Source: Epilithonimonas caeni DSM 17710
GTDB lineage: Bacteria; Bacteroidota; Bacteroidia; Flavobacteriales; Weeksellaceae
DNA length: 64,000 bases
NCBI RefSeq assembly: GCF_000426465.1
Contig: NZ_KE384527.1
Location: 210,543-274,542, forward strand
Direction: 5' to 3'
Under the pieces are notes generated by a model. It ran no database searches. It was not told where the DNA came from and was given only the letters and a program-made list of their open reading frames with translations. Below are positions 1-64,000 of the stretch, piece by piece; the first letter of the stretch is position 1; each line of letters begins with the position of its first letter. A program made the translations under genes and the position numbers.

Positions 1-25
1 CACTGAAATTCAGTGGATTTTTTAT
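1..25 (+). terminator. Rho-independent terminator reading rightwards
   Basis: A hairpin with stem CACTGA (1-6) and TCAGTG (10-15), loop AAT, is followed by GATTTTTT. The U-tract lies on the plus strand, so it would end a transcript entering from the left, converging on cas2. In type II-C loci with the order cas9-cas1-cas2-array the array is often transcribed towards cas2, so this may be the terminator of the CRISPR array transcript. That is inference, because the array is outside the window and the stem may extend past base 1. Confidence 0.6.
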
Positions 26-44
26 TTATTTAGGATTCAAAAAA

Positions 45-1273
<1,229 letters not shown>

Positions 1274-1274
1274 T

Positions 1275-4200
1275 TTAAAAATTCCAATTTATTGTACCAT
1301 CAATATGCATTTCGAAATCTTTGCCTTCTATTGCAAAATTCCACTGTCCTTGTCTTAATCTTAAAAATATCTGTCTTTCATCGAAATTAATAGACGAATA
1401 TTCTGGATTATCTTTTTTCAATTCAGTATCTATACCTGCTGCTAAATGATGTCTAAACTTTATTCTTCCGTCTTTTTCAAATTGATACATTTTAAACATT
1501 CTATTGGATAACTCAGGTTTTTCTAAATCTTTTAATTCGTAAATACTTTCTTTATAAAACAAGACTTTATCACCGTTTTTTAAGACAGAATAAAGAGGTA
1601 GCTGTATCTTATTTTTCCCTTTTCCTGCTTCAAAATTTGAAAACTCTGGCTCGACAAAAAGATTTTGAATATTTTTTAATTTGAGTTCCGCTACGTCTAT
1701 AATAGAAAGAATTCTCATAGCTTTACCGGAATCACTTTTGTAAAACAGACAATATGTGTTCTCACCATTAGTTGCTAATGTAGACTTTTTATATTCTTTG
1801 CCTGAAACAAAACTGTGATTATGAACTTTAATTGCTGTTGCATATTTTAACCCGTTTTCAAAACAGCGTATTGTTCTTATTTTGTTGACTTTATTTCCTT
1901 TTTTATCAAGCATATAAACGCCTTCGGTTAAAGCTGTTTTAAAATCCGATTCTTCAACTTGCCTTTTAATTATTTTAAACAAATCTTTATCAACAATTGC
2001 TTTTTCAATTTCTTCAAGACTTTTGAATCCCGGAGAATTAGCATCCTTTTTATAAACCAAAGGTTTTCTGACAGCTAGAAAAATTTCATCTGTAAGAATC
2101 ATTTTTCTATTATCATCAAACAAAATCTTATTATCCTTATCCCTTACAGGCTGTTTGATGGCTCCATAGAAAGTTTCTCCATGCAACTGCCCACGAATTG
2201 TATCACCTTTTGCAACTCGTTTTTTTCTATTGCCTGATTTGTCTGTATCATAAACTATTTTTCCTCTTTTTCTTATTGTTTTAGATGTTTGAGTAATAGT
2301 TCGGCTATCCGTCAAATTATTAATTAAAACCTTATCTTTTAATTCCAAAATATAATTTTCAGAAAAATTATTCCAGCCCATAGGAAGTTCGTGATATGTT
2401 TTTCCGGTTCTGTTATCAATTTCGTTTTGGTAAGCCTTAATAATTCTTTCTCTATGAAAAGCATTTGGAATTAACGTAAGAATTGCGGCATCCTGAGCGT
2501 GATGACTGTGTACACTTCTGTCTTTTTTAGAATCCCTTGATTGTACCTTATAAACTTTCTTAAAAATATCCGTGACACCACCTTTCTCTACAGAAACCCT
2601 TTTGAACAGTGTTTTAAAATATGGCAAAGCGTACTTTGTAATAATCTGAGTATCTCTCAACTGATTATTTCTCCATCCAGCTTTATATTCTGTAATCGTA
2701 AAGGTTGCTAACTTGGATTTCAGATAATCCAAATCCATTTTTATGGTGTGATATTTTACAATACAAAAATCTTTATAATCTCTTGTACTTGCATAAGAAG
2801 CCTTCTTTTTCCATTCATCAAATAGTTTTTCAAGCTCCTCAATTTTCTTCCAAGTAACTATTTTCTCTGTTTTGCCTTTTAACTCTTTGTATTCTATTTT
2901 TCTTTCTCCAAAAATAAATTCGATATTCCTGATTATTGGATTATAACTTTCACCATTAATAAACTGCTCAGTATCATAATTAGCTAATTGTGTCGGAAAT
3001 TTCTTTCCTTTTTGTAAACGGTTATATCCCGAGTCGGCAATGGTGAGATTTTTCAATTCGTTATCAAAACTAATACTCGCAGGAATTGTATGTTCAAAAT
3101 CATACTTGCTACCAATGATTAAGTCTGAAAAGGAAATTGGCTTGCCTGTATAAAGGCAAATTTTGTTTTGTTCGTGCCACAATCTGATTTTACGAACTAA
3201 TGTATCTTCATCGATAAGATTCACATTAGGAAACTGTTCCCGATAAATTGCAAGTTCTTTTCTGTAAGTATCATTTTCTTTTTCTCTTTCCTTTTGCCAA
3301 ATCTCAATTGCTTTTCTTTTATTTTTGTCGTTGAGTTCTCTTGCAATCTCAATCACTACTCTTGTTTCTTCATCTATCTTTCCTGTCTGTAAAAGATAAT
3401 TCACCAATTTTTTCAGTTTATGCAAAGACTTCAACGCCATAGGATTTTTAAATCCTTTGCTCAGTGGCTCTGGATTGCCTAATAATTTTATTTCCCGACC
3501 TTCAAACTCTGCATCTGGATTTCTTGTCAAGAAACCGCCTCTGTTTTTTTCTTTAATATAATACTTTTTCTTACCTAAAGAATATTCTAAATAATTTTCT
3601 GCTTCCGCATAATTTTCCTGTTCAGACGGATGCCAAAGATATTTCTTCTTATCTTCTGAAACATGGTAAGTTTCTCTTAAAAAATTAAATATCTTTTGAT
3701 CAATTCTTTCAGGCTGTACAAAAAGATTCTTCTTATCAAAAAAAGATTTCTTTAAAAACTCAAGGTATTTTACTGAAACGTATGTAACAATATTTGCTTT
3801 ACTTTCTTCTTCAAGTTTATCCCAGCTTTCCTGTCCGTAATTGTCAATAATACTTTTTAAAACAAGTTTGTTTTCAGTACTATCCAAGTTTCTGTCGTCA
3901 GTAATGTAATAACGGTTTTCATCATTAAGCATTTCTGATATCAAACTGTTAACAATCGTTGCATTCTTTCTGTTTGCTGAATCTTGATTTAAAATCTTAA
4001 AAATCTCTTCGGAGAAATGATTAATAAGTGTTTCGGAAATTTTATTTTCCCCAAGCATCTTATAAAGGTTAGCCATATATACGGCATGGCTGTATAAAAA
4101 CCCCTTTTGTAAATAGGGAAGAATTTTCTTAATTGCAGAAAGGCTTAAAGTTGCAAAACCTTGTTGTAATTTGATTTTAGAAAATTTATTCGCTTTTTCT

Positions 4201-5489
4201 TCATCTAAATTTAATTTCTCTAAAGCAAATTTCTTAAGATTTTCTTGTCCGTCAAAAGTCATTAGGACGTGCCATACATCTTCAAAAGTATATTCAGTGT
4301 GAGATTTTTTAATAGGCTGCGAACTTCTTTCTCCGTTAATATCCCATTTTAATATATCTTTCCAGTCTTCTCCAAAAACATCCTGAAACTGTTTAAGTAA
4401 TTTTACAGAAAGTACTTTCGTTTTCTCATGATGCTTTGATGTTCTTTTGGCTCCATCTTTCTTAAGTTGCTTATCAATATCGATTAGTTCAAAATCTGGT
4501 TTTGACTTGTAAAATAATGGATAAATCTTGGTTTGAGTATATTCCTGCTTATCTTCATTTAAAGGTGGGATAATATTTAAGTTATTAATAAAAACCCAGG
4601 TTCTATATTCCTCATAAAGAGGATGAGTTACCGCTACTCTTTTTTTTCCTTTTTCATAAATACAGTTTCCGATCAAGCCTTTCTGTGTTCTTAAAGGACG
4701 CTGCCAAATAATTGCTTTCCATAGTTTAGAATAATCTTCTCTAGAAATATCGTGTAAATCACAGATAATTTTTAATTCTGTTTCGCTATCTTTTCTGAGA
4801 TTATATCTTTGTCTTATTCTTCCTCCGAAATCTTTTTGATAATGATATAGTGCAGCACCTAAAGTTTTGTATTTCTCTAAATATTCTTCAATATCATTTC
4901 TTCCTTTTGTTCCGTTTTTATCACTTCCGGTTAACATCGTCTTAGCTTCTTCCTCATCTCTTCCTTTAAAACCTCTTCTTTGAACAAGCTGATAAAAAAC
5001 TCTTCCTAATATTTTAGGATTGTTTACAAATACATCTTTATATTCTGGATTACCTACAAAGGCTCTAAAAACGTAGTAACTCTCATGTTTGTCTTTTCCG
5101 AACAAGTGAAAGTCCGGCAGACCGTCACCATCAAAATCAAATCTTATCCAATTCAGAAATTCTTCGGATTGAGGGTATTCTCTTTTCTTACCTTTTCTGT
5201 ACGTTTTCCAATTATTAAAATCTTCGATAGACAGAGGACACATATTTCTTTCAATAAGAAATTGTAAAATTCCGAACTTTCTGTATTTTTCAGCTTGGTA
5301 ATTTCTTCTTTTACCTCTGCTCTCCGTTCTTTTCTGAACTTTAGGAAATTCATTACCTTTTTCTGAAGCAACGCCTTTCTCAAAAGTAATCACTCCAAAA
5401 TCTTCTATCTGATTGCCATCTAAGTCTAAATTTCTAATTGCCCAACCGGTACTATTACTACCAAGGTCAATTCCTAAAACTTTTTTCAT
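1275..5489 (-). CDS. cas9: Type II-C CRISPR effector nuclease Cas9
   Basis: The protein has 1404 residues, large for II-C but usual for the Bacteroidota branch. RuvC-I has Asp8 in GIDLGSNSTGWAI. An Arg-rich bridge helix follows (KRTESRGKRRNYQAEKYRKF). RuvC-II has Glu714 in VVIEIARELN. The HNH motif is FEHTIPAS with His800, and Asn823 lies 23 residues on, the spacing seen in SpCas9 (H840/N863). RuvC-III has HHAQDAA with His997 and Asp1000. Every catalytic residue is therefore present. The C-terminal about 350 residues would hold the PAM-interacting region. No csn2 or cas4 accompanies it. A weak -7 box (TATATTCG, minus strand, 5530-5523) lies about 35 bases before the ATG. The tracrRNA is divergent upstream. 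Confidence 0.98.
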   Translation of the reverse strand: MKKVLGIDLGSNSTGWAIRNLDLDGNQIEDFGVITFEKGVASEKGNEFPKVQKRTESRGKRRNYQAEKYRKFGILQFLIERNMCPLSIEDFNNWKTYRKGKKREYPQSEEFLNWIRFDFDGDGLPDFHLFGKDKHESYYVFRAFVGNPEYKDVFVNNPKILGRVFYQLVQRRGFKGRDEEEAKTMLTGSDKNGTKGRNDIEEYLEKYKTLGAALYHYQKDFGGRIRQRYNLRKDSETELKIICDLHDISREDYSKLWKAIIWQRPLRTQKGLIGNCIYEKGKKRVAVTHPLYEEYRTWVFINNLNIIPPLNEDKQEYTQTKIYPLFYKSKPDFELIDIDKQLKKDGAKRTSKHHEKTKVLSVKLLKQFQDVFGEDWKDILKWDINGERSSQPIKKSHTEYTFEDVWHVLMTFDGQENLKKFALEKLNLDEEKANKFSKIKLQQGFATLSLSAIKKILPYLQKGFLYSHAVYMANLYKMLGENKISETLINHFSEEIFKILNQDSANRKNATIVNSLISEMLNDENRYYITDDRNLDSTENKLVLKSIIDNYGQESWDKLEEESKANIVTYVSVKYLEFLKKSFFDKKNLFVQPERIDQKIFNFLRETYHVSEDKKKYLWHPSEQENYAEAENYLEYSLGKKKYYIKEKNRGGFLTRNPDAEFEGREIKLLGNPEPLSKGFKNPMALKSLHKLKKLVNYLLQTGKIDEETRVVIEIARELNDKNKRKAIEIWQKEREKENDTYRKELAIYREQFPNVNLIDEDTLVRKIRLWHEQNKICLYTGKPISFSDLIIGSKYDFEHTIPASISFDNELKNLTIADSGYNRLQKGKKFPTQLANYDTEQFINGESYNPIIRNIEFIFGERKIEYKELKGKTEKIVTWKKIEELEKLFDEWKKKASYASTRDYKDFCIVKYHTIKMDLDYLKSKLATFTITEYKAGWRNNQLRDTQIITKYALPYFKTLFKRVSVEKGGVTDIFKKVYKVQSRDSKKDRSVHSHHAQDAAILTLIPNAFHRERIIKAYQNEIDNRTGKTYHELPMGWNNFSENYILELKDKVLINNLTDSRTITQTSKTIRKRGKIVYDTDKSGNRKKRVAKGDTIRGQLHGETFYGAIKQPVRDKDNKILFDDNRKMILTDEIFLAVRKPLVYKKDANSPGFKSLEEIEKAIVDKDLFKIIKRQVEESDFKTALTEGVYMLDKKGNKVNKIRTIRCFENGLKYATAIKVHNHSFVSGKEYKKSTLATNGENTYCLFYKSDSGKAMRILSIIDVAELKLKNIQNLFVEPEFSNFEAGKGKNKIQLPLYSVLKNGDKVLFYKESIYELKDLEKPELSNRMFKMYQFEKDGRIKFRHHLAAGIDTELKKDNPEYSSINFDERQIFLRLRQGQWNFAIEGKDFEMHIDGTINWNF

Positions 5490-5575
5490 AAAATTATCAC
5501 ACTGGTTATCAATTACATAATACGAATATACAAAAATTCAGGTTCATTACATATTAAATATAAAAAATAATTATA

Positions 5576-5745
5576 TATCTTTGATTTAGAAAGTGAAAGT
5601 TTATTTCCGGAAATAAATTGAATACGCCCTCCAAAAGCATATTCTGACCTTAGATGTTTAGCTTTCTTTCTAATTATTTATTAATTAAATTAATTAATAT
5701 GTAAGTTGTGAATTGCTTTAATCCCTGTATTATCAGGGATTTTTA
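5576..5745 (+). ncRNA. Candidate small RNA with a solitary CRISPR-repeat-like segment and its own terminator
   Basis: A perfect Bacteroidota -7 box, TATCTTTG, lies at 5576-5583 on the plus strand; no good -33 box is seen. Downstream is an 18-bp palindrome (5600-5617), then an AT-only stretch, then GTTGTGAATTGCTTT at 5705-5719. Bases 5706-5719 are perfectly complementary to the tracrRNA anti-repeat at 5821-5834. A strong terminator follows directly: stem AATCCCTG/CAGGGATT (5720-5727 and 5734-5741) and a U-tract. The predicted RNA is about 155 nt. It could pair with tracrRNA as a guide-like RNA, as a decoy, or be a relic of an old repeat. Transcription is unproven. Confidence 0.5.
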
Positions 5746-5809
5746 AATTTACAATGTTTTTTCTGTAGTAAATTACGGTTTTCCATATTTACAATAAAAA
5801 AATTGTTTT

Positions 5810-5888
5810 TATATTTGTAAAAAGCAATTCACAATAAGGCTAAAAGCCGAAGAAAATCTTTAATCCTGCGTACTCCGTGGGATTTTTA
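5810..5888 (+). ncRNA. Predicted tracrRNA with its promoter
   Basis: The -7 box TATATTTG lies at 5810-5817, so transcription should begin near 5821-5825; the -33 region is not clear. The RNA opens with the anti-repeat (5821-5835), continues with a small nexus-like stem GGCT/AGCC (5838-5841 and 5845-5848), and ends in a hairpin ATCCTGCG/CGTGGGAT (5863-5870 and 5876-5883, two G-U pairs) followed by U5. The position, divergent from cas9, and the short two-hairpin form fit II-C tracrRNAs. The array repeat should begin GTTGTGAATTGCTTT. The duplex length cannot be fixed because the array is outside the window. Confidence 0.8.
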
Positions 5889-6015
5889 TTTATATAGAAG
5901 TCATTTTCTCATAATTGATATTAAATTAAAAAATATAATATTGTCAAAATCAATCTTCAATAAGATATCTTACTAAAACAAAAAGTCTGTATTTTAATCC
6001 TTTTAAAAATCCTGA
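5889..6015. other. Gap before tex, nothing clear
   Basis: This very AT-rich stretch separates the tracrRNA terminator from tex. No ORF, repeat or clear -7/-33 pair was seen. The tex promoter must lie here or upstream. Confidence 0.4.
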
Positions 6016-8139
6016 ATGAATACAACTGAATTTATCCAAAATCAACTAAATATCCCCGCCAATAGCATTGGAGCGACACTTCAACTTCTGTCTGAAGATT
6101 GTACAATTCCTTTCATTGCGCGTTACCGAAAAGACAAAACAGGTAACCTGGATGAGGTGGCAATTGAAAATATCTCAAAACTGAACAAACAGTTTGAAGA
6201 TATTACCAAACGTAAGGAAAGCATCCTGAAATCTATCGAAGAACAAAATGCTTTAACAATCGAACTTAAACAAAAGATAGAACAGAGTTTTGACCTTCAG
6301 GAGTTGGAAGATTTTTATCTGCCGTACAAAAAACGGAAAAAGACAAAAGCAGATACGGCGAGAGAAAAAGGATTGGAGCCTTTGGCAAAGATCATTATGG
6401 GTCAGCGTTCTGATGAAATTGATATTATCGCTTCAAAATATATCAATAGTATCGTTGCTGATGAAGATGAAGCGCTACAGGGCGCAAGGGACATCATTGC
6501 AGAATGGATCAATGAGAATCTCTATGTCCGAAAAAACCTGAGAAGACTTTTTCAACGAAAGGCAATGATCTCATCCAAACTAGTCAAAGCTAAAAAGGAT
6601 GACGAGGCCGCTCAGAAATTCTCACAATATTTTGAATGGCAGGAAGCTTTGAACAGAATTCCGTCTCATCGTTTATTGGCTATGTTGCGTGCAGAGAATG
6701 AAGGTTTTGTAAAAGTATCGGTTGACATCGAAAAAGATGAAGCACTTGATCTGATCGATAAAGCTATTATTAAAAGTAATAATTCATCTGCCAAACAGAT
6801 AGAATTGGCAATTACAGACGCTTACAAACGTCTTTTGGAACCTGCGCTTTCCAATGAAGCCTTGCAAGAAGCTAAAGAAAAAGCGGACATCAAGGCCATT
6901 GAGGTCTTTTCCGCAAACCTTCAGCAATTGCTACTGGCCTCGCCTTTGGGAGAAAAAAGAATTCTGGCAATCGACCCGGGCTACAGAACTGGCTGTAAAG
7001 TCGTTTGTCTGGATGAAAAAGGCGACCTGCTTCACAACGAAAATATATATCCGCACGCACCACAAAACGAGACAGGAATGGCCATGAAAAAAATCCGGTC
7101 CATGGTGAACGCCTACAACATAGAAGCCATCTCCATAGGAAACGGAACAGCCAGCCGTGAAACCGAATTCTTCATCAAGAAGATCGCATTCGATAAACCT
7201 ATTCTGGTTTTTGTGGTTTCGGAAGCCGGTGCTTCGGTTTATTCGGCGAGTAAAATTGCCAGAGATGAATTCCCGAATTACGATGTCACAGTTCGTGGTG
7301 CGGTTTCCATTGGGCGACGTTTGGCCGACCCACTAGCCGAGTTGGTAAAAATCGACCCAAAATCCATTGGTGTCGGACAATATCAACACGATGTAGATCA
7401 GACCAAACTGAAAGAAGAACTGGACAATACCGTGATTCGTTCTGTAAACTCGGTCGGAATCAATCTGAATACCGCCAGTAAAGCATTATTAAGCTACGTT
7501 TCCGGAATCGGAGAGAAAATGGCAGAGAATATCGTGAATTTCCGGACAGAAAATGGTGCTTTTATAGAACGAAAAGATTTGAAAAGAGTTCCAAGGCTGG
7601 GTGAAAAGGCTTATCAGCAAGCCGCTGCTTTCGTAAGGATCAAGAATGCGAAGAATCCTCTGGATAATTCGGCCGTGCATCCCGAAGCTTACAAAACGGT
7701 TGAAAAAATGGCGAAAGATCTGGGTTTGAAAACCGAAGATCTGATTTCCAATAAAGAGAAAATTGCTTTGATAAATCCTGAGAAATATGTAACCAACGAC
7801 ATCGGAATTCTGGGAATCAAGGATATTTTAAAGGAATTGGAAAAGCCAGGATTAGACCCAAGAAAAGCAACCAAAGTTTTTGAATTCCACCCGAATGTAA
7901 AATCGATCAAAGATGTAAGACCCGGAATGATTCTTCCAGGGATTGTCAATAACATTACGGCTTTCGGATGTTTCGTAGATCTGGGAATCAAGGAAAGCGG
8001 GTTGGTGCATATCTCTCAGCTGAAAGATGGTTTCGTATCTGATGTGAATGAGGTGGTAAAGCTTCATCAACACGTCCAGGTCAAAATCACAGAAGTGGAT
8101 GAGGCGAGGAAAAGGATTCAGCTGACGATGATTTTATAA
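6016..8139 (+). CDS. tex: Tex family RNA-binding transcriptional accessory protein
   Basis: The protein has 707 residues, the usual Tex length. The order is an N-terminal helical Tex domain with the IPFIARYRKDKTGNLDE signature (about residues 32-48), a YqgF/RNase H-like domain (RILAIDPGYRTGCKV from about residue 315), a helix-hairpin-helix pair (around LLSYVSGIGEKMAENIV), and a C-terminal S1 domain (about residues 635-705, containing FGCFVDLGIKESGLVHIS). Tex proteins bind nucleic acid and act in transcription; the bacterial role is only partly known. It stands alone between the CRISPR locus and a bidirectional terminator. Confidence 0.95.
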   Translation: MNTTEFIQNQLNIPANSIGATLQLLSEDCTIPFIARYRKDKTGNLDEVAIENISKLNKQFEDITKRKESILKSIEEQNALTIELKQKIEQSFDLQELEDFYLPYKKRKKTKADTAREKGLEPLAKIIMGQRSDEIDIIASKYINSIVADEDEALQGARDIIAEWINENLYVRKNLRRLFQRKAMISSKLVKAKKDDEAAQKFSQYFEWQEALNRIPSHRLLAMLRAENEGFVKVSVDIEKDEALDLIDKAIIKSNNSSAKQIELAITDAYKRLLEPALSNEALQEAKEKADIKAIEVFSANLQQLLLASPLGEKRILAIDPGYRTGCKVVCLDEKGDLLHNENIYPHAPQNETGMAMKKIRSMVNAYNIEAISIGNGTASRETEFFIKKIAFDKPILVFVVSEAGASVYSASKIARDEFPNYDVTVRGAVSIGRRLADPLAELVKIDPKSIGVGQYQHDVDQTKLKEELDNTVIRSVNSVGINLNTASKALLSYVSGIGEKMAENIVNFRTENGAFIERKDLKRVPRLGEKAYQQAAAFVRIKNAKNPLDNSAVHPEAYKTVEKMAKDLGLKTEDLISNKEKIALINPEKYVTNDIGILGIKDILKELEKPGLDPRKATKVFEFHPNVKSIKDVRPGMILPGIVNNITAFGCFVDLGIKESGLVHISQLKDGFVSDVNEVVKLHQHVQVKITEVDEARKRIQLTMIL

Positions 8140-8145
8140 AGACAG

Positions 8146-8173
8146 AAAAAGCGACAGTCATTTGTCGCTTTTT
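8146..8173. terminator. Bidirectional terminator after tex
   Basis: The perfect 11-bp stem AAAAAGCGACA (8146-8156) and TGTCGCTTTTT (8163-8173), loop GTCATT, has A/T tracts on both sides. It serves tex on the plus strand and the convergent M28 peptidase gene on the minus strand. Confidence 0.85.
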
Positions 8174-8211
8174 GTATTTTATCGAAGATGGATGATAAGA
8201 TGCTTCATTCT

Positions 8212-9780
8212 CTAAAAATCCTTACTACTCCTTTTAGGCTCTTTCACATCCGGCCATTTTGCCGGTTCGCCTTTTTCGTTGTTGGGCATGATGCGCTTTT
8301 CCCGGCTTACAAATTCCGGGTCCTCCGAAGCCATATAAGCTAAAGTAGCAGTCAGGATCACATTATTTTTCAACTCATCAAAAACGATCTTGTCATAAGT
8401 ATCTTTTGTCGTGTGCCAGGTGTACCCGAAATAACCCCAGTTAAGCGAACTCAGGGAAAATCCCGGAACTCCTGCTGCCACAAACGATGCATGGTCAGAA
8501 CCACCACCTCCGGGCATTCCGGGGAAGTTAGTTTTAATCTGGTCTTTTACTTTTTTAGGTGCGGCATCCAGCCATCTTCCGACATAAGCATAAGAGTCTT
8601 TGAAACCCTGCCCGCTGATGTCCACCACTCTACCTGTTCCGTTATCCTGATTAAAAACGGCCTGCACACCTTTGATAATTTCCGGATTGTCAGCTACAAA
8701 ACCTCTTGAACCGTTCAGACCTTGTTCTTCGCTTCCCCAAAGTCCAACGACAATGGTTCTTTTTGGGTTTGGATAGTATTTTTTGAGGATTCTCATAGTT
8801 TCCAGCATTGTCAGAGTTCCCGTTCCATTATCCGTCGCACCTTGCGCACCGTCCCAGGAATCGAGGTGAGCGGAAAGAATCACATATTCGTTCGGTTTTT
8901 CCGAGCCTTTTATCATCCCGATGGTGTTGAAGGATTTGGCTTCCGGCAACACTTTGGATTGAGCATCCACTTTGACTCTCGGTTTTGCCCCTTTTTCTGC
9001 CATTCTGTAAAGCATTCCGTAATCTTCCAAATCGACATCGAACATTGGGATTGATTTGGTTTTAGCACCGAAAATACGGTTAGTGCTGTGGATTCCGGTC
9101 CAGTTGGAAATGGCGATTCCCGCAGCTCCTGCTTTCTCTAAAGCTTCCGGCAAAGTAGAATTATCATAACCGATTGATTTGATATAATCTGCAAAATCCT
9201 TTTTAGCTTGTTCTTTTTCAGCTTTCAGTTTTTCATATAATTCGGGAGTTGCAAACTCTTTGATTTGTTCGTCTGAACGTCCGATTTTCTGGTATTGTGC
9301 CATCAAAACGATTTTACCCTTCACCGAAGGTAGCCATTTATCAAATTCGGCTTTAGAAGATACTTTTGGAAGAATAACCACTTCTGCTTCTACCGATTTT
9401 TTAGTTGCCGGACTCCACGCCAATTGTGTAGCAGATAAGGTTTTGGTTCTTGGATAAACCAAATCTACGTGTGTTGTTCCGCGCTGCCAGCCTTTCCAGG
9501 TTCCGAATTGCTGAAGATCAGCTTCGATTCCCCAAGATTTCAGTTTGTCGGCTGTGTAGTTGTTAGCAGCCAACATTTCGGGCGTTCCAACAAGACGTGG
9601 TCCGATTTCATCCAAAAGTTCATAAGCCATATCTTCTAATTGGGAGTTATTATTGACTTCGTTAACGAAATTTTGAATGATGGGCTTAAGTTGTTCTTCG
9701 GATTTGGTCTGAGCGTTGACCAAAGTGATCTGAGCTGCAAAGAAAACTGCAGACATTGTTAAAAACGTGTTTCTCTTCAT
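8212..9780 (-). CDS. Secreted M28 family zinc aminopeptidase
   Basis: The protein has 522 residues and a Sec signal peptide (residues 1-23, ending VNAQ). The M28 metal ligands read as His305 and Asp317 (SAHLDSWDG...ATDNG), Glu351/Glu352 (GSEEQG), Asp379 (FNQDNGTG) and His430 (GGSDHASF). The region between about residues 130 and 270 resembles a PA-type insert that is common in these exopeptidases. It should cleave N-terminal residues or dipeptides in the periplasm or outside the cell. Its substrate cannot be read from sequence. The gene is alone, with terminators on both sides. Confidence 0.92.
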   Translation of the reverse strand: MKRNTFLTMSAVFFAAQITLVNAQTKSEEQLKPIIQNFVNEVNNNSQLEDMAYELLDEIGPRLVGTPEMLAANNYTADKLKSWGIEADLQQFGTWKGWQRGTTHVDLVYPRTKTLSATQLAWSPATKKSVEAEVVILPKVSSKAEFDKWLPSVKGKIVLMAQYQKIGRSDEQIKEFATPELYEKLKAEKEQAKKDFADYIKSIGYDNSTLPEALEKAGAAGIAISNWTGIHSTNRIFGAKTKSIPMFDVDLEDYGMLYRMAEKGAKPRVKVDAQSKVLPEAKSFNTIGMIKGSEKPNEYVILSAHLDSWDGAQGATDNGTGTLTMLETMRILKKYYPNPKRTIVVGLWGSEEQGLNGSRGFVADNPEIIKGVQAVFNQDNGTGRVVDISGQGFKDSYAYVGRWLDAAPKKVKDQIKTNFPGMPGGGGSDHASFVAAGVPGFSLSSLNWGYFGYTWHTTKDTYDKIVFDELKNNVILTATLAYMASEDPEFVSREKRIMPNNEKGEPAKWPDVKEPKRSSKDF

Positions 9781-9882
9781 ATCTTTTATTTGATTCCGAT
9801 AAAGGTAAGGATTATGATTAAAAAAATGCCTCGAAAAAGAGGCGTTTATTGTAATATTAATAATGATTCTAAGTCGAATATA

Positions 9883-10596
9883 CTAAGGATTGGTCGAGAA
9901 AATGGATGCATTCGCAATCATTGCTCTTCGGTTCATTTTCAGGATATCTCTTAGCCATTCTGCGAAATCTTCCGGCTGAAGAACCTTGTCCGGATTACCG
10001 TCTGTCAAGCCACCGTTGATGCTCATATCGGAAGCAATTGTACTCGGTGTCAATGTAATTACACGGATATTTTGCTTTCTCCATTCTGCCATCATCGACT
10101 GCGAAAGAGAAACGACAGCCGCTTTGGAAGCCGCATAAGCTGACATATTCGCCCCCCCTTTGAGACCAGCAGTAGAAGCAACATTTACGATGTCACCTTG
10201 TCCTTTTTCTTTCAAAAACGGATAAACAGCTTTCGCAGTGTAATAAACGCCGAAAAGATTGGTTTTAATCACTTGTTCCCACGTTTCAGACGGCATTTCC
10301 TCGATGCTTCCGAAGTCTCCGATTCCTGCATTGTTGACCAGAATATCGATTCCGCCTAATTCATTTGCCAAAGATTCGATTCCTGCTTTTACTTCTAATT
10401 CATTATCGACGCTGAACACTGCGTAAGCTACTTTTACGCCGGTTTGTTTCAGTTCGTTAGCTGCTATTTTGAGATAATTTTCGTTTCTTCCCGTGATACC
10501 AACATTCACACCTTCGTTGGCAAGAATCTGAGCTACAGCTTTTCCAAGTCCTCTTCCTCCACCTGTGATAATGGCATTTTTACCTTTAAGATTCAT
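9883..10596 (-). CDS. SDR oxidoreductase, 3-ketoacyl-ACP reductase-like
   Basis: From the start chosen here the protein has 237 residues. A start 14 codons upstream is possible, but MNLKGKNAIITGG places the first beta strand as in other classical SDRs. The cofactor motif is TGGGRGLG (residues 11-18), the NNAG motif is at 88-91, and the catalytic Ser141, Tyr154 and Lys158 (YAASK) are all present. The best family match by eye is FabG-like 3-oxoacyl reductases of flavobacteria. Because it is not in a fatty-acid cluster, the substrate is uncertain. Confidence 0.88.
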   Translation of the reverse strand: MNLKGKNAIITGGGRGLGKAVAQILANEGVNVGITGRNENYLKIAANELKQTGVKVAYAVFSVDNELEVKAGIESLANELGGIDILVNNAGIGDFGSIEEMPSETWEQVIKTNLFGVYYTAKAVYPFLKEKGQGDIVNVASTAGLKGGANMSAYAASKAAVVSLSQSMMAEWRKQNIRVITLTPSTIASDMSINGGLTDGNPDKVLQPEDFAEWLRDILKMNRRAMIANASIFSTNP

Positions 10597-10940
10597 AATC
10601 TGATTTATAAAATTTGAAGGTGCAAATTTACCAAACACACGTTTAAAATCCGAATAAAGTCTTATGATTTAATACAAGTTTATCATTGAGAGATTCTATA
10701 AAAAGTCTTCGAGAACCTCAGACTGACAATGTTCAGACATTTCGACAAGCTCAATGTGACAAGAGTATTAGAACTTTCACACTGAGTCTCTCGAAGTGTT
10801 CTTTAATTCAATTGGATTTAATTGCGTCGGGCTTTAGCCCGATGTTAATTTAAAATCAAGATTGGCTTTAGCCGAAACTTACATTTTGGCTAAAACTAGA
10901 TTATTAAAAATTTCTAAGAACGGGCTAAAGCCCATTCCTA
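10597..10940. repeat. Intergenic region with two families of inverted repeats
   Basis: There is no gene here. Bases 10707-10728 (CTTCGAGAACCTCAGACTGA...) and 10776-10796 (...ACTGAGTCTCTCGAAG) form an imperfect inverted repeat that recurs at 11732-11837 and, partly, at 55546-55624. To its right lies the palindrome TCGGGCTTTAGCCCGA (10827-10842), then two weaker GGCTTTAGCC/GGCTAAA pieces near 10863-10905, then CGGGCTAAAGCCC (10920-10932). They look like the dispersed extragenic palindromic elements common in this group. A role as terminator or mRNA stabiliser for the flanking minus-strand genes is possible. Confidence 0.75.
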
Positions 10941-11687
10941 TTAATGGTTCTTCAATTGGTCAGGAATATTGGTTGTAATGAATTGGATACCTTGGTTTTT
11001 GAGTTCTTCGTAAATTTTGATATCATTTACAGTCCAGGAATTCGTAATCAAACCAAGCGAATTGGCTTCTGAAATCCAGGTCGGATTTTTCTCGAAAACA
11101 CTGTAATGATAATCCAATCCGTCCAAACCTTCGGCTTTGATTTGCTGTGGCGAAAGATTCCCTTCCAGATACTGGACTTTTGCAGAAGGATTCTGTTTCT
11201 TGATTTCTTTACAAATATTAAGACTGAATGAGATATAATCACTTTGGCTGTCTAGTCCTAGTTCTTTTACAGTTTTCAGAACCTTTGTGACCATTTCGTT
11301 TTCACGTTCTTTGGATTTGGTTGGTTTGATTTCGATGATTAATTTGACGGAAGCATCTTTTTTGCCTTGTTTCAGATAATCTTTCAGGGTTGGGAGTTTT
11401 TCTCCATTGGATAATCTCAGCTTTCTTAAATCAGAAAAATCCGTTTCCGAGATTTCCATTTTACCGTGATGTTCATCATGATTGACAACCAGTTCCCCGT
11501 CTTTGGTCATATGAATATCGAATTCGGAACCATAAACTTTCAATTTCTGAGCATTTTCTAAAGCTTTGATAGAGTTTTCACTAGTTTTTGGTTGTGTATT
11601 CCAGAACCCACGATGGGCGATAATCTGAGTTTGGGCGTTGATAAACATAGTTGTGGCGAGAGATAAAATGCAAAATACGTTCTTCAT
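10941..11687 (-). CDS. Secreted glycerophosphodiester phosphodiesterase (GDPD)
   Basis: The protein has 248 residues with a signal peptide (residues 1-18, ending INAQ). The GDPD barrel shows IAHRGF (His25, Arg26), Glu55 and Asp57 (GSEFDIHMTKDG), and His70 (VVNHD), the metal and catalytic positions of the family. It should hydrolyse glycerophosphodiesters to glycerol-3-phosphate and alcohol in the periplasm, for phosphate or glycerol salvage. It is flanked on both sides by dispersed inverted repeats. Confidence 0.92.
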   Translation of the reverse strand: MKNVFCILSLATTMFINAQTQIIAHRGFWNTQPKTSENSIKALENAQKLKVYGSEFDIHMTKDGELVVNHDEHHGKMEISETDFSDLRKLRLSNGEKLPTLKDYLKQGKKDASVKLIIEIKPTKSKERENEMVTKVLKTVKELGLDSQSDYISFSLNICKEIKKQNPSAKVQYLEGNLSPQQIKAEGLDGLDYHYSVFEKNPTWISEANSLGLITNSWTVNDIKIYEELKNQGIQFITTNIPDQLKNH

Positions 11688-11731
11688 TTTTCAATTTTTA
11701 GGATGACTAATTTAGTCAATTATTATTAAGG

Positions 11732-11837
11732 CTTCGAGAACCTCAGCCTGACAGCGTTTAAACATTTCGATAGTTCGTCAAGCTCACTACAGGCTTCAAT
11801 CAATGTGACAACAGCTGTCATCCTGAGGCTCTCGAAG
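11732..11837. repeat. Imperfect inverted repeat, CTTCGAGAACCTCAG family
   Basis: The left arm at 11732-11755 and the right arm at 11814-11837 match at 21 of 24 positions as inverted copies. Between them lies CGTCAAGCTCA, the 'TTCGACAAGCTCA' variant also seen at 10740-10752. It is the same family as the elements near 10.7 kb and 55.6 kb. No ORF was seen. Confidence 0.8.
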
Positions 11838-11883
11838 GATAATCAATTAGATTCTCGAAGTGTCTAAATTTATAACTTTCTTG

Positions 11884-11914
11884 GTTGTAAACTTTGATGT
11901 TTTGGTTATTTTTG
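11884..11914 (+). promoter_or_regulatory. ligA promoter, Bacteroidota type
   Basis: GTTG (11884-11887) and TATTTTTG (11907-11914) are separated by 19 bases, matching the -33/-7 consensus TTG and TAnnTTTG. The ligA ATG follows 19 bases after the -7 box, which leaves only a very short leader. Confidence 0.7.
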
Positions 11915-11924
11915 CTTTAAATAA

Positions 11925-13937
<2,013 letters not shown>

Positions 13938-13958
13938 AAATAAAAAAAAAACAATAAA

Positions 13959-14471
13959 ATGAATGAAAATATAGAAATATTTAGGGAAAAAGTTGAAAAT
14001 ACATTTGACATAAAAGGAAAGGAATTAATTTTTTTGTTTATGATTACTTTTTCGAGATTTGAATGTGCATTAAAGGAATCTTCGTTTCATAATCATTCGC
14101 CAGAAAGATTAGAAGTAAATTGGGACTTATTTATAAAAAGCATTCAAGACCAATTCAATCCTGACATCACTACTGAATTAAAAAATGCAGTAAACTATAT
14201 TATAAATCACCCACCAAAAATCCAAATCTATGATAATAATTGTGTTCTGTGGAAACAACGTGTCTTTAGTAACGAACCACTGATAAAAAAATTATCAATT
14301 TGTATAAGAACTGTACGAAATAATCTTTTTCACGGTGGGAAATTCAATGGGACATTCAAAGAAGATGAAAGAAGAAATTATAAATTATTACATAATTCAA
14401 TAATAATATTTAATGATTGGCTTAATTTAAACGATGTTGTCAAAGAAAACTTTCAGAATGATATAAAATAA
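13959..14471 (+). CDS. HEPN domain protein, possible RNase
   Basis: The protein has 170 residues. The motif RNNLFH (Arg120-x4-His125, in TVRNNLFHGGKF) is the HEPN RNase signature, and FSRFECALK near residue 31 is typical of the small HEPN family that includes pEK499_p136-like proteins. HEPN proteins of this size often act as toxins or effectors that cut RNA in antiphage or toxin-antitoxin systems; activity here is inferred. Its base composition is more AT-rich than that of ligA. It is followed 54 bases later by a membrane WG-repeat protein, and the pair lies in a segment bracketed by duplicated ligA ends. No antitoxin nucleotidyltransferase (MNT) is adjacent. Confidence 0.72.
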   Translation: MNENIEIFREKVENTFDIKGKELIFLFMITFSRFECALKESSFHNHSPERLEVNWDLFIKSIQDQFNPDITTELKNAVNYIINHPPKIQIYDNNCVLWKQRVFSNEPLIKKLSICIRTVRNNLFHGGKFNGTFKEDERRNYKLLHNSIIIFNDWLNLNDVVKENFQNDIK

Positions 14472-14525
14472 GTAATTTTTACACAATAACTTTTTATTTT
14501 CAATCTTTATAAAACACTAATAATA

Positions 14526-15323
14526 ATGGAAACAATACTTATTGGCTGCTTAGTAGGAGGAGCATATTATTTTTCAATAACTCTTTACAAATATGCATCA
14601 AACTCTTCAAGATTTACACATCTCCAAATCTTGTTATTATATATATTTATAATTTTCCCACCCTTACAATATGTAGCAATTTCAATATTTTACACTTATA
14701 ATTATTTGAAGAATACTACCAATAAAAATAGAAAAAAACTAAGTGATAATAAAATTAAAATCAATACTTTACAAGATTCACAAAATAAATTAAATGAGCT
14801 AAGAAATTCGAATATAATCAGCGATATTGAATACCTTGAAAAGAAAGCAAGAATAGAAAACCAGATTGATAAACATATAATTGAAAATAGTGTAGAATAT
14901 AAAAATCTTGAATCACTTTATAAAAATGGCATATTGAGCGAGTGCGAGTTTAAGCAAAAAATAGACTTATTACAAAGTTTAGAGAAAAAAAATAGAAACT
15001 CTGAGAGCGACATTATTTGCAATTTTAATATTATTGAAGGTTATCACGAGGGTTTAGCTCTAGCAATTGACGAAAATCTTAATTATGGTTTTGTAGATGA
15101 TAGTAGAAATACCATTATTCCATTTCAATACAACTTGGCCCAAAATTTTTCTAATGAGCTCGCTGTGGTTATGGTTGGTAATAAATATGGTTACATTAAT
15201 AAAGAAAATGTGATGCAGATTGACGCAATTTATGATTTAGCTGAACCATTTTCAAACAATATAGCAAAAGTTAATATAAATGGTGAAGAATATATAATTG
15301 ATAAGAACGGAGAAAAAATTTAG
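14526..15323 (+). CDS. Membrane-anchored protein with SHOCT-like and WG repeats
   Basis: The protein has 265 residues. Two hydrophobic segments (about 3-20 and 34-56) anchor it. A charged linker follows, with two short motifs like the SHOCT domain (about 88-110 with NSNIISDIEY, and 127-149 with NGILSECEF). The C-terminal third holds about 2.5 WG-type repeats (187-220, 221-254, 256-265: YGFVDD..., YGYINK..., YIIDKNG). WG repeats are beta-rich and often mediate binding. Its function is unknown. Its location with a HEPN protein inside an inserted segment suggests an accessory or defence role, but nothing in the sequence proves that. Codons are strongly AT-biased. Confidence 0.6.
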   Translation: METILIGCLVGGAYYFSITLYKYASNSSRFTHLQILLLYIFIIFPPLQYVAISIFYTYNYLKNTTNKNRKKLSDNKIKINTLQDSQNKLNELRNSNIISDIEYLEKKARIENQIDKHIIENSVEYKNLESLYKNGILSECEFKQKIDLLQSLEKKNRNSESDIICNFNIIEGYHEGLALAIDENLNYGFVDDSRNTIIPFQYNLAQNFSNELAVVMVGNKYGYINKENVMQIDAIYDLAEPFSNNIAKVNINGEEYIIDKNGEKI

Positions 15324-15350
15324 AATTATTTATTATAATCTTATCTACTT

Positions 15351-15427
15351 GCAAACTGAAGAAGGCCCAGGATATCGGAACGATTACGATTCTGGATGAG
15401 CAGCAGTTTTTGGATTTGATTGGATAA
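15351..15427 (+). pseudogene. Remnant of the ligA 3' end (right direct repeat)
   Basis: This is a 77-base fragment encoding the LigA C-terminus, from [10 protein letters not shown] to the final DLIG and stop, without the rest of the gene. It is 70/77 identical to 13861-13937 and differs only at silent third positions, so it diverged while under selection in a working ligA. It is most simply read as the 3' end of one ligA allele, displaced when a segment carrying the HEPN/WG genes and another ligA allele end was inserted. Confidence 0.9.
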
Positions 15428-15621
15428 TTTGAGTTGGAGGGTTTGAGAGTTTGAAATTGGAAGCGTTTAAAACCAATGATGATTGAATGTTGAATCACCT
15501 TAGCCCTGATGGGAACGGCATCCTTTTTTGGCATTGCGGTGAAAATTTCTAAAGATTACTTTACTTCGTTCGCAATGACAAAAAAGATATAGTGGACAGC
15601 AGGTTCCGGCTCCTAAAAATT
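15428..15621. repeat. Intergenic region with dispersed-repeat fragments
   Basis: No gene is seen. Pieces such as TAGCCCTGATGGGAACGGCA (15502-15521) and CAGCAGGTTCCGGCTCC (15598-15614) resemble interspersed extragenic sequences often found in flavobacterial genomes. That recognition is from memory of their general form and was not checked by search. Confidence 0.45.
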
Positions 15622-15649
15622 AAACTCTCAGATAATTTTCTGAGAGTTT
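15622..15649. terminator. Terminator of the DUF1349 gene
   Basis: The perfect stem AAACTCTCAGA (15622-15632) and TCTGAGAGTTT (15639-15649), loop TAATTT, lies just after the stop of the minus-strand DUF1349 gene. A T-run on the plus strand means it could also stop rightward transcription. Confidence 0.8.
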
Positions 15650-15653
15650 TTTT

Positions 15654-16304
15654 CTACTGATTCTTCTTCAGCCATTCCAAACGTCTTTGGTCCGGAAGAT
15701 GCTTGACCGAGAAGTTTTCGAATGTGGCTTTGAAACCGTTTCCATCCGGACTTGCGGCCATAAAACCAACCTGAACCGGCGTATTGTCCTGCAGGTAAGC
15801 GTTTCGCATCATTACGTAGTCTTTGTCATCAAATGAATAGAAAATCTCAACGGCATCCAATCTCCTTACGGCTTTTATCCAGACAAACGGTGGTATTTTT
15901 TCCAGAACAATCACACTCCAGTCACTGGTTTTATGAGTCACTACGGTGCTGAGATTGAATTTCCCATCAACGAATTCAACACCGGCTTTTATATAATTTT
16001 GTTCATCGATCCTGAGCATCAGTCCCATCTGGTCAAAACGGGCTTTGTAATCACCGGTGATTTTGACTTTGGTCTCAAATTCTCCGCCGTAAGTTGAATA
16101 ATAAAATGGTGCATCATCAACCGTAAAACCATAATGCGAAATTCTCCAGTAATCGCTCTGTGGCGTGACGGTCATTGTGAGCTTTTTGTCTTTGATTTCC
16201 CATTGAGAAGGCTCATTGAACCAGGTCATTTTTTCTAAAGATTGAGCTTTGAATGTTTGGAATATTATAGACATCAATAAAGATGCAATTATTATTTTGT
16301 CCAT
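15654..16304 (-). CDS. Secreted DUF1349 (concanavalin A-like) protein
   Basis: From the start MDKIIIASLLMS the protein has 216 residues; an upstream start would add 11 residues before a proper signal peptide. The signal peptide ends near FKAQS. The rest follows the DUF1349 pattern (WFNEPSQWEI, DYWRISHYGF, FDQMGLMLRID, YIKAGVEFVDG, WIKAVR, VQVGFMAASP), a beta-sandwich related to the yeast 'regulation of enolase 1' family. Its role is unknown, and a carbohydrate-binding or lyase-like role is only suggested by the fold. Confidence 0.82.
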   Translation of the reverse strand: MDKIIIASLLMSIIFQTFKAQSLEKMTWFNEPSQWEIKDKKLTMTVTPQSDYWRISHYGFTVDDAPFYYSTYGGEFETKVKITGDYKARFDQMGLMLRIDEQNYIKAGVEFVDGKFNLSTVVTHKTSDWSVIVLEKIPPFVWIKAVRRLDAVEIFYSFDDKDYVMMRNAYLQDNTPVQVGFMAASPDGNGFKATFENFSVKHLPDQRRLEWLKKNQ

Positions 16305-16433
16305 AAAAATGTTATTTTGAACCATAAAAAGACACAAAAGAAGAATTCAGCAGGTTGTTAGTTTTTGGATTATAAGAAATAACATAAGCTTTAAGTTTTT
16401 CTGAACTAAACTTCTGTGCCTTTTGTGGTTGAT

Positions 16434-16994
16434 TTATATCTCTCTGATGACTTTGCAAGGATTGCCGACGGCCAGAACATTGGCAGGAATATCCTTCACA
16501 ACTACACTTCCTGCACCAATAACCGCATTATCGCCAATGGTAACACCCGGAAGAATACTGCATCCTGCACCAATCCAGACATTATTACCAACGGTAATAG
16601 GCAGCGCATATTCCAGAGCTTTGTTTCTGTTTTCCACATCCAGCGGATGATTTACCGTGTAAAATCCACAGTTTGGTGCAATGAAAACATTGTCGCCGAA
16701 AGTCACTTTGGCACAATCGAGAATTACGACATTCACATTGGTATAGAAGTTTTCCCCAATCTCGATGTTGTAACCGTAATCGCAATAGAAAGGTTGCTCT
16801 ATCAGGAACATTTTCCCGGTTTTTCCCAGGAGTGTTTTGATGATGCCTTTTCGCTCCTTCATTTTGGAAGGCTGAATCTGATTGTAACGGAAGCATAAAT
16901 CCTTACTTCTTTCCCTTTCTTCCACCAAAGTGGCATCGCCTGCATCATAAAGCTCGCCGGAGAGCATTTTCTCTTTTTCGTTCAGATTATTCAT
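16434..16994 (-). CDS. Maltose O-acetyltransferase-like hexapeptide transferase
   Basis: From the start MNNLNEKEKMLSGELYDAGD the protein has 186 residues, the usual length of Maa/NodL acetyltransferases; the start 7 codons upstream is less likely. The N-terminal Mac domain (ML.GELYDAGD...ER) is followed by left-handed beta-helix hexapeptide repeats (IEIGENFYTNVNVV to VIGAGSVVVKDIPANVLAVGNP). The catalytic His lies in FYTVNHPLD. It transfers acetyl from acetyl-CoA to a sugar hydroxyl. Confidence 0.92.
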   Translation of the reverse strand: MNNLNEKEKMLSGELYDAGDATLVEERERSKDLCFRYNQIQPSKMKERKGIIKTLLGKTGKMFLIEQPFYCDYGYNIEIGENFYTNVNVVILDCAKVTFGDNVFIAPNCGFYTVNHPLDVENRNKALEYALPITVGNNVWIGAGCSILPGVTIGDNAVIGAGSVVVKDIPANVLAVGNPCKVIREI

Positions 16995-17069
16995 TGTATT
17001 TTTACATATTAACAAGGCAAATTTAGTTGCTTAGTTGTCAATAATCAATACTGATAAATAACCATTCTG

Positions 17070-17825
17070 ATGCAAACCGTACAAGCTGACCTCAACGATC
17101 AACTGCTAAAACAAGATTTTGTTTTCTCAACCGAAACAGAGCAATTACAGTTGGAGCAATGTCAGATAATGGCCCGCAACTTTGTGGAACTGGAAAACGG
17201 TATTGCCATTCTTAGCGACCTCAAGAATAACAAAAGCTACATCTACTCCGGAAAGATTGCGGATGAACTGCATATCTTTCAGAATCAAGCCAATCTGGAA
17301 ATCGAAAGTATTTGGGAAGATGAACTGTTCAACATTCTGAATCCTGGCGACGTTTTGCAGAAGCATATTCTGGAGCTTCAGTTCTTTCAGTTTATCAAGA
17401 CGGTTGCGTTTGAGAAACGAAAAGATTTCAGTGTTATCAGTAAGCTGAGATTATCGGGAAGTTCCAAATCTTTAATTCATAAAATGTTTTATTTTTCGGA
17501 TGCATATCATAAAAATGTAGAACTGGCACTTTGCCTTTATCATTTTGACTTCCTGCCCTCCTCAGATTATACAGGAATGATCATCAATACGACCAATGGA
17601 ACCATTATCCAACAGACCGAGGCAGAGAATTTCAACTTCCTATCAGCCCGTGAAAAGGAAATCCTAAAGATGATCCAATTAGGAAAAAGGAGTAAGGAAA
17701 TTGCGGAACTTCTCTTCATAAGTGTCAATACGGTGAATCGTCATCGGCAAAATATCCTTGAAAAGATGCGTGTTTCTAATACTACCGAAGCTTGCACGCT
17801 GGCAGCCAAGCTGAAGTGGATTTGA
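17070..17825 (+). CDS. LuxR-type transcriptional regulator with PAS-like sensor region
   Basis: The protein has 251 residues. The C-terminus (about 186-250) is a LuxR/GerE helix-turn-helix: LSAREKEILKMIQLGKRSKEIAELLFISVNTVNRHRQNILEKM. The N-terminal part is weakly PAS-like and has no receiver Asp pattern, so it is unlikely to be a response regulator. It is divergent from the acetyltransferase gene with a 75-base gap, so mutual regulation is possible but unproven. Confidence 0.85.
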   Translation: MQTVQADLNDQLLKQDFVFSTETEQLQLEQCQIMARNFVELENGIAILSDLKNNKSYIYSGKIADELHIFQNQANLEIESIWEDELFNILNPGDVLQKHILELQFFQFIKTVAFEKRKDFSVISKLRLSGSSKSLIHKMFYFSDAYHKNVELALCLYHFDFLPSSDYTGMIINTTNGTIIQQTEAENFNFLSAREKEILKMIQLGKRSKEIAELLFISVNTVNRHRQNILEKMRVSNTTEACTLAAKLKWI

Positions 17826-17899
17826 ATGGGTTGGAGAGTTTGAGAAATTTTTTGAGAAACAATCTTTGCTCGAGCGGGCAAAAATCTTTGTCAGAATTC

Positions 17900-18301
17900 C
17901 TATTTATCGCCGGTCATTTCCTTCAGATTCTCGTCCTTCATCTTAGCCTCGATTTTCTCGACTTTCAGGCTTTGTCTCAGGTAACCAAACAGGCTCATGT
18001 ACCAGTTGGCAATCCAGACCAATGAAAAAAATGCCAAGAGATAGCCTCTCCAATCATCATACAGTAATTGAAATTGCGTAATGATCAAAAAGATGATGCT
18101 GATGTAATGGCTGAAACAATACTCGCAGGTGAAGAGATAGAAAAATTTTCTTTTGACAATAGATTGTGTGCTGCCACAGATCTTTTGACAATACTCCCTA
18201 GGTTCGCGGAAGATCTCTTCGTGTGTCACAGTCCACGCAATGCAGGCAACCGGAATGGCTATCAGTAAAAGATGAATAATCTGGGATAAAAGTGGCATCA
18301 T
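17900..18301 (-). CDS. Small membrane protein with a CxxC...H motif, unknown function
   Basis: From MMPLLSQIIHLL the protein has 133 residues. A longer start adds 17 residues without improving the first helix. It has three to four hydrophobic segments and the motif FTCEYCFSHY in the middle, which resembles the Cys-rich site of DUF1360-type membrane proteins. The C-terminus is charged (VEKIEAKMKDENLKEMTGDK). No function is known. It is convergent with the LuxR gene, which ends 74 bases away. Confidence 0.65.
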   Translation of the reverse strand: MMPLLSQIIHLLLIAIPVACIAWTVTHEEIFREPREYCQKICGSTQSIVKRKFFYLFTCEYCFSHYISIIFLIITQFQLLYDDWRGYLLAFFSLVWIANWYMSLFGYLRQSLKVEKIEAKMKDENLKEMTGDK

Positions 18302-18354
18302 AACGCTGGTCTTGAATTGATTGTTACTTTTTATTATTAAAATCAATGCCAAAA

Positions 18355-18384
18355 AAACTCAGAACCAATCAAGATTCTGAGTTT
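18355..18384 (-). terminator. Terminator of the MFS efflux operon
   Basis: The perfect 10-bp stem AAACTCAGAA (18355-18364) and TTCTGAGTTT (18375-18384) is followed, on the minus strand, by a T-run (the A7 at 18351-18357). It lies 26 bases past the stop of the EmrB-like gene. Confidence 0.8.
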
Positions 18385-18410
18385 CTAACAAATAACTAAA
18401 AAAATAAATA

Positions 18411-19991
18411 TTAATGCGCTGAGCTAAGGTCGATTTTCTCGCCTTTGCCTTTTCGCTCTTTTACAAACAACACAAACGGAATACATATCAGGAACATCAA
18501 TCCCAGATAAAGGAAAACGTCCATATATGATAAAACGGTCGCTTGCTTCGTAACAGAGAAATCAAGCATTTGATAAGCTGCATCTAACGCTCTGTCCTGT
18601 GTATATCCTTTTGCTATAAAACTCGCTTTGAGAGCTGCAACTCTCTGCTGAACATCAAAATCGTTGACATCCAGGTGCGATACAAGATTGCTTCTGTAAA
18701 GCTCACTTTTGTTAGCAATGAAAGTTGTAATCGCTGCAATCCCGAACGAACCTCCCAACTGTCGCATCATTCCTGTGAAAGCAGCGCCTTGTCCAATTTC
18801 AGGACCTTTCAGCGTACTCAGTGATAATGATGTAATCGGGATGAATAGTAAACCTAATCCCATTCCTCTCACGATCAGCATCCAGAAGAATGCGTCTTTT
18901 CCTGTGTCCGGTGTCAGGATTTTGTAACCCCAGAAACTGTAAACGAAAAAGATGAATAAGCCTAATGCTACCAATATCTGCTGTTTCGCCCCTCTGGTCA
19001 AAAGCTGACCAATGATTGGCATCATAAAAGCGGTCGTCAACGCGGCCGGAATCATCAGTGCTCCGGATTGTAATGCCGTCCATCCCAAAATACTCTGCGT
19101 ATAAAGCGGAACGATAAACGTTGAACCATATAACCCGAATCCTAAAATGAAGGACATCACGGTTCCAATTCTCAGGTTTCCGTTTTTGAGAACCCGGAGT
19201 TCTACAATCGGATATTTAAAGGTGAGTTCCCGCCAAATGAACAGGACGAATCCTACAACAGCAGTAATCGTCAATACGACAATGGCTTTACTTGCAAACC
19301 AATCGTCCTCGTGTCCTCTTTCCAAAATATATTGTAAAGAACCTACGAACGCTGCCAATAATCCAATCCCAATCCAATCGACATCGGAAGCCGAACGCTT
19401 CTCAGAATATCTCGGACTTTTTACGAATTGTAGTGTCAGTAATGTTGCAATAATCCCCAACGGAATGTTGATGTAAAAGATATAAGGCCAGCTGTAATTG
19501 TCAACAATATAACCTCCCAATGGCGGACCAAGCGTTGGTCCGATAATAACTCCCAATCCGTAGATGGCCTGGGCCATACTTCTTTTCTCGATAGGGTAAG
19601 ATTCGGTGATGATGGTTTGTGAAGTCACCAAAAGTGCTCCTCCACCAATCCCTTGCATCAAACGAAAAAATACCAGTTCCCAAATATTGGTCGCATTACC
19701 ACAGAGAAAAGAGAAAATCGTGAATATGATAATGGATACCGCAAAGTAATTTCTACGTCCGAACTGTTGGGATAACCAGCTCGTCATCGGAACGATAATC
19801 ACGTTACCGATAGCATAAGCCGTGATAACCCAGCCCACTTCGGAGAGTGTCGCCCCAAGATTACCTTTCATCTCGTTCAGTGCCACATTCACAATTGTGG
19901 AATCCACAATCTCAAGAAGTGCACACATAATCGCCGTAATGGTAATAATGGTTCTGCGAAATCCATATTCTACTAATGAATCGTCTTGCAT
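18411..19991 (-). CDS. DHA2-family drug:H+ antiporter, EmrB/QacA type
   Basis: The protein has 526 residues with 14 predicted membrane helices, as in EmrB. Early motifs include LEIVDSTIVNVALNEM (antiporter motif D1), the loop 2-3 motif SQQFGRRNYF and motif C around YGLGVIIGPTLGPPLGGYI. It exports hydrophobic or amphipathic drugs across the inner membrane, in a tripartite pump with the next two genes upstream. It is the last gene of the operon tetR - outer-membrane factor - emrA-like - emrB-like. Confidence 0.94.
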   Translation of the reverse strand: MQDDSLVEYGFRRTIITITAIMCALLEIVDSTIVNVALNEMKGNLGATLSEVGWVITAYAIGNVIIVPMTSWLSQQFGRRNYFAVSIIIFTIFSFLCGNATNIWELVFFRLMQGIGGGALLVTSQTIITESYPIEKRSMAQAIYGLGVIIGPTLGPPLGGYIVDNYSWPYIFYINIPLGIIATLLTLQFVKSPRYSEKRSASDVDWIGIGLLAAFVGSLQYILERGHEDDWFASKAIVVLTITAVVGFVLFIWRELTFKYPIVELRVLKNGNLRIGTVMSFILGFGLYGSTFIVPLYTQSILGWTALQSGALMIPAALTTAFMMPIIGQLLTRGAKQQILVALGLFIFFVYSFWGYKILTPDTGKDAFFWMLIVRGMGLGLLFIPITSLSLSTLKGPEIGQGAAFTGMMRQLGGSFGIAAITTFIANKSELYRSNLVSHLDVNDFDVQQRVAALKASFIAKGYTQDRALDAAYQMLDFSVTKQATVLSYMDVFLYLGLMFLICIPFVLFVKERKGKGEKIDLSSAH

Positions 19992-20069
19992 AATTTCTTA
20001 GTTGGAAGTCAGAGGTCGGATATCAGGAGTTTTTAATAACTCATGCTTACCTCTTCCAGCTTCCTTTTT

Positions 20070-21185
20070 TTATTTTAATGAAACTACAGTTTGAACGTTC
20101 ATTCCAACACGCAGTTTTTTCATAATATCTTCGTTAAGGTTGTCAAAAGTGATTTTCACAGGAAGCCTCTGAACGACTTTCACGAAGTTCCCACTTGCAT
20201 TATCCGGAGGAAGCAATGCAAACGCAGACCCTGTAGCCGGAGAAAAAGAACTGATTGTTCCTTCGAATTTCTGTCCAGGATAAGCGTCGATCTCGATCTC
20301 TACTTTCTGTCCTTCCACCATTTTCTCAACCTGAGTTTCTTTATAGTTTGCCACAACCCATTTCTGATTGCTCAAAACAACGCTGAACAATTGTGAGCCT
20401 GCCTGGATGTATTGTCCAACCTGAACAGGAATCTTAGAAACATAGCCATTTTCTTTAGCCGTGATCACTGTATAAGAAAGATTAAGTTTTGCATTTTCTA
20501 CATCAACCTGTCTTTGCTTCAATTGAGAATTAGCAATGCCAACATTTTGATAAGTAGCGTTGGACTGTGATGTTACAACGCCGGTCTGAACGTTAGCCTG
20601 ATTTTTTTGGTCGATCAAAACCTGAAGTTGTTTCTGAGCCGTTTGGTAAGCTGCCAAAGCCTGCTCATATTGTTGCTGTGTAATCGTATGGTCTTTTACC
20701 AATTCAGAATATCTTTTCATATCCTGTTCTGTTCTCCAGACATTCACCTTTGCAGCTTCGATTTGTGCATTAGCCGTCTGAACAGCTGCTCTGGAGTTAC
20801 CAATTCCTGTTTTAGCTGCTTCTGACCCAGCCTGAGCAGAAGCTACATTGCTCTGAGCCGTTCCCAAAGCTGCTTCTGCCTGCTCCAATGCCATTTTCTG
20901 GTCTCTATTATCAAGGACAATCAACGTATCTCCTTTTTTAACAAATTGGTTATCTTTCACTTTTACTTCAGCGATGTAACCTGCTATTTTAGAAATTACA
21001 GGGCTTACGTCTGCCGCGATTTGTGCATCATCGGTCTCCTCGTGAGCCTGACTGTACTGATATTCTCTGAAACCAAAGAAAGCCGCTGCCAAAACCGCAG
21101 CTGTAACTACGACATAGAAAACCGGACTTTTTTTCTTTTTAACCGGAATCTCTCCCTGCTCGAATTTTATATTGTCTTGTGCCAT
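20070..21185 (-). CDS. HlyD/EmrA-type membrane fusion protein
   Basis: The protein has 371 residues. One N-terminal membrane anchor (about 18-37) is followed by a biotinyl-lipoyl-like half motif (ISKIAGYIAEVKVKDNQFVKKGD), a long Ala/Gln-rich coiled hairpin (about 100-220), the second lipoyl half (ITAKENGYVSKIPVQVG) and a beta-barrel domain. It links the inner-membrane EmrB-like pump to the outer-membrane factor. It is in the same operon, 67 bases after the outer-membrane-factor gene. Confidence 0.94.
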   Translation of the reverse strand: MAQDNIKFEQGEIPVKKKKSPVFYVVVTAAVLAAAFFGFREYQYSQAHEETDDAQIAADVSPVISKIAGYIAEVKVKDNQFVKKGDTLIVLDNRDQKMALEQAEAALGTAQSNVASAQAGSEAAKTGIGNSRAAVQTANAQIEAAKVNVWRTEQDMKRYSELVKDHTITQQQYEQALAAYQTAQKQLQVLIDQKNQANVQTGVVTSQSNATYQNVGIANSQLKQRQVDVENAKLNLSYTVITAKENGYVSKIPVQVGQYIQAGSQLFSVVLSNQKWVVANYKETQVEKMVEGQKVEIEIDAYPGQKFEGTISSFSPATGSAFALLPPDNASGNFVKVVQRLPVKITFDNLNEDIMKKLRVGMNVQTVVSLK

Positions 21186-21252
21186 TTTATTTGTTTAAAG
21201 TTTTTTGTTCTAAGTTTAAAGTTCTTTGTTATCAATTATCATTAATCGATTA

Positions 21253-22551
21253 TCATTGATTAATTGTTCCTGTTGTTTGCAATAATTTTTTGTGAGCCAG
21301 AGCTGCGTCCGCTTTTGAAGTGATGACATTCACGTTGGCTGTAATTTTTGCGGTGTCAGCATCCAGAAGGTTGGTAATGGTTTCCAGACCGTTATTATAT
21401 TTATTAAGTGTGATCCTGTAATTTTCTTCTGCCTGTTCCAACGTTTTCTGATAAACATCGATCTTCTTGTGAGCATACAGATCATTCTGATAATCACGTT
21501 TCACTTCCAGAGTTATATTGTCATTTAACAATTCGTTATTAGCAAGTAATTCCTGCTCTTTAGCTTTTGATTGCATCAGACTCGAATTCTTTTTCCAGAT
21601 ATTGGACAGGTTGTAAGAAATCCCGACTCCGACATTCACAGCGTTCGTAATTGTCAAAAGCTTCGGAATATCTGCTGCAACATAACCGCCTGTAAAAGCC
21701 AAAGAAGGAAGATTTTCCGCCTTGGCAGCCTTAGTTCCAAGCGCTGCAGCTTTCCTTTGATAATCCAAAGCCTGGATATCTTTTCTGTTCTCTCTTGCCA
21801 GATTCAGGTAATAATCATCCGGTTTCCCAAGGTCGTCTGCTCCTATGTAGTTAGGATCAACCTCGATTTCCGTGTTGTCAGGAAGTCCTAGAAGCAAATC
21901 CATATTGATATTGGCAATGCTGTAATTATTCTCAGCTTCCATTAGTTGCAATTCTATATTTGAAGTCTGAAGCTGAGCTTTCAGTCTGTCATTTTTAGCA
22001 ATCACGCCATTGTTTTCCAGTTTGATGAAGGATTGGTCTCTTTTCTGTGATGAAGCCAGATTCTCCTTCAACAATTTCACTACTTCAGATGCTTTGAAAA
22101 GATTATTATAAGCTTGGGAAATGTTGTATGCAATTGCATTTTTATCATTTTCCGTACTTAGTTTTGAAGCTTCTACAAGATATTCTGCCGATTTGATCCC
22201 ATATTTGATTCTACCTCCTGAATAGATTGGAACCGAAAGATTTGCAGAGCCGTACAATACGTTGCTCACCTTAGGTCCGCCACCTGCCACGCCTGGAATT
22301 TTAAAATCAACGTTCGGCTCAAAAGGTAAATATAAATAGCTTCCTGAAACCTTTAATTCTGGTAATTGCTTGTTTTTGGCATCCAAAAGATCGGCCGTGG
22401 ATTCTTCTATTTTGGCTTGGTCTATCTTTAAACTTTTGCTGTTTTGTATTCCTAGTTTCACAGCTTCTTCCAGACTTAATAATCTTTTTTCCTGTGCGGA
22501 AACCGAATAGAAAGCCCCGACAATTATTGCTGCGGTTAAAAATTTATTCAC
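21253..22551 (-). CDS. TolC-family outer-membrane efflux protein
   Basis: The protein has 432 residues with a signal peptide (residues 1-19, ending VSAQ). Two long helical repeats of the OEP family are visible (LSLEEAVKLGIQNSKSLKIDQAKI and LARENRKDIQALDYQRKAA), plus the short beta segments of the barrel (VSGSYLYLPFEP, IPIYSGGRIKYGI-like). It forms the exit channel for the EmrAB-like pump. It is co-transcribed behind tetR. Confidence 0.93.
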   Translation of the reverse strand: MNKFLTAAIIVGAFYSVSAQEKRLLSLEEAVKLGIQNSKSLKIDQAKIEESTADLLDAKNKQLPELKVSGSYLYLPFEPNVDFKIPGVAGGGPKVSNVLYGSANLSVPIYSGGRIKYGIKSAEYLVEASKLSTENDKNAIAYNISQAYNNLFKASEVVKLLKENLASSQKRDQSFIKLENNGVIAKNDRLKAQLQTSNIELQLMEAENNYSIANINMDLLLGLPDNTEIEVDPNYIGADDLGKPDDYYLNLARENRKDIQALDYQRKAAALGTKAAKAENLPSLAFTGGYVAADIPKLLTITNAVNVGVGISYNLSNIWKKNSSLMQSKAKEQELLANNELLNDNITLEVKRDYQNDLYAHKKIDVYQKTLEQAEENYRITLNKYNNGLETITNLLDADTAKITANVNVITSKADAALAHKKLLQTTGTINQ

Positions 22552-22580
22552 TGTTATTTATTGTTAAGGTTTGAGTAATC

Positions 22581-23213
22581 TTATTGTTCCTTGTAGCCGA
22601 CCATTGCTCTTACAATGGACTTCACATGACTTCTGACTTCTTCGAAATATTGACTTTCGTAATGTTTTTCGTCGAAATTGGGATTGTGTTTTTTCAGATA
22701 TTCTTTGTACAGTTTCATTCCGTGCATCGCGTTGAATATCGTTCCGGAAATGGTACACTGCAAAAGATGATAAGAAGGTCTTATTGTAAAAATTCCCTTT
22801 TCCAGTCCTTGTTCTATGATCTTTTGATTGATCTCTATGTAATTGATTTTATAATCTTTCAAAAAATTCTGAATATTCTTGTTCTGAGCAATAACCTGTT
22901 GTGTGTGAACCAGTAAAAAGAAATCTCTCAACCTCTGAACTCTGTTTACAAAATTATCAATGAAACCTTCGATTTTTTCGATTTCACTCAATTCATTATT
23001 TTCCAAAGTATTTTTGGCGAAGTTAAGTCCTTCCTCCATCCTCCATTTGAAAAGCTCTTCCAAAAGATTTTCCTTTGACCCGAAATAATAGGAAATCATC
23101 GAAACATTAACTTTCGCTTTCGTTGCAATATCTCTTACAGAAGTCCCATTATAACCATTGGCAGCGAAGAGCTTCTCCGCAACCATCATAATATGTTCTT
23201 CCTTTGTTGCCAT
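22581..23213 (-). CDS. TetR-family repressor of the efflux operon
   Basis: From MATKEEHIMMVAEKLF the protein has 210 residues. An upstream ATG would put 16 extra residues inside the promoter leader. The N-terminal helix-turn-helix is clear (FAANGYNGTSVRDIATKAKVNVSMISYYFGSKENLL). It is the first gene of the operon, and a 20-bp operator palindrome covers its promoter, so it should repress itself and the pump until an inducer binds the helical C-terminal domain. Confidence 0.92.
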   Translation of the reverse strand: MATKEEHIMMVAEKLFAANGYNGTSVRDIATKAKVNVSMISYYFGSKENLLEELFKWRMEEGLNFAKNTLENNELSEIEKIEGFIDNFVNRVQRLRDFFLLVHTQQVIAQNKNIQNFLKDYKINYIEINQKIIEQGLEKGIFTIRPSYHLLQCTISGTIFNAMHGMKLYKEYLKKHNPNFDEKHYESQYFEEVRSHVKSIVRAMVGYKEQ

Positions 23214-23234
23214 AATTGATTTTTTTTGACGATG

Positions 23235-23279
23235 CAAAGTTAAATCAAAAAACACATTCAATCAAACATTTGTTTGATT
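23235..23279 (-). promoter_or_regulatory. Efflux-operon promoter with overlapping TetR operator
   Basis: On the minus strand, TTTG (23266-23263) and TAACTTTG (23242-23235) are separated by exactly 20 bases, a textbook Bacteroidota -33/-7 pair. The perfect 20-bp palindrome AATCAAACATTTGTTTGATT (23260-23279) contains the -33 box. Bound repressor would exclude RNA polymerase. The start codon is 21 bases downstream of the -7 box. Confidence 0.85.
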
Positions 23280-23541
23280 AATTTTTTATTAAGGATATAT
23301 TGAGTTTGTCTATAATCCGCAAAAGAATATCTGACAAAAGGTTATAAGGTTTGAAACTAAGGAAAATGATTAAATTTCAGTACGACAAGCAGTTTGATCA
23401 TTTCGTAAGCAGCTCCGGAGGAGCTGAATGTTTCTAGATTTTATAATTAAAAGCATGCGGAGCTCCGTAGGAGCGACACTTATCCAAAATTTAACAAATT
23501 TCTTAAAAAGATCACTTGGCTTTTATTCGTAATAACAAAAC
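23280..23541. repeat. Intergenic region with GGAGCTCCG repeat pair
   Basis: There is no gene here. Two related palindromic pieces lie about 50 bases apart: AGCTCCGGAGGAGCTG (23412-23427) and GCGGAGCTCCGTAGGAGCG (23457-23475). Such GAGCTCC-x-GGAGC motifs look like a dispersed extragenic repeat. The rest is AT-rich and featureless. Confidence 0.55.
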
Positions 23542-24648
23542 TCAAGAAGCTGATTTATGGATATAACGCGTCAACTTGATTCCCATATCTGTAAGGACGA
23601 TCTTGGAATTGGCATTTCTCGAAATATGATAAGAAGCATCCGTGATCTCTTCGACAATAGAAACGATGTTTGCCCCATGAATGAATTTGGAAAATGAGTT
23701 CCAGTTGAAATTCCCTTCACTAAGTTTTTTATAAACCAAATTATCATTTCCATAATTCTGAAGCATTGCCAAACGAAAAATCTCAATACAATAATTAAGG
23801 AATTTCATTTGCTTTTCACGATTCCATTCGGAAATTTGACGCGCCCATTTTACAATTTCACGGAGAACTTCGGGCTTTTTCTTCGCTTGAAAGGCATTTC
23901 GAACCCATTGTATAAATAAGGTTTCGAATTCCGAAGCTCCTTCACTGTTTTCAGATAATGATTGGGCAAGATTCCAATCGCCTTGCGCCTGATAAGCAAT
24001 TTCTTTTGCTGATTCGTGATTTTGAAGATTCTTTAAAATATCATCATCACTGATCCTTGGAACATTAACGATCTGGCATCTTGATAATATGGTGGGCAAA
24101 ATATCATTGGTACTTGGAGCACAAAGGATAATGAATGTATTTTTCGGTGGTTCTTCCAGGAATTTCAGGATTTTGTTGGCTGCTGAGTCATTCATTTTGT
24201 CGGCTCTCCAGACAATGAGGATTTTACTTCCGCCTTCAAAACTTTTCAGGTTGAACCTCTGTCCTATATCTTCCGCTTCATCTGCTGAAATGAAGAACTG
24301 TTTGTTCTCAGATTCCAGAAAGCTTGTCCAATCATCAAAAGATGAATATGGATTTTCAAGAACCATCTCTCTGAAATTATCAAAAAAACGTTTGCTCAAA
24401 GAAACATTCTTCTCAGAAAAAACAGGAAAACTGAAATGCAGATCGAGATGATTGAGATTCTCAACTTTATGAACAGAAGCCGGATTCTCTTTTTCAAAGA
24501 TCTCCTGGGCCATCGCCAAAGCCAAAGGCAAGACACCGAAGCCTTCCTCTCCTACAAAAAGCTGGGCGTGTCCAACTCTGGAATCCTGAATACTATCCCG
24601 TAAAAGATTTTTGATTGATTGCTGACCAACGATCTGTTCCCATTTCAT
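23542..24648 (-). CDS. holB: DNA polymerase III delta' subunit (clamp loader AAA+ protein)
   Basis: The protein has 368 residues. It begins WEQIVGQQSIKNLLRDSIQDSRVGHAQLFVGEEGFG, the delta'/tau N-terminal pattern in which the P-loop is degenerate (no GKT). ADKMNDSAANKILKFLEEPP and the SRC motif (PTILSRCQIV) are clear clamp-loader signatures. It helps load the sliding clamp during replication. A perfect -7 box (TATCTTTG, minus strand 24750-24743) lies about 95 bases upstream, without a convincing -33 partner. Confidence 0.9.
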   Translation of the reverse strand: MKWEQIVGQQSIKNLLRDSIQDSRVGHAQLFVGEEGFGVLPLALAMAQEIFEKENPASVHKVENLNHLDLHFSFPVFSEKNVSLSKRFFDNFREMVLENPYSSFDDWTSFLESENKQFFISADEAEDIGQRFNLKSFEGGSKILIVWRADKMNDSAANKILKFLEEPPKNTFIILCAPSTNDILPTILSRCQIVNVPRISDDDILKNLQNHESAKEIAYQAQGDWNLAQSLSENSEGASEFETLFIQWVRNAFQAKKKPEVLREIVKWARQISEWNREKQMKFLNYCIEIFRLAMLQNYGNDNLVYKKLSEGNFNWNSFSKFIHGANIVSIVEEITDASYHISRNANSKIVLTDMGIKLTRYIHKSAS

Positions 24649-24946
24649 ACGTATTTTTCAATTTTTTTTAAAGGTCATATGTAATCGCCTCAATTAGAAT
24701 TAGTCAACTTTAACAAATTTGCAACTGGCGATTTCATAAAAGCAAAGATAATATTTTCAACAGAAGTCGGATATCGGATGACAGAAGTTTTTATCATTAT
24801 CTGTCAAAAAATCAAGTAATCTAACAATCAATCTAAATTATCGGAAAATAACAACAATCTATCGAAACTACTTAACAAACTTTAACCCAAATATATTTTT
24901 GCAATTCATTATTAATTAAGATATTTGCGCATTGAAATTTTAAAGG
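24649..24946. promoter_or_regulatory. Divergent upstream region of holB and the outer-membrane-protein gene
   Basis: Candidate -7 boxes are TATCTTTG on the minus strand (24750-24743, for holB) and TATTTTTG on the plus strand (24894-24901, for the next gene). Neither has a good -33 element. AGAAGTCGGATATCGGATGA (24764-24783) resembles bases near 20005-20040, a low-grade dispersed repeat. No ORF is seen. Confidence 0.45.
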
Positions 24947-26227
24947 ATGAAGAGAATTTTTGTTTTATCATCATTGGTGGCAGGATATTTCCTGAACGCT
25001 CAGAGTATCGGCAATTCGCCATACGGAGCATACGGAATTGGAGATGTAAAATATGATAACACAGTCGATATCAGTTCTATGGGAGGGATTTCTACGGCTT
25101 ACATTTGGGATTTTAATAATAATTTTAATTTCCGAAATCCGGCCGCAAATACCAATCTGGAACTTACAACCCTGAAAGTAGAGGGAACGAACGAGAATAA
25201 TTATTACAGATCTGACTTTAATAATATAAAAACCGACAAACATTCGACATATCTGTCAAATATTACGATAGCTTTCCCAATTTCCAGAAAAATAAAATTC
25301 GGGATGGGATTCCAACCTTATAGTTCCAAGAGCTATGATATTGTGACATCGAACCAACTGAGTAACAGCAATGGAGTTCAGGAAGTTCATAACTTCCACG
25401 GTGAAGGCTCTGTCAATACAGTGCAGGCGGCTCTTTCTTATCAGATAAACCCGGAGTTTGCAGTAGGTCTCAGATCTAATTATTATTTTGGGAAGATCTA
25501 TGATATAGAAGAAGTAGCCTTCACGGGGGCCGAACTAATCAGCGGATACTCCAATAGTTACAGAGTCAGTGCATTCAATTTTACTTTTGGTACTACTTAC
25601 CAGAAAAAATTGGAAAACAACCATAAACTGACCGTCGGTGCAACTTATACTATCGGAAACAGTGGAAAACTAAAAAACACCTATACTAACAGTACCTATT
25701 ATTATCTTATTGGTGAAACCAAAGCCTATGAAACCATCATCGAGGAACAGGTGAATTATGATAAGAAATTCCTGCCTCAGGAAGCATCTCTTGGTTTAGG
25801 GTATGGAAAAGAAGCAAAATGGTTCTTAGGTACACAAGTTGACTATAAGAAAGGAGAAAACATCAACTTCCTTGGCGTTCCGTTCTTCTACCAGGATTCT
25901 TACAGATATTCTGTCGGAGGCTGGTATTTGCCGAACTATAATAACTTCCGTTCTTACTTCGCAAGAGTAATTTACCGATACGGAGCCTATTATGAAAAAG
26001 GAAATCTACAGTTGAATGGCACTAACATCAATAAATATGCTATTACTGCAGGTGTTACACTTCCATTCCAGAAAAGTACCATTAATCGTATGAACAGCAT
26101 CGACCTTGGGATAGAGCTTGGGAAAAGGGGAACATTGGATAATAATTTAATTCGACAAAATTTCATAAATTTGAGAGTTGGAATCAATTTCGCGGATAAG
26201 TGGTTTGCTAAACGCCTTTATAATTAA
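24947..26227 (+). CDS. Outer-membrane beta-barrel protein, OmpP1/FadL-like
   Basis: The protein has 426 residues with a signal peptide (residues 1-18, ending LNAQ). The mature part starts with a short plug-like segment (SPYGAYGIGDVKYDNTVDISSMGGISTAY) and then many amphipathic strands rich in Tyr, Asn and Gly. This organisation recalls the OmpP1/FadL/TodX porins, and its substrate is unknown. It is followed 33 bases later by lptC, so it is probably co-transcribed with it. Confidence 0.7.
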   Translation: MKRIFVLSSLVAGYFLNAQSIGNSPYGAYGIGDVKYDNTVDISSMGGISTAYIWDFNNNFNFRNPAANTNLELTTLKVEGTNENNYYRSDFNNIKTDKHSTYLSNITIAFPISRKIKFGMGFQPYSSKSYDIVTSNQLSNSNGVQEVHNFHGEGSVNTVQAALSYQINPEFAVGLRSNYYFGKIYDIEEVAFTGAELISGYSNSYRVSAFNFTFGTTYQKKLENNHKLTVGATYTIGNSGKLKNTYTNSTYYYLIGETKAYETIIEEQVNYDKKFLPQEASLGLGYGKEAKWFLGTQVDYKKGENINFLGVPFFYQDSYRYSVGGWYLPNYNNFRSYFARVIYRYGAYYEKGNLQLNGTNINKYAITAGVTLPFQKSTINRMNSIDLGIELGKRGTLDNNLIRQNFINLRVGINFADKWFAKRLYN

Positions 26228-26260
26228 TAACGGAAATTTGATTTGAACATTGATAATTTT

Positions 26261-26857
26261 ATGAGTAGTCATTGTTTCAAAATATTTAATACAAAAACAT
26301 CACAACTTATTTTGTTGCTGATGTTTTTTCTTATTCAGTCCTGCGAAGAAGATATTGCCAAGGTGAATAATCAGAAAAAAAACACCAATTTTGCTTCCAC
26401 CGTTATTCATAACGGAACTATCATTCAAAAAGATTCCGGGATCGTAAAAGTAAAATTCAAAGCACCACTTATAGAGCAATATGAACTGATAGACTCTCCT
26501 TATATAGAAGCCCGCAAAGGTATTTATCTGGAATTCTTTGATAAGAAAAATCCGAAGGTTCCCGGTAAGATCTGGGCAAAATATGCCAAAAATAATATCA
26601 AGAAAAATTTCTATTTTGCAAAAGGCCGAGTGAAGATCATCACGACAGAAGGACAAACGTTTGTGACAGAAACCATCAATTGGGATCAAAATAAACATAA
26701 GATGTACACCAAAGACACTGTATTTGTTTCGGATAAAGAAGGTAACATTCTCGTTGGTGCACACGGCATGGTTGCAAAAGATGACTTTTCAGAATATACA
26801 TTTTATAACAATTCCGGGAGTTTCAGTTCTGCTAATTTACCCGCAACCAGCAAGTAA
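26261..26857 (+). CDS. lptC: LPS export periplasmic protein LptC (lipoprotein form)
   Basis: From the ATG at 26261 the protein has 198 residues; a TTG 18 bases upstream is the alternative. A hydrophobic segment ends in a lipobox (FLIQSCEED), so it is anchored as a lipoprotein rather than by an uncleaved helix. The LptC domain follows (KVKFKAPLIEQYELIDSPYIEARKGIYLEFFD; RVKIITTEGQTFVTETINWDQ). It passes LPS from LptB2FG to LptA. Its stop is directly followed by the anmK ATG, with no gap. Confidence 0.87.
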   Translation: MSSHCFKIFNTKTSQLILLLMFFLIQSCEEDIAKVNNQKKNTNFASTVIHNGTIIQKDSGIVKVKFKAPLIEQYELIDSPYIEARKGIYLEFFDKKNPKVPGKIWAKYAKNNIKKNFYFAKGRVKIITTEGQTFVTETINWDQNKHKMYTKDTVFVSDKEGNILVGAHGMVAKDDFSEYTFYNNSGSFSSANLPATSK

Positions 26858-27913
26858 ATGGAAACACAAATTTTCTATGCAATTGGTCTAATGTCTGGAA
26901 CAAGTCTTGATGGACTGGACATTTGCTATACAAAATTTGTAAAACAAGAATCCAATTGGAATTTTGAGATTTTGAATTCTGAAACAATCTCCTACTCTTC
27001 CGACTGGGAAAAATCTCTGAGATATGCCAACCATCTTTCCAGCGAAGAACTTCTGAAACTGAATGTTAATTATGGATTCTATTTGGGAGAAAAAACGCAA
27101 GAATTCATTTCAAAAAACAAGATTGCAGATCTTGATCTAGTAGCATCTCATGGCCATACTGTTTTCCATCAGCCACAGAAAAAATTCACTTTACAGATTG
27201 GTGACGGCAGAGCTATCAAATCCAAGATCAATAAAACTGTTATTTATGATTTCCGAAGCCAAGATGTGATTTTTGGAGGAAATGGTGCACCGTTGGTTCC
27301 TATTGGTGATGAATTATTATTTTCAAAGTTCGATGCTTGTCTCAATTTGGGCGGATTTTCCAACATTTCTCTGAAACGAGATGGAAAAAGGATCGCTTTC
27401 GATATTTGTCCTGTCAATATTATACTGAACGATCTGGCTTCTAAATTGGGAAAAAAATTTGACAAGAATGGAGATTTGGCAAGAACAGGAAAAGCTGATG
27501 AAATTCTTTTAGACAAGCTCAATGGATTAGAATTTTATTCCAAAATAGCTCCAAAATCTTTAGGAATTGAATGGATCAATGAAAACATTTCTTTTTTAAT
27601 TCAAAGTCAGAGATCAGAAGATCTTTTGGCAACTTTCACTGAACATTCGGCAATCCAAATTGCGAAGATCTGTAATGAATTCATGATTAAAAATGTACTG
27701 ATAACCGGCGGTGGCGCTTATAACTCTTTTCTTATAGAAAAAATAAAAGCTAAGACCAGAACTGAGATCCATATTCCTGAAAAAGAGATCATTGAATATA
27801 AAGAAGCCCTGATCTTTGCTTTTATGGGTATTTTGAAATTACAAAATATCAGCAATGTTTTGTCATCCGCAACCGGAAGTATCCATGACCATTGTTCAGG
27901 ATTGATTTGCTAA
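26858..27913 (+). CDS. anmK: Anhydro-N-acetylmuramic acid kinase
   Basis: The protein has 351 residues. The N-terminal ATP motif GLMSGTSLDGLD (residues 11-22) is the AnmK signature. ASHGHTVFHQP, GNGAPLVPIGD and LNLGGFSNIS are the other conserved blocks, and VLITGGGAYNSFL is the second phosphate-binding motif. It phosphorylates 1,6-anhydro-MurNAc from cell-wall turnover and feeds it back as MurNAc-6-P. The gene abuts lptC and is followed by a strong bidirectional terminator. Confidence 0.95.
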   Translation: METQIFYAIGLMSGTSLDGLDICYTKFVKQESNWNFEILNSETISYSSDWEKSLRYANHLSSEELLKLNVNYGFYLGEKTQEFISKNKIADLDLVASHGHTVFHQPQKKFTLQIGDGRAIKSKINKTVIYDFRSQDVIFGGNGAPLVPIGDELLFSKFDACLNLGGFSNISLKRDGKRIAFDICPVNIILNDLASKLGKKFDKNGDLARTGKADEILLDKLNGLEFYSKIAPKSLGIEWINENISFLIQSQRSEDLLATFTEHSAIQIAKICNEFMIKNVLITGGGAYNSFLIEKIKAKTRTEIHIPEKEIIEYKEALIFAFMGILKLQNISNVLSSATGSIHDHCSGLIC

Positions 27914-27964
27914 TTCTATAAAAATCCATTATTCTCTAATAATTAATAAAATTTTAAATAAAAG

Positions 27965-28003
27965 CAAAACCCTTTCAGAGTATCGGATTCTGAAAGGGTT
28001 TTG
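27965..28003. terminator. Bidirectional terminator between anmK and the SRPBCC gene
   Basis: The perfect 15-bp stem CAAAACCCTTTCAGA (27965-27979) and TCTGAAAGGGTTTTG (27989-28003) has a 9-base loop. It is strong enough to serve both convergent genes. Confidence 0.9.
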
Positions 28004-28023
28004 TTTAATTTATAAATTAAATC

Positions 28024-28410
28024 TTACAACTTCTCGATCTTGTCTGTCAAAGAGTTGATAAAATTCTGTAACGGTTTTTCCACCATCATTTTGATGAACG
28101 GATTGAATTTCCCTTCAAATAATAGCTGAACCTCGGTTTGATTTTCATTTAAAGGATTCATAGAACCAGTCAAAGCGAAATCCAGGCTTGAGCTTGCTGA
28201 TTTCAATACAACCTGCTCATTAGAAACATTATCTATTTTTAAAGCAATTTCCGGCATCCCCTTCAGCCCGAACTTGAAACCATCTTCTCTGGCTTCAAAA
28301 CTCTGGAGACCTTCCGGCATCAGGTCTTTGTAATCCTGAGGATTTTTCAGCATCCCGGCCAATTCTGATGAAGATTTATTTACTATAATTTTTCGTCCTT
28401 CTAAATTCAT
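28024..28410 (-). CDS. SRPBCC (START-like) family protein
   Basis: The protein has 128 residues without a signal peptide. The pattern MNLEGRKIIVNKSSSELAGMLKNPQDYKDLMPEG...FKFGLKGMPEIALKI...TEVQLLFEGKFNPFIKMMVEKPLQNFINSLTDKIEKL follows the small SRPBCC proteins of flavobacteria, a helix-grip fold with a hydrophobic pocket. The ligand is unknown. The gene is divergent from the NUDIX gene with only 36 bases between starts. Confidence 0.78.
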   Translation of the reverse strand: MNLEGRKIIVNKSSSELAGMLKNPQDYKDLMPEGLQSFEAREDGFKFGLKGMPEIALKIDNVSNEQVVLKSASSSLDFALTGSMNPLNENQTEVQLLFEGKFNPFIKMMVEKPLQNFINSLTDKIEKL

Positions 28411-28446
28411 TTTTATATTTTTGTATTAATATTAATAGCCCTACAA

Positions 28447-29058
28447 ATGTATAAAGTTTTTATCAATGAGAAAAAATTAATTTTGAGTTCTGAGCCTCAA
28501 AACAGCCCTAAAATACTGAATTATGATGGGGCGCATAGTTTTGATTTCGCTATTGACCTATTAGAAAACACACCATCACAAGGCCTGAATATTTATCATT
28601 CTGATATTGATAAACTATGGACAGATTTCAAACAATTTTTCAAAAACATTGAAGCTGCTGGAGGAATTGTCCTAAATCCGGAAAACAAGATACTTTTCAT
28701 TCACCGATTGGGAAAATGGGATCTACCAAAGGGTAAAATAGAGGCTGGCGAATCCCGAGAACTTGCTGCCGTAAGAGAAGTAGAGGAAGAATGTGGGATC
28801 TTCGACCTTGAGCTGAAAGACTTTATCAATCCGACTTACCATGTCTATACCGAAAGAGACGGACAAAAAGTTTTGAAGACCACTTACTGGTTCGAAATGT
28901 TCTATAATGGAAATGAAACGCCTAAACCCCAGATAGAAGAAGGCATCAATGAAGTGGGTTGGAAAACCGGGGAAGAAATTGAAAACATAATTTTGCCTTC
29001 GACTTTCCAGAATATCAAATTGATCCTTAACAACTTAAAAAATAAAAATTCTCAATAG
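28447..29058 (+). CDS. NUDIX hydrolase
   Basis: The protein has 203 residues. A NUDIX box is complete: GKIEAGESRELAAVREVEEECGI (Gx5Ex7REUxEExGU, near residues 97-119). The N-terminal about 70 residues precede the NUDIX fold and are of unknown role. It hydrolyses a nucleoside diphosphate linked to another moiety; the substrate is not readable. The stop codon lies inside the loop of the following terminator. Confidence 0.9.
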   Translation: MYKVFINEKKLILSSEPQNSPKILNYDGAHSFDFAIDLLENTPSQGLNIYHSDIDKLWTDFKQFFKNIEAAGGIVLNPENKILFIHRLGKWDLPKGKIEAGESRELAAVREVEEECGIFDLELKDFINPTYHVYTERDGQKVLKTTYWFEMFYNGNETPKPQIEEGINEVGWKTGEEIENIILPSTFQNIKLILNNLKNKNSQ

Positions 29059-29070
29059 GTGAGAATTTTT
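29044..29070. terminator. Terminator spanning the NUDIX stop codon
   Basis: The stem AAAAATTCTCA (29044-29054) and TGAGAATTTTT (29060-29070) has a 5-base loop that contains part of the TAG stop (29056-29058). It is symmetric and also serves convergent murF. The stem begins inside the coding sequence. Confidence 0.8.
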
Positions 29071-29073
29071 ATT

Positions 29074-30345
29074 TTATATATAATCGATTATTTTTTCGAG
29101 TGCTATTCCGCGAGAAGCTTTTAACAAGACATTCTGTTTTTTAACCGGATTGGATCTTAACCACTCAATGAGTTGTGTTGTATTTTCAAATGCACGATCT
29201 GAGTTGTAAACCGATTTGAAATTGGGTCCAACGGTTATCATTTCATCAAAGCCACAAGTTTTGGCAAATTCTAAAATACTCTGATGTTCTTTTAGGCTCT
29301 CTTCTCCCAACTCCAACATATCTCCAATAATAATCAGCTTGCTTCCTTCAAATGTTTTGAAGTTCTCCAAAGACACTTGCATACTGCTTGGATTTGCATT
29401 GTAAGTATCCAGGACCAAAGTCTTATCTCCCTTTTTCTGGATCTGGGAGCGCATGTTGGAGGGTATATAATTTTCTATTGCTTTCTTTATCTGAGGAATA
29501 TCAAGACCAAAATGTAGACCTAATGCAACTGCTGCTGATAAATTATCATAATTGTAACTTCCTGTAAGGTTTGAGAACATCTCTGTTCCCTGATAATTGA
29601 TTCCAACAAAATGGTCTTTATATATCGGTTCGAAGAAATAGTCTGATCCTGAGACGCCAAAGGTTATTTTTGGTGAATAATTCTCAGTCTTCTCATACTG
29701 GATCTTATCATTCTCATTAACAAGGATTGTCTGCTGGTGTTGTTTTAGATAATCATAAAGTTCAGATTTGCCCTTGATCACACCTTCAAAACCTCCAAAA
29801 CCTTCGAGGTGTGCTTTCCCAAAATTGGTAATATAACCTAAATTAGGTTTTGCTATCGTACACAGGAATCCGATTTCCTTCTGGTGATTAGCCCCCATTT
29901 CTATAACCGCAATCTCATGCCCGTCTCTTACTGAAAGGATTGTCAAAGGAACACCAATATGATTATTAAGATTTCCAAATGTATATTGGACCTTGAATTT
30001 TTCTGCAAGTACACTGCTGATCAATTCTTTGGTAGTTGTCTTTCCGTTACTTCCCGTAAGTCCGATGAATGGAATATCTAATTGATCTCTATGAAATATA
30101 GCCAGTTGCTGTAAAAACATCAGAGTAGAAGGTACATAGAATATATTATTTGAGATATCAACATACTTTTCATCTTCAACTATTACTGCCAAAGCACCTT
30201 TATTTATTGCATCCATGGCCTTTTCTGCAGCATTGTAGCTTTCACCGGAAAAAGCAAAGAATATGCTTTCTTTTTCAACTTTTCTGCTATCTATTACAAC
30301 ATTCCTGCTCTGTAAAAATATTGGATAAAATTCGCTGATATTCAT
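29074..30345 (-). CDS. murF: UDP-MurNAc-tripeptide--D-Ala-D-Ala ligase
   Basis: The protein has 423 residues. The N-terminal domain has the SRKVEKESIFFAFSGE motif (uridine binding). The ATP loop is GLTGSNGKTTTKE (residues 95-107). VIEMGANHQKEIGFL and LDTYNANPSSMQ are conserved Mur-ligase blocks. It adds D-Ala-D-Ala to the muramoyl tripeptide in the cytoplasm. It lies directly downstream of gldJ on the same strand; a hairpin separates them, so transcription is probably independent. Confidence 0.95.
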   Translation of the reverse strand: MNISEFYPIFLQSRNVVIDSRKVEKESIFFAFSGESYNAAEKAMDAINKGALAVIVEDEKYVDISNNIFYVPSTLMFLQQLAIFHRDQLDIPFIGLTGSNGKTTTKELISSVLAEKFKVQYTFGNLNNHIGVPLTILSVRDGHEIAVIEMGANHQKEIGFLCTIAKPNLGYITNFGKAHLEGFGGFEGVIKGKSELYDYLKQHQQTILVNENDKIQYEKTENYSPKITFGVSGSDYFFEPIYKDHFVGINYQGTEMFSNLTGSYNYDNLSAAVALGLHFGLDIPQIKKAIENYIPSNMRSQIQKKGDKTLVLDTYNANPSSMQVSLENFKTFEGSKLIIIGDMLELGEESLKEHQSILEFAKTCGFDEMITVGPNFKSVYNSDRAFENTTQLIEWLRSNPVKKQNVLLKASRGIALEKIIDYI

Positions 30346-30380
30346 GGTTCAAAAATATTAAATTGCATCTATATAAAAAC

Positions 30381-30410
30381 AAAAAACAGCAGAAAATTCT
30401 GCTGTTTTTT
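30381..30410 (-). terminator. Terminator after gldJ
   Basis: The 14-bp perfect stem AAAAAACAGCAGAA (30381-30394) and TTCTGCTGTTTTTT (30397-30410) encloses AA. It lies between gldJ and murF and would end the gldJ transcript. Confidence 0.85.
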
Positions 30411-30427
30411 ATCTGATATTATATCAA

Positions 30428-32038
30428 TTATCTTTTTGTACGTCCTTTTTTGCTATTCTTAGCATCTTGTGCTACACGGAAACCAATCCAGCCGTAACCT
30501 TTTGTTTGATTTTTGAATCTTCTTTGTCCCGGATCCAACCAATAAGCTGAATCTAACCAAGAACCACCTTTCACCACTCTGACATAATCTGATATTTGTG
30601 AAGTAACTTTAGCTTTATCTTTTTCAAGAACTACACTTCCATCTTTATTGACAATGAATTTTGGTTTAACAGAATTGTACATATTAAACTCTGCGCTATC
30701 ACTAGGTGGTGTTCCTCCAGCGTCAAGTGAAGACTGGTAATCTCCATCTCTATAATTGCTGTTATCCTCAAGGGTTTTTCTTTCAAACTCACCTGGTAAT
30801 CCTCTATAGATCACACGGCCATCGGCAAGAGTGTCATATTTGATACTCGCATTATCTATTTTCTTGTATGTTCCGTCCTCATTTCTTACAGGCTGTGTTA
30901 CTACGTTCCCTCTATAGTAATTAAAGTCACTAAATTCTTCATCTATCATTGGTCTGTAGATATCCGCTACCCATTCTGCAACGTTACCGTACATACCATA
31001 AAGTCCAAGATCATTGGATGGATATTGTTTTACATCAGCAGTTGTAGGCGCACCGTCATTCTTCCAACCGGCAACACCGGAGTAGTCACCTCTACCGATC
31101 TTAAAGTTTTCCAGGTACATACCTCTGTTTCTTCCTTTCTTACCTTTCAGGTTAGAAATCTCTGTATTTTTACCTAGATAATTGTTATATTCTCTTTGTT
31201 TTTGAAGACCTAATGCCGCGAATTCCCATTCTACTTCTGTTGGAAGTCTGAATTTTTCTACAAGACCAGATGTTGCACCTTTGTTAGCAGCGATAATCTT
31301 CTCATTAGTAGTTTTGATACCCGTTCTCTTCTGAAGTTTTTGCTTATCTATGTAAGAATCCAATTCAGGGTCACCAGATTTGAATTTGTCCATATTGAAT
31401 GTAGCTCCAGCCGTTGAACCTTTATCAGCACTGTAAAGATCTTTGGCTATGACACCTTGATTCATCAAAGCTTTTTCATTGGCTCTGTCTGTAAGCCAGT
31501 CACAATATTTTGTAGCCTGCAACCAAGAGACACCTACAACAGGATAGTAGTCATATTCCGGAGAGCGGAAGTAAGTTTCAGCATAATCGTTACGAGAAAG
31601 CTTATTATTCCAAACCAAAGTGTCTGGTAGAGCACCAACTTGGATATTTTTAAAATTAGGGTCTGATGAAGGGAATACCAATCTTAGCCAAGTGACATAT
31701 GATCTATATTCATAATTGGTAATTTCTGTATCTCCCAAATAGAAAGAGCTAACCTGCATTCTTCTTGGCGTATTATTCCAATCATGCATTACATTGTCAG
31801 CCACTAATCCCATTGTAAAGGTTCCTCCTTCTACATAGACCATCCCGGGCAATGCCTTTGCTTTTTGTTCTCTTCCTGAAAAAGCCCAACCATTTTTATC
31901 ATTGGGTTTCCAACCGGTTTTGCTTACAAATCCGCTTCCGCCAGGCTTTGCATTCTTGGAGTTGCCTCCTCCCCCACAGCTTACCAGTAAAATTGTGGCG
32001 CTTAAAGTAACTATTGAAAACAGTTTGGTTTTTTTCAT
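30428..32038 (-). CDS. gldJ: Gliding motility lipoprotein GldJ
   Basis: From MKKTKLFSIVTLS the protein has 536 residues; an upstream ATG adds 7. The signal peptide ends in a lipobox (ILLVSCGGGG). The body is a formylglycine-generating-enzyme/sulfatase-modifying fold (PGMVYVEGGTFTMG, FYLGDTEITNYEYRSYV, VGVSWLQATKYCDWLTDRA, FRLPTEVEWEFAA, LYGMYGNVAEWVAD, RVVKGGSWLD, WIGFRVAQD), here with a structural role. GldJ is needed for gliding and stabilises GldK and the type IX secretion machinery. It is divergent from porU, the conserved flavobacterial arrangement. Confidence 0.95.
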   Translation of the reverse strand: MKKTKLFSIVTLSATILLVSCGGGGNSKNAKPGGSGFVSKTGWKPNDKNGWAFSGREQKAKALPGMVYVEGGTFTMGLVADNVMHDWNNTPRRMQVSSFYLGDTEITNYEYRSYVTWLRLVFPSSDPNFKNIQVGALPDTLVWNNKLSRNDYAETYFRSPEYDYYPVVGVSWLQATKYCDWLTDRANEKALMNQGVIAKDLYSADKGSTAGATFNMDKFKSGDPELDSYIDKQKLQKRTGIKTTNEKIIAANKGATSGLVEKFRLPTEVEWEFAALGLQKQREYNNYLGKNTEISNLKGKKGRNRGMYLENFKIGRGDYSGVAGWKNDGAPTTADVKQYPSNDLGLYGMYGNVAEWVADIYRPMIDEEFSDFNYYRGNVVTQPVRNEDGTYKKIDNASIKYDTLADGRVIYRGLPGEFERKTLEDNSNYRDGDYQSSLDAGGTPPSDSAEFNMYNSVKPKFIVNKDGSVVLEKDKAKVTSQISDYVRVVKGGSWLDSAYWLDPGQRRFKNQTKGYGWIGFRVAQDAKNSKKGRTKR

Positions 32039-32198
32039 AATTGATATAGAAATTTTCAAAGTACAAAGAAAAAATAAATTCTTTAATTAATCAAATATTG
32101 TTTGCCTTTTTTTGATAAAACGCAATTAAATTAATTTTATTATATACCATTTTTTTAAAAAAATCGTTTATTTTGTAATCTTAAATAAAATATCATTG

Positions 32199-35100
32199 AT
32201 GAAATTCAAATTCTATATTGTCATTCTGTGTTTTCTTTCTATTTCCGGGTTCGCTCAAAAAATAGTTCTCAATTGGGAAGGGCTTAAACAGATAGACCGC
32301 GGGGAGTCGGAAAAATTAAACTATCCTTTTTTCACCAATTACAATCATCAGGTAGAGAACAATACCGTCTTTGCCGGTTTAAATTTTAAGACCAGTAACC
32401 AAATCAATATAGATCAACTACAGTGGCAGGAGTTGCCCGCAAAGGACAAAGGTGACTTAAACATACATTCGGTTTCCTCATCTCCAAAGGTCAGTATAGC
32501 CTATTTTTTCAATAATTCTGAGAATTCTGAGAATGCCAATATTCTTATAGAAACTATAAAATCTGAAAACAATAAGATATATAAATTGGTTTCCTTCAAT
32601 ATTACCCAAACCAATAAGAAAATTACTGAAACGGATAAAATCGGCGATTTAAAGTATGGAACAACTGAAAACCCTTTAAAATCAGGTACTTTTTATAAAA
32701 TAAAAGTAAATAAAAGCGGTATCTTCAAAATCACCAAACAATTTTTACAACAAAATGGTATCAATCCCAATAGCATCAATCCTAAGAATTTCAGAATTTA
32801 CGGAAATGGAGGATTGGCATTGCCGGAGTATAATCAGGATGGACGATACGATGCTTTGCAAGAAGATGCTATACAAGTAGTGGGAGAAGAAGATGGCGTG
32901 TGGAACGATAATGATTATGCATTATTTTACGCACAAGGACCAAACGGATATAATTTATTCAATACAAATAATGGTAAAGGATTTAAAAGAAGGGAATATA
33001 GATCAGATCCATCAAATAATTTCGTGAATATCTATGACGACTATTCATATTATTTTATAAACTTTGACCTTGGCCCGGGCAAAAGGGTTCAGACAGTTGA
33101 CAGCGCACTTCCAAGTACCTTGATCACAAGATATGATGATTATCAGTACATCAACGAAGAAAAATTCAATCTTGTAAAATTAGGTAGAATTTGGACCGGT
33201 GATGCCATATCCGGAAGCCGAGAAATTACATTTACTACAAGAAGTCCAATGAGAGCTACTGATGCTATACTCTTCAGGACACAGACTATCGGTTTTAATG
33301 CTCAATTGGCAAGGATAAACATTGATGTAAACGGAAATTCGACTGAGCTGTCTGTAGTAGGGACAGATAATAATTTTGATACTGAGAAACATTTTGGAAC
33401 ATTGACCAACCAAACCGGGAATAGTATTAAATTCAGATACACTCCAAACACAAGTGCAAATCCAAATGGTGTTTTTTATTTTGATTATGCAGAGGTACAA
33501 TATAAAGAGGATCTAAGTTACAATGATTCTCAAATGAATTTTAGAGATTTTGGAATTGTAGAAGGAAGCAATAGCTTGTATGGCTTTTCCGTAGCCAACG
33601 CGTCTAACATAGAACAGATATGGGATGTTTCCGACGTTACAACTCCGAAAAAAGTAACTAACAGGAATTCACAAAACTCAACCTTTAATTTTGGATATCT
33701 GGCAAGTAGCCTGAATTTCAACAATGAGTTTACTGCATTTAAAAACTCTGCTGCTTTCGAACCTAGCTTTGTTGGAAGGATAGAGAATCAGGACCTGTCC
33801 GCTCTTACCAATGTTGACTATCTTATTATTACCCAGCCTGCATATTTTAGCCAGGCACAGAGATTAGCCAATCATCATCAATCAAAAAACGCATATAACG
33901 TTCAAATTGTAGACGTAAATAAAATATATAATGAGTTCAGTAGTGGTGGAAAAGACATTACGGCCATTAGAGATTTCATTACCAAATTGAACACGCCCGC
34001 ACACCCATTAAAGTATGTTCTTCTGATAGGAGACACATCATACGACTACAAAAACCGTATCCCGAATAATACAGACGTAATACCTAGCTACCAAAGTGAA
34101 AGCAGTGCAGATGTAAAAAATTCCTATGTGACGGACGACTATTTTGTATTGACCAGTAAACAAACAGTCTCCCCCAACTCAACGTTCAATATTAGTCAAT
34201 TCTTACCCGACCTTCCTATTGGGAGGCTACCCGCAGACAATGTGCAAGAGGCCAAGGTCATGATAGATAAGACACTTGCCTATTACAATGACCTGCCTGG
34301 CCAGACCAATCCTTTTGGAGAATGGCGAATGAAAATGGATTACGTAGCTGATGATGATTATGAAGGTGCCGGTACACCAGCAGGCATACCAGGCCCATTC
34401 CATTATCTTATTGATTATGCTATAACTCAGAACTTCACAGCTACTAATAAACCAGAATACAATATCAAAAAACTTTATCTAGACGCTTTCCCGGCCGTAA
34501 CAAGTGCAGGTGGACAGAGATACCCGCAAGTGAATCAAGCCATTACAAATGATATTGGCAACAGTCTATTTTTATTTTACTTTGGTCATGGTGGTATCAA
34601 TGGATGGGCGCAAGAAAGAGTGCTGACCTCTACAGAAGTCCAGGGCTTTAATAATTTCTCTTCTGTCTACAGTAGATTTCCCCTTGTCTCCACCATAACA
34701 TGTGAGTTTACACTCTGGGATGAACCCACTACTAATTCTGTAGGTGAACAAATGATAAAACATACTACCGGCGGTGCAGCGACACTAATTACTTCTAGTC
34801 GTGCAATTTCCGTAGATTATGGGAGGAAGATCACTCCACTTTTCATAAATAATTTGTTCAAAATAAACCCTACGACTGACGATTTCGCTACTATTGGAGA
34901 TGCGCATCTTGCTGCGAAAAGAGCCTTTTTCACCACTTCCGGATACGGATCTGACGTCAACAGTCTTAGAGTTAATTTTTTAGGTGATCCGGCCATGAAA
35001 CTGAGCAGGCCAAAGAGACTGCTTCAAATAGATGAAATAGAAACCCCTGTCCCAAACCAAATAAGGGCATTAGACTTTGTTAAAGTCAAAGGACGTGTCT

Positions 35101-36173
35101 TAAAAGCTAATGGGACATTAGACAATACTTTTAAAGGACGTGTTGTAGTCAATATCTTTGATAAAAAAATTGAAAAAAGCACACTGAACAATGACAATAT
35201 AGATCCCGGCGCGGCTCCAATGGTAATGAAATTTACCGAAGAGCCAAGTGCTATCGTAAAAGCTTCCGGCCAAGTCAATGATGGCAATTTTTCAGTAGAA
35301 TTCTATGTACCAAAAGATATCAATTACGAATTGGGAAGCGGCAGAATTCTTGTATATGCCGAAAACTTCGAAGATAAGAAAGCAAATGCATACGATGTAT
35401 TTAACAATCAAACTCAAACCGTAGGCGGCATAAACCCAGATGGCATCAATGACTCTGAAGCACCTATGGTCAATCTTTATATGAACAATATTAATTTTGC
35501 CAATGGAGGTATAACAGATCAAAATCCTATGTTACTTGCCTGTGTTAGAGATAATATGGGAATCAATTCTACAGGTGCGGGGATTGGACATGACATCACA
35601 TTTATCCTAGACGGCGATGTGGTAAATACTACCGCTATCAATGACTATTTTGTTTCAGGTGATAATAATGGATGCAAATACGAGGACCTGCAGGATTATC
35701 AAAAAGGATCAGTAACCTTCCCATTAAAAAGTTTGACTCCCGGCGAACATCAATTGACTTTTAAAGTTTGGGACATCAACAATAATTCCACAACCTCTAC
35801 GTTAAACTTTGTAGTAAAAGACGAGGCCAACCAAAAATTAGTTGTGAACAGACTACTTAACTGGCCAAATCCTTTTACTAATAAAACTTATGTCCAGTTC
35901 GAACATAACTGTGATGACATATTAGATGTGAATGTCCAGATCTATACAATTACAGGAAAAGTAGTGAGGACCTTGTCCACAAGTATCTCGGCAGAACCAT
36001 TTTTACAAGGCTTCAGAACACCAAGACAAGCAATAGAATGGGACGGAAAAGATGATTTTGGTGATACTGTTGCAAAAGGTACATATATTTTTAAGATATT
36101 TGCACGCAGCCAGAATCAGGAAAAATGTTCCGGAAGTGCAACAGCTGTAGAAAAAATGGTGTTATTAAAATAA
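32199..36173 (+). CDS. porU: Type IX secretion sortase PorU
   Basis: The protein has 1324 residues from the ATG at 32199; a TTG one codon earlier is the alternative. A signal peptide ends ISGFAQ. The C25 (gingipain-type) peptidase domain follows, with the catalytic His797 (FYFGHGGINGWAQ) and Cys835 (STITCEFTLW). The C-terminus is a beta domain ending in a sorting-like segment (NWPNPFTNKTYVQFE...GTYIFKIFARS). PorU works at the outer membrane, cutting the C-terminal signal of cargo and attaching it to the surface. It is followed 42 bases later by porV, its partner. Confidence 0.96.
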   Translation: MKFKFYIVILCFLSISGFAQKIVLNWEGLKQIDRGESEKLNYPFFTNYNHQVENNTVFAGLNFKTSNQINIDQLQWQELPAKDKGDLNIHSVSSSPKVSIAYFFNNSENSENANILIETIKSENNKIYKLVSFNITQTNKKITETDKIGDLKYGTTENPLKSGTFYKIKVNKSGIFKITKQFLQQNGINPNSINPKNFRIYGNGGLALPEYNQDGRYDALQEDAIQVVGEEDGVWNDNDYALFYAQGPNGYNLFNTNNGKGFKRREYRSDPSNNFVNIYDDYSYYFINFDLGPGKRVQTVDSALPSTLITRYDDYQYINEEKFNLVKLGRIWTGDAISGSREITFTTRSPMRATDAILFRTQTIGFNAQLARINIDVNGNSTELSVVGTDNNFDTEKHFGTLTNQTGNSIKFRYTPNTSANPNGVFYFDYAEVQYKEDLSYNDSQMNFRDFGIVEGSNSLYGFSVANASNIEQIWDVSDVTTPKKVTNRNSQNSTFNFGYLASSLNFNNEFTAFKNSAAFEPSFVGRIENQDLSALTNVDYLIITQPAYFSQAQRLANHHQSKNAYNVQIVDVNKIYNEFSSGGKDITAIRDFITKLNTPAHPLKYVLLIGDTSYDYKNRIPNNTDVIPSYQSESSADVKNSYVTDDYFVLTSKQTVSPNSTFNISQFLPDLPIGRLPADNVQEAKVMIDKTLAYYNDLPGQTNPFGEWRMKMDYVADDDYEGAGTPAGIPGPFHYLIDYAITQNFTATNKPEYNIKKLYLDAFPAVTSAGGQRYPQVNQAITNDIGNSLFLFYFGHGGINGWAQERVLTSTEVQGFNNFSSVYSRFPLVSTITCEFTLWDEPTTNSVGEQMIKHTTGGAATLITSSRAISVDYGRKITPLFINNLFKINPTTDDFATIGDAHLAAKRAFFTTSGYGSDVNSLRVNFLGDPAMKLSRPKRLLQIDEIETPVPNQIRALDFVKVKGRVLKANGTLDNTFKGRVVVNIFDKKIEKSTLNNDNIDPGAAPMVMKFTEEPSAIVKASGQVNDGNFSVEFYVPKDINYELGSGRILVYAENFEDKKANAYDVFNNQTQTVGGINPDGINDSEAPMVNLYMNNINFANGGITDQNPMLLACVRDNMGINSTGAGIGHDITFILDGDVVNTTAINDYFVSGDNNGCKYEDLQDYQKGSVTFPLKSLTPGEHQLTFKVWDINNNSTTSTLNFVVKDEANQKLVVNRLLNWPNPFTNKTYVQFEHNCDDILDVNVQIYTITGKVVRTLSTSISAEPFLQGFRTPRQAIEWDGKDDFGDTVAKGTYIFKIFARSQNQEKCSGSATAVEKMVLLK

Positions 36174-36215
36174 AAAACATAATATATCGGTAAATTTTAC
36201 CTTAAAAGAGCAAAA

Positions 36216-37349
36216 ATGAATTTAACAAAAAGATTATTTTTAGGATTAGGAATTGGCGTATCTGCCTTTGCTTTTTCTCAAAACGTCCAACCTGTATTAA
36301 CAGGTGCTCCATTTCTGAGAATTTCTCCAGATGCAAGAGCTGGTGGTATGGGTGACCAAGGGGTGGTCACATCTACCGATGTATTCTCACAATTTTGGAA
36401 TGCTGCAAAATATCCTTTTGCAAAAGTATCTTCAGGATTCGGTGTTAACTATACTCCATATATGAGTAAGCTTACCAGCGATGTATTCCTACTTTACGGG
36501 TCATTCTATACATTTTTAGGAGATGAGGAAAGATCGACACTTAGTGCGAGTATCTACTATTTCAATATGGGGGAAGTTGATCTTACAAGCATTGTAGGAA
36601 ATGACGTACAACAAATGGGAACATCAAAACCAAATGAATTCTCTATTGACCTTGCCTATGGCCTGAAATTGACAGACACTTACTCCATGGCAGTTACCGG
36701 GCGATTCATCAGATCAGATCTAGGAGGAAACTTCGGGTCTACAGATGGAACGTTGAAACCTGCCAATACATTTGCTGTAGATGTTTCTGGATACTTTATG
36801 TCTCCAAAGCATGAAAGTATCAGTGGTTATGAAGGCCGTGTAAAAGCAGGTTGGGCAGTACAGAACTTAGGTCCAAAACTAGACTACACAGGAGATGAAG
36901 AATCCAGGTCTTATCTTCCTACTATGGCAAGATTAGGTTTAGGCTATGATTTATTGATTGATGATCAAAACCGTTTCAGCTTAAGCGGAGAAGCTTCTAA
37001 GATATTGGTCCCTGGGCCGGATGAAACCACAGGACAAATTCCAAATGTTGGTGTAATGGAAGGAATCGGAAAATCATTCAGTAATAAGAAAAGTATCATG
37101 TTCAGCGGAGCTGCGGAATACTCGTATGATGAAACTTTTGCTTTAAGAGCCGGTTATTTCACAGAAGCACCGGAACAAGGTGCCAGACAATATGCAACCG
37201 TGGGTGTTGGGTTCAAGTATGCCTCATTTGGATTAGACCTTTCTTATCTTATCAATACGTCTAAGATCAATTCGGCCTTGGATAATACGCTTAGATTTGG
37301 TTTGACCTGGAACATTGGTAGCGAAACTTATAACGCAACAGACTATTAA
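36216..37349 (+). CDS. porV: Type IX secretion outer-membrane shuttle PorV
   Basis: The protein has 377 residues with a signal peptide ending AFSQN. It is a FadL-like 14-strand barrel with the PorV pattern FLRISPDARAGGMGDQGVVTSTDVFSQFWNAAKYPF near the N-terminus. PorV (LptO) carries cargo from the translocon to the PorU sortase. The order porU-porV with gldJ divergent is the standard flavobacterial arrangement. A terminator follows. Confidence 0.96.
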   Translation: MNLTKRLFLGLGIGVSAFAFSQNVQPVLTGAPFLRISPDARAGGMGDQGVVTSTDVFSQFWNAAKYPFAKVSSGFGVNYTPYMSKLTSDVFLLYGSFYTFLGDEERSTLSASIYYFNMGEVDLTSIVGNDVQQMGTSKPNEFSIDLAYGLKLTDTYSMAVTGRFIRSDLGGNFGSTDGTLKPANTFAVDVSGYFMSPKHESISGYEGRVKAGWAVQNLGPKLDYTGDEESRSYLPTMARLGLGYDLLIDDQNRFSLSGEASKILVPGPDETTGQIPNVGVMEGIGKSFSNKKSIMFSGAAEYSYDETFALRAGYFTEAPEQGARQYATVGVGFKYASFGLDLSYLINTSKINSALDNTLRFGLTWNIGSETYNATDY

Positions 37350-37374
37350 TATTATTTTATTAACTATATTTTTT

Positions 37375-37403
37375 AAAATGCCTCTTCTCATAAGAGGCAT
37401 TTT
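37375..37403 (+). terminator. Terminator after porV
   Basis: The perfect 12-bp stem AAAATGCCTCTT (37375-37386) and AAGAGGCATTTT (37392-37403), loop CTCAT, is followed by ATTTTTA. It ends the porUV transcript 18 bases before the next gene. Confidence 0.85.
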
Positions 37404-37420
37404 ATTTTTAAATTTGTAGT

Positions 37421-39679
37421 ATGAACTATAGTTCCGAACTCAAAAAATTTTTGACGAGCCAGTACATCTATTCCGGGGCAAGGATTGCTTTGGCAATTGT
37501 AATTCCCAGTATTATTTTGGCACAGTTCGGATTATTGAAAGAATATTTCCTATTTCCACTCGGAACCAGTTTTGTTGGACTTACAGACCAGCCAGGACCT
37601 TTTATCAGAAGAAGGAATACTTTATTACTATCCATATTTTCTTTCTTTCTGATTGCTTTATTCGCAAGTATTATCAAAGATTTCCCGATTGCAGTTTATC
37701 TGGAGATCATCCTTTGTGGATTTTTCTTTTCGATGATTGGTGTTTACGGGTTACGGTTGGCAACATTCGGTTCTTTGGCACTTGTTGTCCTAAGTATCTT
37801 TATTGACGGACATCTTACAGGCGATGATATTTTCAGAAGCTCTTTTATATTCTTCTTAGGTTGTTTCTGGTTTTTTATAGTATTCATGGTGGTCTCTACA
37901 TTACAACCTTATAAATTGGCAAGTCAGGTTGTTGGAGAAAATTACTTGGAATTGGCGGACTATCTACGGATCAAAGCCAAATATTACACAAAAGATCCAG
38001 ACTTTGATTCATTATTAAATCAATTGATCTCTCAACAGATCAAAATAAAGAACCATCAGGAAGATACCCGGGAGATCGTTTTTAAAACCAGAAAGATCGT
38101 TAACGAATCTACGACCCAAAGTAGGATCCTTATGTTGATGTTTCTCAATTCTGTCGACCTCTATGATAAATTGTTAACTTCAGAAAATGATTACAAAAGG
38201 ATGAATCAGGTTTTTGGAGATACAAAACTGATTCAAAACATTCATTATTATCTGATGCTGATGGCGGATGAGATCACCAATCTCGGAATATCTCTGCAAA
38301 GTGGTCTGTCATACAAACAGATCACAAATTTTGATGAAGAGCTGAAAAAGATCTACGATGAGTTTTTTGAGCACCGTTCTCAAAGATTTTCTTCAGAAAC
38401 TCTGGAAGATTTTATGATGCTACGTCAGGTTTTGATGAGGATCACTGAAATTACCGACGAAGTCAATACTATCCTGAAAGTCAATTCTCAAGATATAAAG
38501 CTGGCAAAAAGTTTGTCCACAGGATTGGATTATTCCAAATTTTTACCAAAAGAGGAACAGCTTAACCATAAGGTTTTCTTATCTAATTTTTCTCTTAAAT
38601 CCGGGCATTTCCGTCATGCGATCAGAGTAACGATCGCGTTGTTGTTAGGTTATATTGTATCCAGGTTTGAGATTCTCGGCATTGGGCATTCTTATTGGAT
38701 CCTTATTACAATTATCGCCATCCTGAAACCTGCTTATTCAACTACCAAACACAGAAATCTTCTTCGTTTTTTCGGAACCTTGGCCGGGGCGATCATTGCC
38801 TATATAATCTTATATTTTTTAGATGAACCGTCCGTGCTTTTGGCAATACTTCTCGTAAGTATGATCATTTGTTTCAGCCTTTTAAAATCCAATTATTTTT
38901 GGGCGGTTTTATTTATGACGATCTATATTTTCCTGTCATTCAATTTTCTAAGACCCGGCAACGTCAATCTTATTTTCAAAGATAGATTGTTGGATACTTT
39001 GATTGGCGGTGTCATTACGTTTTTAGTCGCTTATTTCATCTTACCGGTTTGGGAACACACCCAGAATCTCGACTTAATGAAAAAATCATCCAAAAGTAAT
39101 CTGGAATATTTCCGATTGGTCATGGATCATTTCCTCAGGCATGAGCTTGATGATCAAGACTTCCGGTTGAAAAGAAAAAATGCAATTATTGACCTAGCGA
39201 ATCTTTCAGACAATTTCCAGAGAATGATCTCTGACCCGAAAAATCAGCAAAGAAAATTAGAAACCGTCCATCAATTTGTGACCACGACGCATTTGATCAC
39301 AGCCTATACAGCATCATTATCCCAATACGCAAAAACAGGTCACGACTTTCCGGAAATTGATTTTGAAAACTGGAAAATCAAGATCTCTGCAGAATTGTTG
39401 AGAACCTCTTCCCTGCTCTTTCAGAAAGATCTGGATGAGAAAACCAGAGCTGAAAGCCATATAAAACCGGAAGACCATGTCACAGATCTGTTGGAAAAAA
39501 GAAAAGCAGAATTAGAATCCCAGGCCATTTCTAATGAAAGAAAGCCTTTCACAGTAAGTCATTTAACTGAAATTAAAAACATCAAAGAATTACTTGAATT
39601 AATCAATGACGTTGCAAAAGATCAGAGAAAGATCATCGAAGAATATCTGATCTATCAATCAACGATTGCTAAACAATAA
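37421..39679 (+). CDS. FUSC-family (YccS-like) inner-membrane transporter
   Basis: The protein has 752 residues. Two membrane blocks of about five to six helices each (about 15-170 and about 400-545) are separated and followed by long cytoplasmic helical regions. The second block has the FUSC pattern RHAIRVTIALLLGYIVSRF...ILITIIAILKPAYSTTKHR. Members are linked to aromatic-compound export; the substrate here is unknown. Its 3' end overlaps the convergent phosphopantetheinyl transferase gene by 25 bases. Confidence 0.9.
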   Translation: MNYSSELKKFLTSQYIYSGARIALAIVIPSIILAQFGLLKEYFLFPLGTSFVGLTDQPGPFIRRRNTLLLSIFSFFLIALFASIIKDFPIAVYLEIILCGFFFSMIGVYGLRLATFGSLALVVLSIFIDGHLTGDDIFRSSFIFFLGCFWFFIVFMVVSTLQPYKLASQVVGENYLELADYLRIKAKYYTKDPDFDSLLNQLISQQIKIKNHQEDTREIVFKTRKIVNESTTQSRILMLMFLNSVDLYDKLLTSENDYKRMNQVFGDTKLIQNIHYYLMLMADEITNLGISLQSGLSYKQITNFDEELKKIYDEFFEHRSQRFSSETLEDFMMLRQVLMRITEITDEVNTILKVNSQDIKLAKSLSTGLDYSKFLPKEEQLNHKVFLSNFSLKSGHFRHAIRVTIALLLGYIVSRFEILGIGHSYWILITIIAILKPAYSTTKHRNLLRFFGTLAGAIIAYIILYFLDEPSVLLAILLVSMIICFSLLKSNYFWAVLFMTIYIFLSFNFLRPGNVNLIFKDRLLDTLIGGVITFLVAYFILPVWEHTQNLDLMKKSSKSNLEYFRLVMDHFLRHELDDQDFRLKRKNAIIDLANLSDNFQRMISDPKNQQRKLETVHQFVTTTHLITAYTASLSQYAKTGHDFPEIDFENWKIKISAELLRTSSLLFQKDLDEKTRAESHIKPEDHVTDLLEKRKAELESQAISNERKPFTVSHLTEIKNIKELLELINDVAKDQRKIIEEYLIYQSTIAKQ

Positions 39680-40266
39680 TTGTCAAAAAAAGAAATTCTG
39701 GCCTTGAAAAAATCTTCATTTTCAAGGTCATAAACTCTGCTTTTTACGGTAAAATTTGCATGAAGTTCAAAAGGCAGAACATCGTAATGCTTTTTAAGCG
39801 ACCAATGTTTGCTGTGATGGATCTTGTAAAGTGCCTCTTTCACACACCAGATTGCCGTTAAAAAATCTACTTCTTCATTATTATCAATGAAAATATCCTC
39901 GTGAAGAATGAATTTGTGTCGGATGTATCTAATCTTCTCCTTTCTCTTTTCAAGGTCGATTCCGACTTTATTTTTTGAAATGGCCAAGGCGGCCAATGGA
40001 AAAGAATGACTTACAGAAATATGCTGATCTTGTGGAAAAAGATAAGGCTCGCCATTTTCTCTATAAAGGATTTTATGGTCAGGAAGAACAGTTTTCAGCA
40101 TTTTTCTTACCATCAGAACTTCAGCGATCTTGTTAGGATGATAGCCCAAAATCTTATATTGATTTTCCGGCTCCAATAATTCTACCGGGTCAAGCATCTC
40201 ATTCTCATCATATTCCCAGACCAGAACTGTTGCAACGTCATCAGAGAAATCTTTATAAAGAGGCAT
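39655..40266 (-). CDS. 4'-phosphopantetheinyl transferase (Sfp-type)
   Basis: The protein has 203 residues from the ATG at 40266; a TTG lies one codon upstream. The Mg-binding motif VGIDLEKR and the WCVKEALYKIHH motif (WxxKEAxxK) identify the Sfp/AcpT superfamily, and HISVSHSFPLAALA is the conserved first block. It attaches the phosphopantetheine arm to carrier proteins. It overlaps the convergent FUSC gene tail to tail by 25 bases, so neither has room for a separate terminator. Confidence 0.92.
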   Translation of the reverse strand: MPLYKDFSDDVATVLVWEYDENEMLDPVELLEPENQYKILGYHPNKIAEVLMVRKMLKTVLPDHKILYRENGEPYLFPQDQHISVSHSFPLAALAISKNKVGIDLEKRKEKIRYIRHKFILHEDIFIDNNEEVDFLTAIWCVKEALYKIHHSKHWSLKKHYDVLPFELHANFTVKSRVYDLENEDFFKARISFFDNYCLAIVD

Positions 40267-40391
40267 CAATTATTTTTTGAATGTCTAAAATTAATAAAAA
40301 AACACGACTCTGGAAATTACAAACCTGATTATCAGAACTTAAAAATGCCTTAAAAATGAGGCTTTAGGATTATTTTAACAGTTAAGTAATG

Positions 40392-40399
40392 TAAATTTG
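40392..40399 (+). promoter_or_regulatory. -7 promoter box before the small membrane protein
   Basis: TAAATTTG matches TAnnTTTG exactly and lies 10 bases before the ATG at 40410, so the leader would be very short or nearly absent. The -33 region (TTTA at 40363-40366) has poor spacing. Confidence 0.5.
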
Positions 40400-40409
40400 C
40401 AGTATCAAA

Positions 40410-40787
40410 ATGAAAAAAGCGATCGTATATGTTCTAATGTTTATTTTTCTGCTGTTCACGGCAGAGAACAAACAGACACTTGATTTCCAGCAAGATTTTG
40501 GAACTCAGAATATATCATTGCATCTTCTTTCTTTTGCAAAGAAACATCGTCTGAATCATTCATTGGAAAAGGCATCTTTGCAGCAGATCAACGACTCTTT
40601 GGATTCTCCCGAAGAAACTAATCTGAATTTTTCTAATGCTTATAATTTTATTGCGATTGTAACCACATTCGGGTTTGGTTATCTTTTACAATTATATTTC
40701 AGACGTAGGACACAAACTTTTCACAAGCCGGAACTCATTCTTTCTTCGGTCAAAAGATTTATTCTGCTGCGTACCATCCGTATTTAA
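40410..40787 (+). CDS. Small membrane protein of unknown function
   Basis: The protein has 125 residues. An N-terminal hydrophobic segment (residues 4-17, signal or anchor) and a second one (about 77-97, YNFIAIVTTFGFGYLLQLYF) flank a polar middle; the C-terminus is basic. No family is recognised. It precedes the RND pump operon by 181 bases on the same strand, and that gap has no ORF and no clear hairpin. Confidence 0.6.
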   Translation: MKKAIVYVLMFIFLLFTAENKQTLDFQQDFGTQNISLHLLSFAKKHRLNHSLEKASLQQINDSLDSPEETNLNFSNAYNFIAIVTTFGFGYLLQLYFRRRTQTFHKPELILSSVKRFILLRTIRI

Positions 40788-40968
40788 ATTTCGATGTTTC
40801 AAAAACAAAATTACCCTTATTCCAAAGTGGTAACAATCTCTTTTGCTTTTGAAAATTTCCTATTCAACATTTTGAGTAATCATTGGTTGTGATCTTAATT
40901 CTAAAATTGAACATCTGATCGATTATTCTTTCAATATATCCAATCAAAAAAAATAAAATTTATTTAAA

Positions 40969-42051
40969 ATGAAGAGAGTCACACTTACTCTTATTTTCAG
41001 CACATTACTGATGATTTTAAGCTGCAACGACAAAAAAGAAGAAAAAGAAGAATCTGTCGTTTATCCCACAACTTCTCCTGTAAAAATGGACACTGTGATC
41101 AACAAGGAATTTGTTTCACAGATAAGGTCGGAAAAGAACATCGAGATCCGAGCTCAGGAAAAAGGTTTCCTGGAAAAAATATATGTGGATGAGGGCCAGC
41201 ATGTGCAAGCCGGGCAGGTTTTGTTCAGGATAATGCCACAACTTTACCAAGCCGATGTTTTAAAAGCTAAAGCTGAGGTTGCCCAGGCAGAAATAGAGTT
41301 ACAAAACTCCAGCACATTAGCAAATAACAATGTGGTTTCTATTAATGAAAAAAGAATGGCAAAAGCCAAATTGGATGCGGCAAAAGCTGAACTTAATCTT
41401 GCTCAAACACATTTGTCATTCACGACGATCAAAGCACCTTTCTCCGGAATCATCGACCGTCTTCCTTTGAAATTGGGGAGTTTGATCGATGAAGGAGACC
41501 TGCTGACAACGCTTTCCGATAATGGCGGAATCTATGCTTACTTCAATGTTTCCGAACCGGAATATATCAATTATCAGACACATTCTGCAGAACGCGGGAA
41601 CAATCAGGTTTCTTTGATAATGGCAAATGGCGAAATTTTCCCAGACAAGGGAACCATCCAAACCATCGAAGGCGAATTCGATAGTGAGACTGGAAATATC
41701 GCTTTCCGAGCCAAGTTTCCAAATCCAGATCAACTACTGAGAAATGGAGAAACCGGAAAAATCCAAATGACACTTCCTCTTAAAAACGCATTGATCATTC
41801 CCCAAAAGGCCACTTACGAGATCCAGGATCAGAAATATGTTTTTGTTGTTGGAAAAGACGGCGTTGTAAAATCTAAGAACATCAAAATTGCCTATGAACT
41901 TCCTGACATCTATGTTGTTTCGGAAGGGATCAATGTTAATGATAAGATCCTTTTGGAAGGTGTCCAGAAAGTGAAGGATGACCAAAAAGTGGAAACCAAA
42001 TTCCAAGATCCGAAAAAAGTTTTGAACTCATTGAAATTACAAGCGAACTAA
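40969..42051 (+). CDS. RND efflux membrane fusion lipoprotein (AcrA/MexA type)
   Basis: The protein has 360 residues. The signal peptide ends in a lipobox (LMILSCNDK). The order is lipoyl half, helical hairpin (LKAKAEVAQAEIELQNSSTLANNN...), second lipoyl half (IKAPFSGIIDRLPLKLGSLIDEGD) and beta-barrel, as in AcrA. The hairpin is short for the family. It couples the RND pump to the outer-membrane factor and is the first gene of a three-gene operon. Confidence 0.94.
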   Translation: MKRVTLTLIFSTLLMILSCNDKKEEKEESVVYPTTSPVKMDTVINKEFVSQIRSEKNIEIRAQEKGFLEKIYVDEGQHVQAGQVLFRIMPQLYQADVLKAKAEVAQAEIELQNSSTLANNNVVSINEKRMAKAKLDAAKAELNLAQTHLSFTTIKAPFSGIIDRLPLKLGSLIDEGDLLTTLSDNGGIYAYFNVSEPEYINYQTHSAERGNNQVSLIMANGEIFPDKGTIQTIEGEFDSETGNIAFRAKFPNPDQLLRNGETGKIQMTLPLKNALIIPQKATYEIQDQKYVFVVGKDGVVKSKNIKIAYELPDIYVVSEGINVNDKILLEGVQKVKDDQKVETKFQDPKKVLNSLKLQAN

Positions 42052-42136
42052 TAATATAAATGATGATTGCTGATTGATTTTGATTTCAATCTATGATCCT
42101 TTCATCTCTCATCTATTATCTTAAAAATAAAACCTT

Positions 42137-45100
42137 ATGTTTAAGAAATTCATACGCAGACCGGTTCTATCGATCGTGATCTCTTTGATCATCGTATTTA
42201 TGGGAGTCTTGTCTCTGGTAAAACTTCCTGTAACGCAATTCCCTTCTATTTCTCCACCGAAAGTAAACATCACAGCAGAATATCCGGGTGCTAATAACGA
42301 ATTGCTCATAAAATCTGTCGTCATTCCTTTGGAACGCGGACTAAATGGTGTTCCCGGAATGAAATATATGACCTCTGACGCCGGAAACGACGGTGAAGCG
42401 TCAATCCAAGTCGTGTTCGACCTTGGAACGGACCCGAACGTTGCTGCGGTCAACGTTCAGAACCGTGTTTCTTCAGTTGTTAACAAGCTTCCGCCTTTGG
42501 TAGTTCGTGAAGGTGTGAAAATCACCCGTGAGGAACCGAATATGCTAATGTATATCAACCTTTACAGCGATAATCCTAAAGCGGACCAGAAATTCCTCTT
42601 CAACTACGCAGACATCAACCTGATTTCGGAATTGAAAAGGGTAAGCGGCGTTGGTTTTGCCGACATCCTGGGAACGAGAGAATATGCGATGAGAATCTGG
42701 CTGAAGCCCGACAGAATGACGGCTTACGGAATCTCCGCAGATGAAGTGATGGAATCTCTCAACGAGCAGAGTTTGGAAGCTTCTCCCGGAAAAACAGGTG
42801 AAAGCTCCGGGAAACGCTCCCAGTCATTTGAATACATTTTGAAATATCCGGGTCGTTTCAATAACGAGAAAGATTATGGCAATATCATCCTGAAAGCCAA
42901 TCCAAATGGAGAATTCGTAAGACTTAAAGATGTAGCAGATATCGAATTTGGTTCATCCATGTACGACATCTATTCTACTTTGAACGGAAAACCGTCCGCA
43001 GCGATTACTTTGAAGCAATCTTACGGTTCCAACGCAAGTGATGTTATCAAGAATGTCAAAGTTCTGATGAAGGATTTGGAAAAAACATTCCCAAAAGGTA
43101 TGCATTACGAGATCAGTTATGACGTTTCCAGATTCCTGGATGCATCGATCGAGAAAGTAGTTCATACATTATTCGAAGCGTTCATACTGGTAGCCATAGT
43201 GGTTTTCCTGTTCTTGGGAGACTGGCGTTCGACCTTGATTCCGACAATCGCTGTTCCGGTTTCTTTGATAGGAACATTTGCAGTGATGTCAGCCTTTGGA
43301 ATTACACTGAATTTGATTTCACTCTTTGCTTTGGTAATGGCCATCGGGATCGTTGTCGATGATGCGATTGTGGTAATAGAAGCGGTCCACGCCAAGATGG
43401 AAGAGAAACACCTGTCACCACTCAAGGCAACGGAAGAAGCAATGCACGAGATCAGCGGGGCAATTATCGCCATCACCTTGGTAATGGCTTCGGTTTTCAT
43501 TCCTGTTGCGTTCATGTCCGGTCCGGTTGGTGTTTTCTATCGCCAGTTTTCTATCACAATGGTGTCTTCGATTATTTTATCAGGAGTTGTCGCATTGACA
43601 TTGACACCAGCATTGTGTGCTTTGATTTTGAGAAACAATCACGGAAAAGAGAAAAAGAAAACACCGATCAACAGATTTTTGGATGGCTTCAATAATCTGT
43701 TTACAGTTGGGGCTGGAAAATACCATAACCTGCTTACAAAAGTAGTAACCAGAAAAATAATCACGCTTCCATTGCTTTTACTATTCTGTTTGGGAACTTT
43801 TTTCCTAAGCAACAGATTGCCTTCCGGATTTATTCCAAGTGAAGACCAGGGAATGATTTATGCGATCATCCAGACACCGCCCGGATCAACGCTGGAAAGA
43901 ACCAATCAGATCGCTCTTGAACTTCAGAAGCAATGCGAAGAGATAGACGGTGTTTCATCGGTCTCATCTTTGGCAGGTTATGAGATTTTGACAGAAGGAA
44001 CAGGTTCCAACTCCGGAACTTGTTTGATCAATCTAAAAAAATGGGACGAAAGAAAAGAATCCGCAACAGAGATCATTGAGCAGCTGGAACAAAAAGCGAA
44101 GGAAATCCCTGGAGCGAATATAGAATTCTTCCAACCACCATCAATTCCTGGTTATGGAGCAGCCGGCGGTTTTGAATTAAGACTTCTGGACAAAGCCGGA
44201 AGCGGAGATTATCACAAGATGGAACAAGTGAGCAATGATTTTGTCAAAGAATTGAAAAAACGTCCGGAATTGGGTTCAGCTTTCACTTTCTATTCCGCAA
44301 GTTTTCCTCAGTATATGCTGAAAGTAGATAATGATCTGGCTGAACAAAAAGGTGTGACAATTGAAAAAGCGATGGACAACCTTTCGACTTTGATCGGATC
44401 CAATTACGAGACGAGTTTTATCAGATTCGACAGACCTTATAAAGTGATTGTTCAGGCCGGTCCCCAATACCGTGCGTTGCCAAGTGATTTATTAAAATTA
44501 TATGTCAAAAATGATAAAGACCAGATGGTTCCCTATTCTGATTTTATGCATCTTGAAAAAGTATATGGATTATCGGAAATCACACGACACAATATGTACA
44601 ACTCTTCCGAGGTTAGTGGAACACCAGCTCCCGGATATAGTTCCGGAGATGCGATTAAAGCCATTCAGGAAGTGGCGGACAAAACGTTGCCTAGAGGTTT
44701 CGGAATCGACTGGGCAGGGATTTCCAAAGACGAAGTTTCCAGAGGTAACGAAGCGATCTATATTTTCCTGGTTTGTCTTGGATTTGTTTACCTGATCCTT
44801 TCTGCTCAGTACGAAAGTTTCATACTTCCATTACCAATTATCTTGTCTTTACCGACAGGGATTTTCGGAGCGTTTTTATGTCTCTCGCTTTTCGGACTAG
44901 AAAATAACATTTATGCACAGGTGGCGATGGTAATGCTCATCGGATTACTCGGAAAAAATGCCGTGCTGATTGTCGAATTTGCAGTTCAGAAAAAAGCGGA
45001 GGAAGGATTATCAACAAAAGAAGCCGCATTACAAGGTGCATCTTTGAGATTCCGTCCAATTTTGATGACATCATTCGCTTTTATCGCTGGATTGATTCCA

Positions 45101-45328
45101 TTAGCTTTGGCAACCGGACCTGGAGCCGTTGGTAACAGAACCATCGGAACTGCGGCTGCAGGAGGTATGCTCATCGGAACTATTTTCGGATTGATGATTA
45201 TTCCTGGATTGTACTACATTTTTGCCAACATTGCTGCTAAGTCCAAACTGACTTACTATGAAGAAGAAAATCCCTTAACAGAACAAACTGAACCTTACCA
45301 ACATGATGGAAAATTTGAAGATAAATAA
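42137..45328 (+). CDS. RND multidrug efflux permease, HAE1 (AcrB) type
   Basis: The protein has 1063 residues with 12 predicted membrane helices and two large periplasmic loops. FIRRPVLSIVISLIIVFMG opens helix 1. The proton-relay helix 4 motif GIVVDDAIVVIEAVH carries the two essential Asp residues. Late motifs are SAQYESFILP and GLLGKNAVLIVEFA. It exports drugs by proton antiport. Its last 26 bases overlap the outer-membrane-factor gene, showing translational coupling. Confidence 0.97.
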   Translation: MFKKFIRRPVLSIVISLIIVFMGVLSLVKLPVTQFPSISPPKVNITAEYPGANNELLIKSVVIPLERGLNGVPGMKYMTSDAGNDGEASIQVVFDLGTDPNVAAVNVQNRVSSVVNKLPPLVVREGVKITREEPNMLMYINLYSDNPKADQKFLFNYADINLISELKRVSGVGFADILGTREYAMRIWLKPDRMTAYGISADEVMESLNEQSLEASPGKTGESSGKRSQSFEYILKYPGRFNNEKDYGNIILKANPNGEFVRLKDVADIEFGSSMYDIYSTLNGKPSAAITLKQSYGSNASDVIKNVKVLMKDLEKTFPKGMHYEISYDVSRFLDASIEKVVHTLFEAFILVAIVVFLFLGDWRSTLIPTIAVPVSLIGTFAVMSAFGITLNLISLFALVMAIGIVVDDAIVVIEAVHAKMEEKHLSPLKATEEAMHEISGAIIAITLVMASVFIPVAFMSGPVGVFYRQFSITMVSSIILSGVVALTLTPALCALILRNNHGKEKKKTPINRFLDGFNNLFTVGAGKYHNLLTKVVTRKIITLPLLLLFCLGTFFLSNRLPSGFIPSEDQGMIYAIIQTPPGSTLERTNQIALELQKQCEEIDGVSSVSSLAGYEILTEGTGSNSGTCLINLKKWDERKESATEIIEQLEQKAKEIPGANIEFFQPPSIPGYGAAGGFELRLLDKAGSGDYHKMEQVSNDFVKELKKRPELGSAFTFYSASFPQYMLKVDNDLAEQKGVTIEKAMDNLSTLIGSNYETSFIRFDRPYKVIVQAGPQYRALPSDLLKLYVKNDKDQMVPYSDFMHLEKVYGLSEITRHNMYNSSEVSGTPAPGYSSGDAIKAIQEVADKTLPRGFGIDWAGISKDEVSRGNEAIYIFLVCLGFVYLILSAQYESFILPLPIILSLPTGIFGAFLCLSLFGLENNIYAQVAMVMLIGLLGKNAVLIVEFAVQKKAEEGLSTKEAALQGASLRFRPILMTSFAFIAGLIPLALATGPGAVGNRTIGTAAAGGMLIGTIFGLMIIPGLYYIFANIAAKSKLTYYEEENPLTEQTEPYQHDGKFEDK

Positions 45329-46751
45329 AAATATAATAGCTGGAGTATTCATTTCATTAGCATTGATTGGATGCAAGGCACCAATGGCGACCAAAATTCA
45401 GGATAGAGTAAAAGAAACCATCCCTCAGAATTTTGAGAATCAGACTGCTTCGGAAAACAATTCCGGAATTACGCCCTGGAAAGAGTTTTTCACAGACCCC
45501 AATCTCGTGAAATTGATTGATGAAGCTTTGAAAAATAATCAGGAATTAATGATTACGCTTCAGCAAATCGAAATCGCAAAAAGCGATGTGATGTACAAAA
45601 ATGGAAAGCTAAGTCCGACTGTTGCTGCAAAATTAGGAGCCGGAATTGAAAAAGTCGGCCGTTATACAAGCACAGGAGCTGGTGATGCTTCAACAGAAAT
45701 AACGGATGGAAAAGAAGTTCCTGAGAATTTAGGAAATTTTGAAGGTGGATTGGTTGCCAACTGGGAAGTTGATATCTGGCATAAGTTAAGAACCGAGAAA
45801 CAAGCAGCTGTCGCCCATTATTTGTCAACAGTTGAGGGAAAGAATTTTGTCTTGTCAAGTTTGATTGCAGAAGTTGCTGATAATTATTATGAATTATTGT
45901 CGCTTGATAATCAGTTGGATATCATTCATCAGTACATGGATTTGCAGAAAAAAGCACTCGAAGTGGCTAAAATCCAAAAGCAAGCAATGGCTGCAACGGA
46001 ATTGGCCGTTAAAAAATTCGAGGCTGAATTGGCAAAATCCAATGCGACTGAATATGATTTGAAACAACAAATCACGGAAAAGGAAAATCAGATCAATGCT
46101 TTGTTGGGACGCTACCCACAACCGATTGTAAGAACCAAAGAAAGCTTTATGTCGATTGTTCCACAAACGGTTTATACCGGGATTCCGTCTCAGTTATTGG
46201 CGAACCGTCCTGACATCAAACAAGCGGAATTGGAGTTACAATCTGCAAAATTGGATGTGGAAGCGGCAAGAAAAGAATTCTATCCAAGCCTTGAGATCAA
46301 TGCTGCGCTTGGTCTGGAAGCTTTCAAACCAACTTATCTTGTGAAAATGCCCGAATCGATTGCTTACAGTTTGGTTGGGGAATTAGCTGGCACGCTGATC
46401 AATAAGAGTGCGATACAGGCGAACTTCAAATCGGCTGATGCAAAACAAATCCAGGCTTTGTATGAATATGACAAAACCATTTTGAGCGCTTATCTGGATA
46501 TTACCAACCAAATGTCAGCGATCAAAAACCTCGATAAATATTACGAAATGAAGTCCCAGGAAGTCCAGGCACTTGACCAAGGAATCGATATCGCAAACCA
46601 ACTATTTCGAAATATGAGAGCTGATTACCTGGAAGTTCTGATGAATCAGCGTGATGCCTTAGACGCCAAAATGGAACTCATCGAAGCCAAAGAAAGACAG
46701 CTGAGCACCGTTGTGAATATCTACAAAAGCTTAGGTGGCGGTTGGAAATAA
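45303..46751 (+). CDS. RND outer-membrane factor lipoprotein (OprM/NodT type)
   Basis: The protein has 482 residues; ATG codons at 45303 and 45306 are both possible. The signal peptide ends in a lipobox (LALIGCKAP). Two OEP helical repeats follow (LVKLIDEALKNNQELMITLQQIEIAKSD and TGIPSQLLANRPDIKQAELELQSAKLDVEAAR, the NodT signature). It forms the outer-membrane duct of the RND pump. A terminator follows. Confidence 0.95.
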   Translation: MMENLKINKNIIAGVFISLALIGCKAPMATKIQDRVKETIPQNFENQTASENNSGITPWKEFFTDPNLVKLIDEALKNNQELMITLQQIEIAKSDVMYKNGKLSPTVAAKLGAGIEKVGRYTSTGAGDASTEITDGKEVPENLGNFEGGLVANWEVDIWHKLRTEKQAAVAHYLSTVEGKNFVLSSLIAEVADNYYELLSLDNQLDIIHQYMDLQKKALEVAKIQKQAMAATELAVKKFEAELAKSNATEYDLKQQITEKENQINALLGRYPQPIVRTKESFMSIVPQTVYTGIPSQLLANRPDIKQAELELQSAKLDVEAARKEFYPSLEINAALGLEAFKPTYLVKMPESIAYSLVGELAGTLINKSAIQANFKSADAKQIQALYEYDKTILSAYLDITNQMSAIKNLDKYYEMKSQEVQALDQGIDIANQLFRNMRADYLEVLMNQRDALDAKMELIEAKERQLSTVVNIYKSLGGGWK

Positions 46752-46776
46752 GACATTCATTATTCTCTCTATACGT

Positions 46777-46810
46777 AATGCTCTCGGAAATTTTTTCGGG
46801 AGCATTTTTT
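46777..46810 (+). terminator. Terminator after the RND operon
   Basis: AATGCTCTCGGAAA (46777-46790) pairs, with two imperfections, with TTTTCGGGAGCATT (46793-46806) and is followed by TTTT. It ends the three-gene pump transcript. Confidence 0.8.
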
Positions 46811-46905
46811 TGTGACATATTCAATATTTGCAATATAAAAGCTGTTTTTTTGAAAAAATATTTACATAAATTTACTGGTTTATAAGTCAATCAGGTAGTT
46901 TCATT

Positions 46906-48339
46906 TTGAAATTAATTTTAACAGTTTTTCTCGTCATCGGTACAATCATCAAAGCACAAAATAGCCGGGATGCAGAAACTTTGTTCCTGGAATCCAAGGA
47001 TTTACTTTATAAAAAACCTTCGGAATCTGCTGTTATTTCAGAATTCCTTTCCAAAAACAGTTCGGATGATAATGATAAAATAAAAGCACTTTTGCTTCTT
47101 ACCGAAAGTTATTTGATAAGAGGCGATTACAATTCTGCGAGTGAAACATTATTTCAATGTCTTGAACTCTCAAAAAAATCTAATCGTCCGGAAAATGAAT
47201 CTCAAATCAACTTTCTACTGGCAAGACTTTGTGATGAATTGGGAATTGAGTTTTCTCAATTATATCTTATCAAAGATGAAAAGGAAATCACTCAGAATTA
47301 TTATGAAAAAGCCATAAAATCTTACTCCGATTCTAACTGGCATCAAACGATCAAGGATCTAAAACTATTTGAAAAACAGAAAAATAAATCGTTTCCAGAA
47401 CTGAGCAATTTCTACTACGCACTCTCCTATTCCAATCTTGGAAAGCTGGATTCGGCTCGGTATTATGCTCAAAAAATTAAGAATTATGAACCCTATTATT
47501 TTTATACGAAAGCAAAGATTGAATCTTCAGGAAAAGAGTCCGATAAGACTATTGATCATCTCGAATATTTGAAGCCAATCAATAAAAAAGTTCAGGATAT
47601 TTGGCTGAGAAACGAGATCTATAATTGGTTTGTTGAGAATTATGATGAATTAAAAAACAAGGAAAAATATCGTGAATATTATCAGCTTCAGACTGCTTTT
47701 CAAGATTCATTGAGCACAGTAAAAGAAAACGCCAGAATCTCTTTTTTGAATAAGATCGGTCAAAAACAGGATGAAATTCTGGAGACAAAGGCCGAGCAAC
47801 AAATAAAGATGATCTACCTCATTGCAATCGCGGTTTTGCTTGTGTTCACGGTTGCTTATTTCTTTAATCGAAAATTAAACCGAAAACGGAACGATTACGA
47901 AAAATCCAGACAGGAAGCCGAAGACAGGGAGAAATTCATTGCTGAAAATAAAGCGCAGGAAAGTGGCGGAAAAATTGTAATCCCTGACAAAACAATTAGT
48001 TTTTTGCTGGAAAAATTGGAAAAATTCGAGTCAAATAATGAATATCTTGACCCAGCAATTTCGCTCAATCTCCTTGCAGAAAACCTGAACACGAACACCA
48101 AGTACCTATCCGAAATCATCAATACTTATAAGAATAAAAATTTCCACTCGTACATCAATGAACTGAGAATCAATTACATCATCAGTAAACTAAAAAACGA
48201 TCCGGTCTATTTGAAATACAAGGTCAGTCATTTGGCCCAAGAAGCCGGATTTTCTTCACATAGTTTGTTTTCTACCGTTTTCAAGCAGGTTACAGGACAT
48301 TCGCCTGCTTCGTTTATTAAAACAATCAAAAATCAATAA
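46906..48339 (+). CDS. TPR-containing membrane regulator with AraC-type DNA-binding domain
   Basis: The protein has 477 residues. The only sensible start is TTG (46906), since the signal-like segment KLILTVFLVIGTIIKAQ begins right after it and has no ATG. The order is signal peptide, periplasmic tetratricopeptide repeats (about 20-270), one membrane helix (MIYLIAIAVLLVFTVAYFF, about 303-321), a coiled linker (KSRQEAEDREKFIAENKAQE), and a C-terminal AraC helix-turn-helix (about 375-475, LAENLNTNTKYLSEIIN...LAQEAGFSSHSLFSTVFKQ). It should be a one-protein sensor-regulator at the inner membrane. The signal is unknown. Confidence 0.85.
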   Translation: MKLILTVFLVIGTIIKAQNSRDAETLFLESKDLLYKKPSESAVISEFLSKNSSDDNDKIKALLLLTESYLIRGDYNSASETLFQCLELSKKSNRPENESQINFLLARLCDELGIEFSQLYLIKDEKEITQNYYEKAIKSYSDSNWHQTIKDLKLFEKQKNKSFPELSNFYYALSYSNLGKLDSARYYAQKIKNYEPYYFYTKAKIESSGKESDKTIDHLEYLKPINKKVQDIWLRNEIYNWFVENYDELKNKEKYREYYQLQTAFQDSLSTVKENARISFLNKIGQKQDEILETKAEQQIKMIYLIAIAVLLVFTVAYFFNRKLNRKRNDYEKSRQEAEDREKFIAENKAQESGGKIVIPDKTISFLLEKLEKFESNNEYLDPAISLNLLAENLNTNTKYLSEIINTYKNKNFHSYINELRINYIISKLKNDPVYLKYKVSHLAQEAGFSSHSLFSTVFKQVTGHSPASFIKTIKNQ

Positions 48340-48340
48340 G

Positions 48341-49450
48341 ATGAGCGTATTTAGAATTTTCATATTAATGATTTTGGTTGTTTTGGGAAGCTTTTCTTTC
48401 GCACAAAACAATAAGGAAATCGACAGTCTGATTGGTTCTGCCAATACATTTTTATTCAAAAATCCTGAAAAGACCATTGAAATCGGAAAAGAAATTTTGA
48501 AGAAAAAAGATATTTCTGATTCCTATAAGATCTCATCTTACATCTTGATATCCAACGGGTATTCGGGTTTGAGCAATTACCAAAAAGCGATTGAATTTGC
48601 CCTGAAAGCCAACGAATTATCCGAAAAAACAAAAGATAATGCTAATCAAATCAGAACTTTAGGATTAATTGGAAATCTCTATATCCGGATAGAAATGCGT
48701 GACGAAGCGTGGCATTATCTGGACAAAGCGGACAAACTTTCGCAATCGGTTTCTCTGCCAGATTCTATGAAATATCTGATTGGAAATATCAACTTGCTGA
48801 AAGGTTTTCTTTATAAAAGAAGTCTCGATTGTGGTTATGCGATTAAGCATTTTAATAAAGCTATTGCGGAATTTCAGAAAGATAAAGGCAATGGATTTGC
48901 GGTTGCCAATCTCGGGCAGGCTTACAATCAGAAAGGTAATTGTTATCTGGATATCGATAAAGATTCGGCGCAAGTCAGTTTTGAAAAAGGTTTGGCCAAT
49001 GCGAGAAAAAACGGTGCGAAATCTCTGGAATGCATTGCATTGATCGGGCTTTCTGAAATCAAAAACTCAAAGAATGATTTCAAAATATCTAACGACATCC
49101 TGTTTTCTGCACTTCCTCTTTCCAAAGAAGTGAATCAAATCGAAATGGAAAGTCGGATCTACAAATTATTGGCTGAAAATTATATCGAGCTTGATGATTT
49201 TGAAAATCATTTGAAATACCAAAATTTATTTGATTCTATCCAGTCAAGATTTTCTAAAGAAGAAATAAGAACGGTTAACGACCTTATCAAAAAGAGAAAT
49301 GAGTTCAAGCAGAAAACTTATGAATCAAAACAGAAAAATTCTAAAATCATCATTTGGGTTCTTCTTGGGATTTTAATTTTTTCAATCTTTATATTAAGTT
49401 ATTTTTTAGTGAAAAAGTTGAGAAAAATTAATAAAAACATCGAAAAATAA
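48341..49450 (+). CDS. TPR membrane protein lacking the DNA-binding domain
   Basis: The protein has 369 residues and starts 1 base after the stop of the TPR/AraC gene, so it is clearly in the same operon. It has a signal peptide (ending FSFAQ), TPR-like helical repeats (about 35-330), one membrane helix (about 340-358, IIIWVLLGILIFSIFILSYF) and only a short cytoplasmic tail (VKKLRKINKNIEK). It looks like its neighbour without the HTH. It could be a heteromeric partner or a signal modulator. No stop or frameshift remnant of an HTH follows. Confidence 0.7.
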   Translation: MSVFRIFILMILVVLGSFSFAQNNKEIDSLIGSANTFLFKNPEKTIEIGKEILKKKDISDSYKISSYILISNGYSGLSNYQKAIEFALKANELSEKTKDNANQIRTLGLIGNLYIRIEMRDEAWHYLDKADKLSQSVSLPDSMKYLIGNINLLKGFLYKRSLDCGYAIKHFNKAIAEFQKDKGNGFAVANLGQAYNQKGNCYLDIDKDSAQVSFEKGLANARKNGAKSLECIALIGLSEIKNSKNDFKISNDILFSALPLSKEVNQIEMESRIYKLLAENYIELDDFENHLKYQNLFDSIQSRFSKEEIRTVNDLIKKRNEFKQKTYESKQKNSKIIIWVLLGILIFSIFILSYFLVKKLRKINKNIEK

Positions 49451-49606
49451 AATTGCTTAATACAAAAATATCATGAGAAAAATTATCTGATTTCCAGTCA
49501 TTTAATAATAAAAAACTTTTGTTTTCTTGAAATTTTCAGATATCTAAAAGCATATTTCTCCGCTTTATGAAATTATGGTTCTAATTTTACTCAAAAGAAA
49601 TTTTAT

Positions 49607-51259
49607 ATGAAGAGTAAATTTATCCTTGTAGCATTATTGGTTTCATTTTTGAAAATCAATGCTCAGCAGACGCCAGTCTTTAAAATGGTAAAAGATATCA
49701 ATCCTTCCGGCGATTCTTTACCAGAGAATCTTATCAAACTTGAGTCAAAAATTTATTTTGTAGCTGATGATGGTGAACACGGAAAAGAACTTTGGGTAAC
49801 AGATGGTGAAGAGACAAAGCTGGTAAAAGATATCAATCCCGGAAGTAACGGTTCTGATGTGAGCAATCTAAAAATTCTTAACGGAAAATTGATTTTTACT
49901 GCCACAGATGAAACGAACGGAAACGAACTCTGGACATCTGACGGTACAGAAGCCGGAACAGTACTTGTGAAAGATATGTATCCGGGAAGTGGCGGCTCTT
50001 ATGCTTTTGAATTTGTGGAGTTCAACAATGCTTTATATTTCAGGTCAGAGGATGGTGTCCACGGAACCGAACTTTGGAAAACAGACGGTACTGAAGCTGG
50101 AACGGTAATGGTTACAGACCTTCGTGAAGGAGAATTTGGTTCTAATCCTTCTTACTTTACTGTTCTGAATAATAAGCTTTACTTCAATGCCCTTGACGGA
50201 TTCGATTTTGACAATGGACAACACGGTTTCGAACTCTGGGTTACAGACGGAACCGAGGCCGGAACCCATATGGTAAAAGATATTCACGCAGAAAGTTCCA
50301 ACCCTTCCAACCTGAAAGCGTTTGGCAATAAAATCTATTTCAATGCCGATGATGGTACAAACGGCATCGAACTATGGGCTACAGACGGCACAAGCACCGG
50401 AACTTACATGGTCAAAAACATCAATACCGGCGGAAACGGGAACTCTATCCCTGCGGATTTTATTGATTTCAACGGAAAATTATTTTTCACAGCATATAGC
50501 AGCGAAACCGGTAGGGAAATATGGACGACAGACGGTACTGAAGCTGGAACTAACATTTTAAAAGATGTCTACGAAGGAATTGACAATGGTGTAATTCCAC
50601 AGTTTAAATATATCATTTATAACAATAAATTGTTCATGACATTGAAGGATGCTGAACATGGAGGAGAAATCTGGGCAACCGACGGAACACCGGAAGGAAC
50701 TCAATTATTTATGGATGTCTTCCCAGGTCCCGGTGATTCTATGGGTGTCACTATTTCACCAATGCTTTTCCAGGTGATGGGAGGTAAACTATACTTCAGA
50801 GCGGTGAACAATGACGAATTCTATCAACTATGGAAGTCAGACGGAACTTTAGCAGGAACCCAAAAGATAGCGGCTGACCCACAGAATCCGTCACAGGATG
50901 CATTAGGTTACACACCTTATTTTACTGCAATGGGTGATAAATTATATTTCACGGCAAAATATAACGATAGCGGTTATGAACTGTGGACCGTAGCTGCTGA
51001 CGCAGCAATGGCTGTAACCGATTTTAATAAAAATAAATTCTCTGTTTATCCAAATCCAGTTGCTGATATTATCAATATTTCCGGAGATTCGCAGATCTCT
51101 TCTGTTCAGGTTTATGACTATTCCGGGAAATTATTATTGGGTAATCCAGCTAATACAAAAAAACTACAGATGAACGTTTCTTCTTTACCAAAAGGAAATT
51201 ATGTTATTAAAATTTTATCTGAACAAAAAAGCAGTTCGTATAAAATTATCAAAAAGTAA
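49607..51259 (+). CDS. Secreted ELWxxDGTxAGT-repeat protein with T9SS sorting domain
   Basis: The protein has 550 residues with a signal peptide (ending INAQQ). About nine to ten repeats of roughly 45-55 residues each carry the ELWxTDGTxAGT motif (for example ELWTSDGTEAGT, ELWKTDGTEAGT, EIWATDGTPEGT), a beta-propeller-like surface repeat. The last 70 residues are a type A type IX sorting domain (FSVYPNPVADIINI...SLPKGNYVIKILSEQKSSSYKIIKK). It should be exported by the PorU/PorV system encoded at 32-37 kb. The ligand is unknown. Confidence 0.9.
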   Translation: MKSKFILVALLVSFLKINAQQTPVFKMVKDINPSGDSLPENLIKLESKIYFVADDGEHGKELWVTDGEETKLVKDINPGSNGSDVSNLKILNGKLIFTATDETNGNELWTSDGTEAGTVLVKDMYPGSGGSYAFEFVEFNNALYFRSEDGVHGTELWKTDGTEAGTVMVTDLREGEFGSNPSYFTVLNNKLYFNALDGFDFDNGQHGFELWVTDGTEAGTHMVKDIHAESSNPSNLKAFGNKIYFNADDGTNGIELWATDGTSTGTYMVKNINTGGNGNSIPADFIDFNGKLFFTAYSSETGREIWTTDGTEAGTNILKDVYEGIDNGVIPQFKYIIYNNKLFMTLKDAEHGGEIWATDGTPEGTQLFMDVFPGPGDSMGVTISPMLFQVMGGKLYFRAVNNDEFYQLWKSDGTLAGTQKIAADPQNPSQDALGYTPYFTAMGDKLYFTAKYNDSGYELWTVAADAAMAVTDFNKNKFSVYPNPVADIINISGDSQISSVQVYDYSGKLLLGNPANTKKLQMNVSSLPKGNYVIKILSEQKSSSYKIIKK

Positions 51260-51280
51260 GATTTTTCAATTTTTAAGTTT

Positions 51281-51308
51281 AACCCGGGAGTTTTTTGGCT
51301 TTCGGGTT
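51281..51308 (+). terminator. Terminator after the repeat protein
   Basis: AACCCGGGAG (51281-51290) pairs with CTTTCGGGTT (51299-51308), with two G-U pairs and loop TTTTTTGG, followed by TTTTTG. Confidence 0.75.
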
Positions 51309-51332
51309 TTTGTTTTCAAATAAATTTTCAAA

Positions 51333-51366
51333 ATATACCAATTGGTATATAATTTGTTTATCTTTG
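51333..51366 (+). promoter_or_regulatory. TetR operator and promoter of the tetR-oxidoreductase unit
   Basis: The perfect 18-bp palindrome ATATACCAATTGGTATAT (51333-51350) is followed 8 bases later by the -7 box TATCTTTG (51359-51366). The operator lies in the -33/-7 spacer region, so a bound repressor would block the promoter. A related half-conserved site (ATACCGATTGGTAC) recurs at 51998-52013 before the next gene. Confidence 0.8.
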
Positions 51367-51388
51367 CAAAGTCAATTCAAAATAAATA

Positions 51389-51982
51389 ATGTCAAAAGCA
51401 GAAAAAACAAGACAGTTCATCATAGAACAAACCTCAGAACTTTTCAATAAGAAAGGTTATGCAGGAACGTCTTTGTCCGACATTACTTCTGCAACCGGAT
51501 TAACAAAAGGAAGCATTTATGGAAATTTCGAAAACAAAGATGAAGTGGCCAAAGAAGTTTATCTTTATAATTCTAAAAGGCTCCAAACAGATTTCGTTAA
51601 TCAATTAAACAGCGAAATGACAACTCGTGAAAAACTATTCACAATTATAGATTATTACAGAAAAACCTGGGAAGTCAATTTCTCCCGTGGTGGTTGTCCA
51701 CATCTTAATACTGCTGTAGAAGCTGACGATACAATGCCTTTCCTTAAAGCTGAAGTTGCTAAGAATTTTGAAAATTGGGCGAATCAATGGAATCGAATTT
51801 TAGAAAAAGGAAAAACTCAAAACGAAATTATAGAAAGTATTGATTCTCAGAAATATGCTTATCAATTCATTGCATTGATAGAAGGTGGAATTCTGCTTTC
51901 AAAAACGATGAATAACAAAACTCATCTTTTCAACGCCTTAGAAAGAATCGAAAAAATCATCGACACAGAATTGATCAAATAA
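51389..51982 (+). CDS. TetR-family regulator (AcrR/NemR-like)
   Basis: The protein has 197 residues. The N-terminal helix-turn-helix is LFNKKGYAGTSLSDITSATGLTKGSIYGNFENKDEVAKE. The C-terminal domain contains FSRGGCPHLNTAVEADDT, a Gly-Gly-Cys-Pro motif common to TetR regulators of quinone or electrophile-stress oxidoreductase genes; the Cys (about residue 110) could sense thiol-reactive compounds, which is inference. It probably represses itself and the two genes after it through the operators at 51333 and 51998. Confidence 0.88.
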   Translation: MSKAEKTRQFIIEQTSELFNKKGYAGTSLSDITSATGLTKGSIYGNFENKDEVAKEVYLYNSKRLQTDFVNQLNSEMTTREKLFTIIDYYRKTWEVNFSRGGCPHLNTAVEADDTMPFLKAEVAKNFENWANQWNRILEKGKTQNEIIESIDSQKYAYQFIALIEGGILLSKTMNNKTHLFNALERIEKIIDTELIK

Positions 51983-51997
51983 TTTTTTTAACTTAAA

Positions 51998-52013
51998 ATA
52001 TACCGATTGGTAC
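51998..52013 (+). promoter_or_regulatory. Second TetR-type operator, before the oxidoreductase
   Basis: ATACCGATTGGTAC differs from the core of the perfect operator at 51333-51350 by two bases. It sits 10 bases before the oxidoreductase ATG, between the two genes, where binding could block transcription or translation start. Confidence 0.6.
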
Positions 52014-52022
52014 AAAAAAACT

Positions 52023-53024
52023 ATGAAAGCATTTACATTACAACGCTACAGCAAAACAGACAAACTTGAGTTAGTAGAATTTCCAGAACCCAGTCTACAG
52101 GAAAATGAAGTTTTGGTAGAGATTCATTCTGCAAGTATCAATCAACTGGATAGCAAACTGAAAAGTGGGGAATTCAAGATGATACTTCCCTACAAGTTCC
52201 CTCTGATCTTGGGACACGATATCGCAGGAATTGTCAAAAAAAATGGTTCAAAAGTGCAGAATTTTAAAGTTGGAGACGAAGTTTTCTCCAGACTTCCCGA
52301 TTTCCATATTGGTGCGTTTGCAGAATATGTTACGATCAATGAAAACTTTGTCGCTCTGAAACCAAAAAACATTTCGATGGAAGAGGCGGCTTCGATTCCA
52401 TTGGTAGCGTTGACTGTTTGGCAGGCATTGATTGAAAAGGCTAATTTGAAAAAAGGTCAAAAAGTATTTGTACAGGCTGGTTCTGGTGGTGTCGGAACCA
52501 TTGCGATTCAGCTGGCAAAACATTTGGGCGCTTTCGTTGCAACCACAACCAGCGAAAAGAATTTCGATTTGGTAAAACGGCTCGGGGCCGATGTTATCAT
52601 CGATTATAAAACTCAGGACTTTGAAAATATTCTAACCAGTTATGACCTGGTCCTGAACAGCCAAAATCAGGAAACTTTGGAAAAATCACTCAGAATATTG
52701 AAAGCCGGCGGAAAATTGATCTCAATCTCAGGTCCGCCAGATCCGGCTTTTGCAAAAGAAATTGGACTCAACTTTTTTTTGAAGTTTATTATATCACTTT
52801 TAAGTCGCAAAACAAGAAAAGAAGCAAAAAAACAAAATATAGATTATTCCTTTCTGTTTATGCAGGCCAATGGAAAACAACTTTCAGAAATCAGAAAGCT
52901 TATCGAAGCTGATATAATAAAACCAACCATAGACAAAATATTCCCTTTTGAACAAACAAATGACGCCATCAATTACGTCGAAAGCGGACGAGCAAAGGGA
53001 AAAGTAGTTATCAAAATAAAATAA
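52023..53024 (+). CDS. NADP-dependent quinone-type oxidoreductase (zinc-free MDR)
   Basis: The protein has 333 residues. It is a medium-chain dehydrogenase/reductase with a GroES-like N-terminus (SASINQLDSKLKSGEF, LGHDIAGIVKKNG) and the Rossmann motif VFVQAGSGGVGTIAIQLAKHLGA. The structural zinc Cys cluster is absent, as in quinone oxidoreductases. It should reduce quinones or enones with NADPH. It lies after its TetR regulator and 13 bases before an SDR gene. Confidence 0.92.
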   Translation: MKAFTLQRYSKTDKLELVEFPEPSLQENEVLVEIHSASINQLDSKLKSGEFKMILPYKFPLILGHDIAGIVKKNGSKVQNFKVGDEVFSRLPDFHIGAFAEYVTINENFVALKPKNISMEEAASIPLVALTVWQALIEKANLKKGQKVFVQAGSGGVGTIAIQLAKHLGAFVATTTSEKNFDLVKRLGADVIIDYKTQDFENILTSYDLVLNSQNQETLEKSLRILKAGGKLISISGPPDPAFAKEIGLNFFLKFIISLLSRKTRKEAKKQNIDYSFLFMQANGKQLSEIRKLIEADIIKPTIDKIFPFEQTNDAINYVESGRAKGKVVIKIK

Positions 53025-53037
53025 TACATCTCACATT

Positions 53038-53760
53038 ATGAAAACAACCAACAACACAGTATTTATCTCCGGCGGTTCAGCTGGAATCGGACTAGAAATC
53101 GCAAAATCATTTTCAGAAAAAGGAAACAAGGTTATCATCAACGGAAGAAATCAGGAACGCCTCGATAAAGCTTTGGAACAATTGGAAAATGCCATTGGAA
53201 TTCAGGGCGATTTGTCCATTGAAAGTGAAAGAATCAGAATAGCAAATGAATTGATCCAGAATCATCCGGACCTCAACATTGTCATCAACAATGCCGGCGA
53301 AGCTTATTATTACAACTTGGCGGATAATTCCGATTCTTATGAACTAGCCAGGAAAGAAATAAACACCAATTATCTGACGATCATCCATTTTACGGAATTG
53401 TTGCTTCCACATCTATTGCAAAAAGATTCTGCAGTTGTCAATGTAACATCCATTGCATCATTGGTTTCTTATGCGCCTGTTCCGACTTACGCTGCCAGCA
53501 AAGCTGCGCTTAGAAGCTATACACAATCACTTAGAAACGCTTTGAAGGAAACATCAGTTAAGATTTTCGAAGTTTTGCCACCTTTGGTCAATACTAGTTT
53601 TTCAGCAGAAATTGGTGGCGAAAACGGAATTCCGCCAAAAGAAGTGGCAGACGAATTATTGACAGCTCTGGAACAAAATCAGTTCGATGTCCCTGTTGGG
53701 CAGACCAAAGTTGTTCTCAGTGTTTTTCAAGAAGCTTTAGCGAAATTGAGTCACAATTGA
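53038..53760 (+). CDS. SDR oxidoreductase (DltE/YdfG-like)
   Basis: The protein has 240 residues. It has the cofactor motif SGGSAGIGLEIAKSF (residues 11-25), NNAG, catalytic Ser (VTSIASL), and Tyr and Lys in YAASKAAL, so it is a complete classical SDR. It lies 13 bases after the quinone oxidoreductase gene and should be co-regulated by the same TetR protein. The substrate is unknown; a reactive carbonyl would fit the context. Confidence 0.88.
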   Translation: MKTTNNTVFISGGSAGIGLEIAKSFSEKGNKVIINGRNQERLDKALEQLENAIGIQGDLSIESERIRIANELIQNHPDLNIVINNAGEAYYYNLADNSDSYELARKEINTNYLTIIHFTELLLPHLLQKDSAVVNVTSIASLVSYAPVPTYAASKAALRSYTQSLRNALKETSVKIFEVLPPLVNTSFSAEIGGENGIPPKEVADELLTALEQNQFDVPVGQTKVVLSVFQEALAKLSHN

Positions 53761-53871
53761 ATTTGCTAAACAAAATTAAACTTATTTTTAAGACGCAGAA
53801 ATTGCCTTGGCGACTTATAAACATTTTAATAAATACGGGATTTTACGCCTTTGCGATTAAATATAAAAATT

Positions 53872-54303
53872 ATGGATAGATTAGCACATTTGAGATCGTT
53901 GATCGGAGAAGAGTTTACAGATTCGCCTTCACCTTTTATGCGCTGGCTGAAACCGATCGTTGTTTCTGCAGAAAAGGGACATTTGGAATTTCGATATACA
54001 ATTCGTCCGGAATGGCTCAATCCAATTGGGAATCTTCATGGTGGTGTAACAGCAGCTATCATTGATGATGTTCTGGGCGCAACAATGTTTTCTCTTAATG
54101 AACCAACTTTCTATACAACCATTAACAATGTCATCGATTATTTCTCAATCGGGAAAGAAGGCGAAAATATCATTGCCGAAACACATATCACCAAATTGGG
54201 AAAATAATTCATCAACGCTACTTGCGAGATCTGGAATGCAGAAAAAACCAGACTGATTGCAAAAGGCACCTCAAACTTATTCAAAACTCAAATTACAAGA
54301 TAA
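53872..54303 (+). pseudogene. PaaI-type hotdog thioesterase interrupted by one in-frame TAA
   Basis: The ATG at 53872 opens a hotdog thioesterase (NPIGNLHGGVTAAIIDDVLG is the catalytic helix region with the HGG motif). After 111 codons an in-frame TAA (54205-54207) follows THITKLGK. The same frame then continues for 31 codons with typical family C-terminal sequence (FINATCEIWNAEKTRLIAKG) up to a TAA at 54301-54303 that overlaps the fabF ATG. Restored, the protein would be 143 residues, the normal length. A single substitution such as AAA to TAA explains it. The truncated product lacks the last strands and is probably inactive. A sequencing error is the alternative. Confidence 0.85.
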
Positions 54304-55538
54304 TGAAACGAGTCGTAATCACAGGAATGGGCGCAGTAACGCCATTGGGAAATGACGTAGAAACTTTCTGGAGCAACATCCTGAAAGGCGAAAGTGGTGT
54401 GGACAAGATCACTCATTTCAATGCAGAGAAATTCAAAGTACAATTTGCAGCCGAAGCCAAAAACTTCACGCCGGAAAAATATCTGGACAGGAACGAAATC
54501 AAACGAAGTGACCTTTTCACACAATACGCCCTTTATGCAGCCGCTCAGGCAATGGAAGATTCCGGATTGACTTTTAATGACTTCGACCCTTTTGATATCG
54601 GCGTCATCTGGGGAACCGGACAAGGCGGAATGGAAACCTTTGAAAATGAAGTCACAGAATATGTTTCAGGCGATGGAACACCGAGATTCAGTCCGTTTTT
54701 TGTTCCGAAACTCATTGCCAATATGGCTTCGGGAATGATTTCTATGAAATATGGCTTGCGGGGAATCAATTATACTACAGTTTCTGCCTGTGCAACCTCA
54801 AACACTGCCTTTATGGATGCCTTCAATTATATCCGTTGGGGAAAAGCGAAAGTGATTGTGAGCGGTGGTTCGGAAGCTCCGATTACTCCAGCATCTGTTG
54901 GTGGTTTTTCATCAATGAAAGCCATGTCTACAAGAAACGATAATCCAAAAGCCGCAAGCCGGCCTTATGATGTGGAACGTGATGGTTTTATAATGGGCGA
55001 AGGCGCCGGAGCATTGATTTTGGAAGAATATGAACATGCTAAAGCCAGAGGAGCCAAAATCTATGCAGAATTGATTGGCGCAGCAATGACCGCGGATGCC
55101 TATCATATGACCGCACCTCATCCGGAAGGAATTGGAGCCGCAAAATCTATGGAATTAGCTTTACAAGATGCAGAAATTCTACCAGAACAAATCGATTATC
55201 TTAATCCACACGCCACTTCTACCCCACTTGGAGACTTAGCAGAACTAAATGCCATCAATAAAGTTTTCAACGGTAGCCAGAATCTTGACATTAGTGCAAC
55301 CAAATCTATGACCGGACATTTATTGGGTGCTGCGGGCGCTGTAGAAGCGATTATTTGCATCAAAGCGATTCAGGAGAATGTTATTCCAGCGACAATCAAT
55401 GTTTCAAAATTGGATGAGAATATTCCGGAAGGCATTAATATCGTTACTGAAAAAAAAGAAAAACCAATCAACATCGCTATGAGCAATGCGTTTGGTTTTG
55501 GCGGTCATAACTCGACGGTTATTTTTAGGAAAATCTAA
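54303..55538 (+). CDS. fabF: Beta-ketoacyl-ACP synthase II
   Basis: The protein has 411 residues from the ATG at 54303; an upstream in-frame ATG would add 27 unrelated residues lying inside the thioesterase frame. The KAS triad is Cys (TVSACATSN), His (NPHATSTPLGD) and His (SMTGHLLGAAGA), and the glycine-rich C-terminus is NAFGFGGHNSTVIFRK. It elongates acyl-ACP with malonyl-ACP. Its start overlaps the ancestral thioesterase stop (TAATG), so it was translationally coupled to the now broken gene. Confidence 0.93.
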   Translation: MKRVVITGMGAVTPLGNDVETFWSNILKGESGVDKITHFNAEKFKVQFAAEAKNFTPEKYLDRNEIKRSDLFTQYALYAAAQAMEDSGLTFNDFDPFDIGVIWGTGQGGMETFENEVTEYVSGDGTPRFSPFFVPKLIANMASGMISMKYGLRGINYTTVSACATSNTAFMDAFNYIRWGKAKVIVSGGSEAPITPASVGGFSSMKAMSTRNDNPKAASRPYDVERDGFIMGEGAGALILEEYEHAKARGAKIYAELIGAAMTADAYHMTAPHPEGIGAAKSMELALQDAEILPEQIDYLNPHATSTPLGDLAELNAINKVFNGSQNLDISATKSMTGHLLGAAGAVEAIICIKAIQENVIPATINVSKLDENIPEGINIVTEKKEKPINIAMSNAFGFGGHNSTVIFRKI

Positions 55539-55545
55539 ATTAAAA

Positions 55546-55624
55546 CACTTCGACTCCGCTCAGTGTGACATTTTTAATAATAAATGTTCGAATTTTAGCA
55601 ATGTCAGTCTGAGGTTCTCGAAGA
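55546..55624. repeat. Dispersed inverted repeat after fabF
   Basis: CACTTCGACTCCGCTCAGTG (55546-55565) and TGTCAGTCTGAGGTTCTCGA (55602-55621) are imperfect inverted arms of the same family as the elements at 10.7 and 11.7 kb. They may also act as the fabF transcript end. Confidence 0.7.
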
Positions 55625-55640
55625 CATAAAAAATAACAAA

Positions 55641-55662
55641 GGCTTAGTTTTCTGACTAAGCC
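55641..55662 (-). terminator. Terminator of the PPOX gene
   Basis: The perfect stem GGCTTAGT (55641-55648) and ACTAAGCC (55655-55662) is followed on the minus strand by TTTGTTATTTTTT. It lies 26 bases beyond the stop of the minus-strand gene. Confidence 0.75.
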
Positions 55663-55687
55663 TCTCATATATATTCAAAAATCGATA

Positions 55688-56212
55688 TTATTTCTGTGTG
55701 TGATTGATATCGTTCCTGTGTTCCATGATCTCAAGATCGGCATCTACGAAATAGGCGCTTCCAAAACCATTCACATAAGCACCTTTTACAGGATGAAGCG
55801 CAATTAGGATAAAATCTGTCATTTCATTCAAAACATCTATGATTTTCCCGTGTCTTTCTTTCAGTTTTCCAACGATGTTATTCCAATCGTCAGAATCTCT
55901 TTCGATTTGAGAAGTAGAAACCTCGACAGTCAATCTTTCTCTTGCATAGACCTGTTTCGTAGCAGACTCATCCTCGATGAACATTGCAGACACCTTTCTG
56001 CCTTCAGCAAGATTTTTGGTGTGCCTCGCCATAAAAGAAACCAAAATATAGAATTTGTTATCGATCTCTACAAACGGTGCATAGCTCGCATTCGGCGTTC
56101 CCTCTGCATCTACAGTTGCCAAAGTTACGCTTAGCGTTCTAGCAATTAATTCTTTCACTTTTGGAGCAACTGGTTTCGCTTGTCTCTTTGCTTCTTCTGT
56201 CTGTTCACTCAT
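55688..56212 (-). CDS. Pyridoxamine-5'-phosphate-oxidase-like (HugZ-type) protein
   Basis: The protein has 174 residues. The split-barrel FMN-binding pattern is visible (RTLSVTLATVDAEGTPNASYAPFVEIDNKFYILVSFMARHTKNLAEGRKVSAMFIEDES), close to the HugZ/HutZ group, some of which degrade heme. Heme or flavin binding is not proven here. It is divergent from an AraC regulator and lies near a siderophore-interacting-type flavoprotein, so a link to iron is plausible. Confidence 0.8.
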   Translation of the reverse strand: MSEQTEEAKRQAKPVAPKVKELIARTLSVTLATVDAEGTPNASYAPFVEIDNKFYILVSFMARHTKNLAEGRKVSAMFIEDESATKQVYARERLTVEVSTSQIERDSDDWNNIVGKLKERHGKIIDVLNEMTDFILIALHPVKGAYVNGFGSAYFVDADLEIMEHRNDINHTQK

Positions 56213-56344
56213 GATATATATTTTTAGATGTTACAAAAGTAGTTATTTAGAATCAAACCAAATAATTTTCTATCATGTATAATTTCATATCTTTAAAAAT
56301 TGTCAGTAAAGGATTATTGAATAATTTTACTCATTAATTTCTAA

Positions 56345-57208
56345 ATGAACAAAAATATCCCGACATATAATCTCAATGATGTAACAAAAGATGGATTGTT
56401 TATAGAAATCATTCGGGAAAATTCTGGAGAAACCAATAAGGATATTGAGGAAAAAGGCATTCACAGGGACAGTCATTATCTTTTTCTTTTCCTGCAAAGC
56501 GGCAAAGCAGAAGTTATGGTAGATTTTAAAGATTTCAGAGTAGAAGGTCCCGCCATTTTTTGCATCACACCGGGGCAGGTTCATTATTCAAAGAACTTTG
56601 ATATTTATGGCTGGTTTTTAGCTGTCAATTCCGAATTGTTATCGGCTGAAGTTCGTGCAGTTTTTGAGGAATCCATATTCCCGATTCTTCCTGTAAAAAT
56701 AGAAAAGGTATTTGCAAAAAACCTAGATCAGTGTGCTCAGCTCTTGAATTTCTATCATAAAAAAGCAAAAAATGAGTTGAATATAGTCCAGTCATTATTG
56801 GACGCTTATGTTGCAATGCTGGCATCGGTCTTCTCGGAAACGCCGAATCAGGAACAAATAAAAGAAAGCCGTGCTTTGAAACTAACAAGGCAATTTAAAA
56901 TCCTGGTAAAACAGCAATTCAAAACCATGAAAAGTCCATCTTCTTACGCTGAGTTGATGAATATTTCCCCATCCTATTTATCGGAAGTTGTGAAAGACAT
57001 CACTGGAAATCCAGCAGGATATTGGATTCAGCAGGAGATTATGATCGAGGCAAAACGCCTGCTATTTTATACGGATTTGACAGTAAAGGAAATAGCCAAT
57101 GAACTTGGTTATGATGATTATGCATACTTTTCGCGTCTATTTTCAAAACTGACGAAACAGTCAGCTTTGGATTTCAGGAAAATGAATAAAGTAGAATCCA
57201 CTGAATAA
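56345..57208 (+). CDS. AraC-family transcriptional regulator
   Basis: The protein has 287 residues. It has a cupin-like N-terminal domain (HRDSHYLFLFLQSGKAEVMVDFKDFRVEGPAIFCITPGQVH) and a C-terminal pair of helix-turn-helices (about 190-280: AELMNISPSYLSEVVKDITG, VKEIANELGYDDYAYFSRLFSKLTKQSALDFRK). It sits between the divergent PPOX gene (132 bases) and the flavoprotein gene that follows by 87 bases on the same strand. It may control one or both, which is inference. Confidence 0.9.
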   Translation: MNKNIPTYNLNDVTKDGLFIEIIRENSGETNKDIEEKGIHRDSHYLFLFLQSGKAEVMVDFKDFRVEGPAIFCITPGQVHYSKNFDIYGWFLAVNSELLSAEVRAVFEESIFPILPVKIEKVFAKNLDQCAQLLNFYHKKAKNELNIVQSLLDAYVAMLASVFSETPNQEQIKESRALKLTRQFKILVKQQFKTMKSPSSYAELMNISPSYLSEVVKDITGNPAGYWIQQEIMIEAKRLLFYTDLTVKEIANELGYDDYAYFSRLFSKLTKQSALDFRKMNKVESTE

Positions 57209-57295
57209 ATTCACCTCAAAAAGTCCAATCATTTCCTTAAAATAGCTATCGTTTTCTTTCGTATATCTGATTTTCTTTGTAGAAAATTATTGATT

Positions 57296-58015
57296 ATGCC
57301 AAGTATGCCAAAATGGTTGAATGATACAATGGAAAACATATTAGCTTCCAAATATATTCGTGAAACAACCGTCATAGAAACCAAAAACATTTCCGACAAT
57401 TTAAAAAGGATCAAATTCTCCGGCAATCTGCTCGGTCTGGAATATAAACCCGGATATGCTATCGAATTTCGGGTAAACGATACGGATTATAGGAAATACA
57501 CCCCTTATAATTATGATAAGGCTGATGGTACTTTTGAGATCCTTTGCCATCTTCATGGAAGCGCGTCCGGCTGTGATTTTATAGAGAATCTGAAAGTAGG
57601 AGAAACGATAAAATATATCATTCCACGGGGAAAAGATATGTTCAAAAGCGATTTCAAGCATCATATTGCCATTGGCGATGAAACCTCTCTGGGAGCAGCT
57701 TTATCTATAAAGTATGAAACCGATGGTTACGGATATTATTCTTTCGACAGCATTTTTGAGCTGGACGACCATCAAGTCCTGAAAGACCTTGGACTATACG
57801 GATATCATACATTAAAAAATGAGCCTGATAAAATTATCGAATCCATTGATATCCTTATTAAAGAGGGAATAATTGACCCTTACAATACCGCTTTCTACAT
57901 TACCGGAAATGGTAAAACATTACAGTCGGTCCGCAAATCATTGAAACAAAATGATATTTCCGGCGATCAGATCTTCTCTCAAGCTTACTGGATAGAAGGC
58001 CGAAAAGGGCTGTGA
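57296..58015 (+). CDS. Siderophore-interacting-type FAD/NAD(P)H reductase
   Basis: The protein has 239 residues from the ATG at 57296; a TTG lies two codons upstream. The FAD domain has FRVNDTDYRKYTPYNYDKADGTFEILCHLHGSASGCDFIENLKVGETIKYIIPRG, with the RxYT-like motif (RKYTPY). The C-terminal half holds the ferric-reductase/SIP-type NAD(P)H domain (HHIAIGDETSLGAALSI, AFYITGNGKTLQSVRKSLK). Such proteins release iron from siderophores by reduction. It is in tandem with the AraC regulator. The iron role is a family inference. Confidence 0.83.
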   Translation: MPSMPKWLNDTMENILASKYIRETTVIETKNISDNLKRIKFSGNLLGLEYKPGYAIEFRVNDTDYRKYTPYNYDKADGTFEILCHLHGSASGCDFIENLKVGETIKYIIPRGKDMFKSDFKHHIAIGDETSLGAALSIKYETDGYGYYSFDSIFELDDHQVLKDLGLYGYHTLKNEPDKIIESIDILIKEGIIDPYNTAFYITGNGKTLQSVRKSLKQNDISGDQIFSQAYWIEGRKGL

Positions 58016-58060
58016 GACAAAAACATTGGTACTCGAATTTTTTATATAAAACTTAAATCG

Positions 58061-58068
58061 TAATTTTG
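58061..58068 (+). promoter_or_regulatory. -7 promoter box of ahcY
   Basis: TAATTTTG matches TAnnTTTG and lies 34 bases before the ahcY ATG. The -33 position holds only an A/T run. No SAH riboswitch-like structure was seen in the 87-base gap. Confidence 0.55.
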
Positions 58069-58102
58069 CACTTTAGTTTTCAAACTTATTTTAATTACAG
58101 AT

Positions 58103-59416
58103 ATGAGTACAACAACACAATATGTTCCTTATAAAGTTAAGGACATTTCCTTAGCAGAATGGGGAAGAAAAGAAATCACTTTAGCTGAAGCAGAAATGCC
58201 AGGTTTGATGGCAATCCGTGAAGAATACGGACCATCTCAGCCTTTGAAAGGTGCAAGAATCGCAGGATGTCTGCATATGACGATCCAGACCGCTGTTTTG
58301 ATTGAAACTTTGGTGGCTCTGGGTGCTGAAGTGACCTGGTCTTCTTGTAATATCTTCTCTACTCAGGACCACGCTGCTGCTGCCATTGCTGCTGCCGGAA
58401 TTCCGGTTTATGCTTGGAAGGGAATGAATGCCGAGGAATTTGATTGGTGTATAGAACAAACTATTTTCTTTGGTGAAGACAGAAAACCATTGAATATGAT
58501 CCTTGACGATGGTGGAGACTTAACGAACATGGTTTTTGATAAGTTCCCTGAACTTACTGCCGGAATCAAAGGACTTTCTGAAGAAACAACAACCGGAGTT
58601 CACAGATTGTACGAAAGAATGAAAAACGGCACTTTGGTAATGCCTGCGATCAACGTAAATGATTCTGTTACTAAGTCTAAATTCGATAATAAATACGGAT
58701 GTAAAGAATCTGCAGTAGATGCTGTAAGAAGAGCGACTGACGTAATGCTTGCCGGAAAAAGGGTTGTAGTTTGCGGATATGGAGACGTAGGTAAAGGTAC
58801 GGCTGCATCTTTCAGAGGAGCTGGCTCTATCGTAACTGTAACTGAAATTGACCCGATCTGTGCGCTTCAGGCTGCAATGGACGGTTACGAAGTTAAAAGA
58901 TTGGATACTGTTGTGGACAATGCAGACATTGTAATCACGACTACCGGTAACTTCAATATCGTAAGAGCTGAGCATTTCTTGAAATTAAAAGATAAAGCGA
59001 TCGTTTGTAACATCGGTCACTTCGATAACGAAATCGATATGGCTTGGTTGAACAAAAACTACGGTCACACGAAATCTGAAGTTAAACCTCAGGTTGATAT
59101 CTACACCATCGAAGGTAAAGAAGTTATCATTCTTGCAGAAGGTCGTTTAGTAAACCTTGGTTGTGCAACAGGTCATCCAAGTTTCGTAATGTCTAATTCT
59201 TTCTCTAACCAGACTTTGGCCCAAATCGAACTTTGGACAAATTCTGAAGCTTACGGAAATGAAGTTTATATGTTACCAAAACACCTAGACGAAAAAGTAG
59301 CTGAATTGCACCTTAAGAAATTAAGCGTTGAACTAGAAGTTCTTTCTCCTGAACAGGCAGATTACATCGGTGTTGATGTGAAAGGCCCTTTCAAACCAGA
59401 GTATTACAGATATTAA
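58103..59416 (+). CDS. ahcY: Adenosylhomocysteinase
   Basis: The protein has 437 residues. It has the substrate-domain block [50 protein letters not shown], the NAD-binding motif [20 protein letters not shown], and the C-terminal end PFKPEYYRY, which is diagnostic because its Lys-Pro-x-Tyr-Tyr-Arg-Tyr tail completes the NAD site of the neighbouring subunit. It splits S-adenosylhomocysteine into adenosine and homocysteine in the methyl cycle. A terminator follows. Confidence 0.98.
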
Positions 59417-59437
59417 TTTTCTGTTTTAATAAATAAT

Positions 59438-59465
59438 AAAACCTTCTCAGATTTGGGAAGGTTTT
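59438..59465 (+). terminator. Terminator after ahcY
   Basis: The perfect stem AAAACCTTC (59438-59446) and GAAGGTTTT (59457-59465) is followed by TTATTTA. Confidence 0.85.
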
Positions 59466-59467
59466 TT

Positions 59468-59591
59468 ATTTAGGAACTTAATCCCGCTATCTGCTCATAC
59501 TCCTTCGTTCCAGCGCTTTGCTTAGCACGAAAATCTCCAGCTCTTCCACACTACGGGGTAACTGCTCGGGTCTAGAGATCATATCTTTTCA
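59468..59591. other. Intergenic stretch, higher GC, possible dispersed repeat
   Basis: The stretch AATCCCGCTATCTGCTCATA (59479-59498) and the following GC-richer bases up to about 59575 stand out from the AT-rich surroundings. They resemble a non-coding interspersed sequence of flavobacteria (AGCGGGAT type). No ORF is seen. It was not verified by search. Confidence 0.4.
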
Positions 59592-60107
59592 TCAATGTTT
59601 CAGATAGGTTTGGCCACAAGTCTTGAACTTAGAAAAAACAAATGTGATGATCAGCGCAACAAAACATCCGATACAAACACAGATTACGCGCTCAATCGGA
59701 ATAAGCCAGTCGTGAGCCTGATTTTCCTCGATCAAAACAATCACCATTGCCGCTAAAGCTGAACGTAACGTATTATCAAGCTTCAAGGCAATTCCAACCA
59801 AAATCGTCAAAGCCACTCCAAAACAGATCAATAAAATATTCGGAATCGGAATCAGGAACAAAATCATTCCGATAGAAGCACCGAGAAGATTGGATTTGAT
59901 CCTGTCGTAAGCCAATTTGTTACTGTTATCCGGCGAAAACACAATCACAACAGAGATCAATGCCCAGTAAACAGGATATTGAGGAAGAAAAATATAAAAC
60001 AGATAACAGATTGCTGCGCCAATAACACATTTTATGAGATAGATCCATTCGGAAATAGAAACTCTTAATCTTAAAAATCTGGAAAACTGTTGTATAAAAT
60101 TCGACAT
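59592..60107 (-). CDS. Small FUSC/aromatic-acid-exporter-family membrane protein
   Basis: The protein has 171 residues from the ATG at 60107; a TTG lies one codon upstream. Four to five hydrophobic segments follow the pattern YLIKCVIGAAICYLFYIFLP, YWALISVVIVFSPD and RIKSNLLGASIGMILFLIP, as in the membrane half of FUSC-type proteins. It lacks the cytoplasmic domains of the 752-residue member at 37.4 kb. Such short forms exist, so it need not be a fragment. The substrate is unknown. Confidence 0.78.
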   Translation of the reverse strand: MSNFIQQFSRFLRLRVSISEWIYLIKCVIGAAICYLFYIFLPQYPVYWALISVVIVFSPDNSNKLAYDRIKSNLLGASIGMILFLIPIPNILLICFGVALTILVGIALKLDNTLRSALAAMVIVLIEENQAHDWLIPIERVICVCIGCFVALIITFVFSKFKTCGQTYLKH

Positions 60108-60246
60108 CAATATTTTGCTAGAATTCAGACTTCAAAATTATAAAAGATAAATCTATTGCAAGATTCTGAAAACATTATTTATATCATAAAGATTTCATTT
60201 TCCTTTCCATAATTAGTAAATTGCAATTCAAAAAATTTCAAAAAAA

Positions 60247-61689
60247 ATGGAATATTCACAACTGGAACCAAAAGTGATCTGGAAAAATTTCGAAGCACTC
60301 AATTCCGTTCCGAGACCCTCAAAAAAAGAAGAAAAAGTTATACAATTCATAAAGGAATTTGGGAATAAACTAGGATTACCGACAACGGTTGACGAGGTTG
60401 GAAATGTCATCATCACAAAACCCGCAACTCCGGGAATGGAAAACCGAACGCCAATCGTGATGCAATCCCACCTTGATATGGTCTGCCAAAAAAACAATGA
60501 TGTAGATTTTGATTTCGATACCCAGGGCATCCAGATGTACGTGGACGGCGATTGGGTAAGGGCAAAAGGAACGACTTTGGGGGCTGACAATGGCTTGGGC
60601 GTTGCTACAATTATGTCTATCCTAGAAAGCAACGACATTGCGCACCCGGAACTGGAAGCTCTTTTCACAATTGATGAAGAAACAGGGATGACAGGCGCAT
60701 TAGCTTTGAAACCCGGACAATTGAAAGGTGAAATTCTCTTAAATCTTGATACCGAAGAAGATGACGAAATCGATATCGGTTGTGCTGGTGGCGTGGATGT
60801 AACAGCGTCTGCAAAATTCGATCTGGAAGAAGCAAAAGGAGAAACTTTCAAAATCGAGATCAAAGGTTTACAAGGTGGACACTCTGGAATGGACATCCAC
60901 AAAGGTTTTGGGAACTCGAACAAATTATTGGGAAGATTTTTATTCTTAGGATTGGAAAATCAAATTCAATTAATATCAATTGACGGTGGAAGTTTGAGAA
61001 ATGCTATTCCGAGAGAAGCAAAAGCAATTGTTTCTGTCAACAATTCAGAAGATTTCACTTCAAAAATTGAACAATTAAAATCTGAGATTTTGGAGGAATT
61101 TGCTTCCTTAGAAAAAGACCTGGTTATCAATATTGAAAAAACAGATTCATCAGAGAAAGCTGTTTCTATTGAAAATTCGGAAAAAATAATCTTTGCAATC
61201 AATGCGGCACATAATGGTGTTTTCCGAATGAGTCCGGATGTAGAAGGTTTGGTAGAAGCATCTAACAACGTTGCAAGAGTTGAATTGAAAAATGGAGAAA
61301 TTAAAATTTTAAATTTAACACGTTCCTCCGTAGAATCTACAAAATGGGAAGTTGCCAATCAATTGAAAGCAGCTTTTGAAAGTAGTGGATTGAAAACAGA
61401 ATTCGGAGGTTCTTATCCAGGCTGGAAACCAAAACCCGAAGCTGAGATCATCAAAGTAATGACGGAACTTTATGAATCAAATTTCGGAGAAAAGCCAATG
61501 GTCGTAGCTTGTCACGCTGGTCTGGAATGTGGCATCATCGGAGCCAATTATCCAAAGATGGAAATGGTAAGCTATGGTCCAACGATCAAAGGCGCACATT
61601 CGCCGGATGAAAGAGCCAATATATCATCTGTTCAAAAATTTTGGACGTATACACAAGATATACTAAAGAATATCCCTCTGAAGAATTAA
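60247..61689 (+). CDS. pepD: Aminoacyl-histidine (Xaa-His) dipeptidase
   Basis: The protein has 480 residues. It is an M20-type metallopeptidase: metal motif MQSHLDMVCQ (His, Asp), LGADNGLGVATIM (Asp), TIDEETGMTGA (catalytic Glu and metal Glu), LNLDTEEDDEIDIGCAGG, QGGHSGMDIHKG in the lid domain, and ACHAGLECGII near the end. The lid inserts between about residues 185 and 390. It splits Xaa-His dipeptides such as carnosine in the cytoplasm (no signal peptide). Confidence 0.95.
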   Translation: MEYSQLEPKVIWKNFEALNSVPRPSKKEEKVIQFIKEFGNKLGLPTTVDEVGNVIITKPATPGMENRTPIVMQSHLDMVCQKNNDVDFDFDTQGIQMYVDGDWVRAKGTTLGADNGLGVATIMSILESNDIAHPELEALFTIDEETGMTGALALKPGQLKGEILLNLDTEEDDEIDIGCAGGVDVTASAKFDLEEAKGETFKIEIKGLQGGHSGMDIHKGFGNSNKLLGRFLFLGLENQIQLISIDGGSLRNAIPREAKAIVSVNNSEDFTSKIEQLKSEILEEFASLEKDLVINIEKTDSSEKAVSIENSEKIIFAINAAHNGVFRMSPDVEGLVEASNNVARVELKNGEIKILNLTRSSVESTKWEVANQLKAAFESSGLKTEFGGSYPGWKPKPEAEIIKVMTELYESNFGEKPMVVACHAGLECGIIGANYPKMEMVSYGPTIKGAHSPDERANISSVQKFWTYTQDILKNIPLKN

Positions 61690-61703
61690 TAATCCAATGA
61701 ACC

Positions 61704-61730
61704 AAATCCAGTAATTTTTACTGGATTTTT
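61704..61730 (+). terminator. Terminator after pepD
   Basis: The perfect 11-bp stem AAATCCAGTAA (61704-61714) and TTACTGGATTT (61718-61728), loop TTT, is followed by TTTATTTT. Confidence 0.85.
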
Positions 61731-61832
61731 TATTTTAACCAATTATCATTAATATTTTTCTAAATTACACAGCATCAAAGATAATTATTGTTAAAAATTT
61801 ACTAAATTCGCCTTGAATTTAATACTTATTAT

Positions 61833-64000
61833 ATGAAGAAAGAACTTTTACGTATTGGTATTTTGTGCAGCGTTGTTGGATTTACCCTATCCGCAAATGC
61901 ACAGGAATACGTTGACAAGAAAATTACCGAGAAGAACGGGAATGTTAGTTTAGTAACTTTTAAGAGTGGTGCAAATTTAAGATCTACTGCAAAAGTTGAT
62001 CTGTTTAGAGAAATTTTAAAACTACCTGCCATAGCAGAACTTAGACTTACTAAATCGGATAAAAATGCAGCTGGCAATTTTTTGGATGAAAAGTATCAAT
62101 TGTACTACAACAACGTAAAAGTTGAATTCGGAACTTACAATCTGCATTATAAAAATGGTGAACTTACCAGTATGAATGGTGAGATCTTCCCAACAAATAA
62201 TGTAAGTACATCCGCAAGAATTTCTTCACAAGTGGCTTTGAATAGTGCTATCCAAAGTGTAGGTGCACAAAAATATATGTGGGATGATGCTGAAAGCAAT
62301 GTAGATAATTACAAAAAACCAACTGGCGAACTTGTTCTTCTTCCGATCCAACAAGGAGATGAAAGCTACAAGCTAGCCCTGGCTTATAAATTTGATGTTT
62401 TTGCATCTCAGCCAATGAGCAGAGCTTATATCTATGTGGATGCTATCAATGGACAAGTATTATTATCTGACGCCATTATCAAACACGCCAATGGACACGG
62501 TCATAATAATATACTAAAAGATGAGCTTGATACAGAAAAAATCACTTCTGAAGTAAAAGACTCTGAATTAAAAAATACAATCTCTAAACTTGCAACAGGT
62601 AATGCTGCAACAAGATACAACGGAACCCAGTCCATTGAAACCTCTTTGAACACGGCTGAAACAAATTACATTTTGTACGATACCACAAGGGGAAATGGTG
62701 TAAGGACGTACAACCTGAAAAAGAGCACCGCGATAAGTAATACTGATTTCACGGATGCTGATAACGATTGGACAGCAGCAGAATTCGATAATTCTACTTG
62801 GGACAATGCTGCTTTGGATGCACACTTCGGAGTAGAAAAAACTTATGATTACTTTAAAAATTTTCATAACCGAGATAGCTATGACAACAACGGCTCGATA
62901 TTGAGAAGCTATGTTCATTACGGAAATAATGTGAACAACGCCTATTGGTCCGGTTCTTATATGCTTTATGGCGATGGGGACAGAACAAGCAACTTCAATG
63001 TATTGACGGCGTTTGACGTAACAGCTCACGAATTGGGACACGGCGTCTGTGCTTATACAGCAGCATTAGCCTACCAAAGAGAATCCGGGGCTATGAATGA
63101 GGGACTTTCCGATATCTGGGGATCTGTTGTTGAAGAGACCTATCTGCCAAACAAGGAGGCTTTCACAATCGGAGAAGACATCACATTGTATGCTCCTTAT
63201 TATCTAAGATCCCTGAGTGATCCTAAGTCTGCAGGACAACCGGACACATACAGAGGTATCAACTGGCAACCGGCTACTGCTGCAGAAGGTTGTACCACGC
63301 CTGACCGAGACCTCAATGATTATTGTGGTGTCCATACAAACAGTGGCATTCTGAATCATTGGTATTATGTTCTTGTACAGGGAAAAACCGGGACCAACGA
63401 TATTGGAAAATCTTATAACGTAACAGGAATTGGATTTGAAAAAGCATCAAAGATTGTTTACCGACTGGAGACAGCTTATCTTTCATCAAACTCAAATTAC
63501 ACCAACGCCAGAAACTTTGGAATCCAGGCGGCCGTTGATTTGTATGGTGCAGACTCTCCGGAAGCAATTGCTACTCAGGATGCTTTCTATGCTGTTGGTC
63601 TGGGTTCAAAGTACAATCCTAACGGACCAGATACAACCGCACCTACTACTCCACTTGATCTGACAGCAACATCAACAACCAATGTTTCTACATATTTGAC
63701 ATGGACAGGTTCCACAGATAATTTTGCCCTGGATGGCTATAACGTGTATAAAGATGGTATATTGCTTGGTTCCACTTACAAAACCTCTTATTATGTGACA
63801 GGATTATCGGCTTCTACAACCTACAACTTCAAAGTTGAGGCAAAAGATGAAGCGGGTAACAAATCTGACTTCAGTAATACTGTTCCGGTTACAACATTGG
63901 CCACAGGCAATACTTATTGTACTTCTCAAGCTTCCAATACAAGCTTTATGAAAATTCAAAATGTAAAACTGAATACAATTGACAATGCAAGTACCGGCAG
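61833..64000 (+). CDS. Secreted M4 (thermolysin-type) metalloprotease, 3' end outside the window
   Basis: The reading frame is open from ATG 61833 to the right edge (722 codons read, no stop). It has a signal peptide (ending LSANAQ), an FTP/PepSY-type propeptide (about 25-225), the M4 catalytic domain with His399 in VTAHELGHGVC, the Glu ligand in NEGLSDIWGS 20 residues later and GVHTNSGILNHW (the proton-donor His region), then an FN3 domain (about 608-690: TAPTTPLDLTATST...NFKVEAKDEAGNKSDFSNTV). After it YCTSQASNTS starts what looks like a GEVED domain, usually followed by a type IX sorting domain, which would be past the edge. It would be exported via the PorU/PorV route. Confidence 0.93.
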   Translation, partial: MKKELLRIGILCSVVGFTLSANAQEYVDKKITEKNGNVSLVTFKSGANLRSTAKVDLFREILKLPAIAELRLTKSDKNAAGNFLDEKYQLYYNNVKVEFGTYNLHYKNGELTSMNGEIFPTNNVSTSARISSQVALNSAIQSVGAQKYMWDDAESNVDNYKKPTGELVLLPIQQGDESYKLALAYKFDVFASQPMSRAYIYVDAINGQVLLSDAIIKHANGHGHNNILKDELDTEKITSEVKDSELKNTISKLATGNAATRYNGTQSIETSLNTAETNYILYDTTRGNGVRTYNLKKSTAISNTDFTDADNDWTAAEFDNSTWDNAALDAHFGVEKTYDYFKNFHNRDSYDNNGSILRSYVHYGNNVNNAYWSGSYMLYGDGDRTSNFNVLTAFDVTAHELGHGVCAYTAALAYQRESGAMNEGLSDIWGSVVEETYLPNKEAFTIGEDITLYAPYYLRSLSDPKSAGQPDTYRGINWQPATAAEGCTTPDRDLNDYCGVHTNSGILNHWYYVLVQGKTGTNDIGKSYNVTGIGFEKASKIVYRLETAYLSSNSNYTNARNFGIQAAVDLYGADSPEAIATQDAFYAVGLGSKYNPNGPDTTAPTTPLDLTATSTTNVSTYLTWTGSTDNFALDGYNVYKDGILLGSTYKTSYYVTGLSASTTYNFKVEAKDEAGNKSDFSNTVPVTTLATGNTYCTSQASNTSFMKIQNVKLNTIDNASTG

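Follow-up and report, generated by a model that had tools for sequence, protein, structure and literature searches.

A solitary-repeat RNA gene beside cas9 in Epilithonimonas caeni and related Bacteroidota, with a predicted guide to the promoter region of cas9 and of the RNA itself

The type II-C locus and its solitary repeat

We analysed a window of 64,000 nucleotides from Epilithonimonas caeni DSM 17710 (contig NZ_KE384527.1, positions 210,543 to 274,542 of the forward strand). Its left end carries cas9, cas1 and cas2 (Table 1), and this gene set, cas1-cas2-cas9 alone, points to subtype II-C. The Cas9 translation contains GIDLGSNS, YDFEHTIP and HHAQDA, which we take to be Cas9 motifs, the first RuvC-I and the second HNH. 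Upstream of cas9, the plus strand holds the solitary-repeat element first and the tracrRNA next; the element has cas9 on one side and, on the other, a gene whose product has S1 and ComEA-like domains and reached no NCBIfam cut-off. The CRISPR array is located at the opposite end of the locus, past cas2, as it is in relatives, among which Epilithonimonas hominis (L012, L017) is a close one. The only Rfam match of the window at the gathering threshold was a Flavo-1 RNA (RF01705) at 15498-15610. Upstream of the tracrRNA promoter, an inverted repeat resembling TACGG....CC[AG]TA (5774-5786) recurs in altered form in several relatives and may represent an operator.

Table 1. Features of the cas9 end of the window (positions within the window)
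Feature	Position	Strand	Basis
cas9 (type II-C, 1404 aa)	1275..5489	-	TIGR01865 cas_Csn1, 291.8 bits (cut-off 100); HNH_4
cas1	380..1273	-	TIGR03639, type II Cas1
cas2	45..383	-	TIGR01573
Putative -7 box, likely cas9 promoter	5523..5530	-	TATATTCG as read on the minus strand; differs from TAnnTTTG at one position
PAM-side bases of the target, TGAACC	5541..5546	-	fit NNRNCC from 7 spacer protospacers
Predicted target (protospacer seed) of the RNA guide	5547..5557	-	exact 11-nt match to 5694-5704
-7 box of the guide RNA gene	5576..5583	+	TATCTTTG, 29 nt from seed start
5' part of the predicted RNA, including 18-bp palindrome 5600-5617	5588..5704	+	conserved with L037 and L039
Guide seed TTAATATGTAA	5694..5704	+	match to 5547-5557; joint change in relatives
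crRNA-like partial repeat GTTGTGAATTGCTTT, predicted to pair with tracrRNA	5705..5719	+	5' end as in array repeats of relatives
Intrinsic terminator of the guide RNA	5720..5745	+	perfect 8-bp stem and T run at 5720-5741
-7 box of tracrRNA	5810..5817	+	TATATTTG; conserved in L036
tracrRNA	5821..5890	+	anti-repeat 5821-5835, terminator 5862-5884; identical up to the terminator in L036 and L044

An earlier note on this DNA had described a solitary CRISPR repeat with its own promoter box and terminator, able to pair with the neighbouring tracrRNA, and each of these parts was found again. The reverse complement of the repeat recurs at the anti-repeat with one difference, which corresponds to 14 Watson-Crick pairs and one G-U pair, and a search with the complement of the repeat at up to two mismatches returned 3 matches in the window versus 0.37 expected. 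The -7 box is present, and the terminator hairpin follows directly after the repeat; among positions 5400-6000, 3 terminator-like sites were found versus 0.1 expected in shuffled sequences. Outside the masked array stretch left of base 1, the exact 15-mer is unique in its own genome, while one mismatch adds four more places, one of which is the anti-repeat. An array repeat with a different 5' end would have spoken against the note. So far as it is visible this is not the case: the edge of the window's own array, left of base 1, reads AATTGCTTTCATTTTTGAGTATCTTTGAGATATAGCACAAC, and the 47-nt array repeats of seven relatives (L035, L036, L037, L038, L040, L045 and L048) begin with GTTGTGAATTGCTTTCA.

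The 5' part of the predicted RNA contains an 18-bp palindrome, TTTATTTCCGGAAATAAA, with symmetric changes in L037 and L039; L015 has another 18-bp palindrome. A structured 5' domain was considered, given a three-locus alignment with two-sided changes at 13 of 35 predicted pairs, and was dropped when the fold z-scores (-0.2, -0.7, -1.3 and 0.0) were not clearly better than those of shuffles. The whole window RNA including its terminator gave a fold z-score of -2.0.

A candidate guide, its target and the PAM

In type II systems, the guide consists of the bases directly before the repeat. The last 11 nt before the solitary repeat, TTAATATGTAA, recur exactly on the minus strand and are followed there by TGAACC. 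This match, which the earlier note had overlooked although it had recognised the element itself, sits between the cas9-side box and the RNA's own box, that is, between two divergent promoters. The combined seed and PAM pattern TTAATATGTAANNRNCC has a single occurrence in the 4.11 Mb genome, namely at the target. Since the reversed pattern, used as control, gave 2 matches, the genome-wide expectation is of order one; the lone site falls in the one relevant promoter.

To derive a PAM independently of these targets, we searched 316 genomes of the family with 88 spacers from four relatives, and two first-look candidates were scored per genome listed. We found at least seven protospacers outside arrays, five for spacers of G045 and two for spacers of G162. 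Their 3' flanks were TTACCG, AAGACC, TAATCC, ATACCC, ATGCCC, GGATCC and CAACCC, at 0, 0, 1, 1, 2, 2 and 3 mismatches. The consensus is NNRNCC, with R at position 3 in 7/7, C at position 5 in 7/7 and C at position 6 in 6/7. Both source genomes encode a Cas9 that is 90-91% identical, and for the more distant loci L038 (72%) and L015 (59%) the PAM was taken from the same consensus. The first two protospacers are self-targets (L079 1501-1530 and L078 1501-1530): the perfect match in G162 has G at position 6, and the perfect match in G045 has an intact NNRNCC.

GWATTN was reported upstream of protospacers in Riemerella (PMC6008519); if the crRNA strand is the other one, the downstream motif would become NAATWC, which likewise has C at position 6. 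Other Bacteroidota type II-C systems have different PAMs: those reported for F. psychrophilum and F. columnare are NNAAAG (PMC10309648) and NNNNNTAAA (PMC8092290). Among arrays of the other repeat class, that of L123 matched F. columnare phages and that of L124 matched no phage.

The same arrangement in relatives

We then compared the cas9 loci of 25 other genomes or records, together with L072, which was found by its tracr-like sequence. In total, 28 loci (two of them in G005) were scanned for the 5' end of the repeat outside arrays, allowing one mismatch. Five elements were detected: in the window, L037 (G180, Cas9 83% identical to that of the window), L038 (G246, 72%), L039 (G097, 71-72%) and L015 (Flavobacterium salilacus, 59%). 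Their guides end in TTAATATGTAA, TTAGTGTATGA, TTATCATATAT, TTATTATATAA and GCAGTGTGTTGT, respectively. Every element has exactly one 3'-anchored guide match of at least 11 nt in its locus, always on the opposite strand and upstream of the RNA's box. The match is 11 nt long in the window, L037, L038 and L039, and 12 nt long in L015. Position 12 is mismatched in four loci and the L015 match ends after 12; outside the seed, 7, 4, 4, 7 and 5 of 13 positions match. All five targets fit NNRNCC, their PAM sides being TGAACC, TAAACC (L037), TTAACC (L038), ACAACC (L039) and ATGACC (L015).

The seeds differ by 2 to 10 of 11 positions between any two loci. Because each guide matches its own target exactly, every one of these differences is mirrored in the target, and a guide held against another of the five regions matched over at most 7 nt. 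We also scanned 17 cas9-upstream regions without reference to the repeat, on both strands, for inverted pairs of at least 10 nt with NNRNCC. Eight pairs were obtained: five are the same guides, directly abutting GTTGTGAATTG, two overlap repeat or anti-repeat sequence and one is a palindrome. The remaining solitary-repeat matches of the first scan (anti-repeats, coding DNA and others) had no guide match of at least 11 nt, with the exception of L067, which belongs to another repeat class.

The putative cas9-side box lies 18 nt from the PAM in the window (with one mismatch), 19 nt in L037, 19 nt in L039 and 16 nt in L015, and is exact in the last three; a clear cas9-side -7 box was not found in L038. 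The RNA's box follows the seed start after 29 nt in the window, 27 in L037, 16 in L038, 18 in L039 (one mismatch) and 27 in L015. A bound Cas9 would cover upstream elements of both promoters. In four of the five loci, the target is directly flanked by the start of cas9 on one side and by the RNA gene on the other. L039 has its tracrRNA between cas9 and the element, so that coverage there would be limited to the promoter of the RNA itself and a divergent box, CAAAAATA. In L038 and L015, the repeat runs via a short linker, which contains another TAnnTTTG box, into the tracrRNA; judged from its sequence, this form is a natural single-guide RNA, and a short tracrRNA could start from the inner box.

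A search for conservation in related genomes, as the earlier note had suggested, recovered the arrangement in four relatives, each with a guide of its own and a target that matches it, but not in most relatives. The element is present in 5 of the 16 genomes whose Cas9 is at least about 55% identical and 11 showed none; among the 16, the contig of L021 ends 273 nt upstream of cas9, G201 has a broken Cas9, and that of G005 is divided between two contigs. L036 and L044, whose Cas9 is about 89-94% identical, differ little from the window in the tracrRNA and the DNA upstream of it, but they lack about 270 bp that include the element and have different DNA upstream of cas9. No element was detected in a set of eight scanned Flavobacterium loci (a ninth, L121, has no array and was left out), nor in nine Flavobacteriaceae loci (L063-L071) apart from the candidate in L067. 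The pattern GTTGTGAATTGCWTTD, which does not capture, for example, the elements of L039 and L038, occurred at four places in 15 genomes: one is the L037 element, two lie within arrays (L036 and L037), and the fourth, in L106, resembles coding DNA. A tracrRNA pattern had 2 matches in 395 genomes of the class, one in the genome of the window and one, a candidate by sequence, in G670.

Two further observations were made in these loci. L067 contains a possible sixth element (9504-9560) of the 36-nt repeat class: a solitary GTTGTGGCTTGATAGAGATTAT and a terminator upstream of cas9. A TAnnTTTG box precedes a 12-13 nt same-strand match of its candidate guide, and after this match come the bases (G)AAAGCTAAT, which are close to the reported F. 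columnare PAM (PMC8092290). Separately, AAGGATTATTCCGTTGTGAAAACATT is found near the tracrRNA in six genomes (L035 9938-9963, L049 9193-9218, L066 2022-2047, L068 8569-8594, L070 9428-9453 and L120 6390-6415) and not in the window. It follows a second anti-repeat in L035, L049 and L120, the three that were read, and could fold back on the anti-repeat.

Possible function and relation to known systems

The seeds of three of the five elements consist almost wholly of A and T. A match in one locus therefore counts for little as evidence, and the argument depends on position, PAM and joint change. To estimate the contribution of chance in such AT-rich DNA, 30-mers were taken from the same loci at every third position of the first 20 kb. 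The observed match length was reached, with no PAM demanded, by 17 of 13206, 25 of 7873, 16 of 5912, 30 of 8096 and 13 of 7295 (about 0.1-0.4%), and matches of at least 8 nt with NNRACC numbered 3, 1, 1, 2 and 5. However, all five elements match, all with a PAM, and only 7, 0, 1, 9 and 1 of 200,000 random AT-rich 11-mers (Markov-1) matched an NNRNCC-flanked site in the same region. We therefore consider the probability that the matches are fortuitous to be negligible. A pair of inverted half sites for a protein regulator, about 147 bp apart, is a very improbable substitute for guide and target. A looping regulator would also give an inverted pair that changes jointly, and an 18-bp palindrome lies in between, but one member of the pair borders on the CRISPR repeat in every case, and its partner is flanked by NNRNCC at the place of the PAM in 5/5 loci. 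Even less credible is a functionless relic, which the earlier note had offered as a decayed array end. Just 15 nt of the repeat are left, and most genomes with a similar Cas9 showed no element; yet the array lies at the far end of the locus, beyond cas2, the RNA comes with a box and a terminator of its own, and differences in the guide go together with differences in the target.

The role preferred in the earlier note, a decoy or regulatory RNA, was favoured there because the 30 preceding bases are rich in A and T. As a decoy, the solitary repeat would titrate tracrRNA or occupy Cas9 without a DNA target. The 15-bp pairing would allow this, and titration could be a side effect, but a decoy needs no guide, and in five loci the bases before the repeat match PAM-flanked promoter DNA and co-differ with it in the four relatives; the decoy is probably wrong, and we regard it as improbable. 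The note's other option, that the RNA loads Cas9 with the preceding bases as guide (with scaRNA and tracr-L as precedents), is supported by the comparative evidence. A narrower reading overlaps with it: the guide RNA would mainly limit itself, or tracrRNA or antisense transcription, rather than cas9. In keeping with this, the target is upstream of the RNA's own -7 box in 5/5 loci and cas9 is not adjacent in L039. On the other hand, the target lies directly between cas9 and the RNA gene in 4/5 loci, and cas9-side -7 boxes are found 16-19 nt from the PAM in the window, L037 and L015, that of the window with one mismatch. We consider this restriction unlikely, though clearly less so than the decoy.

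The explanation that we prefer is autorepression of a type II-C Bacteroidota Cas9, in split or fused form, by a partial guide RNA that would bring Cas9 to the promoters of cas9 and of the RNA. Judged from guide, repeat, terminator, target, PAM and joint change in the sequences, this is very probably correct. Once transcribed, the small crRNA-like RNA would pair through its partial repeat with the tracrRNA of the adjoining gene and load Cas9. The complex would then bind the target beside TGAACC, in DNA common to both divergent promoters; as the match ends after 11 nt, we propose that Cas9 binds without cutting. Such binding would block transcription in both directions, a negative feedback that acts on cas9 as well as on the RNA that represses it. 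Some relatives would carry the guide-repeat part and the tracrRNA in one molecule, a natural single-guide RNA.

This proposal combines traits of several known regulators. crRNA-like regulatory mini-arrays target cas promoters in types I and V-A; they share the partial cas-promoter match and a repeat-derived RNA outside the array, but work with Class 1 or Cas12 effectors instead of Cas9 and tracrRNA. In Francisella novicida (type II-B), a scaRNA has an 11-bp match on FTN_1101 whose incomplete pairing prevents cleavage; Cas9 keeps its cleavage activity and binds the 5' UTR of the gene uncut (PMC12231574). As in that system, the window holds a putative non-array small RNA with a partial repeat and predicted pairing to tracrRNA, its own promoter box and terminator, and a match of about 11 bp to a PAM-flanked genomic site. 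In contrast to the lipoprotein gene target of F. novicida, the exact seed and PAM are found solely at the cas9/RNA promoter, in type II-C Bacteroidota and with another PAM.

The tracr-L of Streptococcus pyogenes (type II-A) steers Cas9 by a short match to its own cas promoter beside a PAM (PMC11417352, PMC8730458), and the guide of the element matches the same kind of site. For the tracr-L site, a guide was designed with 11 nt of complementarity (PMC11417352), and a review gives 9 bp (PMC8730458). Guide, repeat and tracrRNA form one transcript in tracr-L and, as far as can be predicted, in L038 and L015. In the window, by contrast, a terminator separates them: the guide RNA is a separate gene that would also cover its own promoter, and the repeat and tracrRNA sequences differ from those of tracr-L. 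Taking the 11-bp scaRNA precedent with incomplete pairing and the short tracr-L guides together, the most likely function is that Cas9 represses both its own gene and the guide RNA.

Other small RNAs are less similar. The scaRNA of Neisseria meningitidis also belongs to a type II-C locus and is Cas9-bound, but acts post-transcriptionally on efeO mRNA, and the available passages of the source mention no cas9-promoter guide (PMC13431127). Solitary repeat RNA anti-CRISPRs (Racr) likewise consist of a repeat unit outside an array, but are encoded by viruses and plasmids (PMC10651486); the present element lies beside cas9 and has a predicted targeting guide. The element had no match in phage or plasmid collections, no Cas9 relative was found in plasmids, and six peptide patterns and a repeat pattern had no match in viral contigs. 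Separately, Riemerella phages (RAP44, CRP19, GDF21 and others; 12 records, one of them labelled Shigella phage) matched arrays L073 1501-1618, L074 1501-1749 and L075 1501-1618. The two that were read, L073 and L074, carry small arrays of the type II-C repeat between a small gene and a dinD-like gene; these arrays hold one and three spacers and have an end like that of host arrays.

Autorepression of Cas9 by a natural guide is already known in type II-A streptococci, and repression through a partial match in type II-B Francisella. A prediction study from 2018 proposed scaRNA:tracrRNA pairs in some IIA/IIC systems, and its main text, as available, has no occurrence of Bacteroid, Flavobacter, Riemerella or Capnocytophaga (PMC6199352). 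Our literature search covered titles and the beginnings of abstracts, with most subscription papers outside its scope, and returned no cas9 autorepression in Bacteroidota type II-C. Within the literature searched, several traits appear to be new: the type II-C Bacteroidota form, a split RNA that has its own terminator and is predicted to target the cas9 promoter, the divergent promoter region common to both genes, and the coexistence of split and fused versions.

A broader reading is possible but somewhat short of probable. Here the element would be a modular cassette for autorepression, which type II-C systems of Bacteroidota would gain, lose and rearrange next to cas9: split in the window and L037, beyond the tracrRNA in L039 and fused in L038 and L015. 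One site would shut two divergent promoters, and an anti-CRISPR or a burst of crRNA that depletes free Cas9 or tracrRNA would re-open both. Seeds would drift, since a change in the guide can be rescued by a change in the promoter and vice versa, while the length would stay at 11-12 nt, between binding and cutting.

For further work on this Cas9 family, the inferred PAM NNRNCC is now on offer, and the elements represent natural, testable repressor guides; AT-rich stretches before solitary repeats are worth reading as guides. The split and fused forms in Bacteroidota type II-C systems, in which guide and target change jointly, suggest that Cas9 autorepression by a partial guide is a solution that arose repeatedly and was held near the same length of 11 nt.
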